Source: an uncultured Flavobacteriales bacterium
GTDB taxonomy: Bacteria; Bacteroidota; Bacteroidia; CAIKAF01
Direction: 5' to 3'
DNA length: 64,000 nucleotides
Assembly: GCA_903825395.1 (NCBI GenBank)
Contig: CAIKAF010000006.1
Coordinates: forward strand, 1-64,000
This document shows positions 1-64,000 of this stretch, one piece after another. Under the pieces are notes generated by a model that saw nothing but the letters and a program-made list of their open reading frames with translations, was not told where the DNA came from and searched no databases. The position numbers and the translations under genes were made by a program. Numbering within the stretch: position 1 is the stretch's first letter; the number at the start of each line of letters is the position of its first letter.

Positions 1-51
1 ATACCCTGCTTTTGGCGAGGACTACTGCTGAAAGCCCGTAACCGCCCAAAA
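1..51 (-). repeat. 143-bp palindromic element, copy A (type 1), cut by window edge
   Basis: Only one end of the element is inside the window. On the minus strand it reads GGGCGGTTACGGGCTTTC followed by the AGTCC block, the same end as copies at 12577-12720 and 59652-59792. It lies just past the porV stop codon. Confidence 0.75.
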
Positions 52-90
52 AGAACACGTTTTAAGGAGAATTGACGGTACGATTCACTC

Positions 91-1278
91 TTAATTTTTC
101 CCGAAACCCTTTGCGAAATCAAAGCTTAGGGTGAAGCGTAGCGTGTTGGAAAGGGGATTTGTGCGACCGCCGACAGGCAATACGTACGCGAAATCTAGAC
201 CAAAGACTTTGTAGCGCAAACCGGCGCCTAAGGTTACATATTGCCGGTTGCCTTTGCGGGGCGATTCATAGAAGAAACCTGAACGGATGGCAAGGACATT
301 TCCGTACCAATATTCTGCAGCAATGCTCCAAACAAACTCGTCCATTTCTTCAGCAAATACGCTACCATAGACTCCGGTACCGGGGGCATCGGCCAGCGAA
401 GTAAACATACCTGTGAGCACAGGACGATCGCGGTCTTGTCCCGCAATGATGGTATCGCCAGTAATGTTTGTTTCGGGCGGAGTTGGAACAAGCAACTTGC
501 TGACTTCCAAATTCATGGCAATTCGATTGTATTCGTCAATTTTAAGTTCCGCGCCGCCGCCCAAACGGAAATTCACAGGAATCCATTCCGGACCACGGGC
601 ACTGCCATAATCAATTTTTGACCCGATATTTTGGATAGCGGTTCCGAAGCGATACATGACGGGAAATCCAGCAATTTTGCGACCGGGTTTTTGAAAATAA
701 AAACCCAAATCACCTGCACCGGCTAAACCGGGCTGTGTGGGTTGACCGTTGACTTGCTGCCCCAGCGTAAGGTTAGAACTGATAAATTTAAAGCTAATGC
801 CCATGCTCCAATACTCTGACAAAAGCAGAGAACCTCCGGCATCGATGGCCAATTCATTGGGAGTAAACGTCCCCATAAACATGCCGACTTCATCCGTAAA
901 GTTAATGTCGCCCATATTAAAGTAGCGCAGCGAGGCTCCAACGGTGAAGCGGTCGTTGATTTTTCCATAAAACCCTACATAGGCCAAATTGATATCGGGA
1001 ACTAAATTTCGCAGCCAGGGTGTGTAAGATACCGACATTCCCATGGGTTTATCAACAAAGGCAAGTTTAGCCACGTTCCAATGCAGTGAATTGGCATCGG
1101 CAGAGGTGGAAACACCTTGATCGGCCATTCCTCCGGCTCTAGCGTCGGGGCCGATGACCAAGAAAGGAACAGAGGTTGTTACAACCCGTGTAGGCTCGCT
1201 GTCTTGAGCGCGGCTTGTAGAAGTAGCTGCTCCAACACAAAGTAGGGCAAGCGCAGTATGTTTGAAAATTGTGTGCAT
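91..1278 (-). CDS. porV: T9SS outer membrane protein PorV (LptO)
   Basis: A 395-residue predicted outer-membrane beta-barrel with a Sec signal peptide (MHTIFKHTALALLCVGAATS, cleaved before QDSEPT). The region just after it, with FLVIGPDARAGGMADQGVSTSADANSLHWN, is the typical PorV/FadL-like N-terminus. In the family, PorV shuttles T9SS cargo from the translocon to the PorU sortase on the cell surface. It lies directly downstream of porU on the same strand with a 52-nt gap. That gap holds a TATATTTG -7 box at 1301-1308, so porV may also be transcribed alone. The 3' side is a 143-bp palindromic repeat. Identification is firm; the start is supported by the signal peptide. Confidence 0.93.
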   Translation of the reverse strand: MHTIFKHTALALLCVGAATSTSRAQDSEPTRVVTTSVPFLVIGPDARAGGMADQGVSTSADANSLHWNVAKLAFVDKPMGMSVSYTPWLRNLVPDINLAYVGFYGKINDRFTVGASLRYFNMGDINFTDEVGMFMGTFTPNELAIDAGGSLLLSEYWSMGISFKFISSNLTLGQQVNGQPTQPGLAGAGDLGFYFQKPGRKIAGFPVMYRFGTAIQNIGSKIDYGSARGPEWIPVNFRLGGGAELKIDEYNRIAMNLEVSKLLVPTPPETNITGDTIIAGQDRDRPVLTGMFTSLADAPGTGVYGSVFAEEMDEFVWSIAAEYWYGNVLAIRSGFFYESPRKGNRQYVTLGAGLRYKVFGLDFAYVLPVGGRTNPLSNTLRFTLSFDFAKGFGKN

Positions 1279-1300
1279 GCTAAATGTAATTCCTGCTGTG

Positions 1301-1308
1301 CAAATATA
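1301..1308 (-). promoter_or_regulatory. -7 promoter box upstream of porV
   Basis: On the minus strand this reads TATATTTG, a full match to the Bacteroidota -7 consensus TAnnTTTG, 22 nt before the porV ATG. No clear TTG is present at -33. Confidence 0.5.
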
Positions 1309-1330
1309 GGTCAGTTTCAGTTAATATGGG

Positions 1331-4300
1331 TTATGGGTGTCCGGCATAAATAACTCGGCCATAGCCATAGGCAGCCTGACCGAACTCATCTGACAGCTGT
1401 ACCGAGAAAATATACATGCCCGGACTGACTTTTGAGCCGCTGCTGTTTGTACCATCCCAAGTTAAATTAATGCCCTGGAAGCCTATTGGGGTACCGTTCC
1501 AATTGAATTCTCTGACCAAACTTCCACTCACATCGGTGAGGCGGACATGGGCTTTAAGTTCTTTCCCGGCTAAATTATGTTGGAACGTTAAGGCCGTTTG
1601 ATTGTCAAATGGATTTGGCCAGGCTTCTGCGCGAATCAGATTGGGTTGCGTTCCGACTACCGTAAAATTCAATGTTGTTCGAGTGGCTTGATTGCAGCCG
1701 TCCCAGACCAACAATTCGGCCGTATAAAAGCCCTCGGGCAGGTCTTTCAATTGGAAGCGGATTGAGCCGGATTGAAAGCTGTTGATGGCCGCCTCATAAT
1801 AATCATTGAGGTAAAATGTCTGATTCACAGGGCCCGTAATGCTCAGTTGAATTTCATGGCCAATGCCCCCGTTGGCCGTATTGATCCCGCTTGCATCGTT
1901 TACTTCGGCATAAAATGTTGGGGAGGCATGGGTAATTCCTAAATTCACAAACAGGGAGTCGTTCATGAATAAGGTAACTTCTGGGCCTTGTCCATCGTTT
2001 TCACAGTTTCCGGAGGCGCCGCCAATTTTAATATTGGCTTGATAGCCATGAGCGTCCACGTTTCCGTTGTGTGCGTAATAGCTGAATTTCCCTTCGCCTA
2101 CCAAGTAATTGATATCCAGCGGCACCTTAAATTGTATGCTCCATTGGCCGTTTTGAACGCTAGCTTGGCCTCGGAAAACCACCGAATTTTGGATTTCAAA
2201 ATCATAGTTCATCCCATCAGCATCGTTTTTAAGTGTTTGAAGCTGCTGGGGTTTATCGTACACCGTGACGGAGATAATCCCGTTGAAGGTGTCCATAAGT
2301 ATGCTGTCGCGGGTGGCGATGCGGCCACTGATCCGAACCACATCTGTTGCCTTTAGGGTATCATCAAAAGATTGATTTTGAATGGCCTGTCCATTTATGC
2401 TATCCGTCAGCACCAAATACCTAGGATAAGCGGGACGCAAGGCAGGGTCGCCAAAAAGTAAAATATTGTTTTCTCCCCCGTCGCAACTGGGAATGCATTT
2501 TCTAGATTCAAACAGGATATCTCCCAAACGTGTATCAGAGGCATCAAACCCTCCGAAGGTGACCTGAGTCCATTTTTTAAGGTAAGTTGGGACCACCGGA
2601 ATGGCTCGGACTGTACTTAATAAGGCTACTGCTCCTTTATCTTCTCGTTGCAGAACGCGCACTCCGGCCGATTCAAATGTTGGGTCATCAAACCGGGTAA
2701 AGGTGCAGGTCGCTGTGGAGAAAATCGAAGACTGATTGGAATTTGTCCATTTTTCAATGTCATCGATTTGCAGTACTCGTTCTGCGGTAAGTCCGGATTC
2801 GCCCCCATGTCCGATGTAATTTAAAAACAAGGTGCCTTTATTTATTCGCCGGTTCAAATAATCGTTGGCTTCCGGATACCTCTGCCCAGCTGTGGTATTT
2901 TGTTGAAACGCATCAATGTACACCTTATCAACATTCCAGACGGGTTGATTGGTTTTCAGCCATTGGTAAATCCATTCGTTGTCGGTAATAAAGCTGCTTT
3001 CCCAAGCGGCTTCCATATCGTCAGAGAAAAGGGTTACAGTGTTGCGCCAATCGCCGAAGCAATCGCTGCTTTCCTGATAATGCTGAACTTTTCGATTGTA
3101 GGCAAATCCTTCTTCTGCTGTGGTAGCTAACACGCGACCAATGCCAAGCCAAATGGGCGTACTGCTGTTCACCACACCATCGCTGCTGGTGTTCGGGCTG
3201 AATGCCGCATAGAAAAAATCAGATGGATGAGAACCGCCGCTTCGGCTGCGGGAATCCCAAGTTTGAAACGAGGGCACCAAATTGTGATTGGGGGCCGAAA
3301 GCCGGTTTCGATGGGGTAGATAGTCGAAGCTGCCAGAACCGTAAAGCATTAAATATCGGGGACCAATGGAATCGCCCCGAAATTGGAAATAGCTGCGAAC
3401 ATAATCCCGTAGAGCGGAAATATCCTGGCCTCCGCTGGAATACTCGTTGAAAATCTGTTCTGTTGTAACCAAGTGCACCACCATTCCGTCTTGCACTTGG
3501 TGCATTTCGGCAAGTTCTTTGGCAGGTTGCATAAGAGAAGGATGCGTAATTACCACCAAATCTGGAGCAGGGTCTAAAGCGACCAGGGCATGGATATTTT
3601 GATTGGGGACCTGTCCGAAGAAAGAAGGCGATGGAAGGGTGTTGGGCGCTCCAAACACAACCAACTTAGCTCCTTCAGCATTTTCAAGGCGGACGTAATC
3701 AAAACCACTAGCGGATGCCGTTTTAAGGTTTAGGGGATTGGCCATGTCATCGACCCGCCACATTTGCATAGGCAAGCTTGGATTTAAGATTCGAAATTCG
3801 GCCAATCCCGCTGCCTTATGATCTTGAAAAACGAAGGGTTGCCCGCTAAACTGAAGCGTTGGTCGGTAATGGACGGTAACATAATCCAACCAGGCGCGTT
3901 GATCTTCAGAACCGGATTGGGGGCTGGTTCGGGAAACCTGAACAGAAAGCGGGCTGGAATTTACGGGGAATCGGGTTGAAAATGTATTTTCAGTGATGTA
4001 ATTGCCGGCGTAATTGCTGGAAACCTGACCTAAAGTGGCGCTTCCCACAGAAACTCCATTGGCTGAAAACGAAAACACAGAAGAGCAACTGACACATCGG
4101 GCAGCGGTAGCTATTCGAAGGGAAACGGAATCTCCGGGAGTCCAGTTGCCCAAGGAAAATGGATAGGAATAGGTATTGGTAAAGCTAAACACATCGCCAA
4201 ACCACTTTCGGCCTGATTTTATGAGGTTTTGCTTTTCTTCTTCTATCCACTGGAAAAAGTCTCCCTTGTTGCTGATATAACCGGGCAGACCTTGTGGCAT

Positions 4301-5158
4301 GGTTTGATTTTGAATTCGGGGCCCCGGCTGATTGGGACTAAAAAAAGCATAGACAGTATCGGAATACATATTATTGTCATGCTCGTATTCCTGACCGTTC
4401 CAAACCCAACGTTTTAATCCATGCGTATAAAACAGGAGAAAGTCTCCGGGTCCAAATTGCCCATCTCCGCCGTCTTCAACCTGCAAAGGAATGGGTTGAA
4501 GGTCATCGGGACGCGGCAAGTTTAAATCTTCCGCCAATCGGTATCCGCCGTTCCCCACCATACCCAATTGGTTGGACGATATAGGCCCACCAATGGCATT
4601 CCATTGAAGCAACTGATTGTAATCTAAGCGGTGTACCCCTTCAGAAACCATTCCCAATTTAAACCAAGTTCCCGAATTAAGGACCGAAGAACCGAGTGGA
4701 AATGAAAACAATTTAGCAGCACTTTCTGATGAGGCAATGGGTTGAGGGGCGAGTTCTACCTCTTTGATTAATAGGATGTGGCCTTCCGCATCTTTAAATA
4801 GCGCGTCTCCAATCAAGCGCAGGAATTGTTCTCCGCGAACAGAATAGCGCAAGGCCTTGGGGCGAATTTCATGACTCAAGAGTGGTAGATCTTCTAGAAT
4901 CTGTGCATTCGTTTGAAGCGTATCGAAAGAAATTGGCCGAACGGAGTAGGACATTCGGGCCTGACTGTGTTGAAAAACTAGGGACCACGAAGGACACTTG
5001 GAATCGGGAAACGCATTTAAGCCTATCAATTCTATGGCCTCGGACTTCGGGTCTGCTGGTACACGTTCTTTTAAATCAAGCGAGAAACGTACTGGATTGT
5101 GCTGAGCAGATACAGATAAACCAAGGAAAAGGCCAATGCCAAAAACGAACAACCTCAT
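1331..5158 (-). CDS. porU: T9SS sortase PorU, C25 (gingipain-like) cysteine peptidase
   Basis: A protein of 1275 residues from the ATG at 5158 (the frame is open to 5224). The inner start is preferred because it begins with a clean signal peptide (MRLFVFGIGLFLGLSVSAQ) and a promoter lies just upstream. PorU removes the C-terminal domain of T9SS cargo and attaches the cargo to lipopolysaccharide at the cell surface. The peptidase C25 domain spans roughly residues 535-900. It shows the catalytic His in NYIGHGGESG (His784) and the Cys in STATCTFTRFDDP (Cys818). The C-terminus is a FlgD-like/CTD fold (AWPNPFDN ... WDGTNSSGSKVSPGMYIF), which PorU is known to retain. It is followed by porV, the usual partner, and diverges from the porP/gldJ pair. 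Confidence 0.93.
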   Translation of the reverse strand: MRLFVFGIGLFLGLSVSAQHNPVRFSLDLKERVPADPKSEAIELIGLNAFPDSKCPSWSLVFQHSQARMSYSVRPISFDTLQTNAQILEDLPLLSHEIRPKALRYSVRGEQFLRLIGDALFKDAEGHILLIKEVELAPQPIASSESAAKLFSFPLGSSVLNSGTWFKLGMVSEGVHRLDYNQLLQWNAIGGPISSNQLGMVGNGGYRLAEDLNLPRPDDLQPIPLQVEDGGDGQFGPGDFLLFYTHGLKRWVWNGQEYEHDNNMYSDTVYAFFSPNQPGPRIQNQTMPQGLPGYISNKGDFFQWIEEEKQNLIKSGRKWFGDVFSFTNTYSYPFSLGNWTPGDSVSLRIATAARCVSCSSVFSFSANGVSVGSATLGQVSSNYAGNYITENTFSTRFPVNSSPLSVQVSRTSPQSGSEDQRAWLDYVTVHYRPTLQFSGQPFVFQDHKAAGLAEFRILNPSLPMQMWRVDDMANPLNLKTASASGFDYVRLENAEGAKLVVFGAPNTLPSPSFFGQVPNQNIHALVALDPAPDLVVITHPSLMQPAKELAEMHQVQDGMVVHLVTTEQIFNEYSSGGQDISALRDYVRSYFQFRGDSIGPRYLMLYGSGSFDYLPHRNRLSAPNHNLVPSFQTWDSRSRSGGSHPSDFFYAAFSPNTSSDGVVNSSTPIWLGIGRVLATTAEEGFAYNRKVQHYQESSDCFGDWRNTVTLFSDDMEAAWESSFITDNEWIYQWLKTNQPVWNVDKVYIDAFQQNTTAGQRYPEANDYLNRRINKGTLFLNYIGHGGESGLTAERVLQIDDIEKWTNSNQSSIFSTATCTFTRFDDPTFESAGVRVLQREDKGAVALLSTVRAIPVVPTYLKKWTQVTFGGFDASDTRLGDILFESRKCIPSCDGGENNILLFGDPALRPAYPRYLVLTDSINGQAIQNQSFDDTLKATDVVRISGRIATRDSILMDTFNGIISVTVYDKPQQLQTLKNDADGMNYDFEIQNSVVFRGQASVQNGQWSIQFKVPLDINYLVGEGKFSYYAHNGNVDAHGYQANIKIGGASGNCENDGQGPEVTLFMNDSLFVNLGITHASPTFYAEVNDASGINTANGGIGHEIQLSITGPVNQTFYLNDYYEAAINSFQSGSIRFQLKDLPEGFYTAELLVWDGCNQATRTTLNFTVVGTQPNLIRAEAWPNPFDNQTALTFQHNLAGKELKAHVRLTDVSGSLVREFNWNGTPIGFQGINLTWDGTNSSGSKVSPGMYIFSVQLSDEFGQAAYGYGRVIYAGHP

Positions 5159-5164
5159 AGAAGG

Positions 5165-5195
5165 TAAAGGTACATGTTGAACGGCACAGGTACAA
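5165..5195 (-). promoter_or_regulatory. porU promoter
   Basis: On the minus strand TTG (5195-5193), a 20-nt spacer and TACCTTTA (5172-5165), close to the Bacteroidota TTG-N19-TAnnTTTG consensus. The box ends 6 nt before the preferred porU ATG and supports that start over the one at 5224. Confidence 0.5.
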
Positions 5196-5447
5196 ATCCA
5201 AACGGGAATTCTAATGGCATGCATAAGAAGACTTGACTTTTTTCAAATTTAACTGTATCTTTAAAAGGTAAATCATATTAAGACCGAGCAAATAACGCGG
5301 CTTAAATACTTTTCGTATACCTCATAAACCTTAAAATGATTAAATTTAAGAACATGCAAACACGTCGATTTTGGAATTTTGTAGGCAAGTCCTCTGCATT
5401 TTCAACATCAAAATGTTAAAATATGTTCTAACTTTACTCCCGTTTCT

Positions 5448-5455
5448 TATCTTTG
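5448..5455 (+). promoter_or_regulatory. -7 promoter box of the porP/sprF family gene
   Basis: TATCTTTG matches TAnnTTTG exactly and ends 25 nt before the ATG at 5481. The triplet 19 nt upstream is TTC instead of TTG. Confidence 0.6.
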
Positions 5456-5480
5456 AACTTCATATGTCCATTCCTCGGTT

Positions 5481-6449
5481 ATGGTGAATAACATTTTAAA
5501 GAAGATATTTTTTGTGTTGGCCGGCGGGTTAGCAGTGGTTACGGCCGAGGCCCAAGACCCTCAATTCACTCAGTTTTATGCCAACCAAATATATTTGAAC
5601 CCCGCATTTGCCGGCTCTGTCCGTTGTCCTAGAATTTCTATGAACAGCCGTTTTCAGTGGACCGGTATTTCTGGAAATTATAGAACCTATGCGGTTTCTT
5701 ACGATCAGCATTTTGATGCCTTGCAAGGAGGAATTGGAATCAGAATGATGCGAGATGAAGCTGGCACGAATACCATTACTTCGCACAATTTTGCTGTTTC
5801 GTATTCCTATCTAATCAAGTTGTCGCGCAAGGCAAGCCTACGCTTGGCTGCTGAAGTAGGAATTTTACAGCGCAGTTTAGATGTAAGTAAACTGACCTTT
5901 GGCGATCAAATCGATGACCGGTACGGATTTATTTATGCTACTCAAGAAGTTTTTGATAACGATGAGAAGGTAATGATTGATTTTGCTGCTGGAGCAGTAT
6001 TGTACAATCAGATTTTTTACGGCGGAGCTGCTATTCACCACATTACTCAACCAAATGAGGGATTCTTAGGTGCAAGTGCGTTGCCCTTTAAATTAACAAC
6101 CCATTTTGGAGCCATGATTCCTTTGGGCAAACGCCGCAAGTATTCCGGTGATTTGTTCATTTCTCCCAACGTTCTTTTTATGCTGCAGCAATCCTTTTAT
6201 CAACTGAATATTGGTTTGTATGCTGGAAAAGGGCCAATTGTAGGTGGAATTTGGTACCGAAACAACGATTCGTTCATTGCGTTGTTCGGCTTGCAACGCG
6301 ATACCTGGAGAATTGGATACTCGTATGATGTTACCATTTCAAGACTAACCAACCGGACTGCAGGATCGCATGAAATTTCGTTGGGCTTAAAAATTCCGTG
6401 CCGTCAACCGTTGCGTCGATTCCGCACCGTTCGCTGTCCTTCTTTCTAA
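5481..6449 (+). CDS. PorP/SprF family T9SS membrane protein
   Basis: 322 residues with a signal peptide (MVNNILKKIFFVLAGGLAVVTAEAQ). This is followed by the family hallmark DPQFTQFYANQIYLNPAFAGS near residue 25-46, and then a predicted outer-membrane beta-barrel. PorP/SprF proteins work with T9SS; SprF members support export of SprB-like, type B-sorted proteins. Here it stands alone between divergent porU and gldJ, with no adhesin directly beside it, although two type B-sorted proteins lie at 50-57 kb. I cannot say whether it is the core PorP or an accessory SprF paralogue, so I give no gene symbol. Confidence 0.88.
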   Translation: MVNNILKKIFFVLAGGLAVVTAEAQDPQFTQFYANQIYLNPAFAGSVRCPRISMNSRFQWTGISGNYRTYAVSYDQHFDALQGGIGIRMMRDEAGTNTITSHNFAVSYSYLIKLSRKASLRLAAEVGILQRSLDVSKLTFGDQIDDRYGFIYATQEVFDNDEKVMIDFAAGAVLYNQIFYGGAAIHHITQPNEGFLGASALPFKLTTHFGAMIPLGKRRKYSGDLFISPNVLFMLQQSFYQLNIGLYAGKGPIVGGIWYRNNDSFIALFGLQRDTWRIGYSYDVTISRLTNRTAGSHEISLGLKIPCRQPLRRFRTVRCPSF

Positions 6450-6451
6450 AC

Positions 6452-6481
6452 TTGGACATACAATAATCTTTTGTACTTTCG
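6452..6481 (+). promoter_or_regulatory. gldJ promoter
   Basis: TTG (6452-6454), exactly 19 nt, then TACTTTCG (6474-6481), one mismatch from TAnnTTTG. It starts within a few bases of the porP-family stop codon and lies 34 nt before the gldJ ATG, so gldJ can be transcribed independently. Confidence 0.6.
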
Positions 6482-6515
6482 TTATCCATTTGTATTCGCT
6501 TTAAACTGCCTAGGC

Positions 6516-8069
6516 ATGAAAAAAATAACCCAAGTTGGAATGTTAGCCGCACTGGTTGCGGCTTTTGCATCTTGCAAAGACCAACAAATTTCATCTACCA
6601 CAGGATGGGCATACAACGACGCCCGCAATGGTGGTTTTGAGGTTCCGCCATACATTGAACAAGAAACCGGACCGGGTCTTGTTCTCATTGAGGGGGGAAC
6701 CTTCGTGATGGGTCAAGTAGAACAAGACGTTTTATTTGAACATGACAATCAACCGCGCAGAGTTACAGTCTCTTCATTTTATATGGATGAGGCGGAAGTT
6801 TCCAATGTTGCCTATCGGGAATATCTGGAATGGGTTAAACGCGTCTTTGGGGAAGACTATCCTGAAGTTTTAAAAAAGGCCTTACCTGATACCTTAGTTT
6901 GGCGGTCGAAAATGGGCTTTTTCGATAATTATGTCGACAACTATTTGCGGCATCCTGCCTACAATTTTTACCCTGTTGTAGGAGTAAGCTGGATTCAAGC
7001 CAATGATTTTTGCTCCTGGCGCACCGACCGAACCAATGAAATGATTATGGTTCGGGAAAAAATCATGGTTTGGCATCCTCAAGAGCAATTGGCAGAAGAA
7101 AACTTCAACACTGAAGCCTATCTGGCTGGTCAATACGAACTAGGTTTGAACAACAAAAAGAAATTTCAGCCTGTTAATATTTTCACCGGCGAACAACGTA
7201 AAGTGCGGATTGAAGATGGTTTGCTACTTCCTAAGTTTCGTCTCCCAACCGAGGCGGAATGGGAGTATGCTGCATTGGCTTTAGTAGGAAACACAGATCC
7301 TTCCACCGACCGCGAAATCATTAAAGAGAAAAGGTTGTACCCTTGGAGTGGTCATATTTCCAGAAATCCGAATGAGAAATTCAAAGGGGACTTCTTGGCA
7401 AACTTCCGTCGGGGCCGCGGCGACTACATGGGTAGCGCAGGTCGCTTAAACGACATGGGTGACGCAACCGTTCCTGTATATTATTACTGGCCAAATGACT
7501 TTGGTTTATACCACATGGCCGGCAACGTTTCAGAGTGGGTTATGGATGTTTATCGTCCTCTTTCTTTAATGGATTTTGATGAGTTCCGCCCATTCCGCGG
7601 TAACGTTTTCAAAAAGAAATTGTTGGATGATGAAGGCTTTTTGGCTGAAAAAGATTCGTTAGGCCGCATTCAGTATGTGGATGTAACCAAGGATGATGCC
7701 GCACTTCGTCGCAACTACAAGCGAGCCAACTATTTGGATTATGAAGATGGTGATGTAGTTTCTTCTTTGTATTTCAACGATGCCAGCTACGCCGATTCAG
7801 TTTCTGGAACACATGCCATGTACGATTACAGTGCTACCACTTTAATTAACAACCAATCGCGGGTAATTAAAGGTGGTTCATGGAAAGATCCTGCCTACTG
7901 GATGGTTCCGGGCACTCGCCGTCATTTGGACGAACAAGCTTCTACTGAATGGATTGGTTTCCGTTGTGCCATGGATCGAATTGGTCCTCCAATGGGCATT
8001 GCGAAACACAATCGCTATGTGCACCGAGGTGGTTCTCAATATGCCAAACCGGATAAACGAAACAACTAA
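6516..8069 (+). CDS. gldJ: Gliding motility/T9SS lipoprotein GldJ
   Basis: 517 residues from the ATG at 6516, chosen because it starts a lipoprotein signal (MKKITQVGMLAALVAAFASC, lipobox FASC). The body is a SUMF1/FGE-like fold: GGTFVMGQ near the N-terminus, PVVGVSWIQANDFCSWR, FRLPTEAEWEYAAL, GLYHMAGNVSEWVMDVY and a final KGGSWKDPAYW...GFRCAM. The two catalytic cysteines of true formylglycine-generating enzymes are absent from the KGGSW segment, as expected for GldJ/GldK, which are structural parts of the motor and secretion ring. In Flavobacterium johnsoniae gldJ also lies beside porU and porV, which supports GldJ over GldK. A strong terminator follows. Confidence 0.88.
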   Translation: MKKITQVGMLAALVAAFASCKDQQISSTTGWAYNDARNGGFEVPPYIEQETGPGLVLIEGGTFVMGQVEQDVLFEHDNQPRRVTVSSFYMDEAEVSNVAYREYLEWVKRVFGEDYPEVLKKALPDTLVWRSKMGFFDNYVDNYLRHPAYNFYPVVGVSWIQANDFCSWRTDRTNEMIMVREKIMVWHPQEQLAEENFNTEAYLAGQYELGLNNKKKFQPVNIFTGEQRKVRIEDGLLLPKFRLPTEAEWEYAALALVGNTDPSTDREIIKEKRLYPWSGHISRNPNEKFKGDFLANFRRGRGDYMGSAGRLNDMGDATVPVYYYWPNDFGLYHMAGNVSEWVMDVYRPLSLMDFDEFRPFRGNVFKKKLLDDEGFLAEKDSLGRIQYVDVTKDDAALRRNYKRANYLDYEDGDVVSSLYFNDASYADSVSGTHAMYDYSATTLINNQSRVIKGGSWKDPAYWMVPGTRRHLDEQASTEWIGFRCAMDRIGPPMGIAKHNRYVHRGGSQYAKPDKRNN

Positions 8070-8075
8070 ATTATG

Positions 8076-8102
8076 AACCGCGCTTAGGCGCGGTTTTTTT
8101 TT
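8076..8102 (+). terminator. Rho-independent terminator after gldJ
   Basis: Perfect 7-bp GC-rich stem ACCGCGC / GCGCGGT with a TTAG loop, followed by a run of at least eight T. It starts 7 nt after the gldJ stop. Confidence 0.85.
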
Positions 8103-8136
8103 GCTCCTCCCCTAGATTCGGATTGTCTATTTCTTT

Positions 8137-8279
8137 GGGGCGGCTGCCGGGCTTTCACAGGTAGTCCGCAGCTGCCGGACGGGCTACCCTTGGGCTGCGG
8201 TGGCTCCTCACGTCGCCTCCTCGCCAAAGGGTAGCTCCCGCCGCCATCTTTGCGGGCTACCTTGTTCAATCCCTGCCGC
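8137..8279 (+). repeat. 143-bp palindromic element, copy B (type 1)
   Basis: Begins GGGGCGGCTGCCGGGCTTTC, has the apex GGTGGCTCCTCACGTCGCC, and ends TTCAATCCCTGCCGC. The inner arms GGGCTACCCTTGG (8181-8193) and CCAAAGGGTAGCTC (8224-8237) are complementary. It lies between the gldJ terminator and the DUF983 gene. Confidence 0.85.
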
Positions 8280-8351
8280 ACAAAACCAATACCACCTCAA
8301 AACAAGTGTATTGAGGTGATGCATATCACCAAATTGCTTAGAAATCCCTTT

Positions 8352-8359
8352 TATCTTTA
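8352..8359 (+). promoter_or_regulatory. -7-like box abutting the DUF983 start
   Basis: TATCTTTA, one mismatch from TAnnTTTG, ends 4 nt before the ATG at 8364. If it is used, the transcript would have little or no leader. Confidence 0.4.
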
Positions 8360-8363
8360 TCCC

Positions 8364-8789
8364 ATGTTTCAGAAGGGCCAAAAAATGTACTCCATTTTTC
8401 ACATGCGTTGTCCGCGTTGCCATGAGGGCCCAATATTCCATAGCAACAATCTGTTCAAGCCAACTTCGGCCTTGAAAATGCATTCTTCCTGTTCAGCGTG
8501 TGGCTTCAATTATCAGCCCGAACCGGGATTCTATTTTGGGGCGAGTTATGTGAGTTATGCTCTGACAACCGCCATTGCCATTGCCGTATTTGTTGTATTG
8601 CTGCCTTTTTTTAACTGGGAGGAAGAATGGATTTACTTCTCAGCCATTGGTGGCAGCTTATTGCTCAGCTTTCCCATTGTATTTCGCCTGTCTAGATCAA
8701 TTTGGATTAATCTGTTTTTCAAATACAAGAGTCCGGAAGAGCGAGCAAAAGGGGAAGATGCAGATTTTCCAGACTTACGAAAAAGATAG
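8364..8789 (+). CDS. DUF983 zinc-ribbon membrane protein
   Basis: 141 residues from the ATG at 8364, giving MFQKGQKMYSIFHMRCPRCH, which resembles usual DUF983 starts. The frame is open upstream to 8250, but that part lies in a palindromic repeat. An alternative ATG is at 8385. A four-cysteine zinc ribbon (CPRC near residue 16 and CSACGF near residue 43) is followed by YQPEPGFYFGASYVSYAL and two hydrophobic segments. The DUF983 family is a small membrane protein family of unknown function. Its 3' end overlaps the convergent copper ATPase gene by 15 bp. Confidence 0.8.
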   Translation: MFQKGQKMYSIFHMRCPRCHEGPIFHSNNLFKPTSALKMHSSCSACGFNYQPEPGFYFGASYVSYALTTAIAIAVFVVLLPFFNWEEEWIYFSAIGGSLLLSFPIVFRLSRSIWINLFFKYKSPEERAKGEDADFPDLRKR

Positions 8790-10868
8790 TCGAAGGCTGT
8801 TCAGAACCACAAAAACAGAACTGGCCGCCATGGCCATCCCAGCCCACATGGGGTTGAATAAATGTCCCGTAAACGGATATAAAATACCCGCTGCCAAGGG
8901 AAGAGCCACCAAATTATAGGAAAGAGCCCACAGCATATTTTGGCGCATGAGGCGAACCGCCTGTTTTGAAATTCGTATGGCTTCCGGCAACAAGTCCAAA
9001 TTGGAATCTCCTAAGCTAATGTGGCTGCACTGTCGGGCCAAATAACTGCCTTCTCCCATTGAAATTCCAATGTTTGCTAAGGCAAGAGCCGGAGCATCAT
9101 TGATTCCATCCCCCACCATTAAAACAACTTCGCCCTCTGATTTTGCCCGTTCAATGGCGCGGATCTTATCTTCAGGTTGCTGATGCAAATGAACTTGAAC
9201 CTGTGGCGGCAAAACGTCGCGAACAGCAGAAGACAGGGTTCTGTCGCCCGTTAACACGATGGGAATTAATCCCAAATGAATCAACTGCTTCATTATGGCT
9301 AGTACATTCGGCCTTGGGGCATCCTGAAGTAAAAAGGCGGCATACGTAACCTGTCCATTTCCAAGAATAACGGGACTGGCATCCATTGGGATTTCTGCTG
9401 GCCAAGGGCCGGCCCAATTGGGAGCACCGAGCCGGATTTCTTTTCCATCCCATATTCCTTCCAAACCAAAACCTGGAACCTCAGAAATCTGAGTAATTGA
9501 GGACTTGGGGAAATTGGGAAAACTATGTTTGGCCCAATTGGCAAGCGATTTGGACAACGGATGCTGAGATATAGAGGCCAGCTCCCAAACTACAGCAGCA
9601 TGTTCTTGAAGTACAGCATTGGTCCATAAAACGTTGGGTTTTCCTTCGGTCAAGGTTCCGGTTTTATCCATAAAAATGCGCCGGACCTGCGCCAAAGATT
9701 CCAAGGCTTCTGGCCGCTGGAAGAAAATTCCTTTTTGTGCTGCCTTGCCCAAGGCTACAGAAATAACGGTGGGAACAGCAAGGCCTAGCGCACAGGGACA
9801 GGCCACTGCTAATACGGTGAGGCCAACTTGTAGAGCAAAAATAGCCGGCGTTTCAGGGGCAAGAAACAACCAAAGTCCGGCGCTTCCTATGGCAAATGCA
9901 ATAATGAAGAGCACAAACTTTGCTGATAATGCATCCGCCAATCGCTGCATGGGCAAATTCGTAACCAAGGCCTTTTTCACCTGTGCCAAGGTTTGTCCAA
10001 GCCTTGAGGAATCGCCAATGGCTGTAATTCGCAAAACGGCATTTCCACTTACCACGGCGCTTCCTGCAAAAACCGCATCTCCTGAGCGAGCAAGTAATGG
10101 GATAGATTCTCCACTTAGCCAAGAGGCATCCACCTCCATTTGTCCAGATTCCACTTGCGCATCCGCAGGTATTTCATCGCCGGCGGCAACCATAATCAAA
10201 TCCTGCTGCTTAAGTTGAGCAAGTTCAACCCAGTTGGCGTCGGGGTAAAGTCTTGCCCTTGAAGGCATAAGCTGGATTAATGACCTAATGCCGGCCAAGG
10301 TTTTATGCCGGGCCTTTTCTTCTAACCATTTTCCTAGCATAACGAATGAAATAACCATGGCAGCAGCTTCAAAAAATAAAGCTTCTGTGTGGCCCATTGC
10401 AAGAGCAGAGATGCTGTAGACGTAAGAGACTCCGGTGCTAATTCCAACCAAGGTATCCATTGCCGGGCGGCCTTTCCTAATTTGAAGGAAAGCGCGCTGA
10501 AAAAAAGAGCGGCCCAGCCAAATAACAGGAGTACTAAAAAGCAGACCGATGAATGGGGTTAATGGGGAGGAATGAAAAAACATTCCACTGATAAACACGG
10601 GCAGGGTGAAACCTAGAGCGAGTAGAACCGGCCAAACGGGGCTTGGAACATGCTGCTCTGCCGGTGTAAGAGAGGCAGAATAACCCGCCTTCTTAATAGC
10701 CTCAATGGCCAACTGGGCCACTTGGGGCGAATCCGCCTGGATTTTAGCTTCCGCCAAGGTATATGAAACCTGTACTTCGGTTAATCCCGGTGTTTTCCTT
10801 AATGCCGCTTCAACAGCAGCAGAACAAGCAGTACAGCTCATTCCCCCTATGGTTAAATGGAATTCCAT
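8775..10868 (-). CDS. copA: Heavy-metal (Cu+) translocating P1B-type ATPase
   Basis: 697 residues. An N-terminal HMA domain carries the metal motif GMSCTAC (residues 9-15). The membrane metal site is CPC (357-359, in AVACPCALG), followed by the phosphorylation motif DKTGT (from 401), the HP motif (SQHPLSKSLA) and GDGINDAPALA. The actuator SGES is near 252. CPC together with one GMxCxxC domain points to Cu+ (or Ag+) efflux across the inner membrane. It stands alone, without a visible copper-responsive regulator or chaperone gene. Its 3' end overlaps the convergent DUF983 gene. Confidence 0.92.
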   Translation of the reverse strand: MEFHLTIGGMSCTACSAAVEAALRKTPGLTEVQVSYTLAEAKIQADSPQVAQLAIEAIKKAGYSASLTPAEQHVPSPVWPVLLALGFTLPVFISGMFFHSSPLTPFIGLLFSTPVIWLGRSFFQRAFLQIRKGRPAMDTLVGISTGVSYVYSISALAMGHTEALFFEAAAMVISFVMLGKWLEEKARHKTLAGIRSLIQLMPSRARLYPDANWVELAQLKQQDLIMVAAGDEIPADAQVESGQMEVDASWLSGESIPLLARSGDAVFAGSAVVSGNAVLRITAIGDSSRLGQTLAQVKKALVTNLPMQRLADALSAKFVLFIIAFAIGSAGLWLFLAPETPAIFALQVGLTVLAVACPCALGLAVPTVISVALGKAAQKGIFFQRPEALESLAQVRRIFMDKTGTLTEGKPNVLWTNAVLQEHAAVVWELASISQHPLSKSLANWAKHSFPNFPKSSITQISEVPGFGLEGIWDGKEIRLGAPNWAGPWPAEIPMDASPVILGNGQVTYAAFLLQDAPRPNVLAIMKQLIHLGLIPIVLTGDRTLSSAVRDVLPPQVQVHLHQQPEDKIRAIERAKSEGEVVLMVGDGINDAPALALANIGISMGEGSYLARQCSHISLGDSNLDLLPEAIRISKQAVRLMRQNMLWALSYNLVALPLAAGILYPFTGHLFNPMWAGMAMAASSVFVVLNSLRLSFS

Positions 10869-11071
10869 ACCACAAAGATACCCGTATTTTAGCGCTTGCT
10901 AGGGATAAAAATCACAAGATAAGGAAGAGCTAAAACAAGAACGTTTGAGTCTTAATATCAACATTGTATGAAATCAGGCGCTAAGATTGGCTGGGTATGC
11001 CTTTTATCGCCATTCAAGAAATATGAAAAAGAAACATGGCCCAGCTAAAAAAGAAATTTGAGTAGAATTGC

Positions 11072-11079
11072 TATATTTG
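11072..11079 (+). promoter_or_regulatory. -7 box of tRNA-His
   Basis: TATATTTG, an exact TAnnTTTG match, ends 25 nt before the tRNA. No TTG is found at the expected -33 position. Confidence 0.5.
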
Positions 11080-11104
11080 CATCCCGTTAGGGATTCTTTG
11101 ACAT

Positions 11105-11179
11105 GGAGGGCATAGTTCAGTCGGTTAGAACGTCAGATTGTGGTTCTGAAGGTCGTGGGTTCGAATCCCATTGTCCTCC
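11105..11179 (+). tRNA. tRNA-His (anticodon GTG)
   Basis: A full cloverleaf can be folded by eye. G at -1 (11105) pairs with C73 (11179), the histidine identity pair. A 7-bp acceptor stem follows, then D-stem GTTC/GAAC, anticodon stem TCAGA/TCTGA around loop TTGTGGT (anticodon GTG), and T-arm GTGGG-TTCGAAT-CCCAT. CCA is not encoded. It stands alone between copA (divergent) and the methyltransferase gene. Confidence 0.96.
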
Positions 11180-11185
11180 CATTTT

Positions 11186-12076
11186 TTAAATACCCCGTTT
11201 CAGGGTAGTTACGACACCTAGGGGTAGTCGTTTCCCAAATCCATCTTCCAGGCATAATTCAGCAGATTCAATTTGATCTGAAGGGAGTGCCAACTGCTTC
11301 AACACATTGTACACTAAGATTGAAGAAAAGCCTAGAGAATAGGTATTGACAATAAGAATGGCTTCGGTTGGATTCAGCAATTGAATGGCGGTGTCAACCA
11401 AATCGTAGATTTGTTTTTCTAAAATCCAGGATTCACCGTTGGGTCCGTGCCCAAAGGCCGGGGGATCTAGAACGATGGCGTTGTAGGATTTACCCCGACG
11501 CAATTCCCGACTTAAAAAGGTTGGGGCGTCTTCGACCATCCAGCGTATTCCGTTCATCTTGGAGAGTTCCAGATTGCTAGCCGCCCAGCTGACCACTTGT
11601 TTTATGGAATCAACATGGGTTACCGAGGCGCCGGCAGCTCGGCCAGCTAGACTTGCCCCACCGGTGTATGCAAAGGCATTAAGAACGGATTTATCCGGTG
11701 ATTTCATGGCCGTTAAGGCCTGAAAAAGGCGTTCCCAATTTACCGATTGTTCCGGGAACAAACCGATGTGTTTGAATTTTGTTCGAGCCAGTTGAAAGGT
11801 CAGGGTTTTTTGCGAATTCAATTCATATTCCAGTGTCCACCGTTCAGGACATGATTTTAACTCCAGCCACTTCCCATCGCGGGGGCTGCTGCCAACGAAT
11901 CGGATATGGGCTCTTTTTTCCCAATCGGAATTGGTTAGATCTTTTTTCCAAATGGCCTGTGGTTCTGGCCGGATGGTGATAATGTTGCCAAAGCGTTCCA
12001 GCTTTTCAAACTCGCCTGAATCGATTAATTCATAATTATTCCAGCCTCGGGTGGCAAGTATTGGGATTTGATTCAT
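11186..12076 (-). CDS. Class I SAM-dependent methyltransferase, RlmI/RlmK-like
   Basis: 296 residues. The central part holds the SAM-binding motif VLNAFAYTGGASLAGRAAGA (about residues 131-150) followed by an acidic VTHVDS, and the catalytic-type motif VLDPPAFGHGP. This arrangement is typical of the 23S rRNA (cytosine-5 or guanine-N7/N2) methyltransferase group related to RlmI and RlmK (PF10672-like). The PUA domain of RlmI is not seen; the N-terminal 110 residues are a different beta-rich region. The exact target base is not predictable from sequence. Its start overlaps the upstream thioesterase stop by 4 nt (ATGA), so the two are probably co-transcribed. Confidence 0.8.
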   Translation of the reverse strand: MNQIPILATRGWNNYELIDSGEFEKLERFGNIITIRPEPQAIWKKDLTNSDWEKRAHIRFVGSSPRDGKWLELKSCPERWTLEYELNSQKTLTFQLARTKFKHIGLFPEQSVNWERLFQALTAMKSPDKSVLNAFAYTGGASLAGRAAGASVTHVDSIKQVVSWAASNLELSKMNGIRWMVEDAPTFLSRELRRGKSYNAIVLDPPAFGHGPNGESWILEKQIYDLVDTAIQLLNPTEAILIVNTYSLGFSSILVYNVLKQLALPSDQIESAELCLEDGFGKRLPLGVVTTLKRGI

Positions 12077-12510
12077 GCCGATTTTAATGCGCGTACGAAC
12101 AGAGTGAGTCTTGATTCAGCCACAATTTGGCCTGAGGCTGTTTCCATTGTGATGTTCCAAACCTGAAGCGTATTTCCAAGTTTTGCCGGCTTTGCTATGC
12201 CGAAGACGGGGCCTCGGCCTTCAGGTATGGCCTTGATGTGCGTGATGTCAAGATTAACCCCAAGGCAAGCATGGGTTTGTGGATTTACAGTCATGTAAGC
12301 AGCAATGCTTCCCAGCGATTCAGCCAAAGCGGCAGAGGCTCCACCGTGAAGCAACCTGGCCGGCTGCACCGTAAAATGCTCAACGGGCATTTTTCCTTTG
12401 ATGAAATTGTCTCCCACTTCAATTACCTCCATTTGCAAATGATCCATGAGGGTGTTCTTGCACAAGGCATTGATGTCGTTAAGGGAATAAATTTTAAACC
12501 AGATGCTCAT
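12073..12510 (-). CDS. Hotdog-fold thioesterase, PaaI family
   Basis: 145 residues, a single hotdog domain. The active-site helix region reads LLHGGASAALAESLGSIAA (about residues 53-71), with the family HGG motif and the acidic residue in ALAES. Such enzymes hydrolyse acyl-CoA (for example phenylacetyl- or hydroxybenzoyl-CoA); the substrate is unknown here. It overlaps the methyltransferase gene by 4 nt. A TACCTTTA -7-like box at 12515-12522 ends 4 nt before the ATG. Confidence 0.85.
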   Translation of the reverse strand: MSIWFKIYSLNDINALCKNTLMDHLQMEVIEVGDNFIKGKMPVEHFTVQPARLLHGGASAALAESLGSIAAYMTVNPQTHACLGVNLDITHIKAIPEGRGPVFGIAKPAKLGNTLQVWNITMETASGQIVAESRLTLFVRALKSA

Positions 12511-12576
12511 AGGTTAAAGGTAGGAACTAAAGCCAAGGAAAGGATTTGTATGGTGGTATTGGTTTTGATGTGGCTG

Positions 12577-12720
12577 CGGGCGGGATTGAGCTAGCGTAGC
12601 CCGCAAAGGCGAAGGGCGCGGCTCCGCGTGCTGCGCAGGCGACCTTGGGAGCCCGCGTAAAGCCGCTGGAGCCGAGTCCTTTGCCTGCGGACTACCTGCG
12701 AAAGCCCGTAACCCGCCCCC
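12577..12720 (-). repeat. 143-bp palindromic element, copy C (type 1)
   Basis: On the minus strand it begins GGGGGCGGGTTACGGGCTTTC, has the apex GCGGGCTCCCAAGGTCGCC and ends CTCAATCCCGCCCG. The inner arms (around GCAAAGG...CGGCTCC and GGAGCCGCG...CCTTTGC) are complementary with a short insertion. It lies 23 nt past the ftsZ stop. Confidence 0.85.
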
Positions 12721-12743
12721 ATAAAAACCAAGAAAAACCAGAA

Positions 12744-14246
12744 TTAATCGACGCTGTCGTGAAGAAACGAATTGTTGTCTCTTAAGCGAATTTCGCCGCC
12801 TTCCATTGACAGGGTTGACTTTGAAGCGACGCGGTCGTCCATGGTTGGGGTTAGTTCCAGTTCTACCTTTTTACGTAAGTAAGCGGGACTTTGCTCCAAT
12901 TCAGCGATTCGAGCAGGATTTTGGAGGCGAGCCGTTATGTTTTCAAGCAATTCTCTGCGTTGGCCCATAGAGGAAATGCTGGATGGCGTAGGGACTTCAG
13001 CGCGGGTCTGAGGCTGCATGGGCAATTCTTCCGCTTCTTCGCGTTGATACAGCGTATATTCGCTGGTATTCAGTTCCCGAGGGCTTTCATCGCCAAGCAA
13101 ATCTACCGTGATGGGATTGGCATCGTTGGTCACTGAGGCTTCGGTCTGAGGTTCAATGATTTCCAATTGAGGCAATTCGAAGGCCTCTTCGGATTTTGGG
13201 GAATCGTTGGTGGTATCCAATTGAACTGTGAGCTGTTCAGGCACCGAGGATTGACCCTTATTGAATCCGGTAGCGATCAGGGTAACACGAATAGCCTGCC
13301 CCAATGAATCGTCTTGGCCAGTTCCCCAAATCATATTGGCATTCATACCGGCCTTTTCCTGAACATATTCATTGATTTCGGTTACCTCGTCCATGGTGAG
13401 TTCATTTTCTCCATATGAAATATAGAGGAGAATGTGTTTGGCTCCGTGGATATCAGAATCATCAAGTAGTGGAGAATTTAGGACTTGTTCTGCAGCCAGA
13501 CTGGCGCGGTTTTCACCTTCTGTTATGGCGGCGCCCATAATGGCGGCTCCGCCGTTGGTCATTACGGTTTTAACGTCTTCGAAATCTACGTTGATGTAGC
13601 CAGGTACAGTGATAATTTCAGCGATGCCTTTTGCCGCCGTGGTTAGAATATCGTCGGCTTTTCCAAAGGCATTGGTGAGAGATAGATTTCCGTAAATTTC
13701 ACGAAGGCGATCGTTGGAAATAATCAGAAGGGTGTCTACGCTATTGCGGATTTCTTCAAGACCAGAGGTGGCGTGCATGCCGCGCTTTTTCCCTTCGAAT
13801 TGAAAGGGAATGGTTACGATTCCTACAGTAAGGATGCCCATTTCCTTGGCCAACTTAGCAATAACCGGAGCGGCACCTGTGCCCGTTCCACCGCCCAGCC
13901 CTGCGGTAATAAACACCATTTTGGTGTTGTCGGACAAATGTTGTCGGATATCATCGATGCTTTCGATGGCGGCTTTTCGCCCAATTTCGGGAATAGATCC
14001 AGCGCCCCTGCCTTCGGTCAAATTTTGACCTAAGGGAATTTTAATGGGAACAGGGCTGGTATTGAGAGCCTGGTGATCGGTGTTGCAGACCATAAAATCT
14101 ACACCGGTGATTCCTTGACGGAACATGTGGTTTACGGCGTTTGATCCGCCACCACCCACACCAATAACTTTGATGATGGAGGCGTTGTCTTTGCGGGGCA
14201 TTTCGAAGGAAAACATGTCTTCTGGATTGGTTAAGTTCGTATTCAT
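12744..14246 (-). CDS. ftsZ: Cell division GTPase FtsZ
   Basis: 500 residues. The tubulin-like GTPase domain occupies about residues 20-330, with GVGGGGSNAVNHM near the N-terminus and the signature GLGGGTGTGAAPVIA. The T7-loop region and the GQAIRVTLIATGF strand are present. FtsZ polymerises into the septal ring. A long, low-complexity linker of roughly 150 residues follows, rich in Glu, Pro and Thr, then a charged tail (GGEIRLRDNNSFLHDSVD). Total length well above the ~380-400 residues of many bacteria is common in Bacteroidota. It is the last gene of the dcw operon, 36 nt after ftsA. Confidence 0.97.
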   Translation of the reverse strand: MNTNLTNPEDMFSFEMPRKDNASIIKVIGVGGGGSNAVNHMFRQGITGVDFMVCNTDHQALNTSPVPIKIPLGQNLTEGRGAGSIPEIGRKAAIESIDDIRQHLSDNTKMVFITAGLGGGTGTGAAPVIAKLAKEMGILTVGIVTIPFQFEGKKRGMHATSGLEEIRNSVDTLLIISNDRLREIYGNLSLTNAFGKADDILTTAAKGIAEIITVPGYINVDFEDVKTVMTNGGAAIMGAAITEGENRASLAAEQVLNSPLLDDSDIHGAKHILLYISYGENELTMDEVTEINEYVQEKAGMNANMIWGTGQDDSLGQAIRVTLIATGFNKGQSSVPEQLTVQLDTTNDSPKSEEAFELPQLEIIEPQTEASVTNDANPITVDLLGDESPRELNTSEYTLYQREEAEELPMQPQTRAEVPTPSSISSMGQRRELLENITARLQNPARIAELEQSPAYLRKKVELELTPTMDDRVASKSTLSMEGGEIRLRDNNSFLHDSVD

Positions 14247-14282
14247 GGTTTTAGGGTTGAGCGTTATTGATTTTGGGAAGGA

Positions 14283-15581
14283 TTAATTGATTTGATCGTT
14301 AGGGTCGTCAAGAATAGAATTGAATTGTTTTTTTATGATGTCCAGGAAATTGGATTTTGGGGCTGCCGTTTCCTTTTGTTGCTTTGGGACATTGGTTGTG
14401 GCTTGGTATTTTTTTCTGAATCCCATCATCATTAGCCCCACAGAGGTGGCGTATTTGGGATGCGCAAGCACATCGTCGGAAGCGCCGCTGACGTGGCTGT
14501 TTGGCAAACCGATACGGGCATCGATTCCAGTTACATAAGAGGTAAGCTGCCGGATGTGGCGAAGTTGAGATCCGCCTCCAGTCAAAACAATTCCTGCTCC
14601 CAAGTGATGGGCAAACCCGCTGTTGCGAATTTCAGCATGCACGCACTCCAGAATTTCTTCCATTCTGGCCTTTATGATGTTGGCCAAATTGAAAACACTA
14701 ATGGACTTAGAAGCACCACCCTGAACACCTGGGATAGTTATTGCCCGATTGATCATTTCTTGTGAAGGAATCGCATAGCCATGTTTGATTTTTAGGATTT
14801 CAGCATAGCGTTGCAACAATTGACAACCCGTCATAATATCGCGGGTGATGATATTTCCTCCGAAAGGTATTACTGCGGTATGGCGGATGATTCCATCTTG
14901 AAAAATAGCGATATCGGTAGTGCCACCGCCAATATCCACCAAAGCAACTCCCGCTTCTTTTTCTTCTTCGGAAAGCACGGATTCTGAAGACGCAAGAGGT
15001 TCAAGAACAAGGTCAAGGACTTTCATTCCGCTTTCTTCCACACAGCGGTAAATGTTTTTTGCGGGATTTACCTGTCCAGTAATAATGTGATAATTTCCTT
15101 CGATGCGTGCCCCCTGCATACCAATTGGGTCTTTTATTTCAGGCAAATCATCTACCACAAAATTTTGGGGGATTACATCTATGATGCTTTCACCGGGAGC
15201 AAGGGCCATTTTCTGCATTTGTGCAGTAAGGTCGTGGATATCAGATTCGGTAATGATATCGGCATCTTGGCCACGCATTTTAACACTGGTATTGTGGTAA
15301 CTGCGGATGTGTTGTCCTGCAATGCCGACGATAACCTGCTCCACTTCAACTTGTGCCGCATCTTCTGCCATTTCCTTCGCTCGTTTAATGGCTTGAACCG
15401 TATGCACTATATTGGTAACCATGCCACGTTGAACACCAGTAGATGGAGCCGTTCCTGAGCCCACGATTTCGATTTTTCCATGTTCATTCAGCTTGCCAAT
15501 CATCATCACAATTTTTGTTGTTCCGATGTCTAGTCCGACGGTTAGGCGTTCGGTAGCAGGGCTTTGTTTTTTGGCGCTCAT
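14283..15581 (-). CDS. ftsA: Cell division protein FtsA
   Basis: 432 residues of the actin/Hsp70-like ATPase fold: phosphate-1 motif VGLDIGTTKIVMMIG (residues 15-29), phosphate-2 motif ALVDIGGGTTDIAIF, and adenosine motif GAGIVLTGGGSQLRHI. FtsA tethers FtsZ filaments to the membrane. The C-terminus (FLDIIKKQFNSILDD) can form the amphipathic membrane-targeting helix. It lies between ftsQ (10-nt gap) and ftsZ in the dcw operon. Confidence 0.96.
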   Translation of the reverse strand: MSAKKQSPATERLTVGLDIGTTKIVMMIGKLNEHGKIEIVGSGTAPSTGVQRGMVTNIVHTVQAIKRAKEMAEDAAQVEVEQVIVGIAGQHIRSYHNTSVKMRGQDADIITESDIHDLTAQMQKMALAPGESIIDVIPQNFVVDDLPEIKDPIGMQGARIEGNYHIITGQVNPAKNIYRCVEESGMKVLDLVLEPLASSESVLSEEEKEAGVALVDIGGGTTDIAIFQDGIIRHTAVIPFGGNIITRDIMTGCQLLQRYAEILKIKHGYAIPSQEMINRAITIPGVQGGASKSISVFNLANIIKARMEEILECVHAEIRNSGFAHHLGAGIVLTGGGSQLRHIRQLTSYVTGIDARIGLPNSHVSGASDDVLAHPKYATSVGLMMMGFRKKYQATTNVPKQQKETAAPKSNFLDIIKKQFNSILDDPNDQIN

Positions 15582-15591
15582 AGTGAATAAT

Positions 15592-16395
15592 TTAAAGTGT
15601 ATTGGATAAAGTGAGTGTGGAATCAGGGCTGCTAAGGGTGTCTACCTGTTCAGGTTGAACCATCCGTGGTTGACAAACGACCTGACCTTTAAACCGAGCA
15701 TCGATTACAGAATATGAATTCCAATCGGAAGGGTGAAGGCCATGTCTATAAAAAATACGGAGCTTATTAAGTTTTCCGGAAAGTTCCTTGGCTGAACCTA
15801 AAACAATTTGGTGGCTGCCTAATTTTGGACTAATCACAAAACCAACCTGAGGTTTTATTGCCACTTGATCGGTAAAGTTCCACCAGAAATGGTCTGCATA
15901 CAATGCTGTTGCCAGAGCCATAAGGTCTGACATGGTTGTGGAATCTTTTGGGAGTTGAGCCAACAATGGAAGTCCTGTTACAACAGGGAGTTTGGCGGGT
16001 ATTCCGACAAGAGCAGGGAACAGTTGTTTTTTCTTGTCTAAATACTGTTGGTGGCCAAGGGAATCGATGAGGCGTAGAAGCGGGTCACGTTGATTTATTT
16101 GAATGCGGACATTTCCATTAATTCCTACCGAGGCCTGCGCAACTTCAATGGACGGAAATCTAGATAAGCGGTCTTCAATAGAATCAATCCTGGGCCAGCT
16201 ATTGGGATTGGAAATGAACTCTCCTGTCAATGAAAGCACCGTTTGATAATCAATCAATTCAAGGGTATCGTTGTCGTTCCATTCAACCACGGCAGTGGTT
16301 TTGTGTGGGTGGGGTTGAGTTTGAGCAATGCCCAACAGGAATCCCATGGAAGCCAATCCCAATGCAAATCGAATCCATTTAAGCCACTTCTTCAT
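15592..16395 (-). CDS. ftsQ: Cell division protein FtsQ
   Basis: 267 residues from the ATG at 16395, which overlaps the murC stop as ATGA. The frame is open to 16434, but the coupled start puts the charged MKKWLKWIRFALG segment and single membrane anchor at the N-terminus. The periplasmic part contains a POTRA-like segment (ISNPNSWPRIDSIEDRLSRF, PSIEVAQASVG, VRIQINQRDPLLRLID), typical of divergent Bacteroidota FtsQ. It links cytosolic and periplasmic divisome parts. Assignment rests on position in the cluster plus this segment. Confidence 0.85.
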   Translation of the reverse strand: MKKWLKWIRFALGLASMGFLLGIAQTQPHPHKTTAVVEWNDNDTLELIDYQTVLSLTGEFISNPNSWPRIDSIEDRLSRFPSIEVAQASVGINGNVRIQINQRDPLLRLIDSLGHQQYLDKKKQLFPALVGIPAKLPVVTGLPLLAQLPKDSTTMSDLMALATALYADHFWWNFTDQVAIKPQVGFVISPKLGSHQIVLGSAKELSGKLNKLRIFYRHGLHPSDWNSYSVIDARFKGQVVCQPRMVQPEQVDTLSSPDSTLTLSNTL

Positions 16396-17765
16396 GAGAA
16401 AAGAGTATTTAAATGGTTTGCAATGGAGAAACAATGGCGGTCAATATCTCCTGCTCCGATAGAAAGTACCACATCACCTGATTTTACGGTTTGTTTTACC
16501 AATGTCAACAAGGTTTCGTGGTTGGCAAGGTGAACGGGTATTTGAGTCATTCCCCGGCTGAGTTCTTGGCTGCTAATACCTGAAATGGGCAATTCCCTGG
16601 CCGGGTAGATGTCCATCAGAATTAATTCATCAACGTGCTGCAAGCTCGTTTGAAATCCGGTCCAGAAATCACGGGTACGTGAGAACAAGTGAGGTTGAAA
16701 CAGGCCAAGAATACGTCGATCTGGGAAAGCGTCCCGAAGTGCTGCAATGGCAGCATCAATTTCAGTTGGGTGGTGTGCATAATCGTCGTAATACACGATA
16801 TTGGGCTTGTTTACCAGCCGTTGCATTCGGCGAAGTACACCGGTAAAATCTGCTAGTCCGCTCTGTAAATTTTGAACAGAAGCGCCCAATTTTAAACAAA
16901 GGGTCAAGGCAGCCAGGGCATTATAGACATTGTGCTGACCAAGCATTGGGAGCATGAAATCACCCAAAGCTATCCCCTCATAAACCAAGGTAAAACGGGT
17001 GCTTCCGGATGAAATTTGGATGTTTTCGGCATAAATCCCACTTTCGGGTGTACCAAAAGGAATCAGATGGGGATGCTGGCTGTCCAATTCAATGTGAGGG
17101 GCGGTTAAAATAAAGCCATCCTTCTTAACTGTATTGGCGAAATAGGCATAATTTTTCTTTAGTTCCTCTTCCGTACCATAAATATCCAAATGATCTGCAT
17201 CCAAGCTATTGAAAATGGCAGCATAGGGTTTCAGGGTTAAGAATGAGCGATCAAATTCATCGGCTTCGGCAACGGTAAATGTGGCATTGGGCCTGGACTG
17301 GAAATTCCCTTCTAAATTGACCGAGAATCCTCCTATTAGAGCATTGGCTGGAATGTTCGCCGCATTCAAAAGGTGGATTAACAGGGCGGATGTTGTTGTT
17401 TTACCATGTGTACCGGCAACGGCCAATACCGAGGTGTTTTCAAGCAATTCGCCCATCAGTTGTGCCCTCTTCATGATTCGGTTACCCTGATTAGCGAAAT
17501 GATTCAGCAGCAGTGAATTGGTTGGAATAGCAGGTGTATAAATCACCAAAACTGTAGGATTATTCCAACCATCTGGAATGGCTGCAACATCCTCTTGATG
17601 AACAATGGGAATTCCCAAGGATTCTAAGGGTCTTGTCATTAACCCGGCACTTCGGTCGTATCCAGCAACCTTATATCCCTTTTCCTTAAGCATACCTGCC
17701 AAGGCGCTCATTCCAGCACCGCCAATGCCGATGAAAAACACATGGGTATGTTGAGGCAGGTTCAT
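16392..17765 (-). CDS. murC: UDP-N-acetylmuramate--L-alanine ligase MurC
   Basis: 457 residues of the Mur ligase family. The N-terminal Rossmann motif is FIGIGGAGMSALAGML, the ATP-binding P-loop is AGTHGKTTTSALL (from about residue 116), and EADEFDRSFL and DDYAHHPTEI follow. MurC adds L-Ala to UDP-MurNAc in the cytosol. It overlaps ftsQ by 4 nt, and its start overlaps the murG stop by 4 nt. Confidence 0.96.
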   Translation of the reverse strand: MNLPQHTHVFFIGIGGAGMSALAGMLKEKGYKVAGYDRSAGLMTRPLESLGIPIVHQEDVAAIPDGWNNPTVLVIYTPAIPTNSLLLNHFANQGNRIMKRAQLMGELLENTSVLAVAGTHGKTTTSALLIHLLNAANIPANALIGGFSVNLEGNFQSRPNATFTVAEADEFDRSFLTLKPYAAIFNSLDADHLDIYGTEEELKKNYAYFANTVKKDGFILTAPHIELDSQHPHLIPFGTPESGIYAENIQISSGSTRFTLVYEGIALGDFMLPMLGQHNVYNALAALTLCLKLGASVQNLQSGLADFTGVLRRMQRLVNKPNIVYYDDYAHHPTEIDAAIAALRDAFPDRRILGLFQPHLFSRTRDFWTGFQTSLQHVDELILMDIYPARELPISGISSQELSRGMTQIPVHLANHETLLTLVKQTVKSGDVVLSIGAGDIDRHCFSIANHLNTLFS

Positions 17766-18853
17766 GCGTTTATAGATTGGATAATGGAACTCGCAATTTT
17801 ATTTGCTGCTCCAGATTGAAATGAATCTTGCAATGCTTTACGCATATGAGCTCGGCCAACTTCGTCCTTCAATAAATTTAAAGTGGCCGATTCTAAATTC
17901 TCTCTGACCTGATTTTCAGGCAAATGAATCGCTGCATTTTGTTTCGAGAGAGAAAGCGCATTGTAGGTTTGGTGGTCTTCGGCTGCCGTTGGCAGAGGCA
18001 CCAAAATAGAGGGAACCTTCATGGCCATGAGTTCGGCTATGGCCATAGCCCCTGCACGACTTATGGCCATATCTGCAGCGGCATACGCCATGCGCATATC
18101 AGGAATAAAAGCAGAAACCCAAACACAACCTGAGCGGTGGTGGTGTTGATAGTGTTGGAATTGCCGTTCACCCGTTTGCCAAATAAGTTGGCAGCCTTGA
18201 TTTACCCACCCTTCTAGCGCTGCTTCCACGGCAGCATTGATGGCTCCTGCCCCAAGGCTTCCGCCGGTAATCAAAATGGTGGGTTTTTCAGGAAGTAAGC
18301 CGAAGCTCAATCGAGCCGTTGAGGCAGGCGGTGGAGGGGTTTCAAAAACAGCCCGAACGGGGTTGCCTGATTGTTCGATTTTAGTGGCGGGGAAGAAACG
18401 CTCCATACCGGGGTGGGCCACAAATATTTTGGTCGCATATTTTCCCAGCATTGAATTTGTTTTTCCGGCAAAGGCATTTTGCTCTTGAATGAACAGGGGG
18501 ATACGGCGTTGTAGGGCTGCAAGACCTAAGGCTGCCGAGGCAAATCCACCCACGCCAATGGCTGCATCAGGTTTCCAATCCCTTAAAAAGACATTGGCCT
18601 TCCAAACCGATTTGAGCAGCGCCCAAGGTAAGGTCAGATTCTTCAGAGGCTGAGTTCGATTTAGTCCGCGAATGGGTAATCCTAGAATAGGAAATCCAGC
18701 CTCGGGCACCTTGTTCATTTCCATTTTTCCAATTGCTCCCACAAAATGAAATTCGGCATCCGCCAATTGCATTTGCAAGGCCTGAGCAATTGAAATGGCA
18801 GGGAAAATATGGCCTCCGGTGCCGCCTCCACTAATAACAAAACGCTTAGGCAT
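17762..18853 (-). CDS. murG: UDP-GlcNAc:lipid I GlcNAc-transferase MurG
   Basis: 363 residues from the ATG at 18853 (MPKRFVISGGGTGGHIFPAI), preferred over the upstream 18916 start because the GGGTGGH motif belongs at the extreme N-terminus. It has the GT-B fold with SGNPVRAVF, ITGGSLGA in the middle, and SRAGAMAIAELMAM with PTAAEDHQTYNA in the C-terminal UDP-GlcNAc domain. It makes lipid II at the inner membrane face. Its start lies 8 nt inside the ftsW 3' end. Confidence 0.96.
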   Translation of the reverse strand: MPKRFVISGGGTGGHIFPAISIAQALQMQLADAEFHFVGAIGKMEMNKVPEAGFPILGLPIRGLNRTQPLKNLTLPWALLKSVWKANVFLRDWKPDAAIGVGGFASAALGLAALQRRIPLFIQEQNAFAGKTNSMLGKYATKIFVAHPGMERFFPATKIEQSGNPVRAVFETPPPPASTARLSFGLLPEKPTILITGGSLGAGAINAAVEAALEGWVNQGCQLIWQTGERQFQHYQHHHRSGCVWVSAFIPDMRMAYAAADMAISRAGAMAIAELMAMKVPSILVPLPTAAEDHQTYNALSLSKQNAAIHLPENQVRENLESATLNLLKDEVGRAHMRKALQDSFQSGAANKIASSIIQSINA

Positions 18854-20018
18854 GAGCAACTTGGCCCTCCTCTGCCGTTGTTGTTGAAGAATCGCTTTGA
18901 GTATCGCCTCTACCAATGCTTAATACAATTCCCAATGTAAGTCCTGTAATAATGGTAGAGGTGCCGCCCATAGAAACCCATGGGAGTGGTTGACCTGTTA
19001 CCGGGAATAAATTGACCGCCACGGCCATATTGATAAAGGCTTGAATAGCGATGGAAAGTCCAATTCCATAGGCGGCGAAGGTGCCAAAACCACTTTGGCT
19101 TCGAGCTCCAACCACAAGGCATCGATACAATAAGATGATAAAAGCAAAGGGCAGGCCAATTGCTCCAAACATGCCATACTCGCCAATAATCATGGCAAAA
19201 ATGAAATCGGAATAGCTTTGAGGGAGGCGGTATTTTCCGGCATTGTTGCCAGGGCCTTGTCCGAAAATACCTCCCATAGAAATCGACATCTTGGCCTGCT
19301 CGATTTGATACGCATCTTTGGGTTCATCAGAGGTGAAATTTTCTATCCTTGCCTTCCATGTTGAAAGCCGCGGCAGCACACCGGGCATGGCTGTGGCCAA
19401 AAGAATCAAAAACACCAAACCTAGAACACCAGATCCAACCAATCCAAACAGATACTTCCAGGGAACGCCCCCTATGAACATCATGATTAATCCAATTAAA
19501 AACAGCAAGGCTGCCGTTGAAAAATTAGCAGGCAACACCAGCAAAGTAATAAGCACTAAAGGAATAGCTAAAGGAAGAAAGCCTTTTACAAAATCGGTTA
19601 AGACAGCTTGAGAAGCAGCAAGCCGTTTTGCTAAATAAAGAACCAAAAAAAGTTTAGCCAAATCTGAGGTTTGAATGGAAAATGGTAGTCCGGGAATGCG
19701 CAGCCACCGGCTGGCATCATTGATGTTTGAACCCATAAACAAGGTCAAAACCAGGAGAGGAATAACCATAACAACACCCAAGGTCCCCACCAATCCATAC
19801 ACGCGAAATGGAATTTTATGAGCGAAGTACATGGCCGCCAATCCTAAGGCAATAAATTTTATCCGGTCAAGCAAATAGGTTTCCGCCGTTCCTCCTTCGC
19901 CTTGATATGCCAATGTTCCGGCAGCACTATACACAGCCAAGATGGAGGCTAAGGAAAGAAGGAAAACCACCACCCAAATGATGGAATCGCCTTTCAAATA
20001 TGTTGACCAATTTTTCAT
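18846..20018 (-). CDS. ftsW: Peptidoglycan glycosyltransferase FtsW (SEDS family)
   Basis: 390 residues, about ten hydrophobic segments. SEDS-family signatures include SSLA-type first helix ILAVYSAAGTLAYQ, LVLTLFMGSNINDASRWLRIP, QTSDLAKLFLVLYLA, FAMIIGEYGMFGA and LPWVSMGGTSTIITG near the C-terminus. FtsW polymerises septal glycan with its class B PBP partner, encoded upstream as ftsI. Start and murD stop overlap by one base (TAATG). Confidence 0.95.
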   Translation of the reverse strand: MKNWSTYLKGDSIIWVVVFLLSLASILAVYSAAGTLAYQGEGGTAETYLLDRIKFIALGLAAMYFAHKIPFRVYGLVGTLGVVMVIPLLVLTLFMGSNINDASRWLRIPGLPFSIQTSDLAKLFLVLYLAKRLAASQAVLTDFVKGFLPLAIPLVLITLLVLPANFSTAALLFLIGLIMMFIGGVPWKYLFGLVGSGVLGLVFLILLATAMPGVLPRLSTWKARIENFTSDEPKDAYQIEQAKMSISMGGIFGQGPGNNAGKYRLPQSYSDFIFAMIIGEYGMFGAIGLPFAFIILLYRCLVVGARSQSGFGTFAAYGIGLSIAIQAFINMAVAVNLFPVTGQPLPWVSMGGTSTIITGLTLGIVLSIGRGDTQSDSSTTTAEEGQVAHA

Positions 20019-21373
20019 TATAGGCTGCGAACTGCCATTTTAAATTTGCGTCCTCGATCCTCGTAATTGTCGAAAAGATCAAAACTGGCGCAGGCAGGCG
20101 AAAGTAAAACGGTATCACCTGCCTTTCCTAGATAATACGCTCCTTTTACTGCTTCTTCCATCGATTGGGTTTCCAACCATTCCGGAACAAGGCCTTGGAA
20201 AGCAGACCGAATTTTCTCGTTGTCCTTACCTAAGCAAATAATTGCTTTCACTTTATTCTGAACTAAATCTCTGAGGGCCGAATAGTCGTTTCCTTTATCC
20301 ACTCCCCCTACAATCCAAATTAGGGGTCCATCATAGCAATCTAGGGCATACCAAGCAGCATTGATGTTGGTGGCCTTGGAATCATTAATAAAATCCATTC
20401 CCTTTATTTTCAACACAAATTCCATTCGGTGTTCTATATTTTGAAAATCCGAAAGGGCTTCACGAATCTCTTCCTTCCTAATTTCCTGAACCCGGGCGGC
20501 TATACCAGCGGCCATGGAGTTGTATAGGTTGTGTTTTCCGGGCAAAGCCAAATCGGAAATCAGCATGTCCAGGGTTAAATGATTGTCTTTGATGTACATA
20601 TTCGTTGAGTCTGTCCAGGCTGCAAGCCCAGGTTGATGTTGAATTCCAAAGGGAAGAGGTTGACCTTTAAGTTTATGTTGATTTCGTTTCAGGGCATCGA
20701 GGGCCCCTTGATCTTCCGCGCAAAAAATGTAGAAATCCTCGGGGGTTTGATTGGTTAAAAGATTGATTTTCGCATCCGCATACCGCTCAAAGCTGTACTG
20801 ATATCGATCTAGGTGATCGGGAGTAATATTGAGAAGTATAGCTGTATGAAAGCGGGTTGTTGGAGTGTTGTCCAATTGAAAACTGGATACTTCGAGCACA
20901 TAATGGTCTACAGGCTTGGTTTCTTCCGCCACCAACCGCGCAAAAGAAGTACCCACATTTCCACCCATGGCTACATTGAATCCGGCATGGGAATAGATGT
21001 GATGAACCAGGTGGGTGGTGGTGGTTTTTCCATTGGTGCCTGTAATACCTGTAAGCTTTGCATTGGTATACCTTCCCGCAAACTCAATTTCTGAAATAAC
21101 AGGAACGCCTTTGTTTAGGAAGGATTGAACAATGGGGCTTTCATTCGGAATTCCTGGACTTTTCACTACGGCATCGGGCAACAGATCAGCGGCAATGCGG
21201 TGCCCCTTCTGTTCAACCTGTGCTCCCCATTCCAGCAATTGATTGTGTTCAGCGTTGCCAATGGATTTTGCGTCAGACACCAAACAGGTCAACCCTTTTT
21301 TTCTAGCCAAAAAAGCTGCGCCCATGCCACTTTCGCCGGCACCTAAAACCAATATGTTTACGGCAGAACTCAT
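20018..21373 (-). CDS. murD: UDP-N-acetylmuramoyl-L-alanine--D-glutamate ligase MurD
   Basis: 451 residues from the ATG at 21373, which overlaps the mraY stop as ATGA; the frame is open to 21427. The N-terminus [20 protein letters not shown] is the usual Rossmann start. The P-loop is [15 protein letters not shown], followed by [12 protein letters not shown] and a C-terminal [19 protein letters not shown], a MurD signature. It adds D-Glu to UDP-MurNAc-L-Ala. Confidence 0.96.
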
Positions 21374-22557
21374 CGTAGTTTTAGCGTAATAATGGTTAAA
21401 GCAGCCAAAGCCAGTCCAACAATCCAAAATCGAGCAACAATTTTAGCCTCATGCCAGCCCAGCTTTTGATAGTGATGGTGAAGGGGCGACATCTTGAATA
21501 TTCTTCGGCCTTCCCCGAATCGGGCCTTGGTATATTTAAAATAGCTCACCTGAAGAATCACAGATAAATTCTCCATCAGAAATACCCCGCATAAAATGGG
21601 AATCATTAGCTCTTTTCTGAGCGAAATGGCCAAAACGGCAATGATGCCTCCTAAGGATAGAGAGCCCGTATCTCCCATAAAAACCTGAGCCGGGAAGGAA
21701 TTGTACCACAAAAATCCTACACAAGCTCCCACAAACGCAGCTGAAAAAATGACCAATTCTCCAGAATTGGGTATGTACATAATATTTAGATATTCGGCGA
21801 ACTTGATGTTGCCACTGACGTAAGCAAAGATGCCCAATACCAATCCGATGATAGCGGAAATTCCAGTTGCAAGTCCGTCCAACCCATCGGTCATATTTGC
21901 TCCGTTCGAAACTGCGGTGACAATAAAAATGACCAGGGGAATAAATAAAATCCAGGCATAATTTTCCCAACCCTGATGCATCCAAGCCATAATGGAGCCA
22001 TAATCCAACTCATGACCTTTTATAAAGGGGAGAGTGGTAAGCAATCGGTGCGAGTCAACGAAGGATCCTTGGTTGTCAAAAACACGTACCACAACGGAAG
22101 GGTGCAGGTACAGTACAACACCCACAAACAAGCCAATTCCTACCTGTCCAACCACTTTAAACCTACCGGCTAAGCCCCGCTTATCCTTCTTAAAAACTTT
22201 AATGTAGTCATCTAAAAATCCAATTGCACCCAACCAAACGGTGGCAGTCATCATCAGCCAGATGTAAACGTTGTCCAATCGGGCCATTAACACCGTGGGA
22301 ATCAGAATTGCTGCGAGAATAATCAGGCCTCCCATGGTAGGTGTACCGGCTTTCGACAATTGGCCATCCAGTCCCAAATCACGGACCGATTCTCCAACCT
22401 GCTTATTTCGAAGCAATGCAATCAACTGCTTTCCTAGTACAGCCGAAATGAGCAAAGAAATCAGCAAGGCCAAGCCGGCGCGGAACGATAGAAAACGAAA
22501 CACCCCAGCTCCTGGAAGCCCTGCCTGATCTAATGCATCAAAAAGGTAGTAAAGCAT
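21370..22557 (-). CDS. mraY: Phospho-MurNAc-pentapeptide transferase MraY
   Basis: 395 residues, about ten membrane helices. Key motifs are GTPTMGG near residue 70, [43 protein letters not shown] and [12 protein letters not shown] near the C-terminus. It forms lipid I from UDP-MurNAc-pentapeptide and undecaprenyl phosphate in the inner membrane. Three bases separate its ATG from the murE stop. Confidence 0.97.
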
Positions 22558-22560
22558 ACG

Positions 22561-24027
22561 TTAAGCGTTGTAGTTGTTTAATGCGTTTCGAGCTTCCTGT
22601 ACATCATCAAAGGGGTACTTTACACCTTGAATTTCTTGGTAGGTTTCATGTCCCTTTCCGGCAATCAAAATTACGTCTTGGGGTTGAGCCAGCTGGAAAG
22701 CGGCTTGAATGGCTTCAGCCCTTGATTCCATTAGCACCACCCTCACCTTTTCCTCCAAACTCAACTCAGATTGCATGGCTTGAATGATGCTCATCGGCTC
22801 CTCATTTCTAGGGTTGTCGGAGGTAAAAATGCTCTTGTAGCTATACTGCGCGGCTATTTTTCCCATAATGGGCCGTTTGCCCGCATCTCGGTTTCCTCCG
22901 CAGCCTACTACAGTATAAATATGCCCCTGCCCCTGAGTGGTTTCTGTCAAGGTCATCAATACCTTTTCGAGGGCATCGGGAGTATGGGCATAATCCACGA
23001 AAACGGTGGGGCATCCCGGGCGACTCAGCCGCTGAAAACGACCTGAAGGTGGCCCTACCATGCTTAAGTGAGTAAGAACGGCATCTGGATTTTGCTTCAG
23101 TAAGGTGGCAGCACCATACATGGCCAACAAATTGCTGGCATTAAATTTTCCTACAAATGGGGTGGAAATTTCCTTTTGTTGGATTTGCAGCAACAAGCCA
23201 TCAAGGCTATTCTCTACAATCTTCCCTTTCACATCTGCATCTCCCTTCAATCCATAGGTGTATTGCAGGGCGGCTTTGCAATTCTGAAGCATCACTCTGC
23301 CATTCCGATCGTCGCCATTGACCAAAGCCCAAGCGTTCGAAGTTAGCCCATCAAACAATTTCTTTTTGGCTTCGATATAGCGTGCAAAGGTTTTATGGTA
23401 ATCCAAATGGTCTTGAGTGATGTTGGTAAAAATGGCACCCGTAAACTCAACCCCTGTAGTGCGGTGCTGATCTAATGCATGTGAACTTACCTCCATAAAG
23501 CAGTAACCGATGCCCCGTTCCAGCATTTGGTTCATAAGGCCTTGAAGGGAAATTGAATCTGGTGTAGTGTGTGTAGCTGGTATCACCTCGCTACCAATGC
23601 GATTCTCAACCGTAGAAAGTAGTCCGCAGGCAAATCCCATTTTTGTGAATAAATCAAACATTCCGGTGGCCACAGAGGTCTTACCATTTGTTCCTGTAAC
23701 GCCTACTACCTTGAGTTTTGAAGAGGGATTTCCAAAAAAATTAGCAGAAACCCAACCCATAGCCGCTGCGGCATTGCTCACTTTAACGTAGGTCACCTGA
23801 GCGTGCTGCTGAACGGGAAGTTCCTCGCAAATTACAGCCACTGCGCCCCGTTCAATGGCGGCATCGATGAAAGCATGGCCGTCAACCTGAGTTCCACGTA
23901 CGGCAAAAAACAGGCTGTTCTTTCCTAAGGTGCGAGAATCCGCCGACAACCGCTCTATGGCCAAATTCGTAGAACCTACCACTTCCACGATGGAAGCCTT
24001 AAATAAGATATCCCTTAGAATCTTCAT
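22561..24027 (-). CDS. murE: UDP-MurNAc-tripeptide synthetase MurE (meso-DAP type)
   Basis: 488 residues of the Mur ligase family: P-loop GVTGTNGKTSVATG, HALDQHRTTGVEF, FVDYAHTPDAL and TSDNPRNEEP. The DNPR motif is characteristic of meso-diaminopimelate-adding MurE, so the peptidoglycan is expected to be of DAP type. Its start overlaps the ftsI stop by 4 nt. No murF follows, unlike in Proteobacteria. Confidence 0.96.
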   Translation of the reverse strand: MKILRDILFKASIVEVVGSTNLAIERLSADSRTLGKNSLFFAVRGTQVDGHAFIDAAIERGAVAVICEELPVQQHAQVTYVKVSNAAAAMGWVSANFFGNPSSKLKVVGVTGTNGKTSVATGMFDLFTKMGFACGLLSTVENRIGSEVIPATHTTPDSISLQGLMNQMLERGIGYCFMEVSSHALDQHRTTGVEFTGAIFTNITQDHLDYHKTFARYIEAKKKLFDGLTSNAWALVNGDDRNGRVMLQNCKAALQYTYGLKGDADVKGKIVENSLDGLLLQIQQKEISTPFVGKFNASNLLAMYGAATLLKQNPDAVLTHLSMVGPPSGRFQRLSRPGCPTVFVDYAHTPDALEKVLMTLTETTQGQGHIYTVVGCGGNRDAGKRPIMGKIAAQYSYKSIFTSDNPRNEEPMSIIQAMQSELSLEEKVRVVLMESRAEAIQAAFQLAQPQDVILIAGKGHETYQEIQGVKYPFDDVQEARNALNNYNA

Positions 24028-26075
24028 GGCGCCAATTCCAATAAAACAGATGTATTTTCAGGATCGTACAAACCAGGTGCAGGGGTTTGGCGACGAACCT
24101 TTCCCTGCCCCACAATGCGAGGAGAAATACCTCGTTTTGCCAAGGCTACAACGGCATCGGTTACCGTCCAGCCCCGCAAATCTGGCATGGCCCGTTCATT
24201 TGATTGAGTGGCTTTAGCTATGGCAGTGACAGGAATTCCCAATTGCCCCTTTATCCAATTTATTTCAGAATTATCCCCTCTAAAAACCAAGGGTGAGGCG
24301 GCAGGTCGAGGCTGCTTTGAATAATGGTATCGGTTGATTTTATAGGAGTTTGAATACACCTGATCGGCCACCTTTTTAAATACTGGGCCAGCCACTAGGT
24401 TTCCGTAATAGGAATTCATAGTTGGGTTGGTTACCGCCACAATGCAAGAATAACTTGGGTTGTCGGCAGGGAAAAACCCGCAAAAACTAGCCTGATAGGT
24501 AGAGGTATAGCCTCCGCTGCCAGAGGCTATTTTAACCGTACCGGTTTTGCCTGCGATGGGAATGACGTGGCCTTTCAAATTGGATGCAGTCCCCTGTTGC
24601 ACTACACCCTTTAACATCCGGTTCAGCTGCTGTAGGGTAGAATCAGAACACATTTTATCTCCAATTGGCTTTGGAGGAAATACTTGAATGGGTTTTCCCC
24701 TTTCTAAAATGGCCTCTACAAACTGAGGTTTCATGCGCTGTCCCCCATTCGCAATGCCATTGAATAAGGTTAGAATTTGCAATGGTGTCTGCCTGATTTC
24801 ATACCCTATGGCCATCATAGGAATGGTTAATAGACTCCAGGTTTTATCTCCGGGACTTTTCACCAATGGCTTTCCTTCCCCAGGAATATCAATGCCTAAA
24901 GGCTGATGCAAACCCAAACGACGATAGTGTTCCAGGAACTTTTCGGGTTGTGCCCTGTAATGCTTTAACACCATTTTTGCCATGGCGATGTTGGAACTTA
25001 CCTCAAATGCATGAGCGACAGATACCTTACCATGGCCACCTTTACGGCTATCGTGCAAGGTTGCATTTGGTGCCAGAACCAATTCTCCGTTCCCCGTTTG
25101 TATGGTATCGGAAGGCTGAACAAATCCATCTTCCAGCAAGGCCAACATGGAAGCCAATTTCATGGTTGATCCCGGCTCTACGCTTTCACCAATGGCGTAG
25201 TTATAGCTTTCATAATACTGCCCGTCTTCGCCTCGCTTTAAGTTGGCAATGGCTCGTATGTATCCGGTTTTCACCTCCATAACAACGGCGGTGCCATGGT
25301 CTGCCTGACTGTATTGAAGCTGCCGGTTCAATTCGTTTTCCAACACTTCTTGAATATCAGGATCAATCGTACTTTGAATGTCCTGCCCATCTTCCGGCTC
25401 TACTGCATTTTCACCAAAAGCAGGCCGAACCACATTTTTTGATAATTTCTCTAGGTATCTCAACCCCTGTTTACCACGCAGTTGGACATCGTATGCGGCT
25501 TCTAAGCCAAGACGTTGATCATTATCAGAAACTCGACCTATGGTTCTTGAAGCTAAAATACCCAAGGGCTTTTCTCTGGTACTCCGTGATTCCACAATAA
25601 GGCCGCCTTTGTAAGGAGCCATTGATAAAATTGGGAGGGCCCGAATGGCCTCTACTTGATGATGCCTTAAACCCTTCGCCAAGCTGTAGTATCGATTGGG
25701 TTGCCGCTGAGCCGCAAATATTCCCGTCATATACTCGGCGGCGCTGCCTTTTCCAATTATTTTCACCAAACCTTCGCCTATGGCTTTGCTGTATTTTTCT
25801 AGGGAATCGCGGTGAGCCCCAGGGCAACCTAAATCCCAATACACATCATATAGTGGCAGGGAAATGGCCAAAAAGGATCCATCGCTGGCCAAAATATTTC
25901 CGCGAACCGGCTCAATTCGCTGAACAAATTCCGATTGTTCCTTGGCGCGCTGCCGCCATTCTTCGCCTTCAACCGCCTGAATTTGAACCACCCGACCTAC
26001 CACAGAAAGAGCAGAAATCAGGATGAACAATGCCACCAAATTTGTTTTGCGCGATATGATTTTCTTGGACGACAT
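24024..26075 (-). CDS. ftsI: Class B penicillin-binding protein FtsI (PBP3), PASTA-containing
   Basis: 683 residues with one N-terminal membrane anchor (NLVALFILISALSVVGRVVQI). After the dimerisation region, the transpeptidase domain shows STMK (Ser303 nucleophile, in VEPGSTMKLAS), SSN (EVSSNIAMAK) and KTG (AGKTGTVKI). A PASTA-like domain follows at the C-terminus (MPDLRGWTVTDAVVALAKRG). It crosslinks septal peptidoglycan with FtsW. It lies 1 nt from ftsL upstream and overlaps murE downstream. Confidence 0.95.
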   Translation of the reverse strand: MSSKKIISRKTNLVALFILISALSVVGRVVQIQAVEGEEWRQRAKEQSEFVQRIEPVRGNILASDGSFLAISLPLYDVYWDLGCPGAHRDSLEKYSKAIGEGLVKIIGKGSAAEYMTGIFAAQRQPNRYYSLAKGLRHHQVEAIRALPILSMAPYKGGLIVESRSTREKPLGILASRTIGRVSDNDQRLGLEAAYDVQLRGKQGLRYLEKLSKNVVRPAFGENAVEPEDGQDIQSTIDPDIQEVLENELNRQLQYSQADHGTAVVMEVKTGYIRAIANLKRGEDGQYYESYNYAIGESVEPGSTMKLASMLALLEDGFVQPSDTIQTGNGELVLAPNATLHDSRKGGHGKVSVAHAFEVSSNIAMAKMVLKHYRAQPEKFLEHYRRLGLHQPLGIDIPGEGKPLVKSPGDKTWSLLTIPMMAIGYEIRQTPLQILTLFNGIANGGQRMKPQFVEAILERGKPIQVFPPKPIGDKMCSDSTLQQLNRMLKGVVQQGTASNLKGHVIPIAGKTGTVKIASGSGGYTSTYQASFCGFFPADNPSYSCIVAVTNPTMNSYYGNLVAGPVFKKVADQVYSNSYKINRYHYSKQPRPAASPLVFRGDNSEINWIKGQLGIPVTAIAKATQSNERAMPDLRGWTVTDAVVALAKRGISPRIVGQGKVRRQTPAPGLYDPENTSVLLELAP

Positions 26076-26076
26076 A

Positions 26077-26460
26077 TCAGTGCACTGCGTTTAGGCTATC
26101 CGTCGAAACCACTAAAACATGAGGCGGTTCAGAAGGAATGGTTATACCACGGGAAGAAAGCAGGGCTTCCAGCCTACCCTTTTTTGATAATTCCATCAGG
26201 CGGTTTTCCTGCTCAATGCTAATGGCTTTTAAGACCTTAATGTTCTTCTCAAGCGACTCAAGGCGACGAATGCTATTCAAGGAAACATATGAGGCAGCAA
26301 TGTATACCAAGCCTAAAGAGGTCAAAAACAAAACAAAATTGGCATGCTTAAAAAACCAGGCTGGATCAATCAATTCTGCCCGTAAAAAAGACATAAACCA
26401 AGAACTTTTCGCCTTGGTTTCCACCTCTGTAGATGCTTCTTTTTTCTTTGCCCGGATCAT
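26077..26460 (-). CDS. ftsL: FtsL-like divisome protein
   Basis: 127 residues with a charged, Lys/Glu-rich cytosolic N-terminus. One membrane segment follows (FVLFLTSLGLVYIAASYV, about residues 43-60), then a coiled-coil-prone stretch (SIRRLESLEKNIKVLKAI). This is the topology of FtsL, which bridges FtsB/FtsQ and FtsW/FtsI. Sequence conservation in FtsL is weak, so the call depends on topology and on its place between rsmH and ftsI. It overlaps rsmH by 4 nt (ATGA). Confidence 0.82.
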   Translation of the reverse strand: MIRAKKKEASTEVETKAKSSWFMSFLRAELIDPAWFFKHANFVLFLTSLGLVYIAASYVSLNSIRRLESLEKNIKVLKAISIEQENRLMELSKKGRLEALLSSRGITIPSEPPHVLVVSTDSLNAVH

Positions 26461-27365
26461 ACTTTCTCTGCCGTTCTAAGTTTTGCGCTGCGGGACCGGG
26501 GATTTACCGCCTGCTCTTCGGCACTGGGCTGAATGGCCTGCCGATTGATTGGCTGCAACGGACGCAAAGGCTTCCCGAACAAATCCGTTTTGACCTCATC
26601 CTGAAAATTACCGGACCGGAAAAAATGCTTAACCATTCGGTCTTCCAAAGAATGATATGAAATAACCGATACCCGCCCCCCTTTTTTCAAAACCAGGGCG
26701 GCCCCTTCCAAAAATTCGCGCAAGGCACCCAATTCATCATTCACATGAATGCGCAGCGCCTGAAATACCTGCGCAGTAAGCCTGGTCTCGCCCTCCGGCG
26801 GACACAAACCTTTCAGCATGGGACGCAAATCAGAGGACAATTTAAACGGAGCCAGTTCACGCTGCCGAACAATCCGCTGAGCCAAGCGGTAGGCCAACTT
26901 GACCTCGCCGTAATTTTTTAAAATAAAAGTAAGTTCTTCTGCGGAGGCTGTATTCAAGACCTGAGCGGCAGTTTGAGGCATCCCCGGGCCCATTCGCATA
27001 TCCAAAGGGCTTTCAACCCGATGGGTAAATCCCCGTTCTGCCACATCCAATTGGTGGGAAGAAACCCCCAAATCGGCCAAAATACCATCCACTTCAGTTA
27101 CCTGATGCACCTTTAAATACGATGCCATAAAGCGGAAATTGGAGGGTATGAAGGTTAGCCGTGCATCGTCCGGGCAATTTTGCCTGGCATCCGGATCTTG
27201 GTCAAAAGCCAGCAATTGACCGCGTGAATCCAAGCGCTGCAGCATTTCTCGGCTGTGCCCCCCACCCCCAAACGTCACATCCACATACACTCCATCGGGC
27301 TTCATATTCAAGGCATCTACCGTTTCCTTGAGCAACACGGCAGTATGATATACTGAAGTCTGCAT
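26457..27365 (-). CDS. rsmH: 16S rRNA (cytosine-1402-N4)-methyltransferase RsmH
   Basis: 302 residues. The SAM-binding start is YVDVTFGGGGHSREML (residues 27-42), followed by LLAFDQDPDA, GILADLGVSSHQLD and FQALRIHVNDELGALREFL, all RsmH signatures, and VISYHSLEDRMVKHFF near the C-terminus. It modifies the ribosomal P site. It overlaps the mraZ stop by 1 nt (TAATG). Confidence 0.97.
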   Translation of the reverse strand: MQTSVYHTAVLLKETVDALNMKPDGVYVDVTFGGGGHSREMLQRLDSRGQLLAFDQDPDARQNCPDDARLTFIPSNFRFMASYLKVHQVTEVDGILADLGVSSHQLDVAERGFTHRVESPLDMRMGPGMPQTAAQVLNTASAEELTFILKNYGEVKLAYRLAQRIVRQRELAPFKLSSDLRPMLKGLCPPEGETRLTAQVFQALRIHVNDELGALREFLEGAALVLKKGGRVSVISYHSLEDRMVKHFFRSGNFQDEVKTDLFGKPLRPLQPINRQAIQPSAEEQAVNPRSRSAKLRTAEKV

Positions 27366-27829
27366 TATTCCTCAGAAGCGTTTAATTCTCCGCCCATCAC
27401 ACGCTCAGCCAGATCAGCAAAGGCGTCAGAATCAATTTGCATCATTTCCTCATAATCGGCCTTTGACCACAGCTCAATTTTATTGCCGTTGGCCGCAAAA
27501 ATCATATCGCTGCTGATGCCAGCATAATTAAGCAACTCTTTGCCTATAAGCATTCTACCTGCAGAATCCAAGGTAATCGGCATGGCACCATTGTTGAATT
27601 GCCGAACAAACAAACGGTTCTCTTTTTTGAAGGGGTTTAATTTGGCCAGCTGAGCCGAAATCGCATCCCACTCCTTTCTTGGATACAGCACCAAACAGCG
27701 CTCAAATCCACGGTTTAGCACAAATTCCTCTTGGCCTTCGCCCGCCAATTGCTTGCGAAAGGAAGCAGGGAACAATACCCGTCCTTTGGAATCAATTTTT
27801 GCGCTATGTTCTCCGATAAAATGGGCCAT
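27365..27829 (-). CDS. mraZ: Transcriptional regulator MraZ
   Basis: 154 residues with two SpoVT/AbrB-like DNA-binding modules: DSKGRVLFPASFRKQL (about residues 13-28) and LDSAGRMLIGKELLNYAGI (about 87-105). MraZ is the first gene of the dcw operon in most bacteria and represses its own promoter by binding phased direct repeats. Matching repeats are present 37-71 nt upstream of this start (27866-27900). Confidence 0.96.
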   Translation of the reverse strand: MAHFIGEHSAKIDSKGRVLFPASFRKQLAGEGQEEFVLNRGFERCLVLYPRKEWDAISAQLAKLNPFKKENRLFVRQFNNGAMPITLDSAGRMLIGKELLNYAGISSDMIFAANGNKIELWSKADYEEMMQIDSDAFADLAERVMGGELNASEE

Positions 27830-27865
27830 AGTGGGGCTTCTAACGTCGCTAAATTAGCCAAGTTT

Positions 27866-27900
27866 TCCCACTTTTCCCCACAAAGTCCCACAATTTCCCA
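27866..27900 (-). promoter_or_regulatory. MraZ operator: four phased TGGGN boxes
   Basis: On the minus strand TGGGA, TGGGA, TGGGG and TGGGA occur with exactly 5-nt spacers, a 10-bp period that places them on one face of the helix. TGGGN repeats spaced by 5 nt are the known MraZ target in E. coli. A fifth isolated TGGGA lies at 27954-27958, out of phase. Confidence 0.88.
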
Positions 27901-28089
27901 CTTTGTTAATAACTATTGCTCAAATTCAGCGCCCGAAAACAGCCAAATCCCTTTCCCACAAAGGGTTTTAGCGATTTATTCAGGATTGATTTTGCGGGCA
28001 AGTCCGTCAATTTAAATATAAACAACTGCCTTTCAGCAATTTACGCTTATTCAATTGCACAAAAGATAGAGATTTAAGGGGTTGAATAT

Positions 28090-28236
28090 GGGGGGCGGCT
28101 GCGGGCTTTCAGGGCTAGTACGCAGCAAAAAACCGGTTGGAGTTGGGCCAAAAGTAGCTCCTCACGTCGCTCTTTTGCCCTGCCTCCAACAGCGGTTTTT
28201 TGCTTTGCGCGCTAGCCTCTTCAATCCCTGCCGCGG
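28090..28236 (+). repeat. 143-bp palindromic element, copy D (type 1)
   Basis: Begins GGGGGCGGCTGCGGGCTTTC, apex GTAGCTCCTCACGTCGC, ends TTCAATCCCTGCCGCGG. The arms AGCAAAAAACCGGTTGGAG (28124-28142) and CTCCAACAGCGGTTTTTTG (from 28184, ending CT at 28204) pair almost fully and resemble no other copy. Confidence 0.85.
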
Positions 28237-28299
28237 GCCACCTCACAGCCCACAAGTGCTGTTCTAAATTTCTCTCCTGATTTTTAGCCTGAGGCGGCC

Positions 28300-28442
28300 G
28301 GGCCCCGGATTGCAGTGATAGGGCGGTGCATACAACGGCAACACCGGGCGGGCGGGCGGAGGCGACCTTGGGAGCCCACGCAGCGACCAGCCCGGTGCCG
28401 TTGTATGCACTGACCTAGAACGGAAAGCCGGATAAGGCCCCC
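28300..28442 (-). repeat. 143-bp palindromic element, copy E (type 2)
   Basis: On the minus strand begins GGGGCCTTATCCGGCTTTC, apex GTGGGCTCCCAAGGTCGCC, ends CACTGCAATCCGGGGCC. The arms at 28325-28349 (GGTGCATACAACGGC...) and 28390-28410 (...GCCGTTGTATGCAC) are complementary. It lies 64 bp from copy D and 62 bp past the PKS stop. Confidence 0.85.
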
Positions 28443-28504
28443 TAAAAAAAATCCAAATGAAAAATGGCTGCCAGACGGGAAGGCTCCCATCCGGCGCCAA
28501 TCCA

Positions 28505-31500
28505 TTACTCTTTTACTTCGGCAAGCAAGGCATCAAGTTCTTCCTCACTCAGGTCATCGACATTGCCCACCAGTGCTCCGGAAGCCTTTGCCTTTTCAAG
28601 GAGCGCGCTGGCCAGCTGAGTGGTATTCGGACCGCTCAACAGTTCCATGGTGCTTACCTCCAATCCAAAACGGCCTTGAATGGCCCGGCCCAGCTCAACC
28701 GCCATCAGCGAATCGATGCCCAACAGGTTGATTCCTCGGCTCCGGTCAATTTTTTCAACCGAAAGTTTGAGTACACCCGCCAGCTCTTCAGCCGTAGCTT
28801 GTTCCATGTAGCCCATTCGCTCAGAATCGCTTAGCACGGTAAGCGCTGCGGCCAATTCGCCCAACACAGCGTTGGTTCCGCTTCCGGCACCGGCAGCCGC
28901 CACCAAATCTTTAAATCGAGAAGACTGCGCGGCAGCTCCATTCACACTGGCCCAACGGTGCCAATCTACGTCAAACATACCAATTTGAACAGGCGCATTG
29001 TCCAGCACCATTCCCAAGCCATCTAAAGCCTGACGGTTGCTGAACCCTTTGATTCCACCCGATTCCAAGATGGCCGTAACGTTGGCGTCGCGCGCAGCTA
29101 CACCCACTTCACCCAACACACCCAAATTCACGGTGGTTCCTGCCAATCCAAGTCCACGACGGTAATGAGCAAATCCATCTAAGAAGGCATTTGCAGCCAC
29201 ATAGTTGGCCTGACCGTTGTTTCCGATTAAGGCTGAAATGGAAGAGAAGGAAAGGAAGAAATCCAATTTTAAATGCTGAGTGGCTCGATGCAGATTCAAT
29301 GCACCCCCCACTTTAGCTTGGAAAGAAGTCATAAATCGCTCTCGGTTCATGTCCATCAAGAAACCATCGTCCAGAACCACAGCTCCGTGAACAATCCCTT
29401 TAAGGGGAGGCATGCTGCCCGTCATGGATTGAATCATGGTGTTTACGGCTTCGGCATTGGTAATGTCCAACGGATCAGCCCAAACGCGTGTTCCTCTGGC
29501 TTGCATTTTAGCAATGGCCTCTTTGGCTTCATCTGATTTGGCACCACTGCGGGAAGCCAGAATCAACTGAGCTACGCCGCGCTGGCTCAACCAATCGGCA
29601 ATCTGCAAACCAAATCCACCGGTACCTCCGGTAATCATATACGAGCCCGAAAGATCCAGTTCTTGGGTATCTTGGGTTTTGGCCACAGGAACCTGTTGGT
29701 CTTTAAAATTCAAAACCACTTTACCAATGTGTTTTGACTGGGCCAAGAAGGTAAAGGCCTCTTCGGCCTCAGCCGCGGCAAACAAATGGGTATTGACAGC
29801 GGCAAAAATACCAGAGTCATAATACCGCTCGATGTCGCGCAACAAACCTTGAACGACTGGAGTCCGTTCAATCATCAATCGATCCACATCAATACCGTGG
29901 AACGTAATGTTCCGGTTGAATGCGGCCATTGGCAATCCATTGTTTTCAGAAATGTCGCGTTTACCAATTTCAACAAACCGGCCATAGGAAGCCAGCAATT
30001 CGAACGACTGGTACAGGGCCTCGCCAGCGATGGCGTTAATGACCACGTCCACTCCGTATCCGCCGGTATCTTTGCGAATATCGGTAGCAAAATCCAGCGA
30101 CCTGGAATCGTACACATGATCTACACCAAGGTTCTTTAGATGATTCCGCTTTTCTTCGCTGCCTGCGGTAGCGAAAATTTCGGCTCCTACGTGTTTGGCC
30201 CATTGAATGGCGGCCAAACCTACTCCGCCGGTAGCGTTGTGTATGAGGATTTTTTCACCTTTTTGCAGCTGAGCCCGATCGCGCAATCCGTACAACACCG
30301 TCATGTAGGGAACCACCATCAAACAATCTTCCCAGGCAATGTGCTTAGGTTTTCGAATGTAGAAGGTTGGCAAGGCGGTAACATAGGACTTTAAGCAGCC
30401 GTTTTGAGCAGCAAGTACAATTTCATCACCGGGTTTAAACTCAGTAACACCCTCTCCTACCCGAGTTACAATGCCACTGGCCTCCATGCCGAAGGTGCTT
30501 TCAAAATACGTACCTGAGGTCGCTTTTAGTGAAAGTTGACCGATAACTTTAAGTACGTCCTTCAGGTTTAGGCAAGAGGCGAAGGTTTGAATTTCAACCT
30601 CACCAGCTTCCGGGGCACGGCGTTCTGTGCGCTCGTAGTGCAGAGAATCGATTCTACCAATCTGACCAATTTCAAGTGAAACCGGAGTATCGGTAGAGAC
30701 CATCATGGTTTTTTCGCTTGAATCGTCTTTAAATGAAGCCCGCTGTAAGGTTTTTACGTAGCGCTTTCCATTTCTCCAAGCCACGTCGTCTTGAGCCCAA
30801 TCGCTGCTGAGTTCTTGCACCAGTACCGAGGCATTGGCATCGGCGGCACTTAAATCAATCATGCAGGTTTTAATGTTGGGGTGTTCATTGCTGATTAGGC
30901 GTGCCATTCCCCAGAAGGGTGTTGTTTCCAACGAGGCCAAAGCTTCTTCAGTATGTACAGCTTGTGCAGCAGTTGTGACGCTGGCCCATTTAACGGATTT
31001 TCCGCCCCATTCCGCGGCCAGGGCTTTACCCAAATACACGGCGGGCATTGTACGATCTACAATACCATCTGGGCTCAGATTTAAACCATCAGAATCCGGT
31101 TGAGCCGACCACAAATACACCACACGAGCAATGCCCATGTCTTTTGTGTCTTTCATCAATTGATAAAAGTCGGCTTCTGTATTCAGGCGTACGGTGGCGA
31201 GCATGTCTTCCAGCATATACTCATCTCCGGGCATCACCAGCGTACTGGTTACACCTTGTTCTGCAAGGGCGCCAATCAAATCGGTGGTCAAATCGCCCTC
31301 ATCTCCCATAATCATCCAGTGTTCACCTGCAACCGAAACACTTTCCAGCTCTGATGTTATCCACTCGTATTCATAGAACCATTCATCGGAAGCATCCTCA
31401 TCGCTGCCGCTGCCCGATGAAATGGCTTGACAGGTAATGCCGTGCAAGGACACCAATACTTCTCCGCGGTCGTCAAACAAAATCAAATCTCCTTTGATGC

Positions 31501-34500
31501 TGTTTTCTTTGCGTTCCGTAATCTGGCAATAACTCCAGCAGGCTTCGCCGGGGCTGGTGTAAAAGACTACTTGCGAAATGGATACCGGTACAAACGGACT
31601 TGGATTGTTGCTGCTTTCCTCTACAATGGCTACCATGGTTTGGAATCCGGAGTCCAAAATGGTGGGGTGCAACAAATAATTATCGGTGTTGATGGCCAAG
31701 GAATCGTTTCCTTCAATGCGCACCAAAACCTCGTTGTTTCCTTTGAAAATTTGCTTAATTCCTTGAAACCAAGGGCCGTAATGCAGACCGCGGTTGGCCA
31801 GGGTCACATACAAATCAGGCGCCGACAGTTCTTGAGTGCAACGCTGTTGAACTTGGCTGAAGCCAAAGGTGGGAATCGTACGCGAAACCGTATCCTTCAG
31901 CATACGACCAGTAGCATGCAATGTCCATGGTGAATCGTCTTCCCGATACCTGCTGTACACCGAATAGCCTTTGGTAGCCGGATTGTATTGAGTGTGGAAC
32001 ATTTGGACCTTTTTCTCATCAACCACCAATACTTGGTGGAATTCAAGATTTTGCAAGGTACATGCCTGATTTTCGAATGTCTTTTCATGCAAGGCCAATC
32101 CGGCTTCCACATAGGCGGCTCCGGGAATAACCGTCATGGACTCGATTTTATGGTCGTCCATCCAAGGCATAAAGTAGCGGTTGATTTCCACTTCCCATGC
32201 CGGGAAAGGCATCCTCAAATTGTTGTTCAAGAAAACGTGACCGGCAACTCCATGCTTTTCTTCAATGGAACGTGGAGATTCCTGCCAGTAATCATCCATA
32301 TCCCAGGCATAGGTGGGCAACTTAACAAAGTGTCCGCCTTGGGTGAACGAAGACCAATTTACTTGGAATCCGAGTCCATGAAGCATTCCTAAACTGTTCA
32401 ACAAGGTAGCCAATTCCGGATCGCCACGGCGTAGAGATGGAATGGTGTATCCTTTTTTATCGGCGGCGGTCAAGCATTCATTGATGTTGGTGCGCAATAC
32501 GGGGTGAGGACCGACTTCCAAGAAAATAGAATATCCGTCATTCACCAGGGTTTGGGCTGCTTTAGCGAAGCGTACCGGCTGGCGCACGTTTTGCCACCAG
32601 TATTCCGTGCCGAACTCTTTTCCATCCATCCGTGTACCGGTTACGGTAGAATACAATGGAATTTTTGCCGTTTGCGGGTTCAATGAAGCCAATGACTTCA
32701 GCAATTCTTCTTGCAACGGATCCATTTGATAGGAGTGGTAGGCCACTTCAACCGTCAGCATTTTATTGAAAATTTGACGTTGAGTGCACACTTCGCCCAC
32801 TTTTTCCAAGGACTCCTTGGTTCCGGCAAGGGTAACTCCGCTAAAGGAATTGATGGCCGCTACCGAAATGGTTGAGCTCAGTCCCAATTCATTGACCAAG
32901 GCTTGGGCATCTTCTTCTCCAAGACCTACGGCCAGCATGGTGCCTTGTCCGGCAGTCATTTGCTGACAACGTGAACGGTGGTATGAAACCAATACCCCTT
33001 CTGCCAAGGTCAGGGCTCCTGAGTAATACGCAGCGGGAACCTCACCTACAGAGTGACCAACCACCGCATCTGGACGAATTCCCCAGGCTTCCCACAATTC
33101 AATCAAACCGGCTTGAACAAAGAAGTTGGCAGGTTGAGCGATTTTAGTCGCAGCCATTCCAGATTCCGCCTCGGGCTTCATCATTTCTTCAAGCAATGAC
33201 CAGCCAGAAATCCCTTTGAAGATGGCATCGCACTCATCCAATTTGGCTTTGAACAACGGCTCTTGTTGATACAATTCACGACCCATGGCCCACCATTGTG
33301 GTCCCATACCGGTGAAAACCCAAACCAATTGAGGTTGTTCGACGGTTTGTTGTTGGTTTACGCCTACTGCGGCATCTCCGTTTACATAGGCTTGAAGTTT
33401 TTCAAGCAATTCTTCTTTGGTTCCGGCTACGATGGTCAACCGGTGGTTGTGGTGTGTGCGGCGATGGCTTAAAGAATAGGCGAAATCAGCCAAGCCAATT
33501 TGCCCTTTCTTCAGAAAATCCAAATATTTGGCTGCGATTCCCTTAAGAGCGTTTTCGCTGCGTGCAGAAATGGGGAACAGCCATTGGTGGCGGTGCACAT
33601 CTTTGCCATTGGGTTTAAAGTTTTCCAAATAATCGCGGGGGGGCTCTTGAACCACCATGTGACCATTGGTGCCGCCATATCCAAATGAGTTGATTGAAAC
33701 CAAGGCCGGTCCTTCAGGATAGGCCTCTAATTTTAATGGAACTTTTAAGGACAGGTTTTCAAAATCAATTTTAGGATTGGCCTTCTTGAAGTGCAAGTGC
33801 GGAGGAATTTGGCGGCGGTTTACTGAAATGGCCGATTTAATAATACCTGCAATTCCTGCTCCTGCCTCTAGGTGACCAATGTTGGTTTTAACGGAACCAA
33901 CAAACACCTTATCGCCGGGCGCTCGGCCTTCTGAAAGAACATTATTTAAAGCGGCAATTTCTACGGGGTCGCCGGCTTTGGTTCCTGTTCCATGGGCTTC
34001 CACATATCGAATATCAGAAGGCTTAATGCCCGCCCTGTCGTACACCTTTCGAATTAACGCTTCTTGGGCATCTGGATTGGGAACTGTGATTCCGTTGGTA
34101 GCGCCATCTTGGTTTGATCCGGTTGAACGAACAACGGCATACACATAATCTCCGTCGGCCATGGCCTTAGAGAGGGGCTTGAAAATCACAACACCAACAC
34201 CTTCTCCACGCACGTATCCACCGGCATCTTCATCAAATGCCTTGCAACGGCTGTGCTTACTCAAAAACTGACCTTTGCTCATGGCAATGGGGTACTCGGG
34301 GCGCAACATAATGTTTACCCCGCCGGCAATGGCCATATCGCTTTCTCCAGACCAAATGGACTGACAGGCGTAATGGGCAGCCACCAAGGCCGAAGAACAG
34401 GCGGTATCAATACTTAAGGAAGGGCCCCGCAAATCAAAGGCATATGAAATCCGGTTTGACAACATCACCATGGTTGATGAGGTTGCTGTATGCGACCCAA

Positions 34501-34948
34501 TTAAATCCCGGTTTAAGGGACCAAGTTGTTGCAACTTATTATCAAAGCAAAATCCGCCCACAAACACTCCGGTTTCAGAACCTTTCATCTGCTCGGCGGT
34601 ATATCCGGCATCCTCAAACGCCTCCCAGGTGGTTTGAAGCAACAAACGCTGCTGAGGATCCAACACGGCCGCTTCGCGCGGAGACATTCCAAAAAACAAA
34701 GGGTCAAACTCCTCAACGCGCAACTTCAAAAATCCCCCTTGAAATTGATGTGACTTTCCTGGCCGATCTGTTTCAGGGTCATAATAGCGTCGATAATCCC
34801 AACGGTCTTTGGGCACATCAATAATGCAATCTGTGCCTTCTGCCAATAAATTCCAAAATTCGTCTGGACTGGCTGCTCCGCCAGGAAAACGGCAACCAAT
34901 GCCGACAATTGCTATAGGTTCGAGTTGGGTAGGTAGGGGTTTTTCCAT
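28505..34948 (-). CDS. Type I polyketide synthase, single fully reducing module (KS-AT-DH-ER-KR-ACP)
   Basis: 2147 residues. KS about 10-435: Cys184 in DTACSSAL, His319 in VEAHGTGT, His359 in KTNIGHLEAG. AT about 545-850: Ser633 in GHSVGEV, with VAYHS (about 735-739) at the extender-selectivity site, near the malonyl-type HAFH. DH about 905-1180: His933 in DHKIESMTVIP, where Ser replaces the usual Gly of HxxxGxxxxP, and Asp1099 in HPTILDSGFQ. ER about 1440-1750: ATGGVGLAAIQ. KR about 1765-1965: GGTGGFG and Tyr1916. ACP about 2055-2125: Ser2080 in LGIDSLMAVE. No thioesterase, methyltransferase or docking domain is seen, and no Ppant transferase or tailoring gene lies nearby. The order and isolation suggest an iterative, highly reducing synthase making a saturated acyl chain; the product is unknown. 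Confidence 0.93.
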   Translation of the reverse strand: MEKPLPTQLEPIAIVGIGCRFPGGAASPDEFWNLLAEGTDCIIDVPKDRWDYRRYYDPETDRPGKSHQFQGGFLKLRVEEFDPLFFGMSPREAAVLDPQQRLLLQTTWEAFEDAGYTAEQMKGSETGVFVGGFCFDNKLQQLGPLNRDLIGSHTATSSTMVMLSNRISYAFDLRGPSLSIDTACSSALVAAHYACQSIWSGESDMAIAGGVNIMLRPEYPIAMSKGQFLSKHSRCKAFDEDAGGYVRGEGVGVVIFKPLSKAMADGDYVYAVVRSTGSNQDGATNGITVPNPDAQEALIRKVYDRAGIKPSDIRYVEAHGTGTKAGDPVEIAALNNVLSEGRAPGDKVFVGSVKTNIGHLEAGAGIAGIIKSAISVNRRQIPPHLHFKKANPKIDFENLSLKVPLKLEAYPEGPALVSINSFGYGGTNGHMVVQEPPRDYLENFKPNGKDVHRHQWLFPISARSENALKGIAAKYLDFLKKGQIGLADFAYSLSHRRTHHNHRLTIVAGTKEELLEKLQAYVNGDAAVGVNQQQTVEQPQLVWVFTGMGPQWWAMGRELYQQEPLFKAKLDECDAIFKGISGWSLLEEMMKPEAESGMAATKIAQPANFFVQAGLIELWEAWGIRPDAVVGHSVGEVPAAYYSGALTLAEGVLVSYHRSRCQQMTAGQGTMLAVGLGEEDAQALVNELGLSSTISVAAINSFSGVTLAGTKESLEKVGEVCTQRQIFNKMLTVEVAYHSYQMDPLQEELLKSLASLNPQTAKIPLYSTVTGTRMDGKEFGTEYWWQNVRQPVRFAKAAQTLVNDGYSIFLEVGPHPVLRTNINECLTAADKKGYTIPSLRRGDPELATLLNSLGMLHGLGFQVNWSSFTQGGHFVKLPTYAWDMDDYWQESPRSIEEKHGVAGHVFLNNNLRMPFPAWEVEINRYFMPWMDDHKIESMTVIPGAAYVEAGLALHEKTFENQACTLQNLEFHQVLVVDEKKVQMFHTQYNPATKGYSVYSRYREDDSPWTLHATGRMLKDTVSRTIPTFGFSQVQQRCTQELSAPDLYVTLANRGLHYGPWFQGIKQIFKGNNEVLVRIEGNDSLAINTDNYLLHPTILDSGFQTMVAIVEESSNNPSPFVPVSISQVVFYTSPGEACWSYCQITERKENSIKGDLILFDDRGEVLVSLHGITCQAISSGSGSDEDASDEWFYEYEWITSELESVSVAGEHWMIMGDEGDLTTDLIGALAEQGVTSTLVMPGDEYMLEDMLATVRLNTEADFYQLMKDTKDMGIARVVYLWSAQPDSDGLNLSPDGIVDRTMPAVYLGKALAAEWGGKSVKWASVTTAAQAVHTEEALASLETTPFWGMARLISNEHPNIKTCMIDLSAADANASVLVQELSSDWAQDDVAWRNGKRYVKTLQRASFKDDSSEKTMMVSTDTPVSLEIGQIGRIDSLHYERTERRAPEAGEVEIQTFASCLNLKDVLKVIGQLSLKATSGTYFESTFGMEASGIVTRVGEGVTEFKPGDEIVLAAQNGCLKSYVTALPTFYIRKPKHIAWEDCLMVVPYMTVLYGLRDRAQLQKGEKILIHNATGGVGLAAIQWAKHVGAEIFATAGSEEKRNHLKNLGVDHVYDSRSLDFATDIRKDTGGYGVDVVINAIAGEALYQSFELLASYGRFVEIGKRDISENNGLPMAAFNRNITFHGIDVDRLMIERTPVVQGLLRDIERYYDSGIFAAVNTHLFAAAEAEEAFTFLAQSKHIGKVVLNFKDQQVPVAKTQDTQELDLSGSYMITGGTGGFGLQIADWLSQRGVAQLILASRSGAKSDEAKEAIAKMQARGTRVWADPLDITNAEAVNTMIQSMTGSMPPLKGIVHGAVVLDDGFLMDMNRERFMTSFQAKVGGALNLHRATQHLKLDFFLSFSSISALIGNNGQANYVAANAFLDGFAHYRRGLGLAGTTVNLGVLGEVGVAARDANVTAILESGGIKGFSNRQALDGLGMVLDNAPVQIGMFDVDWHRWASVNGAAAQSSRFKDLVAAAGAGSGTNAVLGELAAALTVLSDSERMGYMEQATAEELAGVLKLSVEKIDRSRGINLLGIDSLMAVELGRAIQGRFGLEVSTMELLSGPNTTQLASALLEKAKASGALVGNVDDLSEEELDALLAEVKE

Positions 34949-35334
34949 GTGTTCAAATCCTTATGAATGGCAAAAATCAAGCAAAAATCATGCCATAGAG
35001 CTATTTTACTCAAGAAAATTGAGAAAAATATTGTAAACCAATGCAATACACATTAGGTAAGCCCAAAAGGAAGGCAAAAAACCAGTATTTTTTAATTGAA
35101 GAAAAAACCGTGCCAAAAATCGTTCGAGCCAAACTTCCGCTTTCAACCCTGTGGCCGAATGGGCTAAATAAAAACCCTTTCTAGCCGCAAAGCAAAAGTT
35201 AACTTTATAATAATTCCGTTAAATTTGCCTTAAAATCTTACGCAAATCATTGACTACATGAATGAATTCTTCATTTAAACTTTGATTAAGATTCTAATTT
35301 ACTTTTCAAGTGACTGATTTTTTGACTTTTATTT
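34949..35334. other. Gene-free AT-rich divergent intergenic region
   Basis: 386 bp between the PKS start and the zinc-ribbon gene. It must hold both promoters, but I see no clean TTG-N19-TAnnTTTG pair. Near the PKS side the minus strand has a short direct repeat (TGATTTTTGCTTGATTTTTG). No RNA gene or ORF with convincing content was found. Confidence 0.4.
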
Positions 35335-35598
35335 ATGTCAGCTGAACCGCAAGAATTTAAAGATTGGGGCTGGTCGTGTCCGGTTTGCCTGAAGGATTTT
35401 TCACAGCATCAGGCAGAATGCCCGAACTGTGGATTCCAAGAAGGGCCAGACGATTCGAAAGTAACTGAGCTTCGGAACGAGTACCTGAAAATGCGGCAGC
35501 AACGCCAAAAAGTCGATGAATTCAAAGAGAAGATTGCCATTGCCTTAGCTGTGGTAGGCCTTTTGATTGTGATGATTTATGTGCTCATGCAGAAGTAA
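35335..35598 (+). CDS. Small zinc-ribbon protein with C-terminal membrane anchor
   Basis: 87 residues. A zinc-ribbon with two CxxC knuckles (CPVC near residue 15 and CPNC near residue 29) is followed by a charged helix (LRNEYLKMRQQRQKVDEFKEK) likely to form a coiled coil. One membrane helix at the C-terminus (IAIALAVVGLLIVMIYVL) follows. It would be a tail-anchored inner-membrane protein with the zinc ribbon in the cytosol. I do not recognise the family. The 3' side runs into a tandem repeat array. Confidence 0.7.
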   Translation: MSAEPQEFKDWGWSCPVCLKDFSQHQAECPNCGFQEGPDDSKVTELRNEYLKMRQQRQKVDEFKEKIAIALAVVGLLIVMIYVLMQK

Positions 35599-35610
35599 TT
35601 CAGCCTTTGG

Positions 35611-36111
35611 CAACACCCCCTCTGTGCCCTTTGCGCCGACATTGTGGTCTTTGTGGTAAAAAAAAACATCGAGGCATTCAGGTTGGTTTTTACCGCAAAG
35701 GACTCGGAGGGAGCCGCAAAGGTCTCAAAGGAGACTTAATAAAAAGTCGCCGCACTCCGAACAACACCCTCACTGTGGCCTTTGCGCCGACATTGCGGTC
35801 TTCGTGGTAAAAAAACGATCGAGGCATTCAGGTTGGTTTTTACCGCAAAGGAGTCGGAGGTAGCCGCAAAGGTCTCAAAGGAGACTTAATAAAAAGTCGC
35901 CGCACTCCGAACAACACCCTCTCTGTGCCCTTTGCGCCGACATTGTGGCCTTCGTGGTAAAAAAAAACATCGAGGCATTCAGGTTGGTTTTTACCGCAAA
36001 GGACTCGGAGGGAGCTGCAAAGGTCTCAAAGGGGAGTTGACCTTAAACCGCCGCGACCCCACAATACTCTCTCTGTGCCCTTTGCGCCGGCATTGTGGCC
36101 TTCGTGGTAAG
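35611..36111. repeat. Tandem repeat, ~150-bp unit, 3.3 copies
   Basis: Units begin with (A)CAAYACYC at 35611, 35762, 35912 and 36062, giving periods of 151, 150 and 150 bp; the last copy stops after about 50 bp, 7 bp before the pgk stop. Each full unit can fold: CTTTGTGGTAAAAA pairs with TTTTTACCGCAAAG, and CCTTTGCGCC with GCCGCAAAGG. The phrase CCTTTGCGCC resembles dispersed repeats I know from many Bacteroidota and other genomes. Short ORFs inside are not convincing genes. Confidence 0.9.
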
Positions 36112-36117
36112 GTAAGT

Positions 36118-37305
36118 TCAACCGCGCAAGGCGGCCACACCGGGCAACTCCAGCCCCTCCATGCATTCCAACAAAGCTCCTCCACCTGTACTCACATACG
36201 ACAATTGAGCTGAAATCCCTAAGGCATTGGCCGCCGCAACGCTGTCTCCACCGCCAACCAAGGAATACGCTCCTTGCTGGGTCGCTTTGGCAATGGCTGT
36301 GCCCAAAGCGAGCGTCCCTCCTGCAAATGCCGGAATTTCAAAAACACCCAAAGGCCCATTCCACAAGATGGTTTTGGATGTAGAAATAAGGGCTTCAATG
36401 GCCGCGCAGGCTTTAGGGCCTGCATCCAAACCCATATGCGTATCTGGAATAGCGGATGAAGGGTAGGTTTTTATAGCCCCATCGTCTCCAAAACGACTAG
36501 AGCACAGGCTGTCTTCGGGCAAATACACCACGATTCCCTTTTCTTCGCAAGCGGAAAGAAATTCTCGGGCGGTATCCAGCATCCCTTCTTCCACCAGGCT
36601 CTGCCCAATTTGCCCGCCCTTGGCTTTCAAAAAGGTATAGACCATTCCGCCCCCAATAATAAAGCGGTCGGCACGGGCAATCAAATTTTTTAAAATCCCA
36701 ATCTTACTGCTGATTTTAGCTCCGCCCACTACGGCGGTAAACGGATGTTGTCCTACATGCAACACCCTCGCCACCGCATCCAATTCGCTTTGCATCAGGA
36801 ATCCGGCGGCCTTTTCTTTGAAAAATTGAGCGACTACAGCGGTTGAAGCGTGCGCGCGGTGTGCGGTGCCAAAGGCATCGTTCACATATACATCGGCAAA
36901 TTCGGACAGGCGCCTGGAAAACTCCACATCACCAGCCTCTTCCTCGGCATGAAATCTTAAATTTTCCAACATAGCCACAGAGCCCATTCCCATATCATTC
37001 CATTGCTTCAGGGCATTGCCGTCCAATAGGTCTCCCAAAAAAGCAACGGAAGTTCCTAAGGCCTTTTCTGTGGCTGACACCACCTGCTTTAAACTGAATT
37101 CCGGTTCAAACCCTCCTTTAGGTCGACCCAAATGCGAGGCCAAAACAACTTTAGCCCCTTGCTGAAGAACATATTGAATGGTGGGCACGGCGGCTCTGAT
37201 GCGGGTATCATCGCTAACCACAGCCTGATCAATAGGCACATTAAAATCCACCCGAATCAGTACCCGTTTCCCTTTTAAACCAAGGGCTTTCAATTCCGTT
37301 GCCAT
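36118..37305 (-). CDS. pgk: Phosphoglycerate kinase
   Basis: 395 residues from the ATG at 37305 ([20 protein letters not shown]). The frame is open to 37338, but this start overlaps the glyA stop by one base (TAATG) and gives the standard N-terminus. Family motifs: RVDFNVP, SHLGRPKG, NAFGTAHRAHAST, GGAKISSKIGIL, WNGPLGVFE and GGGDSVAAANALG. The enzyme transfers phosphate between 1,3-bisphosphoglycerate and ADP in glycolysis. Translational coupling to glyA places serine/one-carbon metabolism and glycolysis in one transcript. Confidence 0.97.
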   Translation of the reverse strand: MATELKALGLKGKRVLIRVDFNVPIDQAVVSDDTRIRAAVPTIQYVLQQGAKVVLASHLGRPKGGFEPEFSLKQVVSATEKALGTSVAFLGDLLDGNALKQWNDMGMGSVAMLENLRFHAEEEAGDVEFSRRLSEFADVYVNDAFGTAHRAHASTAVVAQFFKEKAAGFLMQSELDAVARVLHVGQHPFTAVVGGAKISSKIGILKNLIARADRFIIGGGMVYTFLKAKGGQIGQSLVEEGMLDTAREFLSACEEKGIVVYLPEDSLCSSRFGDDGAIKTYPSSAIPDTHMGLDAGPKACAAIEALISTSKTILWNGPLGVFEIPAFAGGTLALGTAIAKATQQGAYSLVGGGDSVAAANALGISAQLSYVSTGGGALLECMEGLELPGVAALRG

Positions 37306-38579
37306 TAAAAAGCAAAAACAGGTTTCTCCCTCATCCAAGCAGCAATTTCGGCCTCAATGCCATGCAAATAGGCATCATCAGAAGCGTGGGTAAGGGCATC
37401 ATGAATGTATCCGACCACGCGCAGCATATCGGCTTCAATAAGCCCGCGGGAGGTAAGTGCTGGTGTACCCACACGGATTCCCGAGGTTACGAAGGGACTT
37501 TTATCGTCAAAGGGGACCATATTTTTATTCACAGTAATTCCGGCTTTCCCCAATGTCTGTTCGGCCAATTTCCCATTCAAGCCTTTGTTCCGCAAATCAA
37601 TCAACATCAAATGGTTGTCGGTACCGCCAGAAATCAATTGGTATCCAAATCCATTTAAAGCCTGAGCCATGGCCTGGGCATTGGCCCGGACTTGCCGGGT
37701 ATAGGCCGCAAATTCCGGTTGTAAATCTTCAAAAAAGGCTACCGCTTTTGCCGCAATAACATGTTCTAGAGGTCCGCCCTGGGTTCCGGGGAATACGGCT
37801 CCGTCCAATACCGCCGACATGCGCTTTATTTCGCCTTTGGGCGTTGTTAATCCCCAAGGATTGTCGAAATCCTTGCCCATCATAATAATTCCTCCTCTTG
37901 GTCCGCGCAAGGTTTTGTGGGTGGTAGAAGTAACAATATGGCAATGTGGCAATGGATTGTTCAGCAAGCCTGTGGCAATCAATCCAGAGGGGTGTGAAAT
38001 ATCGGCCAAAAGTAAGGCGCCAACTTCATCGGCAATGGAGCGCAAGGTCACATAATCCCAATCTCGGCTATAGCTTGAGGCTCCACAAATCATCAATTTG
38101 GGACGCACTTCCAAGGCCTTAGCCCGAACTTTCGAGTAATCAATGGTTCCGGTTTCAGGCTCAACCCCATAAAATGAAGGAGAATATAGTTTGCCTGAAA
38201 AATTAACCGGCGAGCCATGAGTCAGGTGTCCTCCATGGGCCAAATCAAAACCCAAGATGGGGTCGCCCGGTTGAAGGCAAGCCAGCATAACTGCGGCATT
38301 GGCTTGGGCCCCGGAATGCGGCTGTACATTGGCCCATTCGGCACCAAACAATGCACATAAGCGCTCAATAGCCAGGTTTTCAACCTGATCAACCACTTCA
38401 CAACCACCATAATAGCGTTTGCCGGGCAAGCCTTCGGCATATTTATTCGTTAAGCAGGAGCCCATGGCCTCCATTACCTGTGGCGACACATAATTTTCTG
38501 AGGCAATCAATTCAATGCCCTCGCGCTGCCGCCGGTCTTCCTGCCGCACCAATTCAAATAAAACATCGTCTCGTTTCAT
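37305..38579 (-). CDS. glyA: Serine hydroxymethyltransferase
   Basis: 424 residues of a PLP fold-type I enzyme. The N-terminus has [32 protein letters not shown] follows, and the PLP lysine lies in [15 protein letters not shown]. It interconverts serine and glycine with tetrahydrofolate. A TATCTTTG promoter box precedes it and pgk follows with a 1-nt overlap. Confidence 0.97.
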
Positions 38580-38595
38580 GGCTGTGATTTGGCCT

Positions 38596-38625
38596 CAAAG
38601 ATAGCACTTTGTACAAGCATTTGAA
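38596..38625 (-). promoter_or_regulatory. glyA promoter
   Basis: On the minus strand TATCTTTG (38603-38596) is an exact TAnnTTTG match, 16 nt before the glyA ATG; the triplet 19 nt upstream is TTC, one off TTG. Confidence 0.6.
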
Positions 38626-38646
38626 TGCGCATGAAGGGGAGATTTT

Positions 38647-38789
38647 GGGGCCCTTTTCCCGCTGTACGCTGTAGCCCGCTTGGGGCTGCCACTTCGGCCA
38701 TGCTGCTGCGGCAGCTTCCTCCGGTCGCTTCCTCGCAGCGGCCTCAGGGGCATCCCCGGTGCGGTCTGCCGCTGCCATCGGGGGGCCGG
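38647..38789 (+). repeat. 143-bp palindromic element, copy F (type 2, divergent)
   Basis: Begins GGGGCCCTTTTCCCGCTGT, apex AGCTTCCTCCGGTCGCTTCC, ends GCTGCCATCGGGGGGCC. It fits type 2 in length and ends but is the most diverged copy. It sits between two divergent genes (glyA and the 38907 gene), so a pure terminator role is unlikely for this copy. Confidence 0.7.
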
Positions 38790-38906
38790 CGGCTCAAATC
38801 TAAAACCCCATTCTACGAATGATATCTTTCGTTTTTTTTGGCCTGATTCTTGCCCGAATTGGATTGCCTCATACATCAAGCGGCACAAACCTAAACTGTT
38901 TTATTT

Positions 38907-39233
38907 ATGTCGAAAAAATCATTTAACCCCAGCCATGAAGAACTGATTAAGTACTTCAACTTACGGGTAGACGGCTCTACCTTGTACTTTACATCCAGCA
39001 TTGAAACCTGTCAAGCCATTGCTGCTGAAATGAAAAAAGCGGCCGACCAAATTGAGCGGCACCGAATCATTGTGGGCTCTCAAATCACCTTCAAATCAGA
39101 GGCCGATTTGGATGCCTTCTTGAAATTTGGGAAGGTACGCTATCATTTAATGGTTGATATGGCCAAGGACTATATGAATCAATTCTCCACCGGAAAAGAA
39201 AAAGGAGATTTACTTCCGCCCTCTCAGGCTTAA
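38907..39233 (+). CDS. Small hypothetical protein
   Basis: 108 residues, apparently cytosolic, no signal peptide or membrane segment. It has an N-terminal VDGSTLYFTSSIETCQAIAA, a charged helix (EMKKAADQIERHRII), then SQITFKSEADLDAFLKFG and a C-terminal helix ending in a basic/acidic tail. The mixed alpha/beta pattern looks like a real protein and the start (ATG after TTTTATTT) is clean. I do not recognise a family. It is followed 38 bp later by the sulfatase gene, which has its own promoter-like box. Confidence 0.65.
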   Translation: MSKKSFNPSHEELIKYFNLRVDGSTLYFTSSIETCQAIAAEMKKAADQIERHRIIVGSQITFKSEADLDAFLKFGKVRYHLMVDMAKDYMNQFSTGKEKGDLLPPSQA

Positions 39234-39260
39234 TCCCATCACCCAAAACGTAAAAGGCCC

Positions 39261-39268
39261 TATATTTG
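39261..39268 (+). promoter_or_regulatory. -7 box abutting the sulfatase start
   Basis: TATATTTG, exact TAnnTTTG, ends only 3 nt before the ATG at 39272. Transcription from it would start at or inside the coding start, giving a leaderless mRNA. Confidence 0.45.
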
Positions 39269-39271
39269 GAC

Positions 39272-40864
39272 ATGAAAAGCAAATGGTTGTGGGCTGGTCT
39301 TGGGCTAATTCCCTTACTGGCCTTGGGATTTTGGCCTTTAACTTCCAGCAGGTGGATTCTAAATGCACCGACTCCAGAGGATTTGCAGCCTAAGGCCCGC
39401 TATCTTTCCGGCCTAAATCCGGCCTCAAGCACAGCCCCCAACATCATCATCATTCTAGCCGATGATTTAGGGAAATTTGATATTAGTTTGTTTGGAGATT
39501 CTGCCGTTCCAACACCCAACATTGATGCCATTGGGCGGCAAGGGGTATGCTTTGCCGATGGCTACACCTCCTCGCCCATTTGTGCCCCAAGCCGGGCGGC
39601 CATGCTCACCGGGCGCTCCAACAATCGATTTGGCATGGAGTTTCAACCCCAGGCCAGATATCCCTTAAATCGGCTGGAATACCTGGCCTTTAGGTATATT
39701 GTTCCTACCGACAATTGGAGAGTCGCCTCCCAGTTTGAATTTCCAGACCAAAGCTCTATGGAACAACAAGGTCTGCCTCAAACAGAAATTACCTTAGCCG
39801 AAGCCTTGGCCGCAGCGGGATACTCCACAGGAATGTTCGGAAAATGGCACCTTGGGCATGCAGAAGGCATGAAGCCCAATGAACGCGGATTTCAAGAGTT
39901 CTTCGGATTTTACGAGGCCTTTTCCCTCTTTGCCGATTCAAATGCGCCAGGAATTGTTAATGCCCCCACCGGAGAATTTTCAGATACGCACATTTGGAAA
40001 AAAGGTCGGACAGGAACCTGCGCTTTGCTGCACAATGGAAAACCGGTTGAAGAAAAAAACTATTTAACCTTTGCTATTGCCGACCGGGCTTGCCGATTTA
40101 TAAAAAAGAATTCAGCCAAACCCTTCTTTTTGTATCTGCCCTTCAACGCACCTCATACCCCATTTCAAGCTCCCGAAGCGCATTACAATAAAATTAAAAA
40201 CGAACCCAACCATGTTCGGCGGGTGTACAAATCCATGATTCTTGCCTTGGATGAAGCGGTAGGGCAAATCACCTCCACCTTAGAACAAGAAGGCCTTTTG
40301 GAAAACACCCTAATTTGGTTTGCCAGCGATAACGGGGCCGCGCTGTATGCACTAGCCGGCGATAATGCGCCCTACCGCGGCGGCAAACTCACCCATTATG
40401 AAGGAGGCATTAACGTTCCCTTCTTGCTGCAGTGGAAAGGCAAAATACAGCCCAGCACCTTTCCTCACCCAAGTTCCCTTACCGATGTCATGGTGACCTC
40501 TATGGCGGTTGCCGGCATTCCCCTACCGGCCGACCGAACATTTGATGGAGTAAACCTGCTGCCCTTTCTTGATTCTATTGCCGCACCCCATCCGGAATTG
40601 CGGTGGAAATCAGGCCCCAATCGAGCCCTACGTTCCGGTAGATACAAACTGATAATAAACGACCTATCTCAAACCGTTGAATTGTTTGACCTTTGGGAAG
40701 ACCCATCAGAATCCCACAACCTAATTGAAAAGCAGGCAGAACGGGGCGATGAAATGATGCGCAATCTGAACAACTGGATGCAAACCTTACCTGCTACCTT
40801 GTGGCCCGGGATTATGGATCATGGCATCGAATACAATGGAAAAACCTATTTCTTCAGGGTTTAA
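39272..40864 (+). CDS. Secreted type I sulfatase
   Basis: 530 residues with a signal peptide or N-terminal anchor (KSKWLWAGLGLIPLLALGFW). Sulfatase hallmarks: metal-binding IIIILADDLGKFDISLFG near residue 58, the formylglycine site SPICAPSRAAMLTGR (Cys104 in CxPSR), GMFGKWHLGH, and WFASDNGA near the C-terminal half. Cys104 must be converted to formylglycine for activity; a formylglycine-generating-enzyme-like gene overlaps its 3' end. It probably removes sulfate esters from a polysaccharide or small arylsulfate outside the cytosol. The substrate cannot be read from sequence. A TTG start 6 nt upstream (39266) is less likely. Confidence 0.9.
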   Translation: MKSKWLWAGLGLIPLLALGFWPLTSSRWILNAPTPEDLQPKARYLSGLNPASSTAPNIIIILADDLGKFDISLFGDSAVPTPNIDAIGRQGVCFADGYTSSPICAPSRAAMLTGRSNNRFGMEFQPQARYPLNRLEYLAFRYIVPTDNWRVASQFEFPDQSSMEQQGLPQTEITLAEALAAAGYSTGMFGKWHLGHAEGMKPNERGFQEFFGFYEAFSLFADSNAPGIVNAPTGEFSDTHIWKKGRTGTCALLHNGKPVEEKNYLTFAIADRACRFIKKNSAKPFFLYLPFNAPHTPFQAPEAHYNKIKNEPNHVRRVYKSMILALDEAVGQITSTLEQEGLLENTLIWFASDNGAALYALAGDNAPYRGGKLTHYEGGINVPFLLQWKGKIQPSTFPHPSSLTDVMVTSMAVAGIPLPADRTFDGVNLLPFLDSIAAPHPELRWKSGPNRALRSGRYKLIINDLSQTVELFDLWEDPSESHNLIEKQAERGDEMMRNLNNWMQTLPATLWPGIMDHGIEYNGKTYFFRV

Positions 40865-41594
40865 CATCGTTCTGCTGGTATTCTGGCTAACGATTGGTTG
40901 CCAAAACGAAGACGCAACCTTTATCGCTTTTGATGCCACTGAAAATACCGCTGCATTTCAACTGAAAACCACCGAGGTTCGAAATGCTGAATTTCAGGAA
41001 TTTGTACTTGCAACAGGACATAAAACCTGCGCAGAGATAGGGTTAACAGACCTACCTCCGGGCAGCTTTCGGTTTGTGGCCGATAGCGGAGGCATTTGTT
41101 TTGTACCCGGTTTATCGTGGAAGCAACCGGAAGCCGATGGGGTTCAGCCCCTAGATTGGGAAAACCTTCCGGTAGTCCATTTGTGCCGCAACGACATCCT
41201 GGCCTATTTAAAATGGAAAGGAGAGCGATTGCCCACCCTAAACGAATTTAAGCTGGCCATGATGCATGAACGGACAGCCGCCGAACAAAGCCGGCCACAT
41301 GGAAATACGTGGCAAGGACTTTTTCCCTGGCGCGATGTAGGGGTAGACGGATACCCCATGCGGCTTGCTCCTGTAGCTCAATACAATTCCATTGCAGGGA
41401 CATTTGACCTGATTGGAAATGCCTGGGAAATAGTGGAAGATTCTTGCCAAAATGGTTACCTGGCTGCAGGCGGTTCTTATTTGTGTTCTCCCGCTTGGTG
41501 CCGAGGCTATTTGACCGAATCGCCGCTGTGCATCGATCCCAATTTACCGTATGGACATGTTGGATTCAGAACAGCAAAAAACAACAGGCCATAA
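40836..41594 (+). CDS. Formylglycine-generating enzyme-like (SUMF1) lipoprotein
   Basis: 252 residues from the ATG at 40836; another ATG lies at 40821. The N-terminus has a lipoprotein-like signal, GFNIVLLVFWLTIGC. The SUMF1 fold is complete but compact: ERLPTLNEFKLAM, NTWQGLFPW, DGYPMRLAPVAQYN, FDLIGNAWEIVED, then GGSYLCSPAWCRGYL and GHVGFRTA. Cys217 and Cys222 (C-x4-C) match the spacing of the two catalytic cysteines of true formylglycine-generating enzymes (for example LCHxxYC), unlike gldJ in this window. It overlaps the sulfatase gene by 29 bp. The likely job is oxidation of the sulfatase active-site Cys, here apparently after export; this location is inferred. Confidence 0.8.
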   Translation: MEKPISSGFNIVLLVFWLTIGCQNEDATFIAFDATENTAAFQLKTTEVRNAEFQEFVLATGHKTCAEIGLTDLPPGSFRFVADSGGICFVPGLSWKQPEADGVQPLDWENLPVVHLCRNDILAYLKWKGERLPTLNEFKLAMMHERTAAEQSRPHGNTWQGLFPWRDVGVDGYPMRLAPVAQYNSIAGTFDLIGNAWEIVEDSCQNGYLAAGGSYLCSPAWCRGYLTESPLCIDPNLPYGHVGFRTAKNNRP

Positions 41595-41632
41595 ATCAAC
41601 CCGCCCGGAAACAAAATTTCCATTGGGAAGGT

Positions 41633-41640
41633 TATCTTTG
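41633..41640 (+). promoter_or_regulatory. -7 box of the acyl-CoA dehydrogenase gene
   Basis: TATCTTTG, exact match to TAnnTTTG, 24 nt before the ATG at 41665. It favours this ATG over the upstream open frame beginning at 41551. Confidence 0.55.
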
Positions 41641-41664
41641 CAACAACCATATAAAACCAGCATC

Positions 41665-42807
41665 ATGCATTTTCAATTGAACGAAGAACATGAAATGATC
41701 CGGCAAGCTGCCCGTGATTTTGCACGCGAAGAATTGCTTCCCGGAGTCATTGAACGGGACGATAAGCAGGAATTTCCACGTGCTCAGATTAAAAAACTAG
41801 GGGAATTGGGCTTTATGGGCATGATGGTTTCAGAAAAATGGGGCGGTGCCGGTATGGACACCTTGTCCTATGTGCTCGTGATGGAAGAACTATCTAAAAT
41901 CGATGCTTCTGCATCGGTTGTGGTATCGGTCAACAACTCCCTGGTTTGCTATGGATTGGATTCCTATGGAAGTGACTATCAAAAAGAAAAATACCTAACT
42001 CCACTGGCTTCTGGAGCGTGCATTGGAGCTTTTTGCCTTTCCGAGCCGGAAGCTGGTTCAGATGCCACATCGCAACGGACAACCGCCGTAGATATGGGAG
42101 ATTATTATTTGTTGAATGGCACCAAAAACTGGATAACCAATGGCATCAATGCCACTTATTATCTAGTAATGGCTCAAACCGATGTAGAAAAAGGTCACAA
42201 AGGAATCAACTGCTTAATTGTAGAAAGTGGAATGCCCGGATTTGAAAAGGGGGCAAAAGAAAATAAAATGGGAATTCGGGGAAGCGATACCTGCACCCTG
42301 CAGTTTACCGATGTGAAGGTGCCCAAAGAAAATCGGATTGGAGAAGATGGCTTTGGATTTAAATTTGCCATGAAAACACTGAGTGGAGGTAGGATTGGTA
42401 TTGCAGCCCAGGCCTTGGGTATTGCCGCCGGAGCCTATGAGTTTTCGAAGGAATATGCCAAACAACGGCAAGCCTTTGGAAAGCCCATTGCCAACCACCA
42501 GGCCATTGCCTTTAAATTGGCCGACATGGCTACCCGAATTGAGGCCGCCCGAATGTTGGTGTACAAAGCAGCCTGGATGAAAGATCAGGGCATGAATTAC
42601 GACCAAGCCAGCTCTATGGCCAAATTATTTGCCAGCGAAACCGCCATGTGGGCAGCAACTGAAGCCGTTCAAATACATGGAGGCTATGGCTATGTGAAGG
42701 AATATCATGTAGAGCGATTGATGCGGGATGCAAAAATCACTCAGATTTATGAAGGGACCAGTGAAGTTCAGCGCATCGTGATTGGTCGCAGTGTACTTCA
42801 AGGATAA
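41665..42807 (+). CDS. Acyl-CoA dehydrogenase (short-chain type)
   Basis: 380 residues from ATG 41665 (MHFQLNEEHEMIRQAARDFA), the standard start for the family. Motifs: FCLSEPEAGSDA (FAD and substrate), NGTKNWITNG, GGRIGIAAQALGIA, QAFGKPIANHQA, EAVQIHGGYGY and the catalytic Glu in QIYEGTSEVQRIVI. It oxidises acyl-CoA to enoyl-CoA in fatty-acid or branched amino-acid degradation. The length and motifs fit butyryl/short-chain members. It overlaps the anmK start. Confidence 0.93.
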   Translation: MHFQLNEEHEMIRQAARDFAREELLPGVIERDDKQEFPRAQIKKLGELGFMGMMVSEKWGGAGMDTLSYVLVMEELSKIDASASVVVSVNNSLVCYGLDSYGSDYQKEKYLTPLASGACIGAFCLSEPEAGSDATSQRTTAVDMGDYYLLNGTKNWITNGINATYYLVMAQTDVEKGHKGINCLIVESGMPGFEKGAKENKMGIRGSDTCTLQFTDVKVPKENRIGEDGFGFKFAMKTLSGGRIGIAAQALGIAAGAYEFSKEYAKQRQAFGKPIANHQAIAFKLADMATRIEAARMLVYKAAWMKDQGMNYDQASSMAKLFASETAMWAATEAVQIHGGYGYVKEYHVERLMRDAKITQIYEGTSEVQRIVIGRSVLQG

Positions 42808-43864
42808 AACGAAGCCCTACAGGGTGCTTGGCTTGATGTCTGGCACCTCTTTGGATGGATTGGACTTGTGCCTGGCTGAGTTTCTATTCTCAGATCAGGT
42901 TTGGAAATTTCAAATTTTCGATTTCAAAACCATACCTTACACCGAAACATGGAAACAAAGATTGGCCACAGCTCATTCCTTGGGAGCTGAAGAATTGAGC
43001 CACCTTGACCGCTTATATGGGCGCTGGTTGGGAGAGCAGTCGGTGGCCTTTTTATCGGGTAAACCTGTTGATTTAATTGCAAGTCATGGTCACACCATTT
43101 TTCATCAGCCGGCGCGTGGGTTTACGTTGCAAATTGGACATGGGGGTGTCTTGCATACCAGGACTGGGATTCCTGTGGTCAATGATTTTAGGTCTGAAGA
43201 TGTGGCAGATGGTGGACAGGGGGCGCCATTGGTACCGGTAGGAGACGCCCTTTTGTTTGGAGCATATGCGGCCTGTTTAAACTTGGGCGGATTTTCAAAC
43301 ATCAGCTGGGAAACACAACATGGTCAACGCCTGGCTGGCGATCTTGTGCCCATTAATTTGGTATTTTCAGAGATTCTTAAACCGCTGAACATCGACTTTG
43401 ACTCGGAAGGGCAACTCAGCCTGACCGGCAATGTAGATTCAAGCATGTTAAAGGAATTGAATGCCTTGCCGATGATGCAGCGGGCATTTCCGCGGAGTTT
43501 TGGTCGAGAGGATTTGGAAACAGAGGTGTTTCCTGTCTTGCTGCGGCATTCACTTTCGATACCGGATGCCTTGGCCACGAGTAGAGAATGGATGGCAGGC
43601 AGCATATCCAGTTACCTTAATCTAAACGGAATAAAATCCTGCTTACTGAGCGGTGGGGGCTCCTACAATACCGCCTTGGTTCAATCCATTCAAGAAAAGA
43701 CCGAATGTACATTAGCCATTCCATCTGCGCAGTTGGTGGAGGCCAAAGAGGCTCTGATTTTTGGATTTCTGGGATTGCTGAGGGCATTGGGCGAGGTGAA
43801 TGTGTGGCATGAGGTAACGGGCTCGAGGTGTTCCGGAAGCCGAGGATGCCTTTGGGGGACCTAA
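42791..43864 (+). CDS. anmK: Anhydro-N-acetylmuramic acid kinase AnmK
   Basis: 357 residues if the GTG at 42791 is used; a TTG at 42782 is possible. No ATG precedes the essential motif GLMSGTSLDGLDLCLAEF, so the start must be non-ATG. Further motifs: SHGHTIFHQP, FRSEDVADGGQGAPLVP, NLGGFSNIS and LLSGGGSYN. AnmK cleaves and phosphorylates anhydro-MurNAc to MurNAc-6-P in peptidoglycan recycling. It overlaps the acyl-CoA dehydrogenase 3' end and is probably co-transcribed with it. Confidence 0.9.
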   Translation: MYFKDKTKPYRVLGLMSGTSLDGLDLCLAEFLFSDQVWKFQIFDFKTIPYTETWKQRLATAHSLGAEELSHLDRLYGRWLGEQSVAFLSGKPVDLIASHGHTIFHQPARGFTLQIGHGGVLHTRTGIPVVNDFRSEDVADGGQGAPLVPVGDALLFGAYAACLNLGGFSNISWETQHGQRLAGDLVPINLVFSEILKPLNIDFDSEGQLSLTGNVDSSMLKELNALPMMQRAFPRSFGREDLETEVFPVLLRHSLSIPDALATSREWMAGSISSYLNLNGIKSCLLSGGGSYNTALVQSIQEKTECTLAIPSAQLVEAKEALIFGFLGLLRALGEVNVWHEVTGSRCSGSRGCLWGT

Positions 43865-43896
43865 CCGAATTACAGCATTTTAGAGTGAGGGGCTTG

Positions 43897-44039
43897 GGCC
43901 CCGGATTGCAGTGGAAAGGACGCCTTGTAGCGGGCCAACCGTTTGCTGGGCGAGGAGGCTGAGGAACGAAGCCACCACAGCCCGCTAAACGGTAGCCCGC
44001 TACGAGGAGGACTTGCAGCGGAAAGCCGGAAAAGGCCCC
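43897..44039 (-). repeat. 143-bp palindromic element, copy G (type 2)
   Basis: By eye differs from copy H (47865-48007) at only two positions over 143 bp. Minus strand begins GGGGCCTTTTCCGGCTTTCC, apex GGTGGCTTCGTTCCTCAGCC, ends CACTGCAATCCGGGGCC. It follows anmK. Confidence 0.95.
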
Positions 44040-44159
44040 CAACAAAAAAACACAGTGAGTGTAAAAAAAACACTAAGATTTTGTTAATTGAAAAAAAATA
44101 GTTTACCTTGGTTTGTCATTTTGACACTAAGTAATCCATTAACCGTTTAATTTTTCATT

Positions 44160-44906
44160 ATGAAAAAACTTTTTACTTTTTCTTCAGCGCTAATGATGGC
44201 GGCTGTAGCATCTGCCCAGGTGACCATCACCTATCAGGTAGACATCACGGACTATTTGGCGAACGGAGCCACCTTAGCGGGAACGGGCATTCGTGCTGCC
44301 GGTAATTTCGGTGACAATGGTGCTGTTTTGGGTGGAACCACCACAGCAGTGGCCAACTGGGCTCCAACCGATGCGAATTCGGCCATGACCGATTTGGGAA
44401 ACAACATTTGGTCTATTACCGTTGATTATCCAGCTGGTTCAGTAGGTATGACTCAGAACTGGAAGTTTGTGAATGGAGATTGGGGAACCAACGAAGGCGC
44501 TGCAACCTTAGCAGATTGTGGTGTGGATGATGGCTTTGGTGGTATCAACCGGGCTTTTGAAATTCCTGCTGCAAGTGGCACCTACCGTTTTTGTTGGGAT
44601 GCTTGTTTTCAGTGCGATGGTTCTGAGCCTATGATGTCATTCCAGAGTGAGTTGGTAAAGGGCTTACGGGTTTATCCAAACCCAGCAGTTTCAGAAGCTC
44701 AGGTTTCGTTCTCTGCGGCTGGAGTAAACCAGGTTCAAGTTCGTTTGTTTGACTTATCTGGTCGTGAGATGGTCATCAATGAAGTAAGTGGCAATGGCAA
44801 TTTTGAAACTGTTTTGAATGTTTCAGGATTGAATTCTGGCATGTATGTATACCACATCAGCAACGGTGCTGAGGTATTGGCTACAGGTCGCCTACTGAAA
44901 AAATAA
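44160..44906 (+). CDS. Secreted protein with T9SS type A sorting domain
   Basis: 248 residues. Signal peptide MKKLFTFSSALMMAAVASAQ, then a ~145-residue beta-rich domain (VTITYQVDITDYLANG ... LGNNIWSITVDYPAGSVGM ... WKFVNGDWGTNEGA). It resembles the carbohydrate-binding or Ig-like modules found near Bacteroidota starch enzymes. The last 75 residues are a T9SS type A domain (LRVYPNPAVSEAQVSF ... GMYVYHISNGAEVLATGRLLKK). It is followed by a terminator and then a GH13 amylase with related N-terminal wording (LGNNIHRIVIDL). Role in glycan binding is inferred. Confidence 0.85.
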   Translation: MKKLFTFSSALMMAAVASAQVTITYQVDITDYLANGATLAGTGIRAAGNFGDNGAVLGGTTTAVANWAPTDANSAMTDLGNNIWSITVDYPAGSVGMTQNWKFVNGDWGTNEGAATLADCGVDDGFGGINRAFEIPAASGTYRFCWDACFQCDGSEPMMSFQSELVKGLRVYPNPAVSEAQVSFSAAGVNQVQVRLFDLSGREMVINEVSGNGNFETVLNVSGLNSGMYVYHISNGAEVLATGRLLKK

Positions 44907-44924
44907 TCGTTTCGGTTGTTTGAG

Positions 44925-44961
44925 TAGGGAGGTCGTTTTGCGATGGCCTCCCTATTTTTTT
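44925..44961 (+). terminator. Rho-independent terminator
   Basis: Stem TAGGGAGG / CCTCCCTA with a 14-nt loop, followed by TTTTTTT. It ends the 44160-44906 gene, so the amylase needs its own promoter or read-through. Confidence 0.8.
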
Positions 44962-45048
44962 GTTCTTTTTATACTGGGCATGGAGTAGAATGCCGATTGG
45001 GATTGGGTGAAAGAGCTAACGTATTGGATTTCAAACTAATTGTTCGTT

Positions 45049-47808
45049 ATGGTTCGAATTTGGAAAATTTTTGGTCTATTGCTGGGTATTCCGGGCCTTT
45101 TGACAGGTCAAATATTGGATGTTACACCGGCATTTCCGACACAGCAGGATGTAGTTACCATTCTATATGATGCGACTAAGGGCAATGGAGCCTTAAATGG
45201 GGTATCTCCGGTATATGCCCATGCTGGCTTAATCACACAGGCCAGTACATCTCCGAGCGATTGGAAGCATGTGAAAGGCACATGGGGTTCGGCAGATCCG
45301 ACCGTATTAATGGATAATTTGGGCAACAACATTCACCGCATTGTTATTGATTTGGCTACCTTTTATGGATATCCACAAAACACCATTGTTCAACAGATGG
45401 CCTTTGTATTTAGAAATGCATCTGGCAATGTGGTGGGCAGATCTTCGGATGGGTCAGATATCTATTATCCTGTTTATCCGAACAATGCGGGTTTATTGGG
45501 GCGTTTTTTCAGTCCAGACGGCTTGGCAGTATTGGAGCCGGGCGACACCTTACCTGTTGTAGCAAAGACAAATCAGGCGGCCAATTTAACCTTGTATGAC
45601 AATGGACAGGTCCTGGTTCAGTTGACTGGCATGCAAGAGCTTAACCACACCCTTACAGCCCAAACTCCGGGGAACCACATGTTGGTGTTTGAGGCCGTGC
45701 AGGGGCAAAATACGGTGACAGACACCCTTCATTATGTTGTGGTTGGGAATCCTGTAATAGCTGCTGCCCCAGCAGGGAGCAGCTACGGGTTAACCCTGTT
45801 AAACGATTCTACTGTCCTTTTCAAGCTCTATGCTCCGCATAAACATCATGTATTTGTATTGGGGGATTTCAATCAATTTATTCCGAATGCAAATTACCTA
45901 ATGCATCTAAGTCCGGATAGTACCACTTGGTGGTTGGAGGTTGGGGGCTTAACCCCTCAACAGCGGTATGGGTACCAGTTCTTGTACGATGGGGTATTGC
46001 GCCTGGCTGACCCCTTAAGCACATTGATTGCCGACCCCGCCAATGACGGGAACATTTCAGCCACAATATATCCGAATCCCTACCCCTATCCTACCGGAAA
46101 AACGAGTGGGTTTATCAGTTTATTTCAGACTGGAATGCCTTCGTTTGATTGGCAATATGATTCTGTGGCCATGCCTCAAAACAAAGATTTGATTATTTAT
46201 GAAATATTGGTTCGGGACTTTTTGGCTTCGCACAGCTACCTTGATTTAATTGACACCTTAGATTTCATTCAGCGGCTGGGGGTCAACGCCATTGAATTGA
46301 TGCCTCCTGGCGAATTTGAAAACAACGAAAGTTGGGGATACAACCCTTCCTTTCACATGGCATTAGATAAATACTATGGTACTCCCGAGCACTTTAAGGC
46401 CTTTATCGATGAGTGCCACCGCCGGGGAATCGCCGTCATTTTTGACATCGTTTTGAACCACACATTCGGACAATCGCCGATGGTAAATATGTATTGGGAT
46501 GCGACTCAGAACCGCCCCTCATCGGAGAATCCGTGGTTTAATTCAATTTGTCCACATGAGCCATATTGTTGGGGATTTGATCTTGACCATACCCGGCAGG
46601 CTACCCGAGATTATGTATTGCAGGTGTGCCGATATTGGCTGGAAGAGTATCATTTGGACGGATTTAGATTTGATTATACCAAAGGGTTAACCAACAATGG
46701 AAATGGCTTTGATGCCTTTCGGATTCAATACTTGAAAAATTTAGGAGACTCCTTATGGGCTTTGGATCCTGATGCCTATTTAATTTTAGAACATTGGGCA
46801 GACAATGCAGAAGAAACACAGTTGGCCAATCATGGATTTATGTTGTGGGGCAACTTAACCCACGACTGGCACGATGCCATGATGGGGTATACCGGCAATT
46901 TGAATAATTCGTTGTATACACAAAGGGGTTGGACAAATCCGCATTTGGTGCATTATATTGAAAGTCATGATGAAGAGCGGGGCATGTACCGATGCCTTAA
47001 ATTTGGTGATCAAAGCAATCCGCAGCACAACATTCAAGACACCAGCATTGCATTGGCACGGGCTCAGGCTGCTGCGGCCTTATTTTTAACCATACCGGGG
47101 CCCAAGATGATTTGGCAATTTGGAGAATTGGGGTATGATGTTAGCATTGACGTACCTTGCCGGGTATGCAACAAACCCATTCGGTGGGGGTATCAAAACG
47201 ATGCTAGGCGGCAGGCGCTGTATAACGTATATCGATCGGCCTTATGGGCAAGATCCCAATATAGTGGATTGCAAACCTTAAATGTTGCGGCCACTTTAAA
47301 TGGAGATGTAAAGCGAGTTCGGTTTAATGATAGCCTTATGCCAGCCATTTCTATGGTCAATTTTGATGTGGAGACCCGCATGGCCTACCCTATTTTCCAT
47401 GAGAATGGAGTATGGTACGAGTATTACAGTGGAGATAGCCTGGTGGTTACTGAGCCTATGCAGGCTGTTGAATTCAAAGCGGGGGATTTTAAATTGTTTT
47501 TAAAGCAACGCCTTGTTCCCCCAGTGGAGATTGTACCATTGACGGCAGAGGAATTCAATCATTCTGATGCGGCATGGCATATACATCCAAATCCAGCTCA
47601 GGGATTTATTCATGTGCACCCACATCCCGTTGCTGGAAGTCGGATTGTTCTTCTAGACCTGCATGGTAGAACCATAAAAGAAATTATTGTGCAGGAACAC
47701 AACGAACCGATTTCCATTGAGGAATTGAAGGCTGGACTTTATTTATTGCAATTGATGAGTCCTTCGGGAGAGTTTAAAGGCATGCAAAGGCTTATAATTG
47801 GGGAATAA
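45049..47808 (+). CDS. Secreted GH13 alpha-amylase family protein with T9SS type A domain
   Basis: 919 residues from ATG 45049; a TTG at 45040 is less likely. Signal peptide KIFGLLLGIPGLLTGQ. An N-terminal beta domain (about 25-145) and a CBM48/E-set-like region (FKLYAPHKHHVFVLGDFNQF, about 255-345) precede the (beta/alpha)8 barrel (about 385-760). GH13 motifs: DIVLNHTFG, GFRFDYTKG (nucleophile Asp542), LILEHW (acid/base Glu581) and ESHDEER (Asp641). The C-terminus is a T9SS type A domain (WHIHPNPAQGFIHV ... GLYLLQLMSPSGEFKGMQRL). It should hydrolyse or debranch alpha-glucans at the cell surface or outside. No susCD pair is in the window. Confidence 0.92.
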   Translation: MVRIWKIFGLLLGIPGLLTGQILDVTPAFPTQQDVVTILYDATKGNGALNGVSPVYAHAGLITQASTSPSDWKHVKGTWGSADPTVLMDNLGNNIHRIVIDLATFYGYPQNTIVQQMAFVFRNASGNVVGRSSDGSDIYYPVYPNNAGLLGRFFSPDGLAVLEPGDTLPVVAKTNQAANLTLYDNGQVLVQLTGMQELNHTLTAQTPGNHMLVFEAVQGQNTVTDTLHYVVVGNPVIAAAPAGSSYGLTLLNDSTVLFKLYAPHKHHVFVLGDFNQFIPNANYLMHLSPDSTTWWLEVGGLTPQQRYGYQFLYDGVLRLADPLSTLIADPANDGNISATIYPNPYPYPTGKTSGFISLFQTGMPSFDWQYDSVAMPQNKDLIIYEILVRDFLASHSYLDLIDTLDFIQRLGVNAIELMPPGEFENNESWGYNPSFHMALDKYYGTPEHFKAFIDECHRRGIAVIFDIVLNHTFGQSPMVNMYWDATQNRPSSENPWFNSICPHEPYCWGFDLDHTRQATRDYVLQVCRYWLEEYHLDGFRFDYTKGLTNNGNGFDAFRIQYLKNLGDSLWALDPDAYLILEHWADNAEETQLANHGFMLWGNLTHDWHDAMMGYTGNLNNSLYTQRGWTNPHLVHYIESHDEERGMYRCLKFGDQSNPQHNIQDTSIALARAQAAAALFLTIPGPKMIWQFGELGYDVSIDVPCRVCNKPIRWGYQNDARRQALYNVYRSALWARSQYSGLQTLNVAATLNGDVKRVRFNDSLMPAISMVNFDVETRMAYPIFHENGVWYEYYSGDSLVVTEPMQAVEFKAGDFKLFLKQRLVPPVEIVPLTAEEFNHSDAAWHIHPNPAQGFIHVHPHPVAGSRIVLLDLHGRTIKEIIVQEHNEPISIEELKAGLYLLQLMSPSGEFKGMQRLIIGE

Positions 47809-47864
47809 TTGAAGTGGTAAGAGGAAGGTCTATTATTTTGGGGCGGCTTATTTACGGGGGGCCA

Positions 47865-48007
47865 GGCCCCGGATTGCAGTGGAAAGGACGCCTTGTAGCG
47901 GGCCAACCGTTTGCCGGGCGAGGAGGCTGAGGAACGAAGCCACCACAGCCCGCTAAACGGTAGCCCGCTGCGAGGAGGACTTGCAGCGGAAAGCCGGAAA
48001 AGGCCCC
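47865..48007 (-). repeat. 143-bp palindromic element, copy H (type 2)
   Basis: Near-identical twin of copy G. Arms GCGGGCCAACCGTTT (47898-47912) and AAACGGTAGCCCGC (47955-47968) are complementary. It sits between the convergent amylase and glycosyltransferase genes. Confidence 0.95.
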
Positions 48008-48013
48008 AAAAAA

Positions 48014-49039
48014 TTATAAATCTAACCCTTCGGGACGATTGCGTCCGTACACTTCCCAAGCGTTGTGCAAAAAGCCGGCTCCATATCCCATAAGTTGAGT
48101 GTATGCAGCGCGCACCGCCAGAATTCCGACAAATAGACTGCGTTCCTGAATGCTGGCGTGTACGAGGAGCAACAGGGAATAGAAGCCGCTGCCCAGCATC
48201 ATCATTAACAAGAGCTTAGGGAAAAACAGGGCGGGGATAAAGGCCAGGTGAAAGAGCAAAAAAGCTGCGGGGAAAACATGTGTGGCTTTCAACTGCCCTT
48301 TGTGAGCCAGATGCAGATGAATTCGGGCGGCGCCAAATCGATACACTTGACGGTAAAACGCATTAAAATCGGTGCGGCGCTTATGAAAAACCTTGGCCTT
48401 AGGAATGAGGGCAGACTTTGCGCCCGCCGCAATTAAGCGCATGCTTAAATCAATGTCTTCTCCGCATTTTAAGGTAGAATATCCGCCCACGGACTGAAAC
48501 CAATCGCGATGCACTCCCATGTTGAATCCGCGGGGATGGAAAACGCCCAAACGGGTCTTTTTGCCTCGGATACCACCTGTAGTGAATAAGCCAGTCATGG
48601 AGTAGGATATGGCGCGTTGTATTGGGGTAAATGAGGGATGTGCCGCGTCGGGACCGCCGAAGATCTGAAGTTCTTGTTTCTTCAGTTCATTGGATATGGT
48701 GGTCAAATAATCGGGTGGAATAAGGCAATCTGAATCTAGGAAAATAAAATACTGCCCACGGGCTACGGCGGCGGCGGCATTTCTGGCCGCGGATACGGGA
48801 AGTCCGGATTCGTATAGAAAAGTTAGGTCTAAATTGCCGCGGTGGTTTCGGGCAATTTCAGACAGCGATTGATGAGGGGTACCATCGGCGAGAATCACCT
48901 CAAAATTTGAATAGGACTGACTTTGCAGAGAATCCAGAAATTCGGCCACTTCATCGGGCCGCCGAAAGGTGGGCGAAATGAGTGAAAAATCAATGTTTTC
49001 TCGTTGCCCTTCGTGGAACACCAGTAGGTGCTCAGACAT
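48014..49039 (-). CDS. Family 2 glycosyltransferase
   Basis: 341 residues. GT-A domain in the first ~230: FSLISPTFRRPDEVAEFL, the DXD-like YFIFLDSDCLIPPDYL, and a later GEDIDLSMRLIAAG (catalytic-base region ED). Two or three hydrophobic segments follow (FPAAFLLFHLAFIPALFF, LLLMMMLGSGFYSLLLL). It is probably a membrane-associated enzyme of surface glycan assembly. It overlaps the upstream GT2 gene by 8 bp, so the two form an operon. Sugar specificity is unknown. Confidence 0.88.
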   Translation of the reverse strand: MSEHLLVFHEGQRENIDFSLISPTFRRPDEVAEFLDSLQSQSYSNFEVILADGTPHQSLSEIARNHRGNLDLTFLYESGLPVSAARNAAAAVARGQYFIFLDSDCLIPPDYLTTISNELKKQELQIFGGPDAAHPSFTPIQRAISYSMTGLFTTGGIRGKKTRLGVFHPRGFNMGVHRDWFQSVGGYSTLKCGEDIDLSMRLIAAGAKSALIPKAKVFHKRRTDFNAFYRQVYRFGAARIHLHLAHKGQLKATHVFPAAFLLFHLAFIPALFFPKLLLMMMLGSGFYSLLLLVHASIQERSLFVGILAVRAAYTQLMGYGAGFLHNAWEVYGRNRPEGLDL

Positions 49040-50000
49040 CGGTTTGCGCTTTTAAGTGATACTTGTTGCGATCGGGGGCATTGCGCGAGACCAATTCGGC
49101 TACGAAACCTGCCAGAAAAAACTGTGTGCCTAAAATCATGCTGAGCAATCCCAGATAAAACAGAGGATTTTGAGTCACCAGAGCGGCCCGTTCATCTAGG
49201 TAATAGGTGATGTAGAGCTTTTGAGCGATAATCCAGAGGGCTAAAAAACCACCTGCCTTGAACATAATCAGGCCAAGAAGGCCGAAAAAGTGCATCGGTT
49301 TTTTGGAGAATCGGGAAACGAACGTGATGGATAGTAAATCGAGGAAGCCATTGATAAAGCGTTCCAATCCAAATTTAGAACTGCCGTATTTGCGGGCCTG
49401 GTGTTGAACGACCTGTTCGCCGATGTTGGTGTAGCCGGCCCATTTGGCCAAGACTGGAATATAGCGGTGCATTTCACCGTACACTTCAATGCTTTTTACC
49501 ACATCGAAGCGATATGCTTTCAGGCCGCAATTAAAATCGTGCAAATGAATCCCGCTTAATTTACGGGTAGCCCAATTGAACACCTTGGTTGGGATTGTTT
49601 TTGATAATGGGTCGTATCGTTTCTTCTTCCATCCAGAGATCAAGTCAAACCCTTCGTCCATAATTTTGGCATACAAGGCTGGGATTTCTTCCGGGCTATC
49701 TTGCAAATCGGCATCCATGGTAATAACAACCTGCCCTCTGCAGGCTTCGAAGCCAACGTTCAAGGCAGCGGATTTTCCATAGTTTCGGCGAAACGAAAAC
49801 CCACGAAGCGAAGGGAACTTGGTTTTTAATTCAGTAATTATTTTCCATGAAGCATCTTTTGAACCATCGTCTATCATGATAACCTCATAGTTCCAGCCCT
49901 TGCTTTTCATAACCCTGTCTATCCATGCTATCAATTCTGGCAGAGATTCTTCCTCGTTATACAGAGGGATGACGATAGAAATATCAAGAGTGGGTTCCAT
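49032..50000 (-). CDS. Family 2 glycosyltransferase, polyprenyl-phosphate type
   Basis: 322 residues. GT2 domain: DISIVIPLYNEEESLPEL, VIMIDDGSKDASW, ITMDADLQDSPEEIP, FDLISGWKKKRYDP and DFNCGLKAYRFDV. Two membrane helices close the protein. This layout matches the DPM1/GtrB/ArnC-like group that loads a sugar onto undecaprenyl phosphate. It is the first gene of a two-gene operon with the next glycosyltransferase (8-bp overlap). Confidence 0.9.
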   Translation of the reverse strand: MEPTLDISIVIPLYNEEESLPELIAWIDRVMKSKGWNYEVIMIDDGSKDASWKIITELKTKFPSLRGFSFRRNYGKSAALNVGFEACRGQVVITMDADLQDSPEEIPALYAKIMDEGFDLISGWKKKRYDPLSKTIPTKVFNWATRKLSGIHLHDFNCGLKAYRFDVVKSIEVYGEMHRYIPVLAKWAGYTNIGEQVVQHQARKYGSSKFGLERFINGFLDLLSITFVSRFSKKPMHFFGLLGLIMFKAGGFLALWIIAQKLYITYYLDERAALVTQNPLFYLGLLSMILGTQFFLAGFVAELVSRNAPDRNKYHLKAQTDV

Positions 50001-50036
50001 GTTGCATTACCTAATCGAATGTAAAAGTAGGTAAGT

Positions 50037-53000
50037 TTAGCGAATCAGGTGAACTCGACCCACGGCGCTGTGGTATTTATTCCAAATGTCTTTTACCTCT
50101 ACCTTAAAAACATAAACACCCTGCATTACGGGCTGATAGGTTTCATGGTGGTCGCCATTCCAGCCTTTTTGTTGGTCGGTCGATTGAAAAAGCAGAACGC
50201 CCCAGCGGTCGAACACCGACATTTCAAAATCTGAAATTCCCACTCCTTTTACCCCAAACATATCATTGATTCCATCGCCATTTGGGGTAAAGGCATTGGG
50301 TATATACAGGCTATATTCAGGCGCGACGCGGTAGCAGGCTGTAGCTGAATCGATGCAACCATAATCGGTAGAAAGCACCAATTGAATGCAGTGGGTACCC
50401 GTATCTGTGGTTGAAAAAGAGAAGCTGGGCTCTGTTTGAATGCTACCATCGGGCAGAAAGTACATGTACTGAGTTCCGATTTGGCTGCTGTTGGTGATGG
50501 TAACTTCAGGTACAGCATTTGACACTTGCTGTGGGGAAATTCCAAAGGAGGCAATGGGATTTGGGTATACCTGTACAATAGCAGGAACGGCGGAACTGGC
50601 CGAACAGCCATCGCTGCTGATTACGGTCAGGTGAATTTGGTGGGTACCAGAACTATTGAAGCACTGAAGTGGCTGTGCATCTGCCGAAAACGATTGTCCG
50701 TTGTCTTGCCAATCCCAAGAGGCGATGGTGGCATTTTGGACCGTACTTAAGTCGGTGAATTGGACGCAGACAGGACTACATCCTTCGGATTGCATTGGGC
50801 TGAAAGCCACCTGAGGCACATCAAACAAGGTAAGCGTTTGGGTGGCTGTATTGCTGCAGCCAAAATTGGTGGTAATTGTTTGAGTGAGTGTCCAAGGTCC
50901 TATAGAGGGGTAGATGAATTGAACGTTTCCTGTACCGTTGGTTGTTGTGCCGTTTCCTAATTGAAGGAAAGCCTGAAGAATTGTTCCATAGGCATTGGAA
51001 GGCGAATTGGCAATGGTTACGGGTTGGCCAAGACAAACAGGGTTAACTGTAAACTGAGCTTGAGGGATAGAACCGGCTAAGGCTGAGGCTCCTGCGTTGG
51101 CCGTGCATCCTTGCGCATCTGTAACGGTAACAGAAAGCGCATTTTGTCCTTGAACGGCAGTAAGTCCAAAGGAAGATGTGGTTGCGCCGTTGCTCCAGAG
51201 ATAGGAATAATTTGGAGTTCCGCCTGAAACTTGAGTGGTGAGGCTAAAGGACTGACCCACACAAAGAGAATCGTCAAATGGGGCAAACTGAACTTGGAGT
51301 ACAGGGGGCTGGGTTATAATTGCGAGTGCAGAATCTACGCAACCTTGGGCATCGGTAATAACAACAGAATAAGAACCTGCTGTAAGATTGGTGGCTGAGG
51401 TTGCCGTACTTCCGTTGGACCATTGATAGGTGTATGGTGGCGTAGCTCCTGAGGCGGTTATGCTTGCCTGTCCATTGTTCTGTCCGAAGCAGGCAACGTG
51501 TTGAAGTGCTGGGGCGGACAAGCTTAATGCGGTGGGTTGCGTGAGTTGTACGTTGCCGGTATCGGCACATCCGTTTGAATCGGTAACGATGCAGGCGTAA
51601 TTTCCGGCGGCAAGGTTAATGGCTGTGGACTGATTCCCGCCTGTGGGAATCCATTGATAGCTCAGGCTTCCTGTTCCTCCGCTGGCTTGGAAGGAGGCAT
51701 TGCCGTTTGAAAATCCAAAACAGCTGGGCATTTGTGCGGTTGAGAACTGGATATTCAGCTGCGGAGGATTGGCCACCACTACTGATCCAGCGGCAGTACA
51801 ACCATTTGCATCGGTTGCAGTAACGGTGTATGTTCCAAGACCGGCGGATCCAAAATTTGGGCCTGTTTGCCCGTTATTCCAAACATAGGAATAAGGAGCC
51901 ACGCCTCCTTGGGCTGAGGCCTGAAGAACCGCATTGGTATCGCCGTGGCATAATGGGCCTGAAAGCATTTGGGCATTTGCTTGCAACACATTCGGCTGAG
52001 TAACTGTGAATGTATTGGTTTGAGTACAGTTGTTTTGGTCGGTTACCGTTAGCTGATATTGACCGGCCGTTAAGCCTGTCGGATTTAGTGTATTTCCTTG
52101 ATTGGGCACCCAGTTGTAGGAATATGCAGGGACTCCGCCAGATACCTGGACAGAAAGACTACCATTGGCTCCTCCGAAACAGAAAACCGGTTGCATTTGT
52201 TGAAGCACAGGCACAATGGCAGGAGGCTGAGTTAGGGTTCGGGTTGCAATAGCAGTACAGCCGCGGGAATCGGTTACCGTTAGCGTGTGGGTTCCGGCAG
52301 ACAAATTTGATGGATTTGATACCGTAGAACCGCTTGGAGCCCAAGAATAGGAATAGGGGGGAGTTCCTCCGCCCACCATGGCGCTTGCCGTACCATTTCC
52401 TGAATTAAAGCAGGTAAGATGGGTAAAGCTGGGTATTCCCGCTGAAAGTAGACTGGGTTGAGATAGGGGGAAACTCACATTGACCATACATCCGTTGGCA
52501 TCTGTCACCAAGAGGCTATGGTTGCCCACGCCTAAATTTGTGGCTTGTGCAGTCGTTTGTCCTGTTGGGCTCCAATAGTAGGAATACGGGGGAGTCCCGC
52601 CGGACACATTTGAGGACAGGGAGCCATTGGTATTTCCAAAGCAACTGGGCTGTACGGGGTTGGAAATTCCACCGACCAATTGAGCTGGTTGGGTGAGTTG
52701 ATGTTGAGCTTGCACCAAGCAGCCCATGGCGTCAGTAACATTTAATGTATATACTTGATTGGCATAGGCATTAAATAAAGTTTGCCCGTTGCCGCCGGGG
52801 GTCCAGCTGAATGAATATGGTGGGGTACCTCCGGAAGCGGTTCCAGTGATGGTCCCGGTATTGGTTCCGAAGCACAATACGGGGGTAGAAGAGGCAATAT
52901 TTCCCGTTAATGCGGGTGGTTCTGAAAGAACAATTGAATCAGAGATTGTACAACCAGCGGCATCTGTTACTGTGACAACGTGCGTGCCGGCACTAAGACC

Positions 53001-53957
53001 GGCGGGATTAAACACATTCAATCCGGAGGGACTCCATTGGTATGTGTACGGAGGAGTTCCTCCCATAGCCACCACATTGGCTGAACCATTATTTTGACCA
53101 AAGCAAGATACGTTAACACCGGTAACATTAGTGGTAAGAGCGGTAGGGCCACCAACGGTAGTTGTACTACTGGCCTGTTGTCCGGCATTATCTGTAACTG
53201 TTACCGTGTATGATCCCTGACATAAATTGGAAATGGTAGGAGTTGTTTGACCGCCGGGCGCCCAAGAATAGGTGTAGGGTGGAACCCCTTGGGTTACATT
53301 TGCTGTTGCTGTTCCGTTGCATGAACCTGGACAAGATTCATTGGTGGAGGAGGTAGAAACTAAAGCCGGCTGAATACAGGTGAAATTATCAATCATAATA
53401 TTGATATAGCCCGTGCATGAACCTGTAAAATAGGGGGCAAATGAAATATAACAACAATTTTGAGTTGGAGTAAATGTGAACGTATACGTTACCCAATTTG
53501 TATGAGTAATTGGTCCGGAAACAAGAAGTGTTTCTGAAATAGCGCATGAAGAATTTCCACCATACATGGCAAAACTACTTGGGCAATTTCCTGGGCCAGC
53601 CGTATTGTAAATGGGAGAATGAGCTAAATCGACGGTAATCACGTAGGTAGTACCTGCTTGCAGACAGGGATTCAATAATTGAGTCATTCCTTCCTTGTAT
53701 CCATTTGGGCTTTGACCCGAATGGAGAAAACTGACATAGGTATTTCCATTGGATGCGGGCTGTGTAAATCCCCAGTTTCCTGGCTGTGTATCGGGCGAGC
53801 CATAGCAGGCCTGCCAGGGGCTTGGAACTTGATGCGGAACTGTTGGCCCCTCCAATGAAGGATTGGTATAACAACTCGTTTGGCTAAATGTAAACGATGG
53901 ATTTCCCAATAAAAGCAGGGCCAATAGACATGTAAAATAAAAAATCCGATTAGCCAT
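50037..53957 (-). CDS. Giant SprB-repeat surface protein with T9SS type B (gliding motility-associated) domain
   Basis: 1306 residues. Signal peptide ending FTFSQ, then a ~180-residue Cys-rich N-terminal domain. About ten SprB-type repeats of ~70 residues follow (C-F-x-x-x-N-G, GGTPPYSYxW, LxAGxxxxTVTDxxGC), then two PKD-like regions. The C-terminal type B sorting domain reads YIPNAFTPNGDGINDMFGV ... DRWG ... GVYVFKVEVKD. Proteins of this kind are exported by T9SS and serve as surface adhesins or are released. It is followed 15 bp upstream by a paralogue with the same N-terminal domain. DNA in this gene is internally repetitive. Confidence 0.93.
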   Translation of the reverse strand: MANRIFYFTCLLALLLLGNPSFTFSQTSCYTNPSLEGPTVPHQVPSPWQACYGSPDTQPGNWGFTQPASNGNTYVSFLHSGQSPNGYKEGMTQLLNPCLQAGTTYVITVDLAHSPIYNTAGPGNCPSSFAMYGGNSSCAISETLLVSGPITHTNWVTYTFTFTPTQNCCYISFAPYFTGSCTGYINIMIDNFTCIQPALVSTSSTNESCPGSCNGTATANVTQGVPPYTYSWAPGGQTTPTISNLCQGSYTVTVTDNAGQQASSTTTVGGPTALTTNVTGVNVSCFGQNNGSANVVAMGGTPPYTYQWSPSGLNVFNPAGLSAGTHVVTVTDAAGCTISDSIVLSEPPALTGNIASSTPVLCFGTNTGTITGTASGGTPPYSFSWTPGGNGQTLFNAYANQVYTLNVTDAMGCLVQAQHQLTQPAQLVGGISNPVQPSCFGNTNGSLSSNVSGGTPPYSYYWSPTGQTTAQATNLGVGNHSLLVTDANGCMVNVSFPLSQPSLLSAGIPSFTHLTCFNSGNGTASAMVGGGTPPYSYSWAPSGSTVSNPSNLSAGTHTLTVTDSRGCTAIATRTLTQPPAIVPVLQQMQPVFCFGGANGSLSVQVSGGVPAYSYNWVPNQGNTLNPTGLTAGQYQLTVTDQNNCTQTNTFTVTQPNVLQANAQMLSGPLCHGDTNAVLQASAQGGVAPYSYVWNNGQTGPNFGSAGLGTYTVTATDANGCTAAGSVVVANPPQLNIQFSTAQMPSCFGFSNGNASFQASGGTGSLSYQWIPTGGNQSTAINLAAGNYACIVTDSNGCADTGNVQLTQPTALSLSAPALQHVACFGQNNGQASITASGATPPYTYQWSNGSTATSATNLTAGSYSVVITDAQGCVDSALAIITQPPVLQVQFAPFDDSLCVGQSFSLTTQVSGGTPNYSYLWSNGATTSSFGLTAVQGQNALSVTVTDAQGCTANAGASALAGSIPQAQFTVNPVCLGQPVTIANSPSNAYGTILQAFLQLGNGTTTNGTGNVQFIYPSIGPWTLTQTITTNFGCSNTATQTLTLFDVPQVAFSPMQSEGCSPVCVQFTDLSTVQNATIASWDWQDNGQSFSADAQPLQCFNSSGTHQIHLTVISSDGCSASSAVPAIVQVYPNPIASFGISPQQVSNAVPEVTITNSSQIGTQYMYFLPDGSIQTEPSFSFSTTDTGTHCIQLVLSTDYGCIDSATACYRVAPEYSLYIPNAFTPNGDGINDMFGVKGVGISDFEMSVFDRWGVLLFQSTDQQKGWNGDHHETYQPVMQGVYVFKVEVKDIWNKYHSAVGRVHLIR

Positions 53958-53971
53958 GATGTCAGGTATTT

Positions 53972-56962
53972 CTAACGTATTACCTGAACTTTACCTACAA
54001 AGGAGTGATCGTTGTTGTAGAGGTCAATAATATCAACCTTGTACACGTATACTCCTTGGGGCACAAATTCGGCGCGACCGGCTTCCCTGCCGCTCCATCC
54101 TTTGAAAATGTCAGGAGTAGAGAAAATCAATGTTCCCCAACGGTTAAAAATCAAGAGTTGTCCGGATTTAATTCCAGTTCCATACACTCTGAAAAATTCA
54201 TTCATAGCATCTTCATTGGGAGTGAAGGTGTTCGGGATATGAATATTGACATCTAAGCGTACGGTTGAGCATTTCGTGGTTGTATCCACACATCCCCTAA
54301 CGGTGGATGCCAATAGGGTAACACAATATTGACCTGTATCGATGTAGGAGAACGAAGTGTGTTCCGCTGACTGGGTCATTCCATTGGGGAAGGTCCACAA
54401 GTACGAATCTGCACCCAAGCTTTGGTTGATGTAATTCACATTTGGGTTTGACATGGTTGTAACGGGGGGGTCAATGCTAAAATCGGCTGTTGGAGTTGGG
54501 AATACCACTACCTGTTGAGTGGCTGAAGGAGCCGAAATACAGCCATCGGAAGAGGTAACAGTCAACCCGACATTAAAGGTTCCCGGATTTTGGAAGCAAT
54601 AAAAAGGATTTGCAGTATTGGCAAATACATTGCCGTTGGAGGACCAGGCCCAAACCTGAATACTGGCATTTTGAACTGTAGATGCGTCCGTAAACTGAGG
54701 GCATAATGGAGCGCAGCCTTGTTGGGGAGAGAGGGAAAAATTGGCAAGTGGGATATCATACAGAAGTACGTTTTGCTGGAAAGTATCTACGCATCCAAAA
54801 TCAGTTACCACCACCATGGATGCGGGCCATGGGCCAATGGCATTGTAGGTATGGGTTGGGTTGTACACTGTTGTTAGAGGACTTCCATCGCCCAAATTGT
54901 AAGCATATTGAACAATTGTTCCCGTCGTGTTGCTGGCGTTGTAGGTCAATTGAACAGGATTCCCAAGGCAAACAGGCGTATAGTTAAAGCCTGCATTGGG
55001 GATGCTGCCTGCCACTGCATTGATAAACGAAGTGATTGCACAGCCGTTGGCATCGGTTACGGTAACGCTCAGGGCATTTACCCCTTCATTGGCAAGAATG
55101 GACGCATTGGGGATTTGTTGTCCGTTATTCCAAAGGTAGGAATAGGTAGGGGTACCGCCCGATGGAAGGACAGACACTTGGAAATCCTGTCCTTCGCAAA
55201 TTGAATCTTGGGTCAGGCTTGTGCTGGCTGTCAACACTGTGGGTTCATTGACCATAAAAGGTACGGTGTCGATGCAACCATTGGCATCCATTACAATTGC
55301 AGCTTGCAAGCCTGGGGTTAATCCTGTGGCTGAGGTTCCGGTTTGCATGTTGCTCCAGGCATATTGATATGGAGGTGTTCCGCCAATGGCTGAAGATTGT
55401 GCTTGGCCATTGTTGGCTCCGAAGCAACTGATGTGGGTTAAAGAATTCAGGGAAAGGACCAAATCAGTTGGTTGTGATATATTCACTTGATTGGTAGCGG
55501 TGCATCCGTTTTGGTCGGTTACTGTTAAAGTAAATGTTCCTGGGCCTAAACCTGTAGCCTGTAGATTTGTACCGCCGGCGGGGGTCCAAGCGTAGCTTAG
55601 GTTTCCACTGCCTCCGCTAACATTAAATTGCGCGGTTCCATTGGCGGCGCCAAAACAAGTAACATTTGTAGTTTGTGGAGAGGCTATGAGGATGGCTTGG
55701 GGTGTGGTTAAGGTCATTGAATTCTGAGCCGTACAACCATTAGCGTCGGTAATGGAAACCGAATAGGTTCCAATTCCTAAATTACTAAGTGTATTGCTTG
55801 TTGTCCCGTTGTTCCAAACATACGAGTAGTTGGGAGTACCTCCTGTGGCGCTGGCCTGTAATGTTGCAGACGGCACACCTGGGCAAAGCGGAGTAGTTGC
55901 CGTGATAGAAGCAACCAACGCTGGCGGTTCATTCACAACCACACTATCCAGCTTCGTACATCCATTGGCATCCGTGATGGTTACCACATGGGTTCCTGGG
56001 ATCAAGTTGGATACAGAAGCGGTTGTTCCTCCTGATGGGGCCCAAGAATAGGTGAAACCACCTGCGCCTCCAGAGGCACTGACCGAAGCCGTTCCATTGT
56101 TAGCGCCAAAGCATGAAATATGGCTAACCTGGGTAGACGAATTTATAGCTGGAGGGGAGCCCACAACTGTTGTAGATTGAGCTGTTTGACCGTTGGCATC
56201 GGTAACCGTAACCGTGTAGCTACCTGCACACAGATTATTGACGGTTGCAGTTGTTGCTCCTCCAGGTGCCCAAGAAAAAGTAAATGGAGGTGTTCCTTGG
56301 TTGGTCGTCGCAGTTACTGTGCCATCGCAAGCGCCAGGACAACTTACATTGGTGGAAGTTGTACTCACCAATGCATTTTGAATGCAACTGAAATTGTCGG
56401 CCAAAATATTTATGTATCCGGTACATGCGCCGGTATAGTAGGGAGCAAAAGCAATCCAGCAGTGATTTGCCGTTGGCGTAAAGGTGATGTTGTAGGTTTG
56501 CCAATTGGCATGCGTAATTGGACCAGAGGTATATAGCGTTTCGGCAATGGCACAAGCGCTAGAACCGCCATAGATTGCAAACGAGGATGGGCAGTTTCCT
56601 GGTCCTGCAGTATTGTAAACCGGAGAATAGGCCAAATCTACAGAAATGGTGTAGGAATTACCTGCCACCATGCAAGGGGTAAGCAGTTGAGTCATTCCTT
56701 CCTTATACCCAGTTGGGTTATTGCCCGCATGCAAAAAACTAACATACGTATTCCCATTGGATGGGGGAAGGGTAATTCCCCATTGTCCGGGTTGGGTATC
56801 TGGAGATCCGTAACAGGCTTGCCAAGGCGCGGGAACAACGTGAGCTTGACTGACGCCCTCCATGGAGGGGTTTGTGAAACACATTTGCTGGGCCGACAGA
56901 ACTCCTTGGAGCGTCAAAAAAAGAACAAGACTTAAGCGGGAATAGGTAGAAAATATATTCAT
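53972..56962 (-). CDS. SprB-repeat surface protein with T9SS type B domain (paralogue)
   Basis: 996 residues from ATG 56962 (MNIFSTYSRLSLVLFLTLQG, a good signal peptide); the frame is open to 57073. It has the same architecture as its neighbour: N-terminal domain (CFTNPSMEGVSQAHVVPAPW ... PWQACYGSPDTQPG), five to six SprB repeats, PKD-like regions, and a type B C-terminus (IHIPNTFTPNEDAMNEFFRV ... GVYVYKVDIIDLYN). The N-terminal ~200 residues of both proteins align closely, whereas repeat number differs. This suggests tandem duplication followed by repeat expansion or loss. Confidence 0.92.
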   Translation of the reverse strand: MNIFSTYSRLSLVLFLTLQGVLSAQQMCFTNPSMEGVSQAHVVPAPWQACYGSPDTQPGQWGITLPPSNGNTYVSFLHAGNNPTGYKEGMTQLLTPCMVAGNSYTISVDLAYSPVYNTAGPGNCPSSFAIYGGSSACAIAETLYTSGPITHANWQTYNITFTPTANHCWIAFAPYYTGACTGYINILADNFSCIQNALVSTTSTNVSCPGACDGTVTATTNQGTPPFTFSWAPGGATTATVNNLCAGSYTVTVTDANGQTAQSTTVVGSPPAINSSTQVSHISCFGANNGTASVSASGGAGGFTYSWAPSGGTTASVSNLIPGTHVVTITDANGCTKLDSVVVNEPPALVASITATTPLCPGVPSATLQASATGGTPNYSYVWNNGTTSNTLSNLGIGTYSVSITDANGCTAQNSMTLTTPQAILIASPQTTNVTCFGAANGTAQFNVSGGSGNLSYAWTPAGGTNLQATGLGPGTFTLTVTDQNGCTATNQVNISQPTDLVLSLNSLTHISCFGANNGQAQSSAIGGTPPYQYAWSNMQTGTSATGLTPGLQAAIVMDANGCIDTVPFMVNEPTVLTASTSLTQDSICEGQDFQVSVLPSGGTPTYSYLWNNGQQIPNASILANEGVNALSVTVTDANGCAITSFINAVAGSIPNAGFNYTPVCLGNPVQLTYNASNTTGTIVQYAYNLGDGSPLTTVYNPTHTYNAIGPWPASMVVVTDFGCVDTFQQNVLLYDIPLANFSLSPQQGCAPLCPQFTDASTVQNASIQVWAWSSNGNVFANTANPFYCFQNPGTFNVGLTVTSSDGCISAPSATQQVVVFPTPTADFSIDPPVTTMSNPNVNYINQSLGADSYLWTFPNGMTQSAEHTSFSYIDTGQYCVTLLASTVRGCVDTTTKCSTVRLDVNIHIPNTFTPNEDAMNEFFRVYGTGIKSGQLLIFNRWGTLIFSTPDIFKGWSGREAGRAEFVPQGVYVYKVDIIDLYNNDHSFVGKVQVIR

Positions 56963-57477
56963 AGTCAAGCTGTTAAGCATATAACGTGTAAAAATATGCA
57001 ATTTTAGTGGGTTTTCAAACGCTCTGACCGCCTTTAACACTTCTCTGCGAAGTGGAGTTGACAAGCAGAACAATTGCTTTTTTCATTTCATTGCACGTTT
57101 AAGACCTCCATCCAACCTGTTTTGCTGCATTGGGTTCTACTATTTTTTGGGGAATTCTAGATCTTTTTTGGGGTCGTTATCTCCATTTAAATTGCTCCAT
57201 CACGGCATTTGAAAAAAGAATTGGTTTGAATGTTCAGGCCGAGCCGACACATTGACATTCGGCCGATAAAAAAGCGGAAAAAATGACTGAGGGGATTGGG
57301 GCCTTGCTTACATTATCAAATCATTAAAAATCAAATCATTACAAAAAACCCGGTTTGGGATTAAAGGGAATGCATGAATAAAACGCAGGTAGCAAGCCCA
57401 AAATCAATGTCAAAAAGTCGCTGATAATCAATTGGTAAGCAATTTGTAGAAGAGGCATAAACGTAAATTCACATCAT
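56963..57477. other. Gene-free intergenic region
   Basis: 515 bp between the divergent adhesin and Hsp20 genes. It is AT-rich with no convincing ORF, RNA gene or copy of the 143-bp element. It presumably holds both promoters, but no clean TTG-N19-TAnnTTTG was found. Confidence 0.4.
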
Positions 57478-57897
57478 ATGAACAGCATTTTAAAACCCAA
57501 TTTCCAAACCATTAACATGCTACCTTCCTTTTTGGATACGGTCTTTCCGAGTACGCTTCAAGGAGATCGGCGCTGGACGGTTCCCGTAAACATCATTGAG
57601 AGAAAAGAGGGTGTCTCGTTGGAATTTTCTGTTCCTGGAATTCCCAAAGAAGACATTCGCCTTAGCTTAGAGCATGGACATTTGGAGGTTTCTTATTCCG
57701 CAAAGCAAAACGAGGAACCGTTGAAGTATCGCCTTCGGGAGTTTGAGGTTCATTCCTTTCAGCGCAGGTTCAAGTTGGGCGACCATTTGAATGCAGGACT
57801 GATTGAAGCCAAACTAGAGCAGGGCATTCTGATTGTTTTTATTCCGTATTCAGAACAGGAGAATACAGGATCAAAGCAGATTGAGATTCTTGGTTAA
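57478..57897 (+). CDS. Small heat-shock protein, Hsp20/alpha-crystallin family
   Basis: 139 residues. The alpha-crystallin domain runs from about residue 35 to 130: VNIIERKEGVSLEFSVPGIPKEDIRLSLEHGHLEVSYSAK, then FQRRFKLGDHLNAGLIEAKLEQGILIVFIPY, the usual A-x-x-x-n-G-I/V-L end motif (LEQGILIVFIP). It is an ATP-independent holdase chaperone in the cytosol. It shares a bidirectional terminator with the convergent HU gene. Confidence 0.92.
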   Translation: MNSILKPNFQTINMLPSFLDTVFPSTLQGDRRWTVPVNIIERKEGVSLEFSVPGIPKEDIRLSLEHGHLEVSYSAKQNEEPLKYRLREFEVHSFQRRFKLGDHLNAGLIEAKLEQGILIVFIPYSEQENTGSKQIEILG

Positions 57898-57921
57898 TCC
57901 CATTTCGTGTGGGTTTAAAAC

Positions 57922-57949
57922 AAAAAAGCCGGCAAATGCCGGCTTTTTT
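57922..57949. terminator. Bidirectional rho-independent terminator (hsp20 / HU)
   Basis: AAAAAAGCCGGCA / TGCCGGCTTTTTT is a perfect 13-bp stem with a 2-nt loop. Runs of A and T on the two sides let it terminate both convergent genes. Confidence 0.92.
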
Positions 57950-57968
57950 GTTCGATTAAAAAGTACTA

Positions 57969-58241
57969 TTACTTCAAAGAACCGGACAACTCAGCACCCG
58001 CTTTGAATTTAACCACTTTTTTTGCAGCAATTTTAATTTTCTGCTTGGTTTTTGGATTCAAACCGGTGCGAGCAGCACGCTCAGAGATGCTCCAAGAACC
58101 GAAACCTACCAAAGCTACACGGTCACCGCCGCGAAGAGCTCCAGAAGTAGCATCGATGAATGCATCAAGTGCTTTTTTGCTGTCAGCTTTTGACAAGCCT
58201 GAGCCATTTGCCATGGCCTCAATCAATTCTGCTTTGTTCAT
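57969..58241 (-). CDS. hup: HU-family DNA-binding protein
   Basis: 90 residues. MNKAELIEAMANGSGLSKADSKKALDAF is the helical dimer half, and RVALVGFGSWSISERAARTGLNPKTKQKI is the DNA-binding beta arm, with the Arg-x-Gly-x-Asn-Pro tip. Length and sequence are typical of HU. It bends and compacts the nucleoid. A consensus promoter precedes it and a strong terminator follows. Confidence 0.95.
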   Translation of the reverse strand: MNKAELIEAMANGSGLSKADSKKALDAFIDATSGALRGGDRVALVGFGSWSISERAARTGLNPKTKQKIKIAAKKVVKFKAGAELSGSLK

Positions 58242-58282
58242 TGTGAAATGATTTAAAGAGTTAATAATGAGTTTTGTTGAAA

Positions 58283-58312
58283 CAAATTTATGGGCAGGTA
58301 TGACTTATGCAA
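58283..58312 (-). promoter_or_regulatory. HU gene promoter
   Basis: On the minus strand TTG (58312-58310), exactly 19 nt, TAAATTTG (58290-58283): full match to the Bacteroidota consensus, 41 nt before the ATG. Confidence 0.75.
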
Positions 58313-58584
58313 GTGTAACCCTTGCAAAATCAGGTATTTTGTTAATAAGTTGAGGGTTTTGTTAATAAGTCGGGGCTGATTTTGGCTCAAGTCGCAGGCA
58401 TTTCCATTCAAACGTCACAGAAATCAGTAGAGATAAGCCATTCAGACACCTGCGCAAAACAGAGTGTAAATTACTGTTGGCTTTCCTTGTTGATTTCTAC
58501 AATAAAGACAAACATCGAACGACAAAACGAGTAGGCATGATGGCAGAACTTTTGATTGATTTGGCAGTTGATTTGCCTTTAGAT
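58313..58584. other. Gene-free region with a 20-bp-period direct repeat
   Basis: 272 bp between the HU promoter and the fmt stop. TTTTGTTAATAAGTTGAGG (58337-58355) is followed by TTTTGTTAATAAGTCGGGG (58357-58375), two near-identical copies 20 bp apart. No gene or RNA was recognised. Confidence 0.5.
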
Positions 58585-59529
58585 TTAATCTAAGGGCTGC
58601 CAGCCCACCACCTGATGGCGCAAGCCCCTTAAAAATGAGGCCGCATCCATGGCACCTTTGCCGGCGGGCTGTAGTTTCAACAGCTCCAGTTCTCCATCTG
58701 CAAATGGCAACTTGAATGCATTTGGAGCAGAATCGGAACCGACGGGTTTTGCTTCTTTTATTTTAATTTCTATCAAATCTCCGTTGCTCAATTGAAGGCG
58801 AAGGGCTGAACCCGGTATGGGGTTAAAAGCGCGCACCCAACGATCGGCTTGGGTTATGGTCATTTCGGGCAATAAGTGGGCATGATGTCGTTGGATTTTT
58901 GGAGCTTCTAGTCGACCTGATACCGGCATATCTTGTTGAGCGCGTGGCTTAAGTTCTCCTCTAGCCAACCCTTCTAAGGTTTTTTCCAGCAGAAGGGGTG
59001 CCGCCTCCATCAACTTGGTGTACAAGCTACCGCCCGTTTCGCGCTCCTCAATCGGTATGGATTGTTGCAGCAATACATCTCCGGTATCGATTTCATGTTT
59101 GAGTCGAAACGTGGTGAGGCCCGTTTCCTTCAGACCATGGGCAATGGCCCATTGAATCGGAGCTGCGCCTCTGAGTTGAGGCAGCAAGGATGCGTGTACA
59201 TTTAGTGTGCCCTGGGCAGGCATATTCCAAACCACTTCGGGCAGCATGCGAAAGGCAACCACCACAAACAAATCTGCATTCAAGTGTTGAAGGTGCTCAA
59301 TAAATTCAGGCGATTTGAGTCGTTCGGGTTGCAGCAAAGGCAATCCGTGTTCCCGGGCATATAAGGCTACGGCCGATGCCGAGATTTGTTTTCCACGGCC
59401 GGCAGGCTTATCGGGGGCGGTAACTACTGCCAACAGTTCCGTTTCTTTTTGCAGCATTTGCAGGCATGGCACAGCGAATTCAGGACTACCCATGAACACT
59501 ACCTTCCATTTTTTAACATCCGTATTCAT
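58585..59529 (-). CDS. fmt: Methionyl-tRNA formyltransferase
   Basis: 314 residues from ATG 59529. A GTG at 59544 extends the frame but lies 2 nt from a -7 box, so the ATG is preferred. Motifs: VVFMGSPEFAVPCLQML near the start, FVVVAFRMLPEVVW, NVHASLLPQLRGAAPIQWAI (catalytic Asn and His with SLLP), GDVLLQQSIPI, and a C-terminal OB-like domain (RWVRAFNPIPGSAL). It formylates initiator Met-tRNA. Confidence 0.95.
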   Translation of the reverse strand: MNTDVKKWKVVFMGSPEFAVPCLQMLQKETELLAVVTAPDKPAGRGKQISASAVALYAREHGLPLLQPERLKSPEFIEHLQHLNADLFVVVAFRMLPEVVWNMPAQGTLNVHASLLPQLRGAAPIQWAIAHGLKETGLTTFRLKHEIDTGDVLLQQSIPIEERETGGSLYTKLMEAAPLLLEKTLEGLARGELKPRAQQDMPVSGRLEAPKIQRHHAHLLPEMTITQADRWVRAFNPIPGSALRLQLSNGDLIEIKIKEAKPVGSDSAPNAFKLPFADGELELLKLQPAGKGAMDAASFLRGLRHQVVGWQPLD

Positions 59530-59546
59530 ACCTTCCAAATTCACAT

Positions 59547-59554
59547 CAAAGGTA
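59547..59554 (-). promoter_or_regulatory. -7 box of fmt
   Basis: On the minus strand TACCTTTG, an exact TAnnTTTG, 17 nt before ATG 59529; no TTG at -33. Confidence 0.5.
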
Positions 59555-59651
59555 GGATTTTCAATTCAGGGTCGGGGTGATTTGACCTGGTTTTAAGACT
59601 CGTCGTGCCTTGATTTTATATTTACAGACGGTAAATGCCTCGAGGCGCTGG

Positions 59652-59792
59652 CGGGCGGGATTGAACGGGGTAGCCCGGAGGCCGGCTTGGATGCTGCCCC
59701 CGAGCTGCGCAGGCGACCTTGGGAGCCCGCGCAAAGCCGGTGGGCAGCCCAAGCCGGCTGAGGACTACCCGTGAAAGCCCGGGAACCCGCCC
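59652..59792 (-). repeat. 143-bp palindromic element, copy I (type 1)
   Basis: Minus strand begins GGGCGGGTTCCCGGGCTTTC, apex GCGGGCTCCCAAGGTCGCC, ends TTCAATCCCGCCCG. Arms GCCGGCTTGGATGCTGCCC (59681-59699) and GGGCAGCCCAAGCCGGC (59742-59758) pair. It lies 27 bp past the RidA gene stop. Confidence 0.9.
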
Positions 59793-59819
59793 AAAAACAT
59801 CCAACCAAACCTTAAAAAA

Positions 59820-60299
59820 CTAGTTTCCCTGAGCCGGATGCGCGCGCGCCACCACCACTGAAATTTCAACCCGAGCACCGCGGGGAAGCTGCGCCACAGC
59901 CACGGTTTCGCGGGCCGGAAAATCCGAATTAAACCGCCGCGCATAGGCCGTATTTACGGTGCCAAAATCGTCCATATCCAACAAAAAAATACTCGTCTTT
60001 ACGATGTCTCCCCAGCTTGCCCCTGCCGCCTTCAACAGCGCATCAATGTTGTTGAGCACCTGTTCAATTTCCATGTCAATGTTTTCATTTTTCATGGAGC
60101 CTGTTGCAGGATCTAGGGCAATTTGTCCGGAAAAAAACCACAGATTACCGAAGCCAACTCCTTGACTATAAGGACCAATAGCTTGTGGAGCCTGTGCTGT
60201 GTGTAAAATTTGCTTCATCGTTGATTGAGATTGATTCTGTGCCGATAGCCCGAAAAAACAGGCCAAGGAGAGGGGAATTAAATACTGTAATTTAGACAT
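59820..60299 (-). CDS. RidA/YjgF family deaminase, possibly 2-aminomuconate deaminase
   Basis: 159 residues from 60299, or 132 from the internal ATG at 60218. The RidA domain (from MKQILHTAQAPQAIGPYSQGV) includes LWFFSGQIALDPATG, NIDALLKAAGASWGDIVKTSIFL and the Arg of LPRGARVEISVVVA. RidA proteins hydrolyse reactive enamines and imines. The neighbouring aldehyde dehydrogenase makes the 2-aminomuconate deaminase role plausible. The long form adds MSKLQYLIPLSLACFFGLSAQ, which looks like a signal peptide; it also overlaps the dehydrogenase gene by 22 bp. Which start is used decides cytosolic or exported location. Confidence 0.87.
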   Translation of the reverse strand: MSKLQYLIPLSLACFFGLSAQNQSQSTMKQILHTAQAPQAIGPYSQGVGFGNLWFFSGQIALDPATGSMKNENIDMEIEQVLNNIDALLKAAGASWGDIVKTSIFLLDMDDFGTVNTAYARRFNSDFPARETVAVAQLPRGARVEISVVVARAHPAQGN

Positions 60300-61720
60300 A
60301 CATTTTTGGGTTCAGTGAAGAAACGGAGGGCTTCCCATCCGCCCTCTCTACCTACTCCACTGTGCTTCATACCGCCAAAGGGGGTTCGTAAATCGCGCAC
60401 CATCCAGCAGTTTACCCAGACAATTCCGGTATTGAGTCGTTCGCTCATGCGGTGCGCCCTACCCAGGTCGTTGGTCCACAGTTGTGCGGCGAGGCCGTAA
60501 GCACTGTCGTTGGCCAAGGCCAAGGCTTCAGCTTCATCTCGGAAAGGTTGCAAAGTCACCAAGGGACCGAACACTTCTTCTTGATTGATTCTACAGGCTG
60601 GCCCTAACCCTTCGAAAACCGTAGGCCTCATAAAATAGCCCTTGGCGTTGGTCGAGGGCAAGGACAGGGGTTCATCGCCGCAGAGCATTGTACCTCCTTC
60701 GTCCAAGGCCAGTTGACGGTAATTCAGTACTTTTTGCAGGTGGTGTTCTGAAACCAAAGCTCCCATAAAGGAATTCGGGTCTTCAGGTGCTCCGACGTTC
60801 AACTGCTTTACCCGCGCGACAAAGGCATCTCGGAAGGATTCATATATGTTTTCCTGTATGAAAATTCGACTTCCACAAAGACAAATTTCGCCTTGATTGG
60901 TGAAGGAAGAGCGTACGGCACTGTCGAGCGCCTTTTCCATATCGGCATCATCAAAAATAATGTTGGGATTTTTCCCGCCCATTTCCAAGCTTAGCTTTTT
61001 AAACATAGGCGCGGCTACCGAGGCGATGGCTTTTCCGGTGGCCGTTCCCCCGGTGAAGGAGATGGCTGCCAATTGGGGGTGGGCCACAAGCGGTCCGCCC
61101 ACTTCGGGTCCGGTACCATGCAGGATATTGAGAACTCCATCGGGCAAACCGGCCTCGCGCGCAATTTGTCCTAGAACAAAAGCGGTGTAGGGCGTAATTT
61201 CTGAAGGTTTTGCAACCACGGTATTTCCGGCGGCCAGCGCCGGGGCAATTTTCCAAGTAAACAAATACAGAGGGAGATTCCAGGGAGAAATGCATCCAAC
61301 GACACCCAAGGGCTTACGCAGTGTCAGATTCAGCAGACCTTCCTGCATGGGGTGCGCTTCCGATTGCTGGTGCTGAATGGCCGTGGCAAAAAACTCAAGA
61401 TTGCGCGCGGCGCGCGGAATATCTACCTTTCGTGTTAACCATAGGGGTTTTCCACTATCGCGGGATTCCATTTGGGCCAACTCCTCTTGCCGATTCCGAA
61501 GCAATTCTGCCATTTTGAGCAAAGGTGCGGCGCGCTGTTCGGCGGGCAATCCCGCCCAAGCGGGGAATGCGGCAGCTGCGGCTGTTACGGCGGCTTCCAC
61601 TTCGGCCTGTGAGCCCAAGGGCAAGCGGGCATAGGGTCTTCCAGTGGCAGGCTCGACCACATCCATGTGTTGATTTCCTGTCCAATCTTTTCCGTTAATA
61701 AAATGCTTAATTTCCTCCAT
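60278..61720 (-). CDS. NAD-dependent aldehyde dehydrogenase, likely 2-aminomuconate semialdehyde dehydrogenase
   Basis: 480 residues from ATG 61720 (MEEIKHFINGKDWTG); the frame is open to 61753. Family motifs: ISPWNLPLYLFTWKIAPALAAGNTVVAKPSE, the catalytic Glu (LEMGGKNP, Glu246) and Cys (GEICLCGSR, Cys280). The C-terminus GWEALRFFTEPKNVCLNY resembles the ALDH8A1/2-hydroxymuconic semialdehyde dehydrogenase group. Together with the overlapping RidA gene it fits two consecutive steps of the tryptophan-kynurenine route (aminomuconate semialdehyde to aminomuconate, then deamination). Substrate is inferred, not shown. Confidence 0.88.
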   Translation of the reverse strand: MEEIKHFINGKDWTGNQHMDVVEPATGRPYARLPLGSQAEVEAAVTAAAAAFPAWAGLPAEQRAAPLLKMAELLRNRQEELAQMESRDSGKPLWLTRKVDIPRAARNLEFFATAIQHQQSEAHPMQEGLLNLTLRKPLGVVGCISPWNLPLYLFTWKIAPALAAGNTVVAKPSEITPYTAFVLGQIAREAGLPDGVLNILHGTGPEVGGPLVAHPQLAAISFTGGTATGKAIASVAAPMFKKLSLEMGGKNPNIIFDDADMEKALDSAVRSSFTNQGEICLCGSRIFIQENIYESFRDAFVARVKQLNVGAPEDPNSFMGALVSEHHLQKVLNYRQLALDEGGTMLCGDEPLSLPSTNAKGYFMRPTVFEGLGPACRINQEEVFGPLVTLQPFRDEAEALALANDSAYGLAAQLWTNDLGRAHRMSERLNTGIVWVNCWMVRDLRTPFGGMKHSGVGREGGWEALRFFTEPKNVCLNYSI

Positions 61721-61789
61721 ATGCTGTGGCGAAAGGTATTGAATATGCTGCACAGTGAAAAATTTTTTTCGGTGGTCAGTTTCATTTTT

Positions 61790-61932
61790 GGGGCGGTAGC
61801 CGGGCTTTCAGCATTAGTCCGCGGTGGCCGAGCGTGGTGGCAGCGGGCTGCGGTGGCTCCTCACGTCGCCTCCTCGCCGCGCGCCACCAGACGCCGGCCC
61901 CCTTGCGGGCTAAAGCTTCAATCCCTACCGCT
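61790..61932 (+). repeat. 143-bp palindromic element, copy J (type 1)
   Basis: Begins GGGGCGGTAGCCGGGCTTTC, apex GGTGGCTCCTCACGTCGCC, ends TTCAATCCCTACCGC. Arms around GCCGAGCGTGGTGGCAGCG (61827-61845) and CGCCACCAGACGCCGGC (ending 61898) are complementary. It lies between divergent genes. Confidence 0.85.
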
Positions 61933-62001
61933 GACTCATACCCAAATCGCCGACACCCAATTTACTTATATTGTTGATTTTTAATTGTTTAAAACGATTA
62001 A

Positions 62002-62031
62002 TTGTTGTTTTTCTGTAAAAAAGTATCTTTG
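62002..62031 (+). promoter_or_regulatory. Promoter of the lipoprotein gene
   Basis: TTG (62002-62004), exactly 19 nt, TATCTTTG (62024-62031): a full consensus Bacteroidota promoter, 15 nt before the ATG. Confidence 0.75.
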
Positions 62032-62046
62032 AGCAAATTAGAAAAC

Positions 62047-62415
62047 ATGAAAAAACTCATTTTAGTAGCAGGCATAGCAGGCGTGTTGTTTGCGTGTGCA
62101 GAAGAGAAGACAGCCAAAGAAATACTTATGGATGGTACATGGAATGCGGAGAGTATTACCTACAATGGGATTGAGTTGGTAGACAGCTTATTGACCAATG
62201 GAACGATGGTATTTACGGAGAATCAAGTTATTTCGGATTCGGATCAGCAGGAGCCTGACACGGCATCTTATTCATTGCAGAACAATGATACCGAGATGTT
62301 GATAGCAACGGGATCTACCACTCTGCGGTTTCAAATTGAGGAGTTGAAACAGAATTCGGTTCGGTTGAATTCTATGGAGAGTTCTGACACCCTGAATTAT
62401 CATTTGGTGCGTTAA
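62047..62415 (+). CDS. Small lipocalin-like lipoprotein
   Basis: 122 residues from ATG 62047, chosen for the lipoprotein signal MKKLILVAGIAGVLFAC (lipobox LFAC) and the promoter just upstream. The mature part begins AEEKTAKEILMDGTWNAESITYNG and alternates short beta strands (MVFTENQVISD, TASYSLQNNDTEMLIATG, LRFQIEELKQNSVRL). This resembles the lipocalin-like lipoproteins common in Bacteroidota. Function unknown; localisation to the inner or outer membrane is expected. Confidence 0.8.
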   Translation: MKKLILVAGIAGVLFACAEEKTAKEILMDGTWNAESITYNGIELVDSLLTNGTMVFTENQVISDSDQQEPDTASYSLQNNDTEMLIATGSTTLRFQIEELKQNSVRLNSMESSDTLNYHLVR

Positions 62416-62989
62416 GGGTTGGAACGGCGGCAGAATTACGATCTCCGTTTTTTTGGGGGGCATTCTTGGGAAAGGGCCCCTTTAGGGTTTGAAAAAGAGC
62501 AATACGTTTGCATCCGAACCAAAAAATGGCTGGATGTCATTGAAAAGGAAACCAATAAATTGAGAGCACTTCGAGATTGAATTGGATTGGGCTTTCCAAA
62601 ATCTCTTTTTACTCTCTGGTGTAAAGGGCTGATATGCCGCACCAACCCAGTCTCATACCCGAAATTCCCGCCTATCTTTTTATCAAAGTTGCCTTTGAAA
62701 AAAGAAGGCATTTCTGAGACTCCCCAGATGAGTTAAGCTTCGCCATTTGGCGAATCTAGAACTCAAAACAAACTTCACGTCATAAACTAACCCGAAGTGT
62801 TCCTCGCCACCCCAATACGTGACGAAGCAAAAAAGAACGTTTCACCAGTGAACTACAAAGATACCCAAGTTCTTACCTAGTTTCAAGGGCAAAATTGATT
62901 TTTTTTTGAAAATTCTGTCGAATGGATTATTTCAAACCCATTGTCAAGAACAATACGTTTGACCAGTAATCATCAATTGATTATTGGTT
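62416..62989. other. Gene-free region with flanking short direct repeats and a possible coding remnant
   Basis: 574 bp without a convincing gene. GAGCAATACGTTTG (62497-62510) and GAACAATACGTTTG (62948-62961) are near-identical and lie about 450 bp apart. The plus frame through 62476-62574 reads like a protein end (EKEQYVCIRTKKWLDVIEKE...), with no start or upstream domain. A small hairpin TTCGCCA/TGGCGAA lies near 62738-62753. It may be a decayed gene or insertion. Confidence 0.4.
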
Positions 62990-63493
62990 TTATTTTGACT
63001 CAAACATAATTGGGGATCGCCAAGTCCTATAAAGAGTAAGGACTGGAAATATAAACCAACAGGCATTTGCAAGGAGTACCCGGCCGATTTCAGGTGAGGC
63101 GTGGGGTCCAGTAAATTCTTCAAAGAGGATGATAGTAACATTCGTTATTAGCATGGACGCCCAAACGATGGCTCCGAAGCGAATCCAATTTTTACCTTTC
63201 CAGAATGCATATAGAGCAAAGCCATAAAACGGTCCAAAGAAAAGAACGTCTATCCAAATAGTGGCTTGCCACCAAGGTGGTCTGGCGATTAATAAAGGGT
63301 CAAAATTAAAACCGTACCAATGAATTAAATCAACCATAAAAGGTGGAGGCCAGAGGGGGTACCCTGAAACTCCAGGTTCTTTTACGGTTAATTGTTCTAG
63401 GTCGATCATGTAAACGACCACAAGGAAATTAACCAAATAAAAAACCCACAGAATAAAATCGAGCGGGCGCTGGTGTAAAGGTTTCAAAGCCAA
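62990..63493 (-). CDS. EXPERA (TMEM97/emopamil-binding protein)-like membrane protein
   Basis: 167 residues, four hydrophobic segments. The order of motifs follows the TMEM97/sigma-2 receptor family: an N-terminal helix (LDFILWVFYLVNFLVVVYMIDLEQL), WYGFNFDPLLIARPPWW, FFGPFYGFALYAFWKGKNWIRFGAIVW, an Glu-containing helix (TIILFEEF), and LTLYRTWRSP near the C-terminus. In eukaryotes this fold (EXPERA) binds sterols or isomerises them; the bacterial role is unknown. It lies 4 bp from the upstream zinc-ribbon gene, so the two probably share a transcript. Confidence 0.75.
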   Translation of the reverse strand: MALKPLHQRPLDFILWVFYLVNFLVVVYMIDLEQLTVKEPGVSGYPLWPPPFMVDLIHWYGFNFDPLLIARPPWWQATIWIDVLFFGPFYGFALYAFWKGKNWIRFGAIVWASMLITNVTIILFEEFTGPHASPEIGRVLLANACWFIFPVLTLYRTWRSPIMFESK

Positions 63494-63497
63494 TTAA

Positions 63498-64000
63498 TTA
63501 AGCCAGTCTTTCATTCTCCTCAGAAGCAAGTTCTGTGTCAACCAATATCCGACCACAGTGTTCGCATTGATTGATTCGTTTGCGTAGGGCAATATCGAGA
63601 ATGCGTTGAGGAGGGAGCGTATTGAAACAGCCACCGCAAGAATCTCGATCGATGTGAACTACGGCCAATCCATTTACTGCATTTCCACGAATACGCTTAT
63701 ATGCATTTAAATACCGTTCTTCGATTTGAGCTTCAAACGCCTGAGATTTTTGCAACAAGGCTTCTTCATCTTTTTGAGTTTCGGCTACAATTGCATCGAG
63801 TTCTTCTCGTTTCAGGTCTAAATTTGCTTGACGCTCGGCGCGTTTTTCTTCGAAAGAGGCTAATTCTTCTTTTAGTCCTTCGATGCGTGCATTGAATTCT
63901 CTGATGCGTTTCTCTGCAAGTTGAATCTCGAGCGATTGATATTCAATTTCTTTTGACAGAGAATCAAATTCACGGTTATTACGAACATTTCCTTGTTGCT
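63498..64000 (-). CDS. Coiled-coil C4 zinc-ribbon protein (partial, 5' end outside window)
   Basis: The reading frame stays open to the window edge, so the start is missing; 167 codons are visible. A long coiled coil (NVRNNREFDSLSKEIE ... GLKEELASFEEKRAERQANL) is followed by a C4 zinc ribbon (CGGC about 50 residues and CEHC about 24 residues from the end). This is the PF02591-type zinc-ribbon family found in many bacteria, proposed to bind nucleic acids. It is co-directional with the EXPERA-like gene 4 bp downstream. Confidence 0.85.
   Translation of the reverse strand, partial: QQGNVRNNREFDSLSKEIEYQSLEIQLAEKRIREFNARIEGLKEELASFEEKRAERQANLDLKREELDAIVAETQKDEEALLQKSQAFEAQIEERYLNAYKRIRGNAVNGLAVVHIDRDSCGGCFNTLPPQRILDIALRKRINQCEHCGRILVDTELASEENERLA

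Follow-up and report, generated by a model that had tools for sequence, protein, structure and literature searches.

A sulfatase gene overlapped by a gene for a short FGE

The DNA analysed here (the window) is a 64,000-nucleotide stretch, positions 1–64,000 of contig CAIKAF010000006.1, from an uncultured Flavobacteriales bacterium (GCA_903825395.1). Its + strand carries a gene for an S1-type sulfatase of 530 amino acids (39272–40864; ATG at 39272, stop ending at 40864) and a gene for a 252-residue, SUMF1-like formylglycine-generating enzyme (FGE) of short form (40836–41594; ATG at 40836, second in-frame ATG at 40821, stop ending at 41594). The start of the FGE gene overlaps the end of the sulfatase gene, as the original prediction had it; the overlap measures 29 nt, and the coordinates and residue numbers given there were all correct when the sequence was re-read. 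FGE/sulfatase overlaps were seen in two families (gaps of −10 to −41 nt), which fits coupled expression, and a neighbour survey identified sulfatases as the biggest cluster among immediate FGE neighbours (22/110). Directly 5′ of the sulfatase gene, on the same strand, lies a 108-amino-acid open reading frame that has no Pfam match (38907–39233). Further along the window, positions 44160–44906 encode a secreted protein with a C-terminal sorting domain of the type IX secretion system (T9SS; PF18962) and a weak, below-cut-off match to an X25 pullulanase domain.

The sulfatase combines a PF00884 domain (E 1.2e-59) with the C/S-x-P-S/T-R motif of S1 sulfatases, which reads ICAPSR here and places the expected formylglycine site at Cys104 (CAPSR, 39581–39595, + strand, read directly from the sequence). 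Among solved structures it comes closest to kappa/iota-carrageenan (S1_19-like) sulfatases (phmmer against the PDB, best match 6prm, 2.4e-70); no carrageenan gene cluster was found among the immediate neighbours read around it. The N-terminus, MKSKWLWAGLGLIPLLALGFWP, is a predicted export signal or anchor, and a hydrophobic N-terminal signal was present in all intact family sulfatases read. Several of these signals stop right before a Q (ANA-Q, AWA-Q, AMA-Q) and thus match the Q-rule expectation for Bacteroidetes, in which a Q follows the cleavage site of signal peptidase I substrates (PMC5837995).

The second protein has the signature of a true FGE, as predicted: it matches PF03781 with 91 bits (cut-off 23.3, E 1.2e-25), and among solved structures the best matches are true FGEs (5nxl/6s07, E 1.7e-21). 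In the known reaction, FGE holds copper through two cysteines and, with O2, converts the cysteine of the CxPSR motif in a sulfatase that has not yet folded. Both cysteines were expected in the copper-site motif GGSYLCSPAWC (41469–41501, + strand) and were read there as Cys217 (41484–41486) and Cys222 (41499–41501), a C-x4-C pair that is invariant in ten aligned FGEs, all from Bacteroidota and some only 32–33% identical to the window FGE. Core positions R131, N157, D171, N195, W197, E198 and S214 are also retained.

The protein is short, as had been noted from its roughly 250 residues: FGEs of the window's genus have about 250 amino acids, against about 290–380 in the other Bacteroidota members of the alignment. 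What has been lost is the first core strand region (IPGGxFxMG) and the loop preceding GGS, while the invariant core positions stay, and the predicted mature form has about 230 residues. Comparison with a 98% identical relative gave 4 amino-acid-changing and 11 silent differences and a dN/dS of about 0.1 (0.0069/0.066), which indicates that the gene is under constraint. As read from the sequences, the shortness is a genus-level reduction under purifying selection. An AlphaFold2 model built from a six-row alignment was unusable (mean pLDDT 36.7). In another genus member (G006) the sulfatase is retained (L169, 2865–4628) and the FGE, on a separate contig (L037, 5384–6097), is far more reduced, to about 199 amino acids; it contains C-x4-C and the NxWQG region is gone.

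One sulfatase and one candidate maturase

The assembly comprises 2.6 Mb in 33 contigs and is estimated to be 100% complete. It has a single PF00884 match, the window sulfatase. The anaerobic-type maturase anSME, an iron-sulfur radical-SAM enzyme of a different family from FGE, likewise makes formylglycine in Bacteroides sulfatases. A search of the genome for anSME (TIGR03942) gave no match, and none scored above cut-off among 16 genomes of the same taxonomic family; anSME was ruled out as the sulfatase maturase on these grounds. All seven PF03781 proteins of the genome were read, and C-x4-C was found in the window FGE only. With one sulfatase, no anSME match and a sole C-x4-C FGE, the window FGE is the only recognisable candidate maturase if formylglycine is present. 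Across the family, 10/16 genomes had both a CxPSR sulfatase and an FGE with C-x4-C, and 6/16 had neither, a pattern expected by chance 1 time in 8008 if kinship is ignored. The PF00884 matches of two genomes (G003 and G012) were without the CxPSR motif, and the match in G013, a congener of G012, was left unread.

FGE-fold proteins are not always enzymes. OCTIN is an exported bacterial example that has no catalytic cysteines (PMC5915273), and the same holds for PorK, GldK and GldJ (PMC12421860). The latter share with the window FGE the fold, lipoprotein export (predicted in the case of the window protein) and occurrence in Bacteroidota, but they are structural ring or track proteins of the T9SS that lack catalytic cysteines (PMC12421860). 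Two of the other six PF03781 proteins of the genome resemble GldJ and GldK. The GldK-like one is an FGE-fold lipoprotein without catalytic cysteines, encoded at 6669–7559 of the window (L004), and the GldJ-like one lies on contig C29 (L003). The window FGE itself was rejected as a PorK, GldK or GldJ: it has the catalytic cysteines, lacks the large insertions, and the GldK- and GldJ-like genes are separate from it.

The short protein might nevertheless be an exported, non-catalytic scaffold or chaperone for the sulfatase, in the manner of GldK/PorK. Loss of the N-terminal strand region and the loop would suit such a role, inactive exported proteins of this fold exist in the phylum (PMC12421860), and GldJ- and GldK-like proteins are encoded in the very same genome. 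We nonetheless regard this as very unlikely, since Cys217, Cys222 and the seven core residues listed above are kept while the GldK/GldJ-like proteins are without the cysteines, the sulfatase retains its CAPSR Cys with no other C-x4-C FGE or anSME found, and dN/dS is low.

N-terminal signals in the window and across the phylum

The FGE begins with MEKPISSGFNIVLLVFWLTIGC, a hydrophobic stretch that closes with Cys22 (signal 40836–40901, + strand; Cys22 at 40899–40901). A hydrophobic segment followed by a lipobox cysteine (LTIGC, residue 22) is the sequence pattern of bacterial lipoproteins, and the lipobox TIGC has T at −3, an uncommon residue there. Cys22 is invariant in 10/10 aligned Bacteroidota FGEs, alongside Cys217 and Cys222, whereas the N-termini otherwise diverge, which is as predicted for a lipobox. 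The lipoprotein-like signal that had been proposed is thus borne out, and the window FGE is probably exported. A putative surface-export signal after Cys22 (QNED, picked by eye) was dropped, as it is not conserved in relatives. Five further cysteines (65, 88, 117, 204 and 232) are conserved in the closest relatives only; they would be in keeping with disulphide bonds in an oxidising environment, possibly as a lineage-specific feature, and are only suggestive.

For the phylum, an FGE profile was searched against 394 Bacteroidota genomes, strong matches were fetched and proteins with C-x4-C were kept; 398 Pseudomonadota and 299 Bacillota genomes, treated by the same procedure, served as the comparison set. 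N-termini were scored by one home-made rule with a few corrections by eye (L076, L077, L157 and L166, first scored as signal-less, were given a signal; L111 and L168 were excluded), and six rows were changed from other signal to lipoprotein for tree labels only. A lipoprotein or other N-terminal signal was present in 74/76 classifiable Bacteroidota C-x4-C FGEs, as compared with 11/32 from Pseudomonadota and Bacillota (Fisher p 2e-12, for rows that are phylogenetically non-independent). Signals were scored in 0/16 classified GGSH-type (Mtb-type) proteins and in 0/4 from Bacillota, which provides a real-sequence control for false positives. Some Pseudomonadota C-x4-C FGEs look exported too.

Both signal-less Bacteroidota FGEs (L089 and L090) come from one genome (G137) and are of the GGSHLCAPNYC type, which we take to resemble the Mycobacterium tuberculosis enzyme; the same genome also has a lipoprotein FGE (L124). 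L089 and L090 were possibly acquired horizontally, perhaps to serve cytosolic sulfatases. In a maximum-likelihood tree built from 111 proteins (a quick method, with some long branches), the exported/cytosolic label changes only twice, which points to export as an old, clade-wide property. FGE export is probably a phylum-wide trait of Bacteroidota that is not peculiar to the window locus.

Prokaryotic FGE has been described as residing in the cytosol (Holder et al. 2015, PMC4505483). The original prediction had called a signal on a bacterial FGE unusual; this stands with respect to that literature and fails within Bacteroidota, where almost every classifiable FGE bears one. Exported Bacteroidota FGEs probably contradict the published description. 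An alternative is that the window FGE acts in the cytosol or at its side of the membrane, with an inefficient signal or an N-in anchor, and modifies Cys104 co-translationally before Sec. The literature places the characterised prokaryotic FGEs in the cytosol (PMC4505483), overlapping genes could favour a co-translational encounter, and in one Bacteroidota genus some members are hydrophobic at the N-terminus and have no lipobox Cys. An N-in anchor needs no such cysteine, however, and the lipobox Cys is strictly kept in the window's family and present in most Bacteroidota members; moreover, signals follow clades and are missing from the related Mtb-type and Bacillota FGEs. Action before export is therefore, in our judgement, unlikely.

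Further observations came from the surveyed sequences. An AYC/GFRC cysteine pair showed no useful difference as a compartment signature among the survey FGEs, and a scan of viral contigs for FGE relatives returned only 7. Several FGEs carry a substrate-like motif between the signal and the catalytic core, C-x3-6-[IVL]-P-S/K/A-R (e.g. SCMQVPSR), in the Bacteroidota proteins L063, L064, L068, L071, L078, L119, L123, L129 and L130; the Bacillota proteins L136 and L137 contain CCSASR and CCAASR. The motif occurs in 11/111 rows, which are related to one another, versus 2.6 in shuffles, and a pseudosubstrate or a copper-handling segment is a possible explanation.

A proposed envelope route for sulfatase activation

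Taken together, these data make it likely that the locus encodes an exported sulfatase and a dedicated, aerobic, envelope-anchored FGE, which would convert Cys104 to formylglycine after Sec export and before folding. The sulfatase would exit through Sec while still unfolded. The FGE, also exported by Sec, would be lipidated at Cys22 to become a membrane lipoprotein that faces the periplasm, at either the inner or the outer membrane. There it would bind the unfolded CAPSR segment during or after translocation of the sulfatase, and copper on Cys217/Cys222, together with O2, would oxidise Cys104 to formylglycine ahead of sulfatase folding.

The proposed enzyme resembles the known aerobic FGEs of Streptomyces coelicolor, Thermomonospora curvata and human in its Pfam domain, GGS-x2-C-x4-C copper site, core residues and FGly-type sulfatase partner. 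It differs in having its own lipoprotein-type signal and a mature form of about 230 residues that lacks the first core strand region. The human reaction takes place in the ER, so that human FGE works outside the cytosol, as is proposed for the window enzyme. A partial parallel within the phylum is the Bacteroidetes glutaminyl cyclase (PgQC), which is predicted to be a lipoprotein across most of the phylum and less so beyond it (PMC5837995); it has an unrelated fold and chemistry and acts on an N-terminal Gln as opposed to an internal Cys. No paper on a periplasmic or lipoprotein catalytic FGE was found among open-access full texts. Compartment, anchoring and short form are apparently new for this known enzyme and underappreciated.

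With somewhat less assurance, we favour the broader view that sulfatase maturation in most Bacteroidota with an aerobic FGE is periplasmic, membrane-anchored and post-Sec, analogous to that in the ER, that the exported state is old, and that GldK/PorK and GldJ of the T9SS may have arisen from lipoprotein FGEs. The copper and redox chemistry of FGE has been discussed on a cytosolic premise (PMC4505483). With its single sulfatase and single candidate maturase, the genome of the window offers a clean test case. If the proposal is true, expressing marine Bacteroidota sulfatases together with a cytosolic FGE may fail to reproduce the native route, and where and when sulfatases are activated, how copper is supplied and how quality is controlled would need to be rethought for a phylum of major sulfated-glycan degraders.
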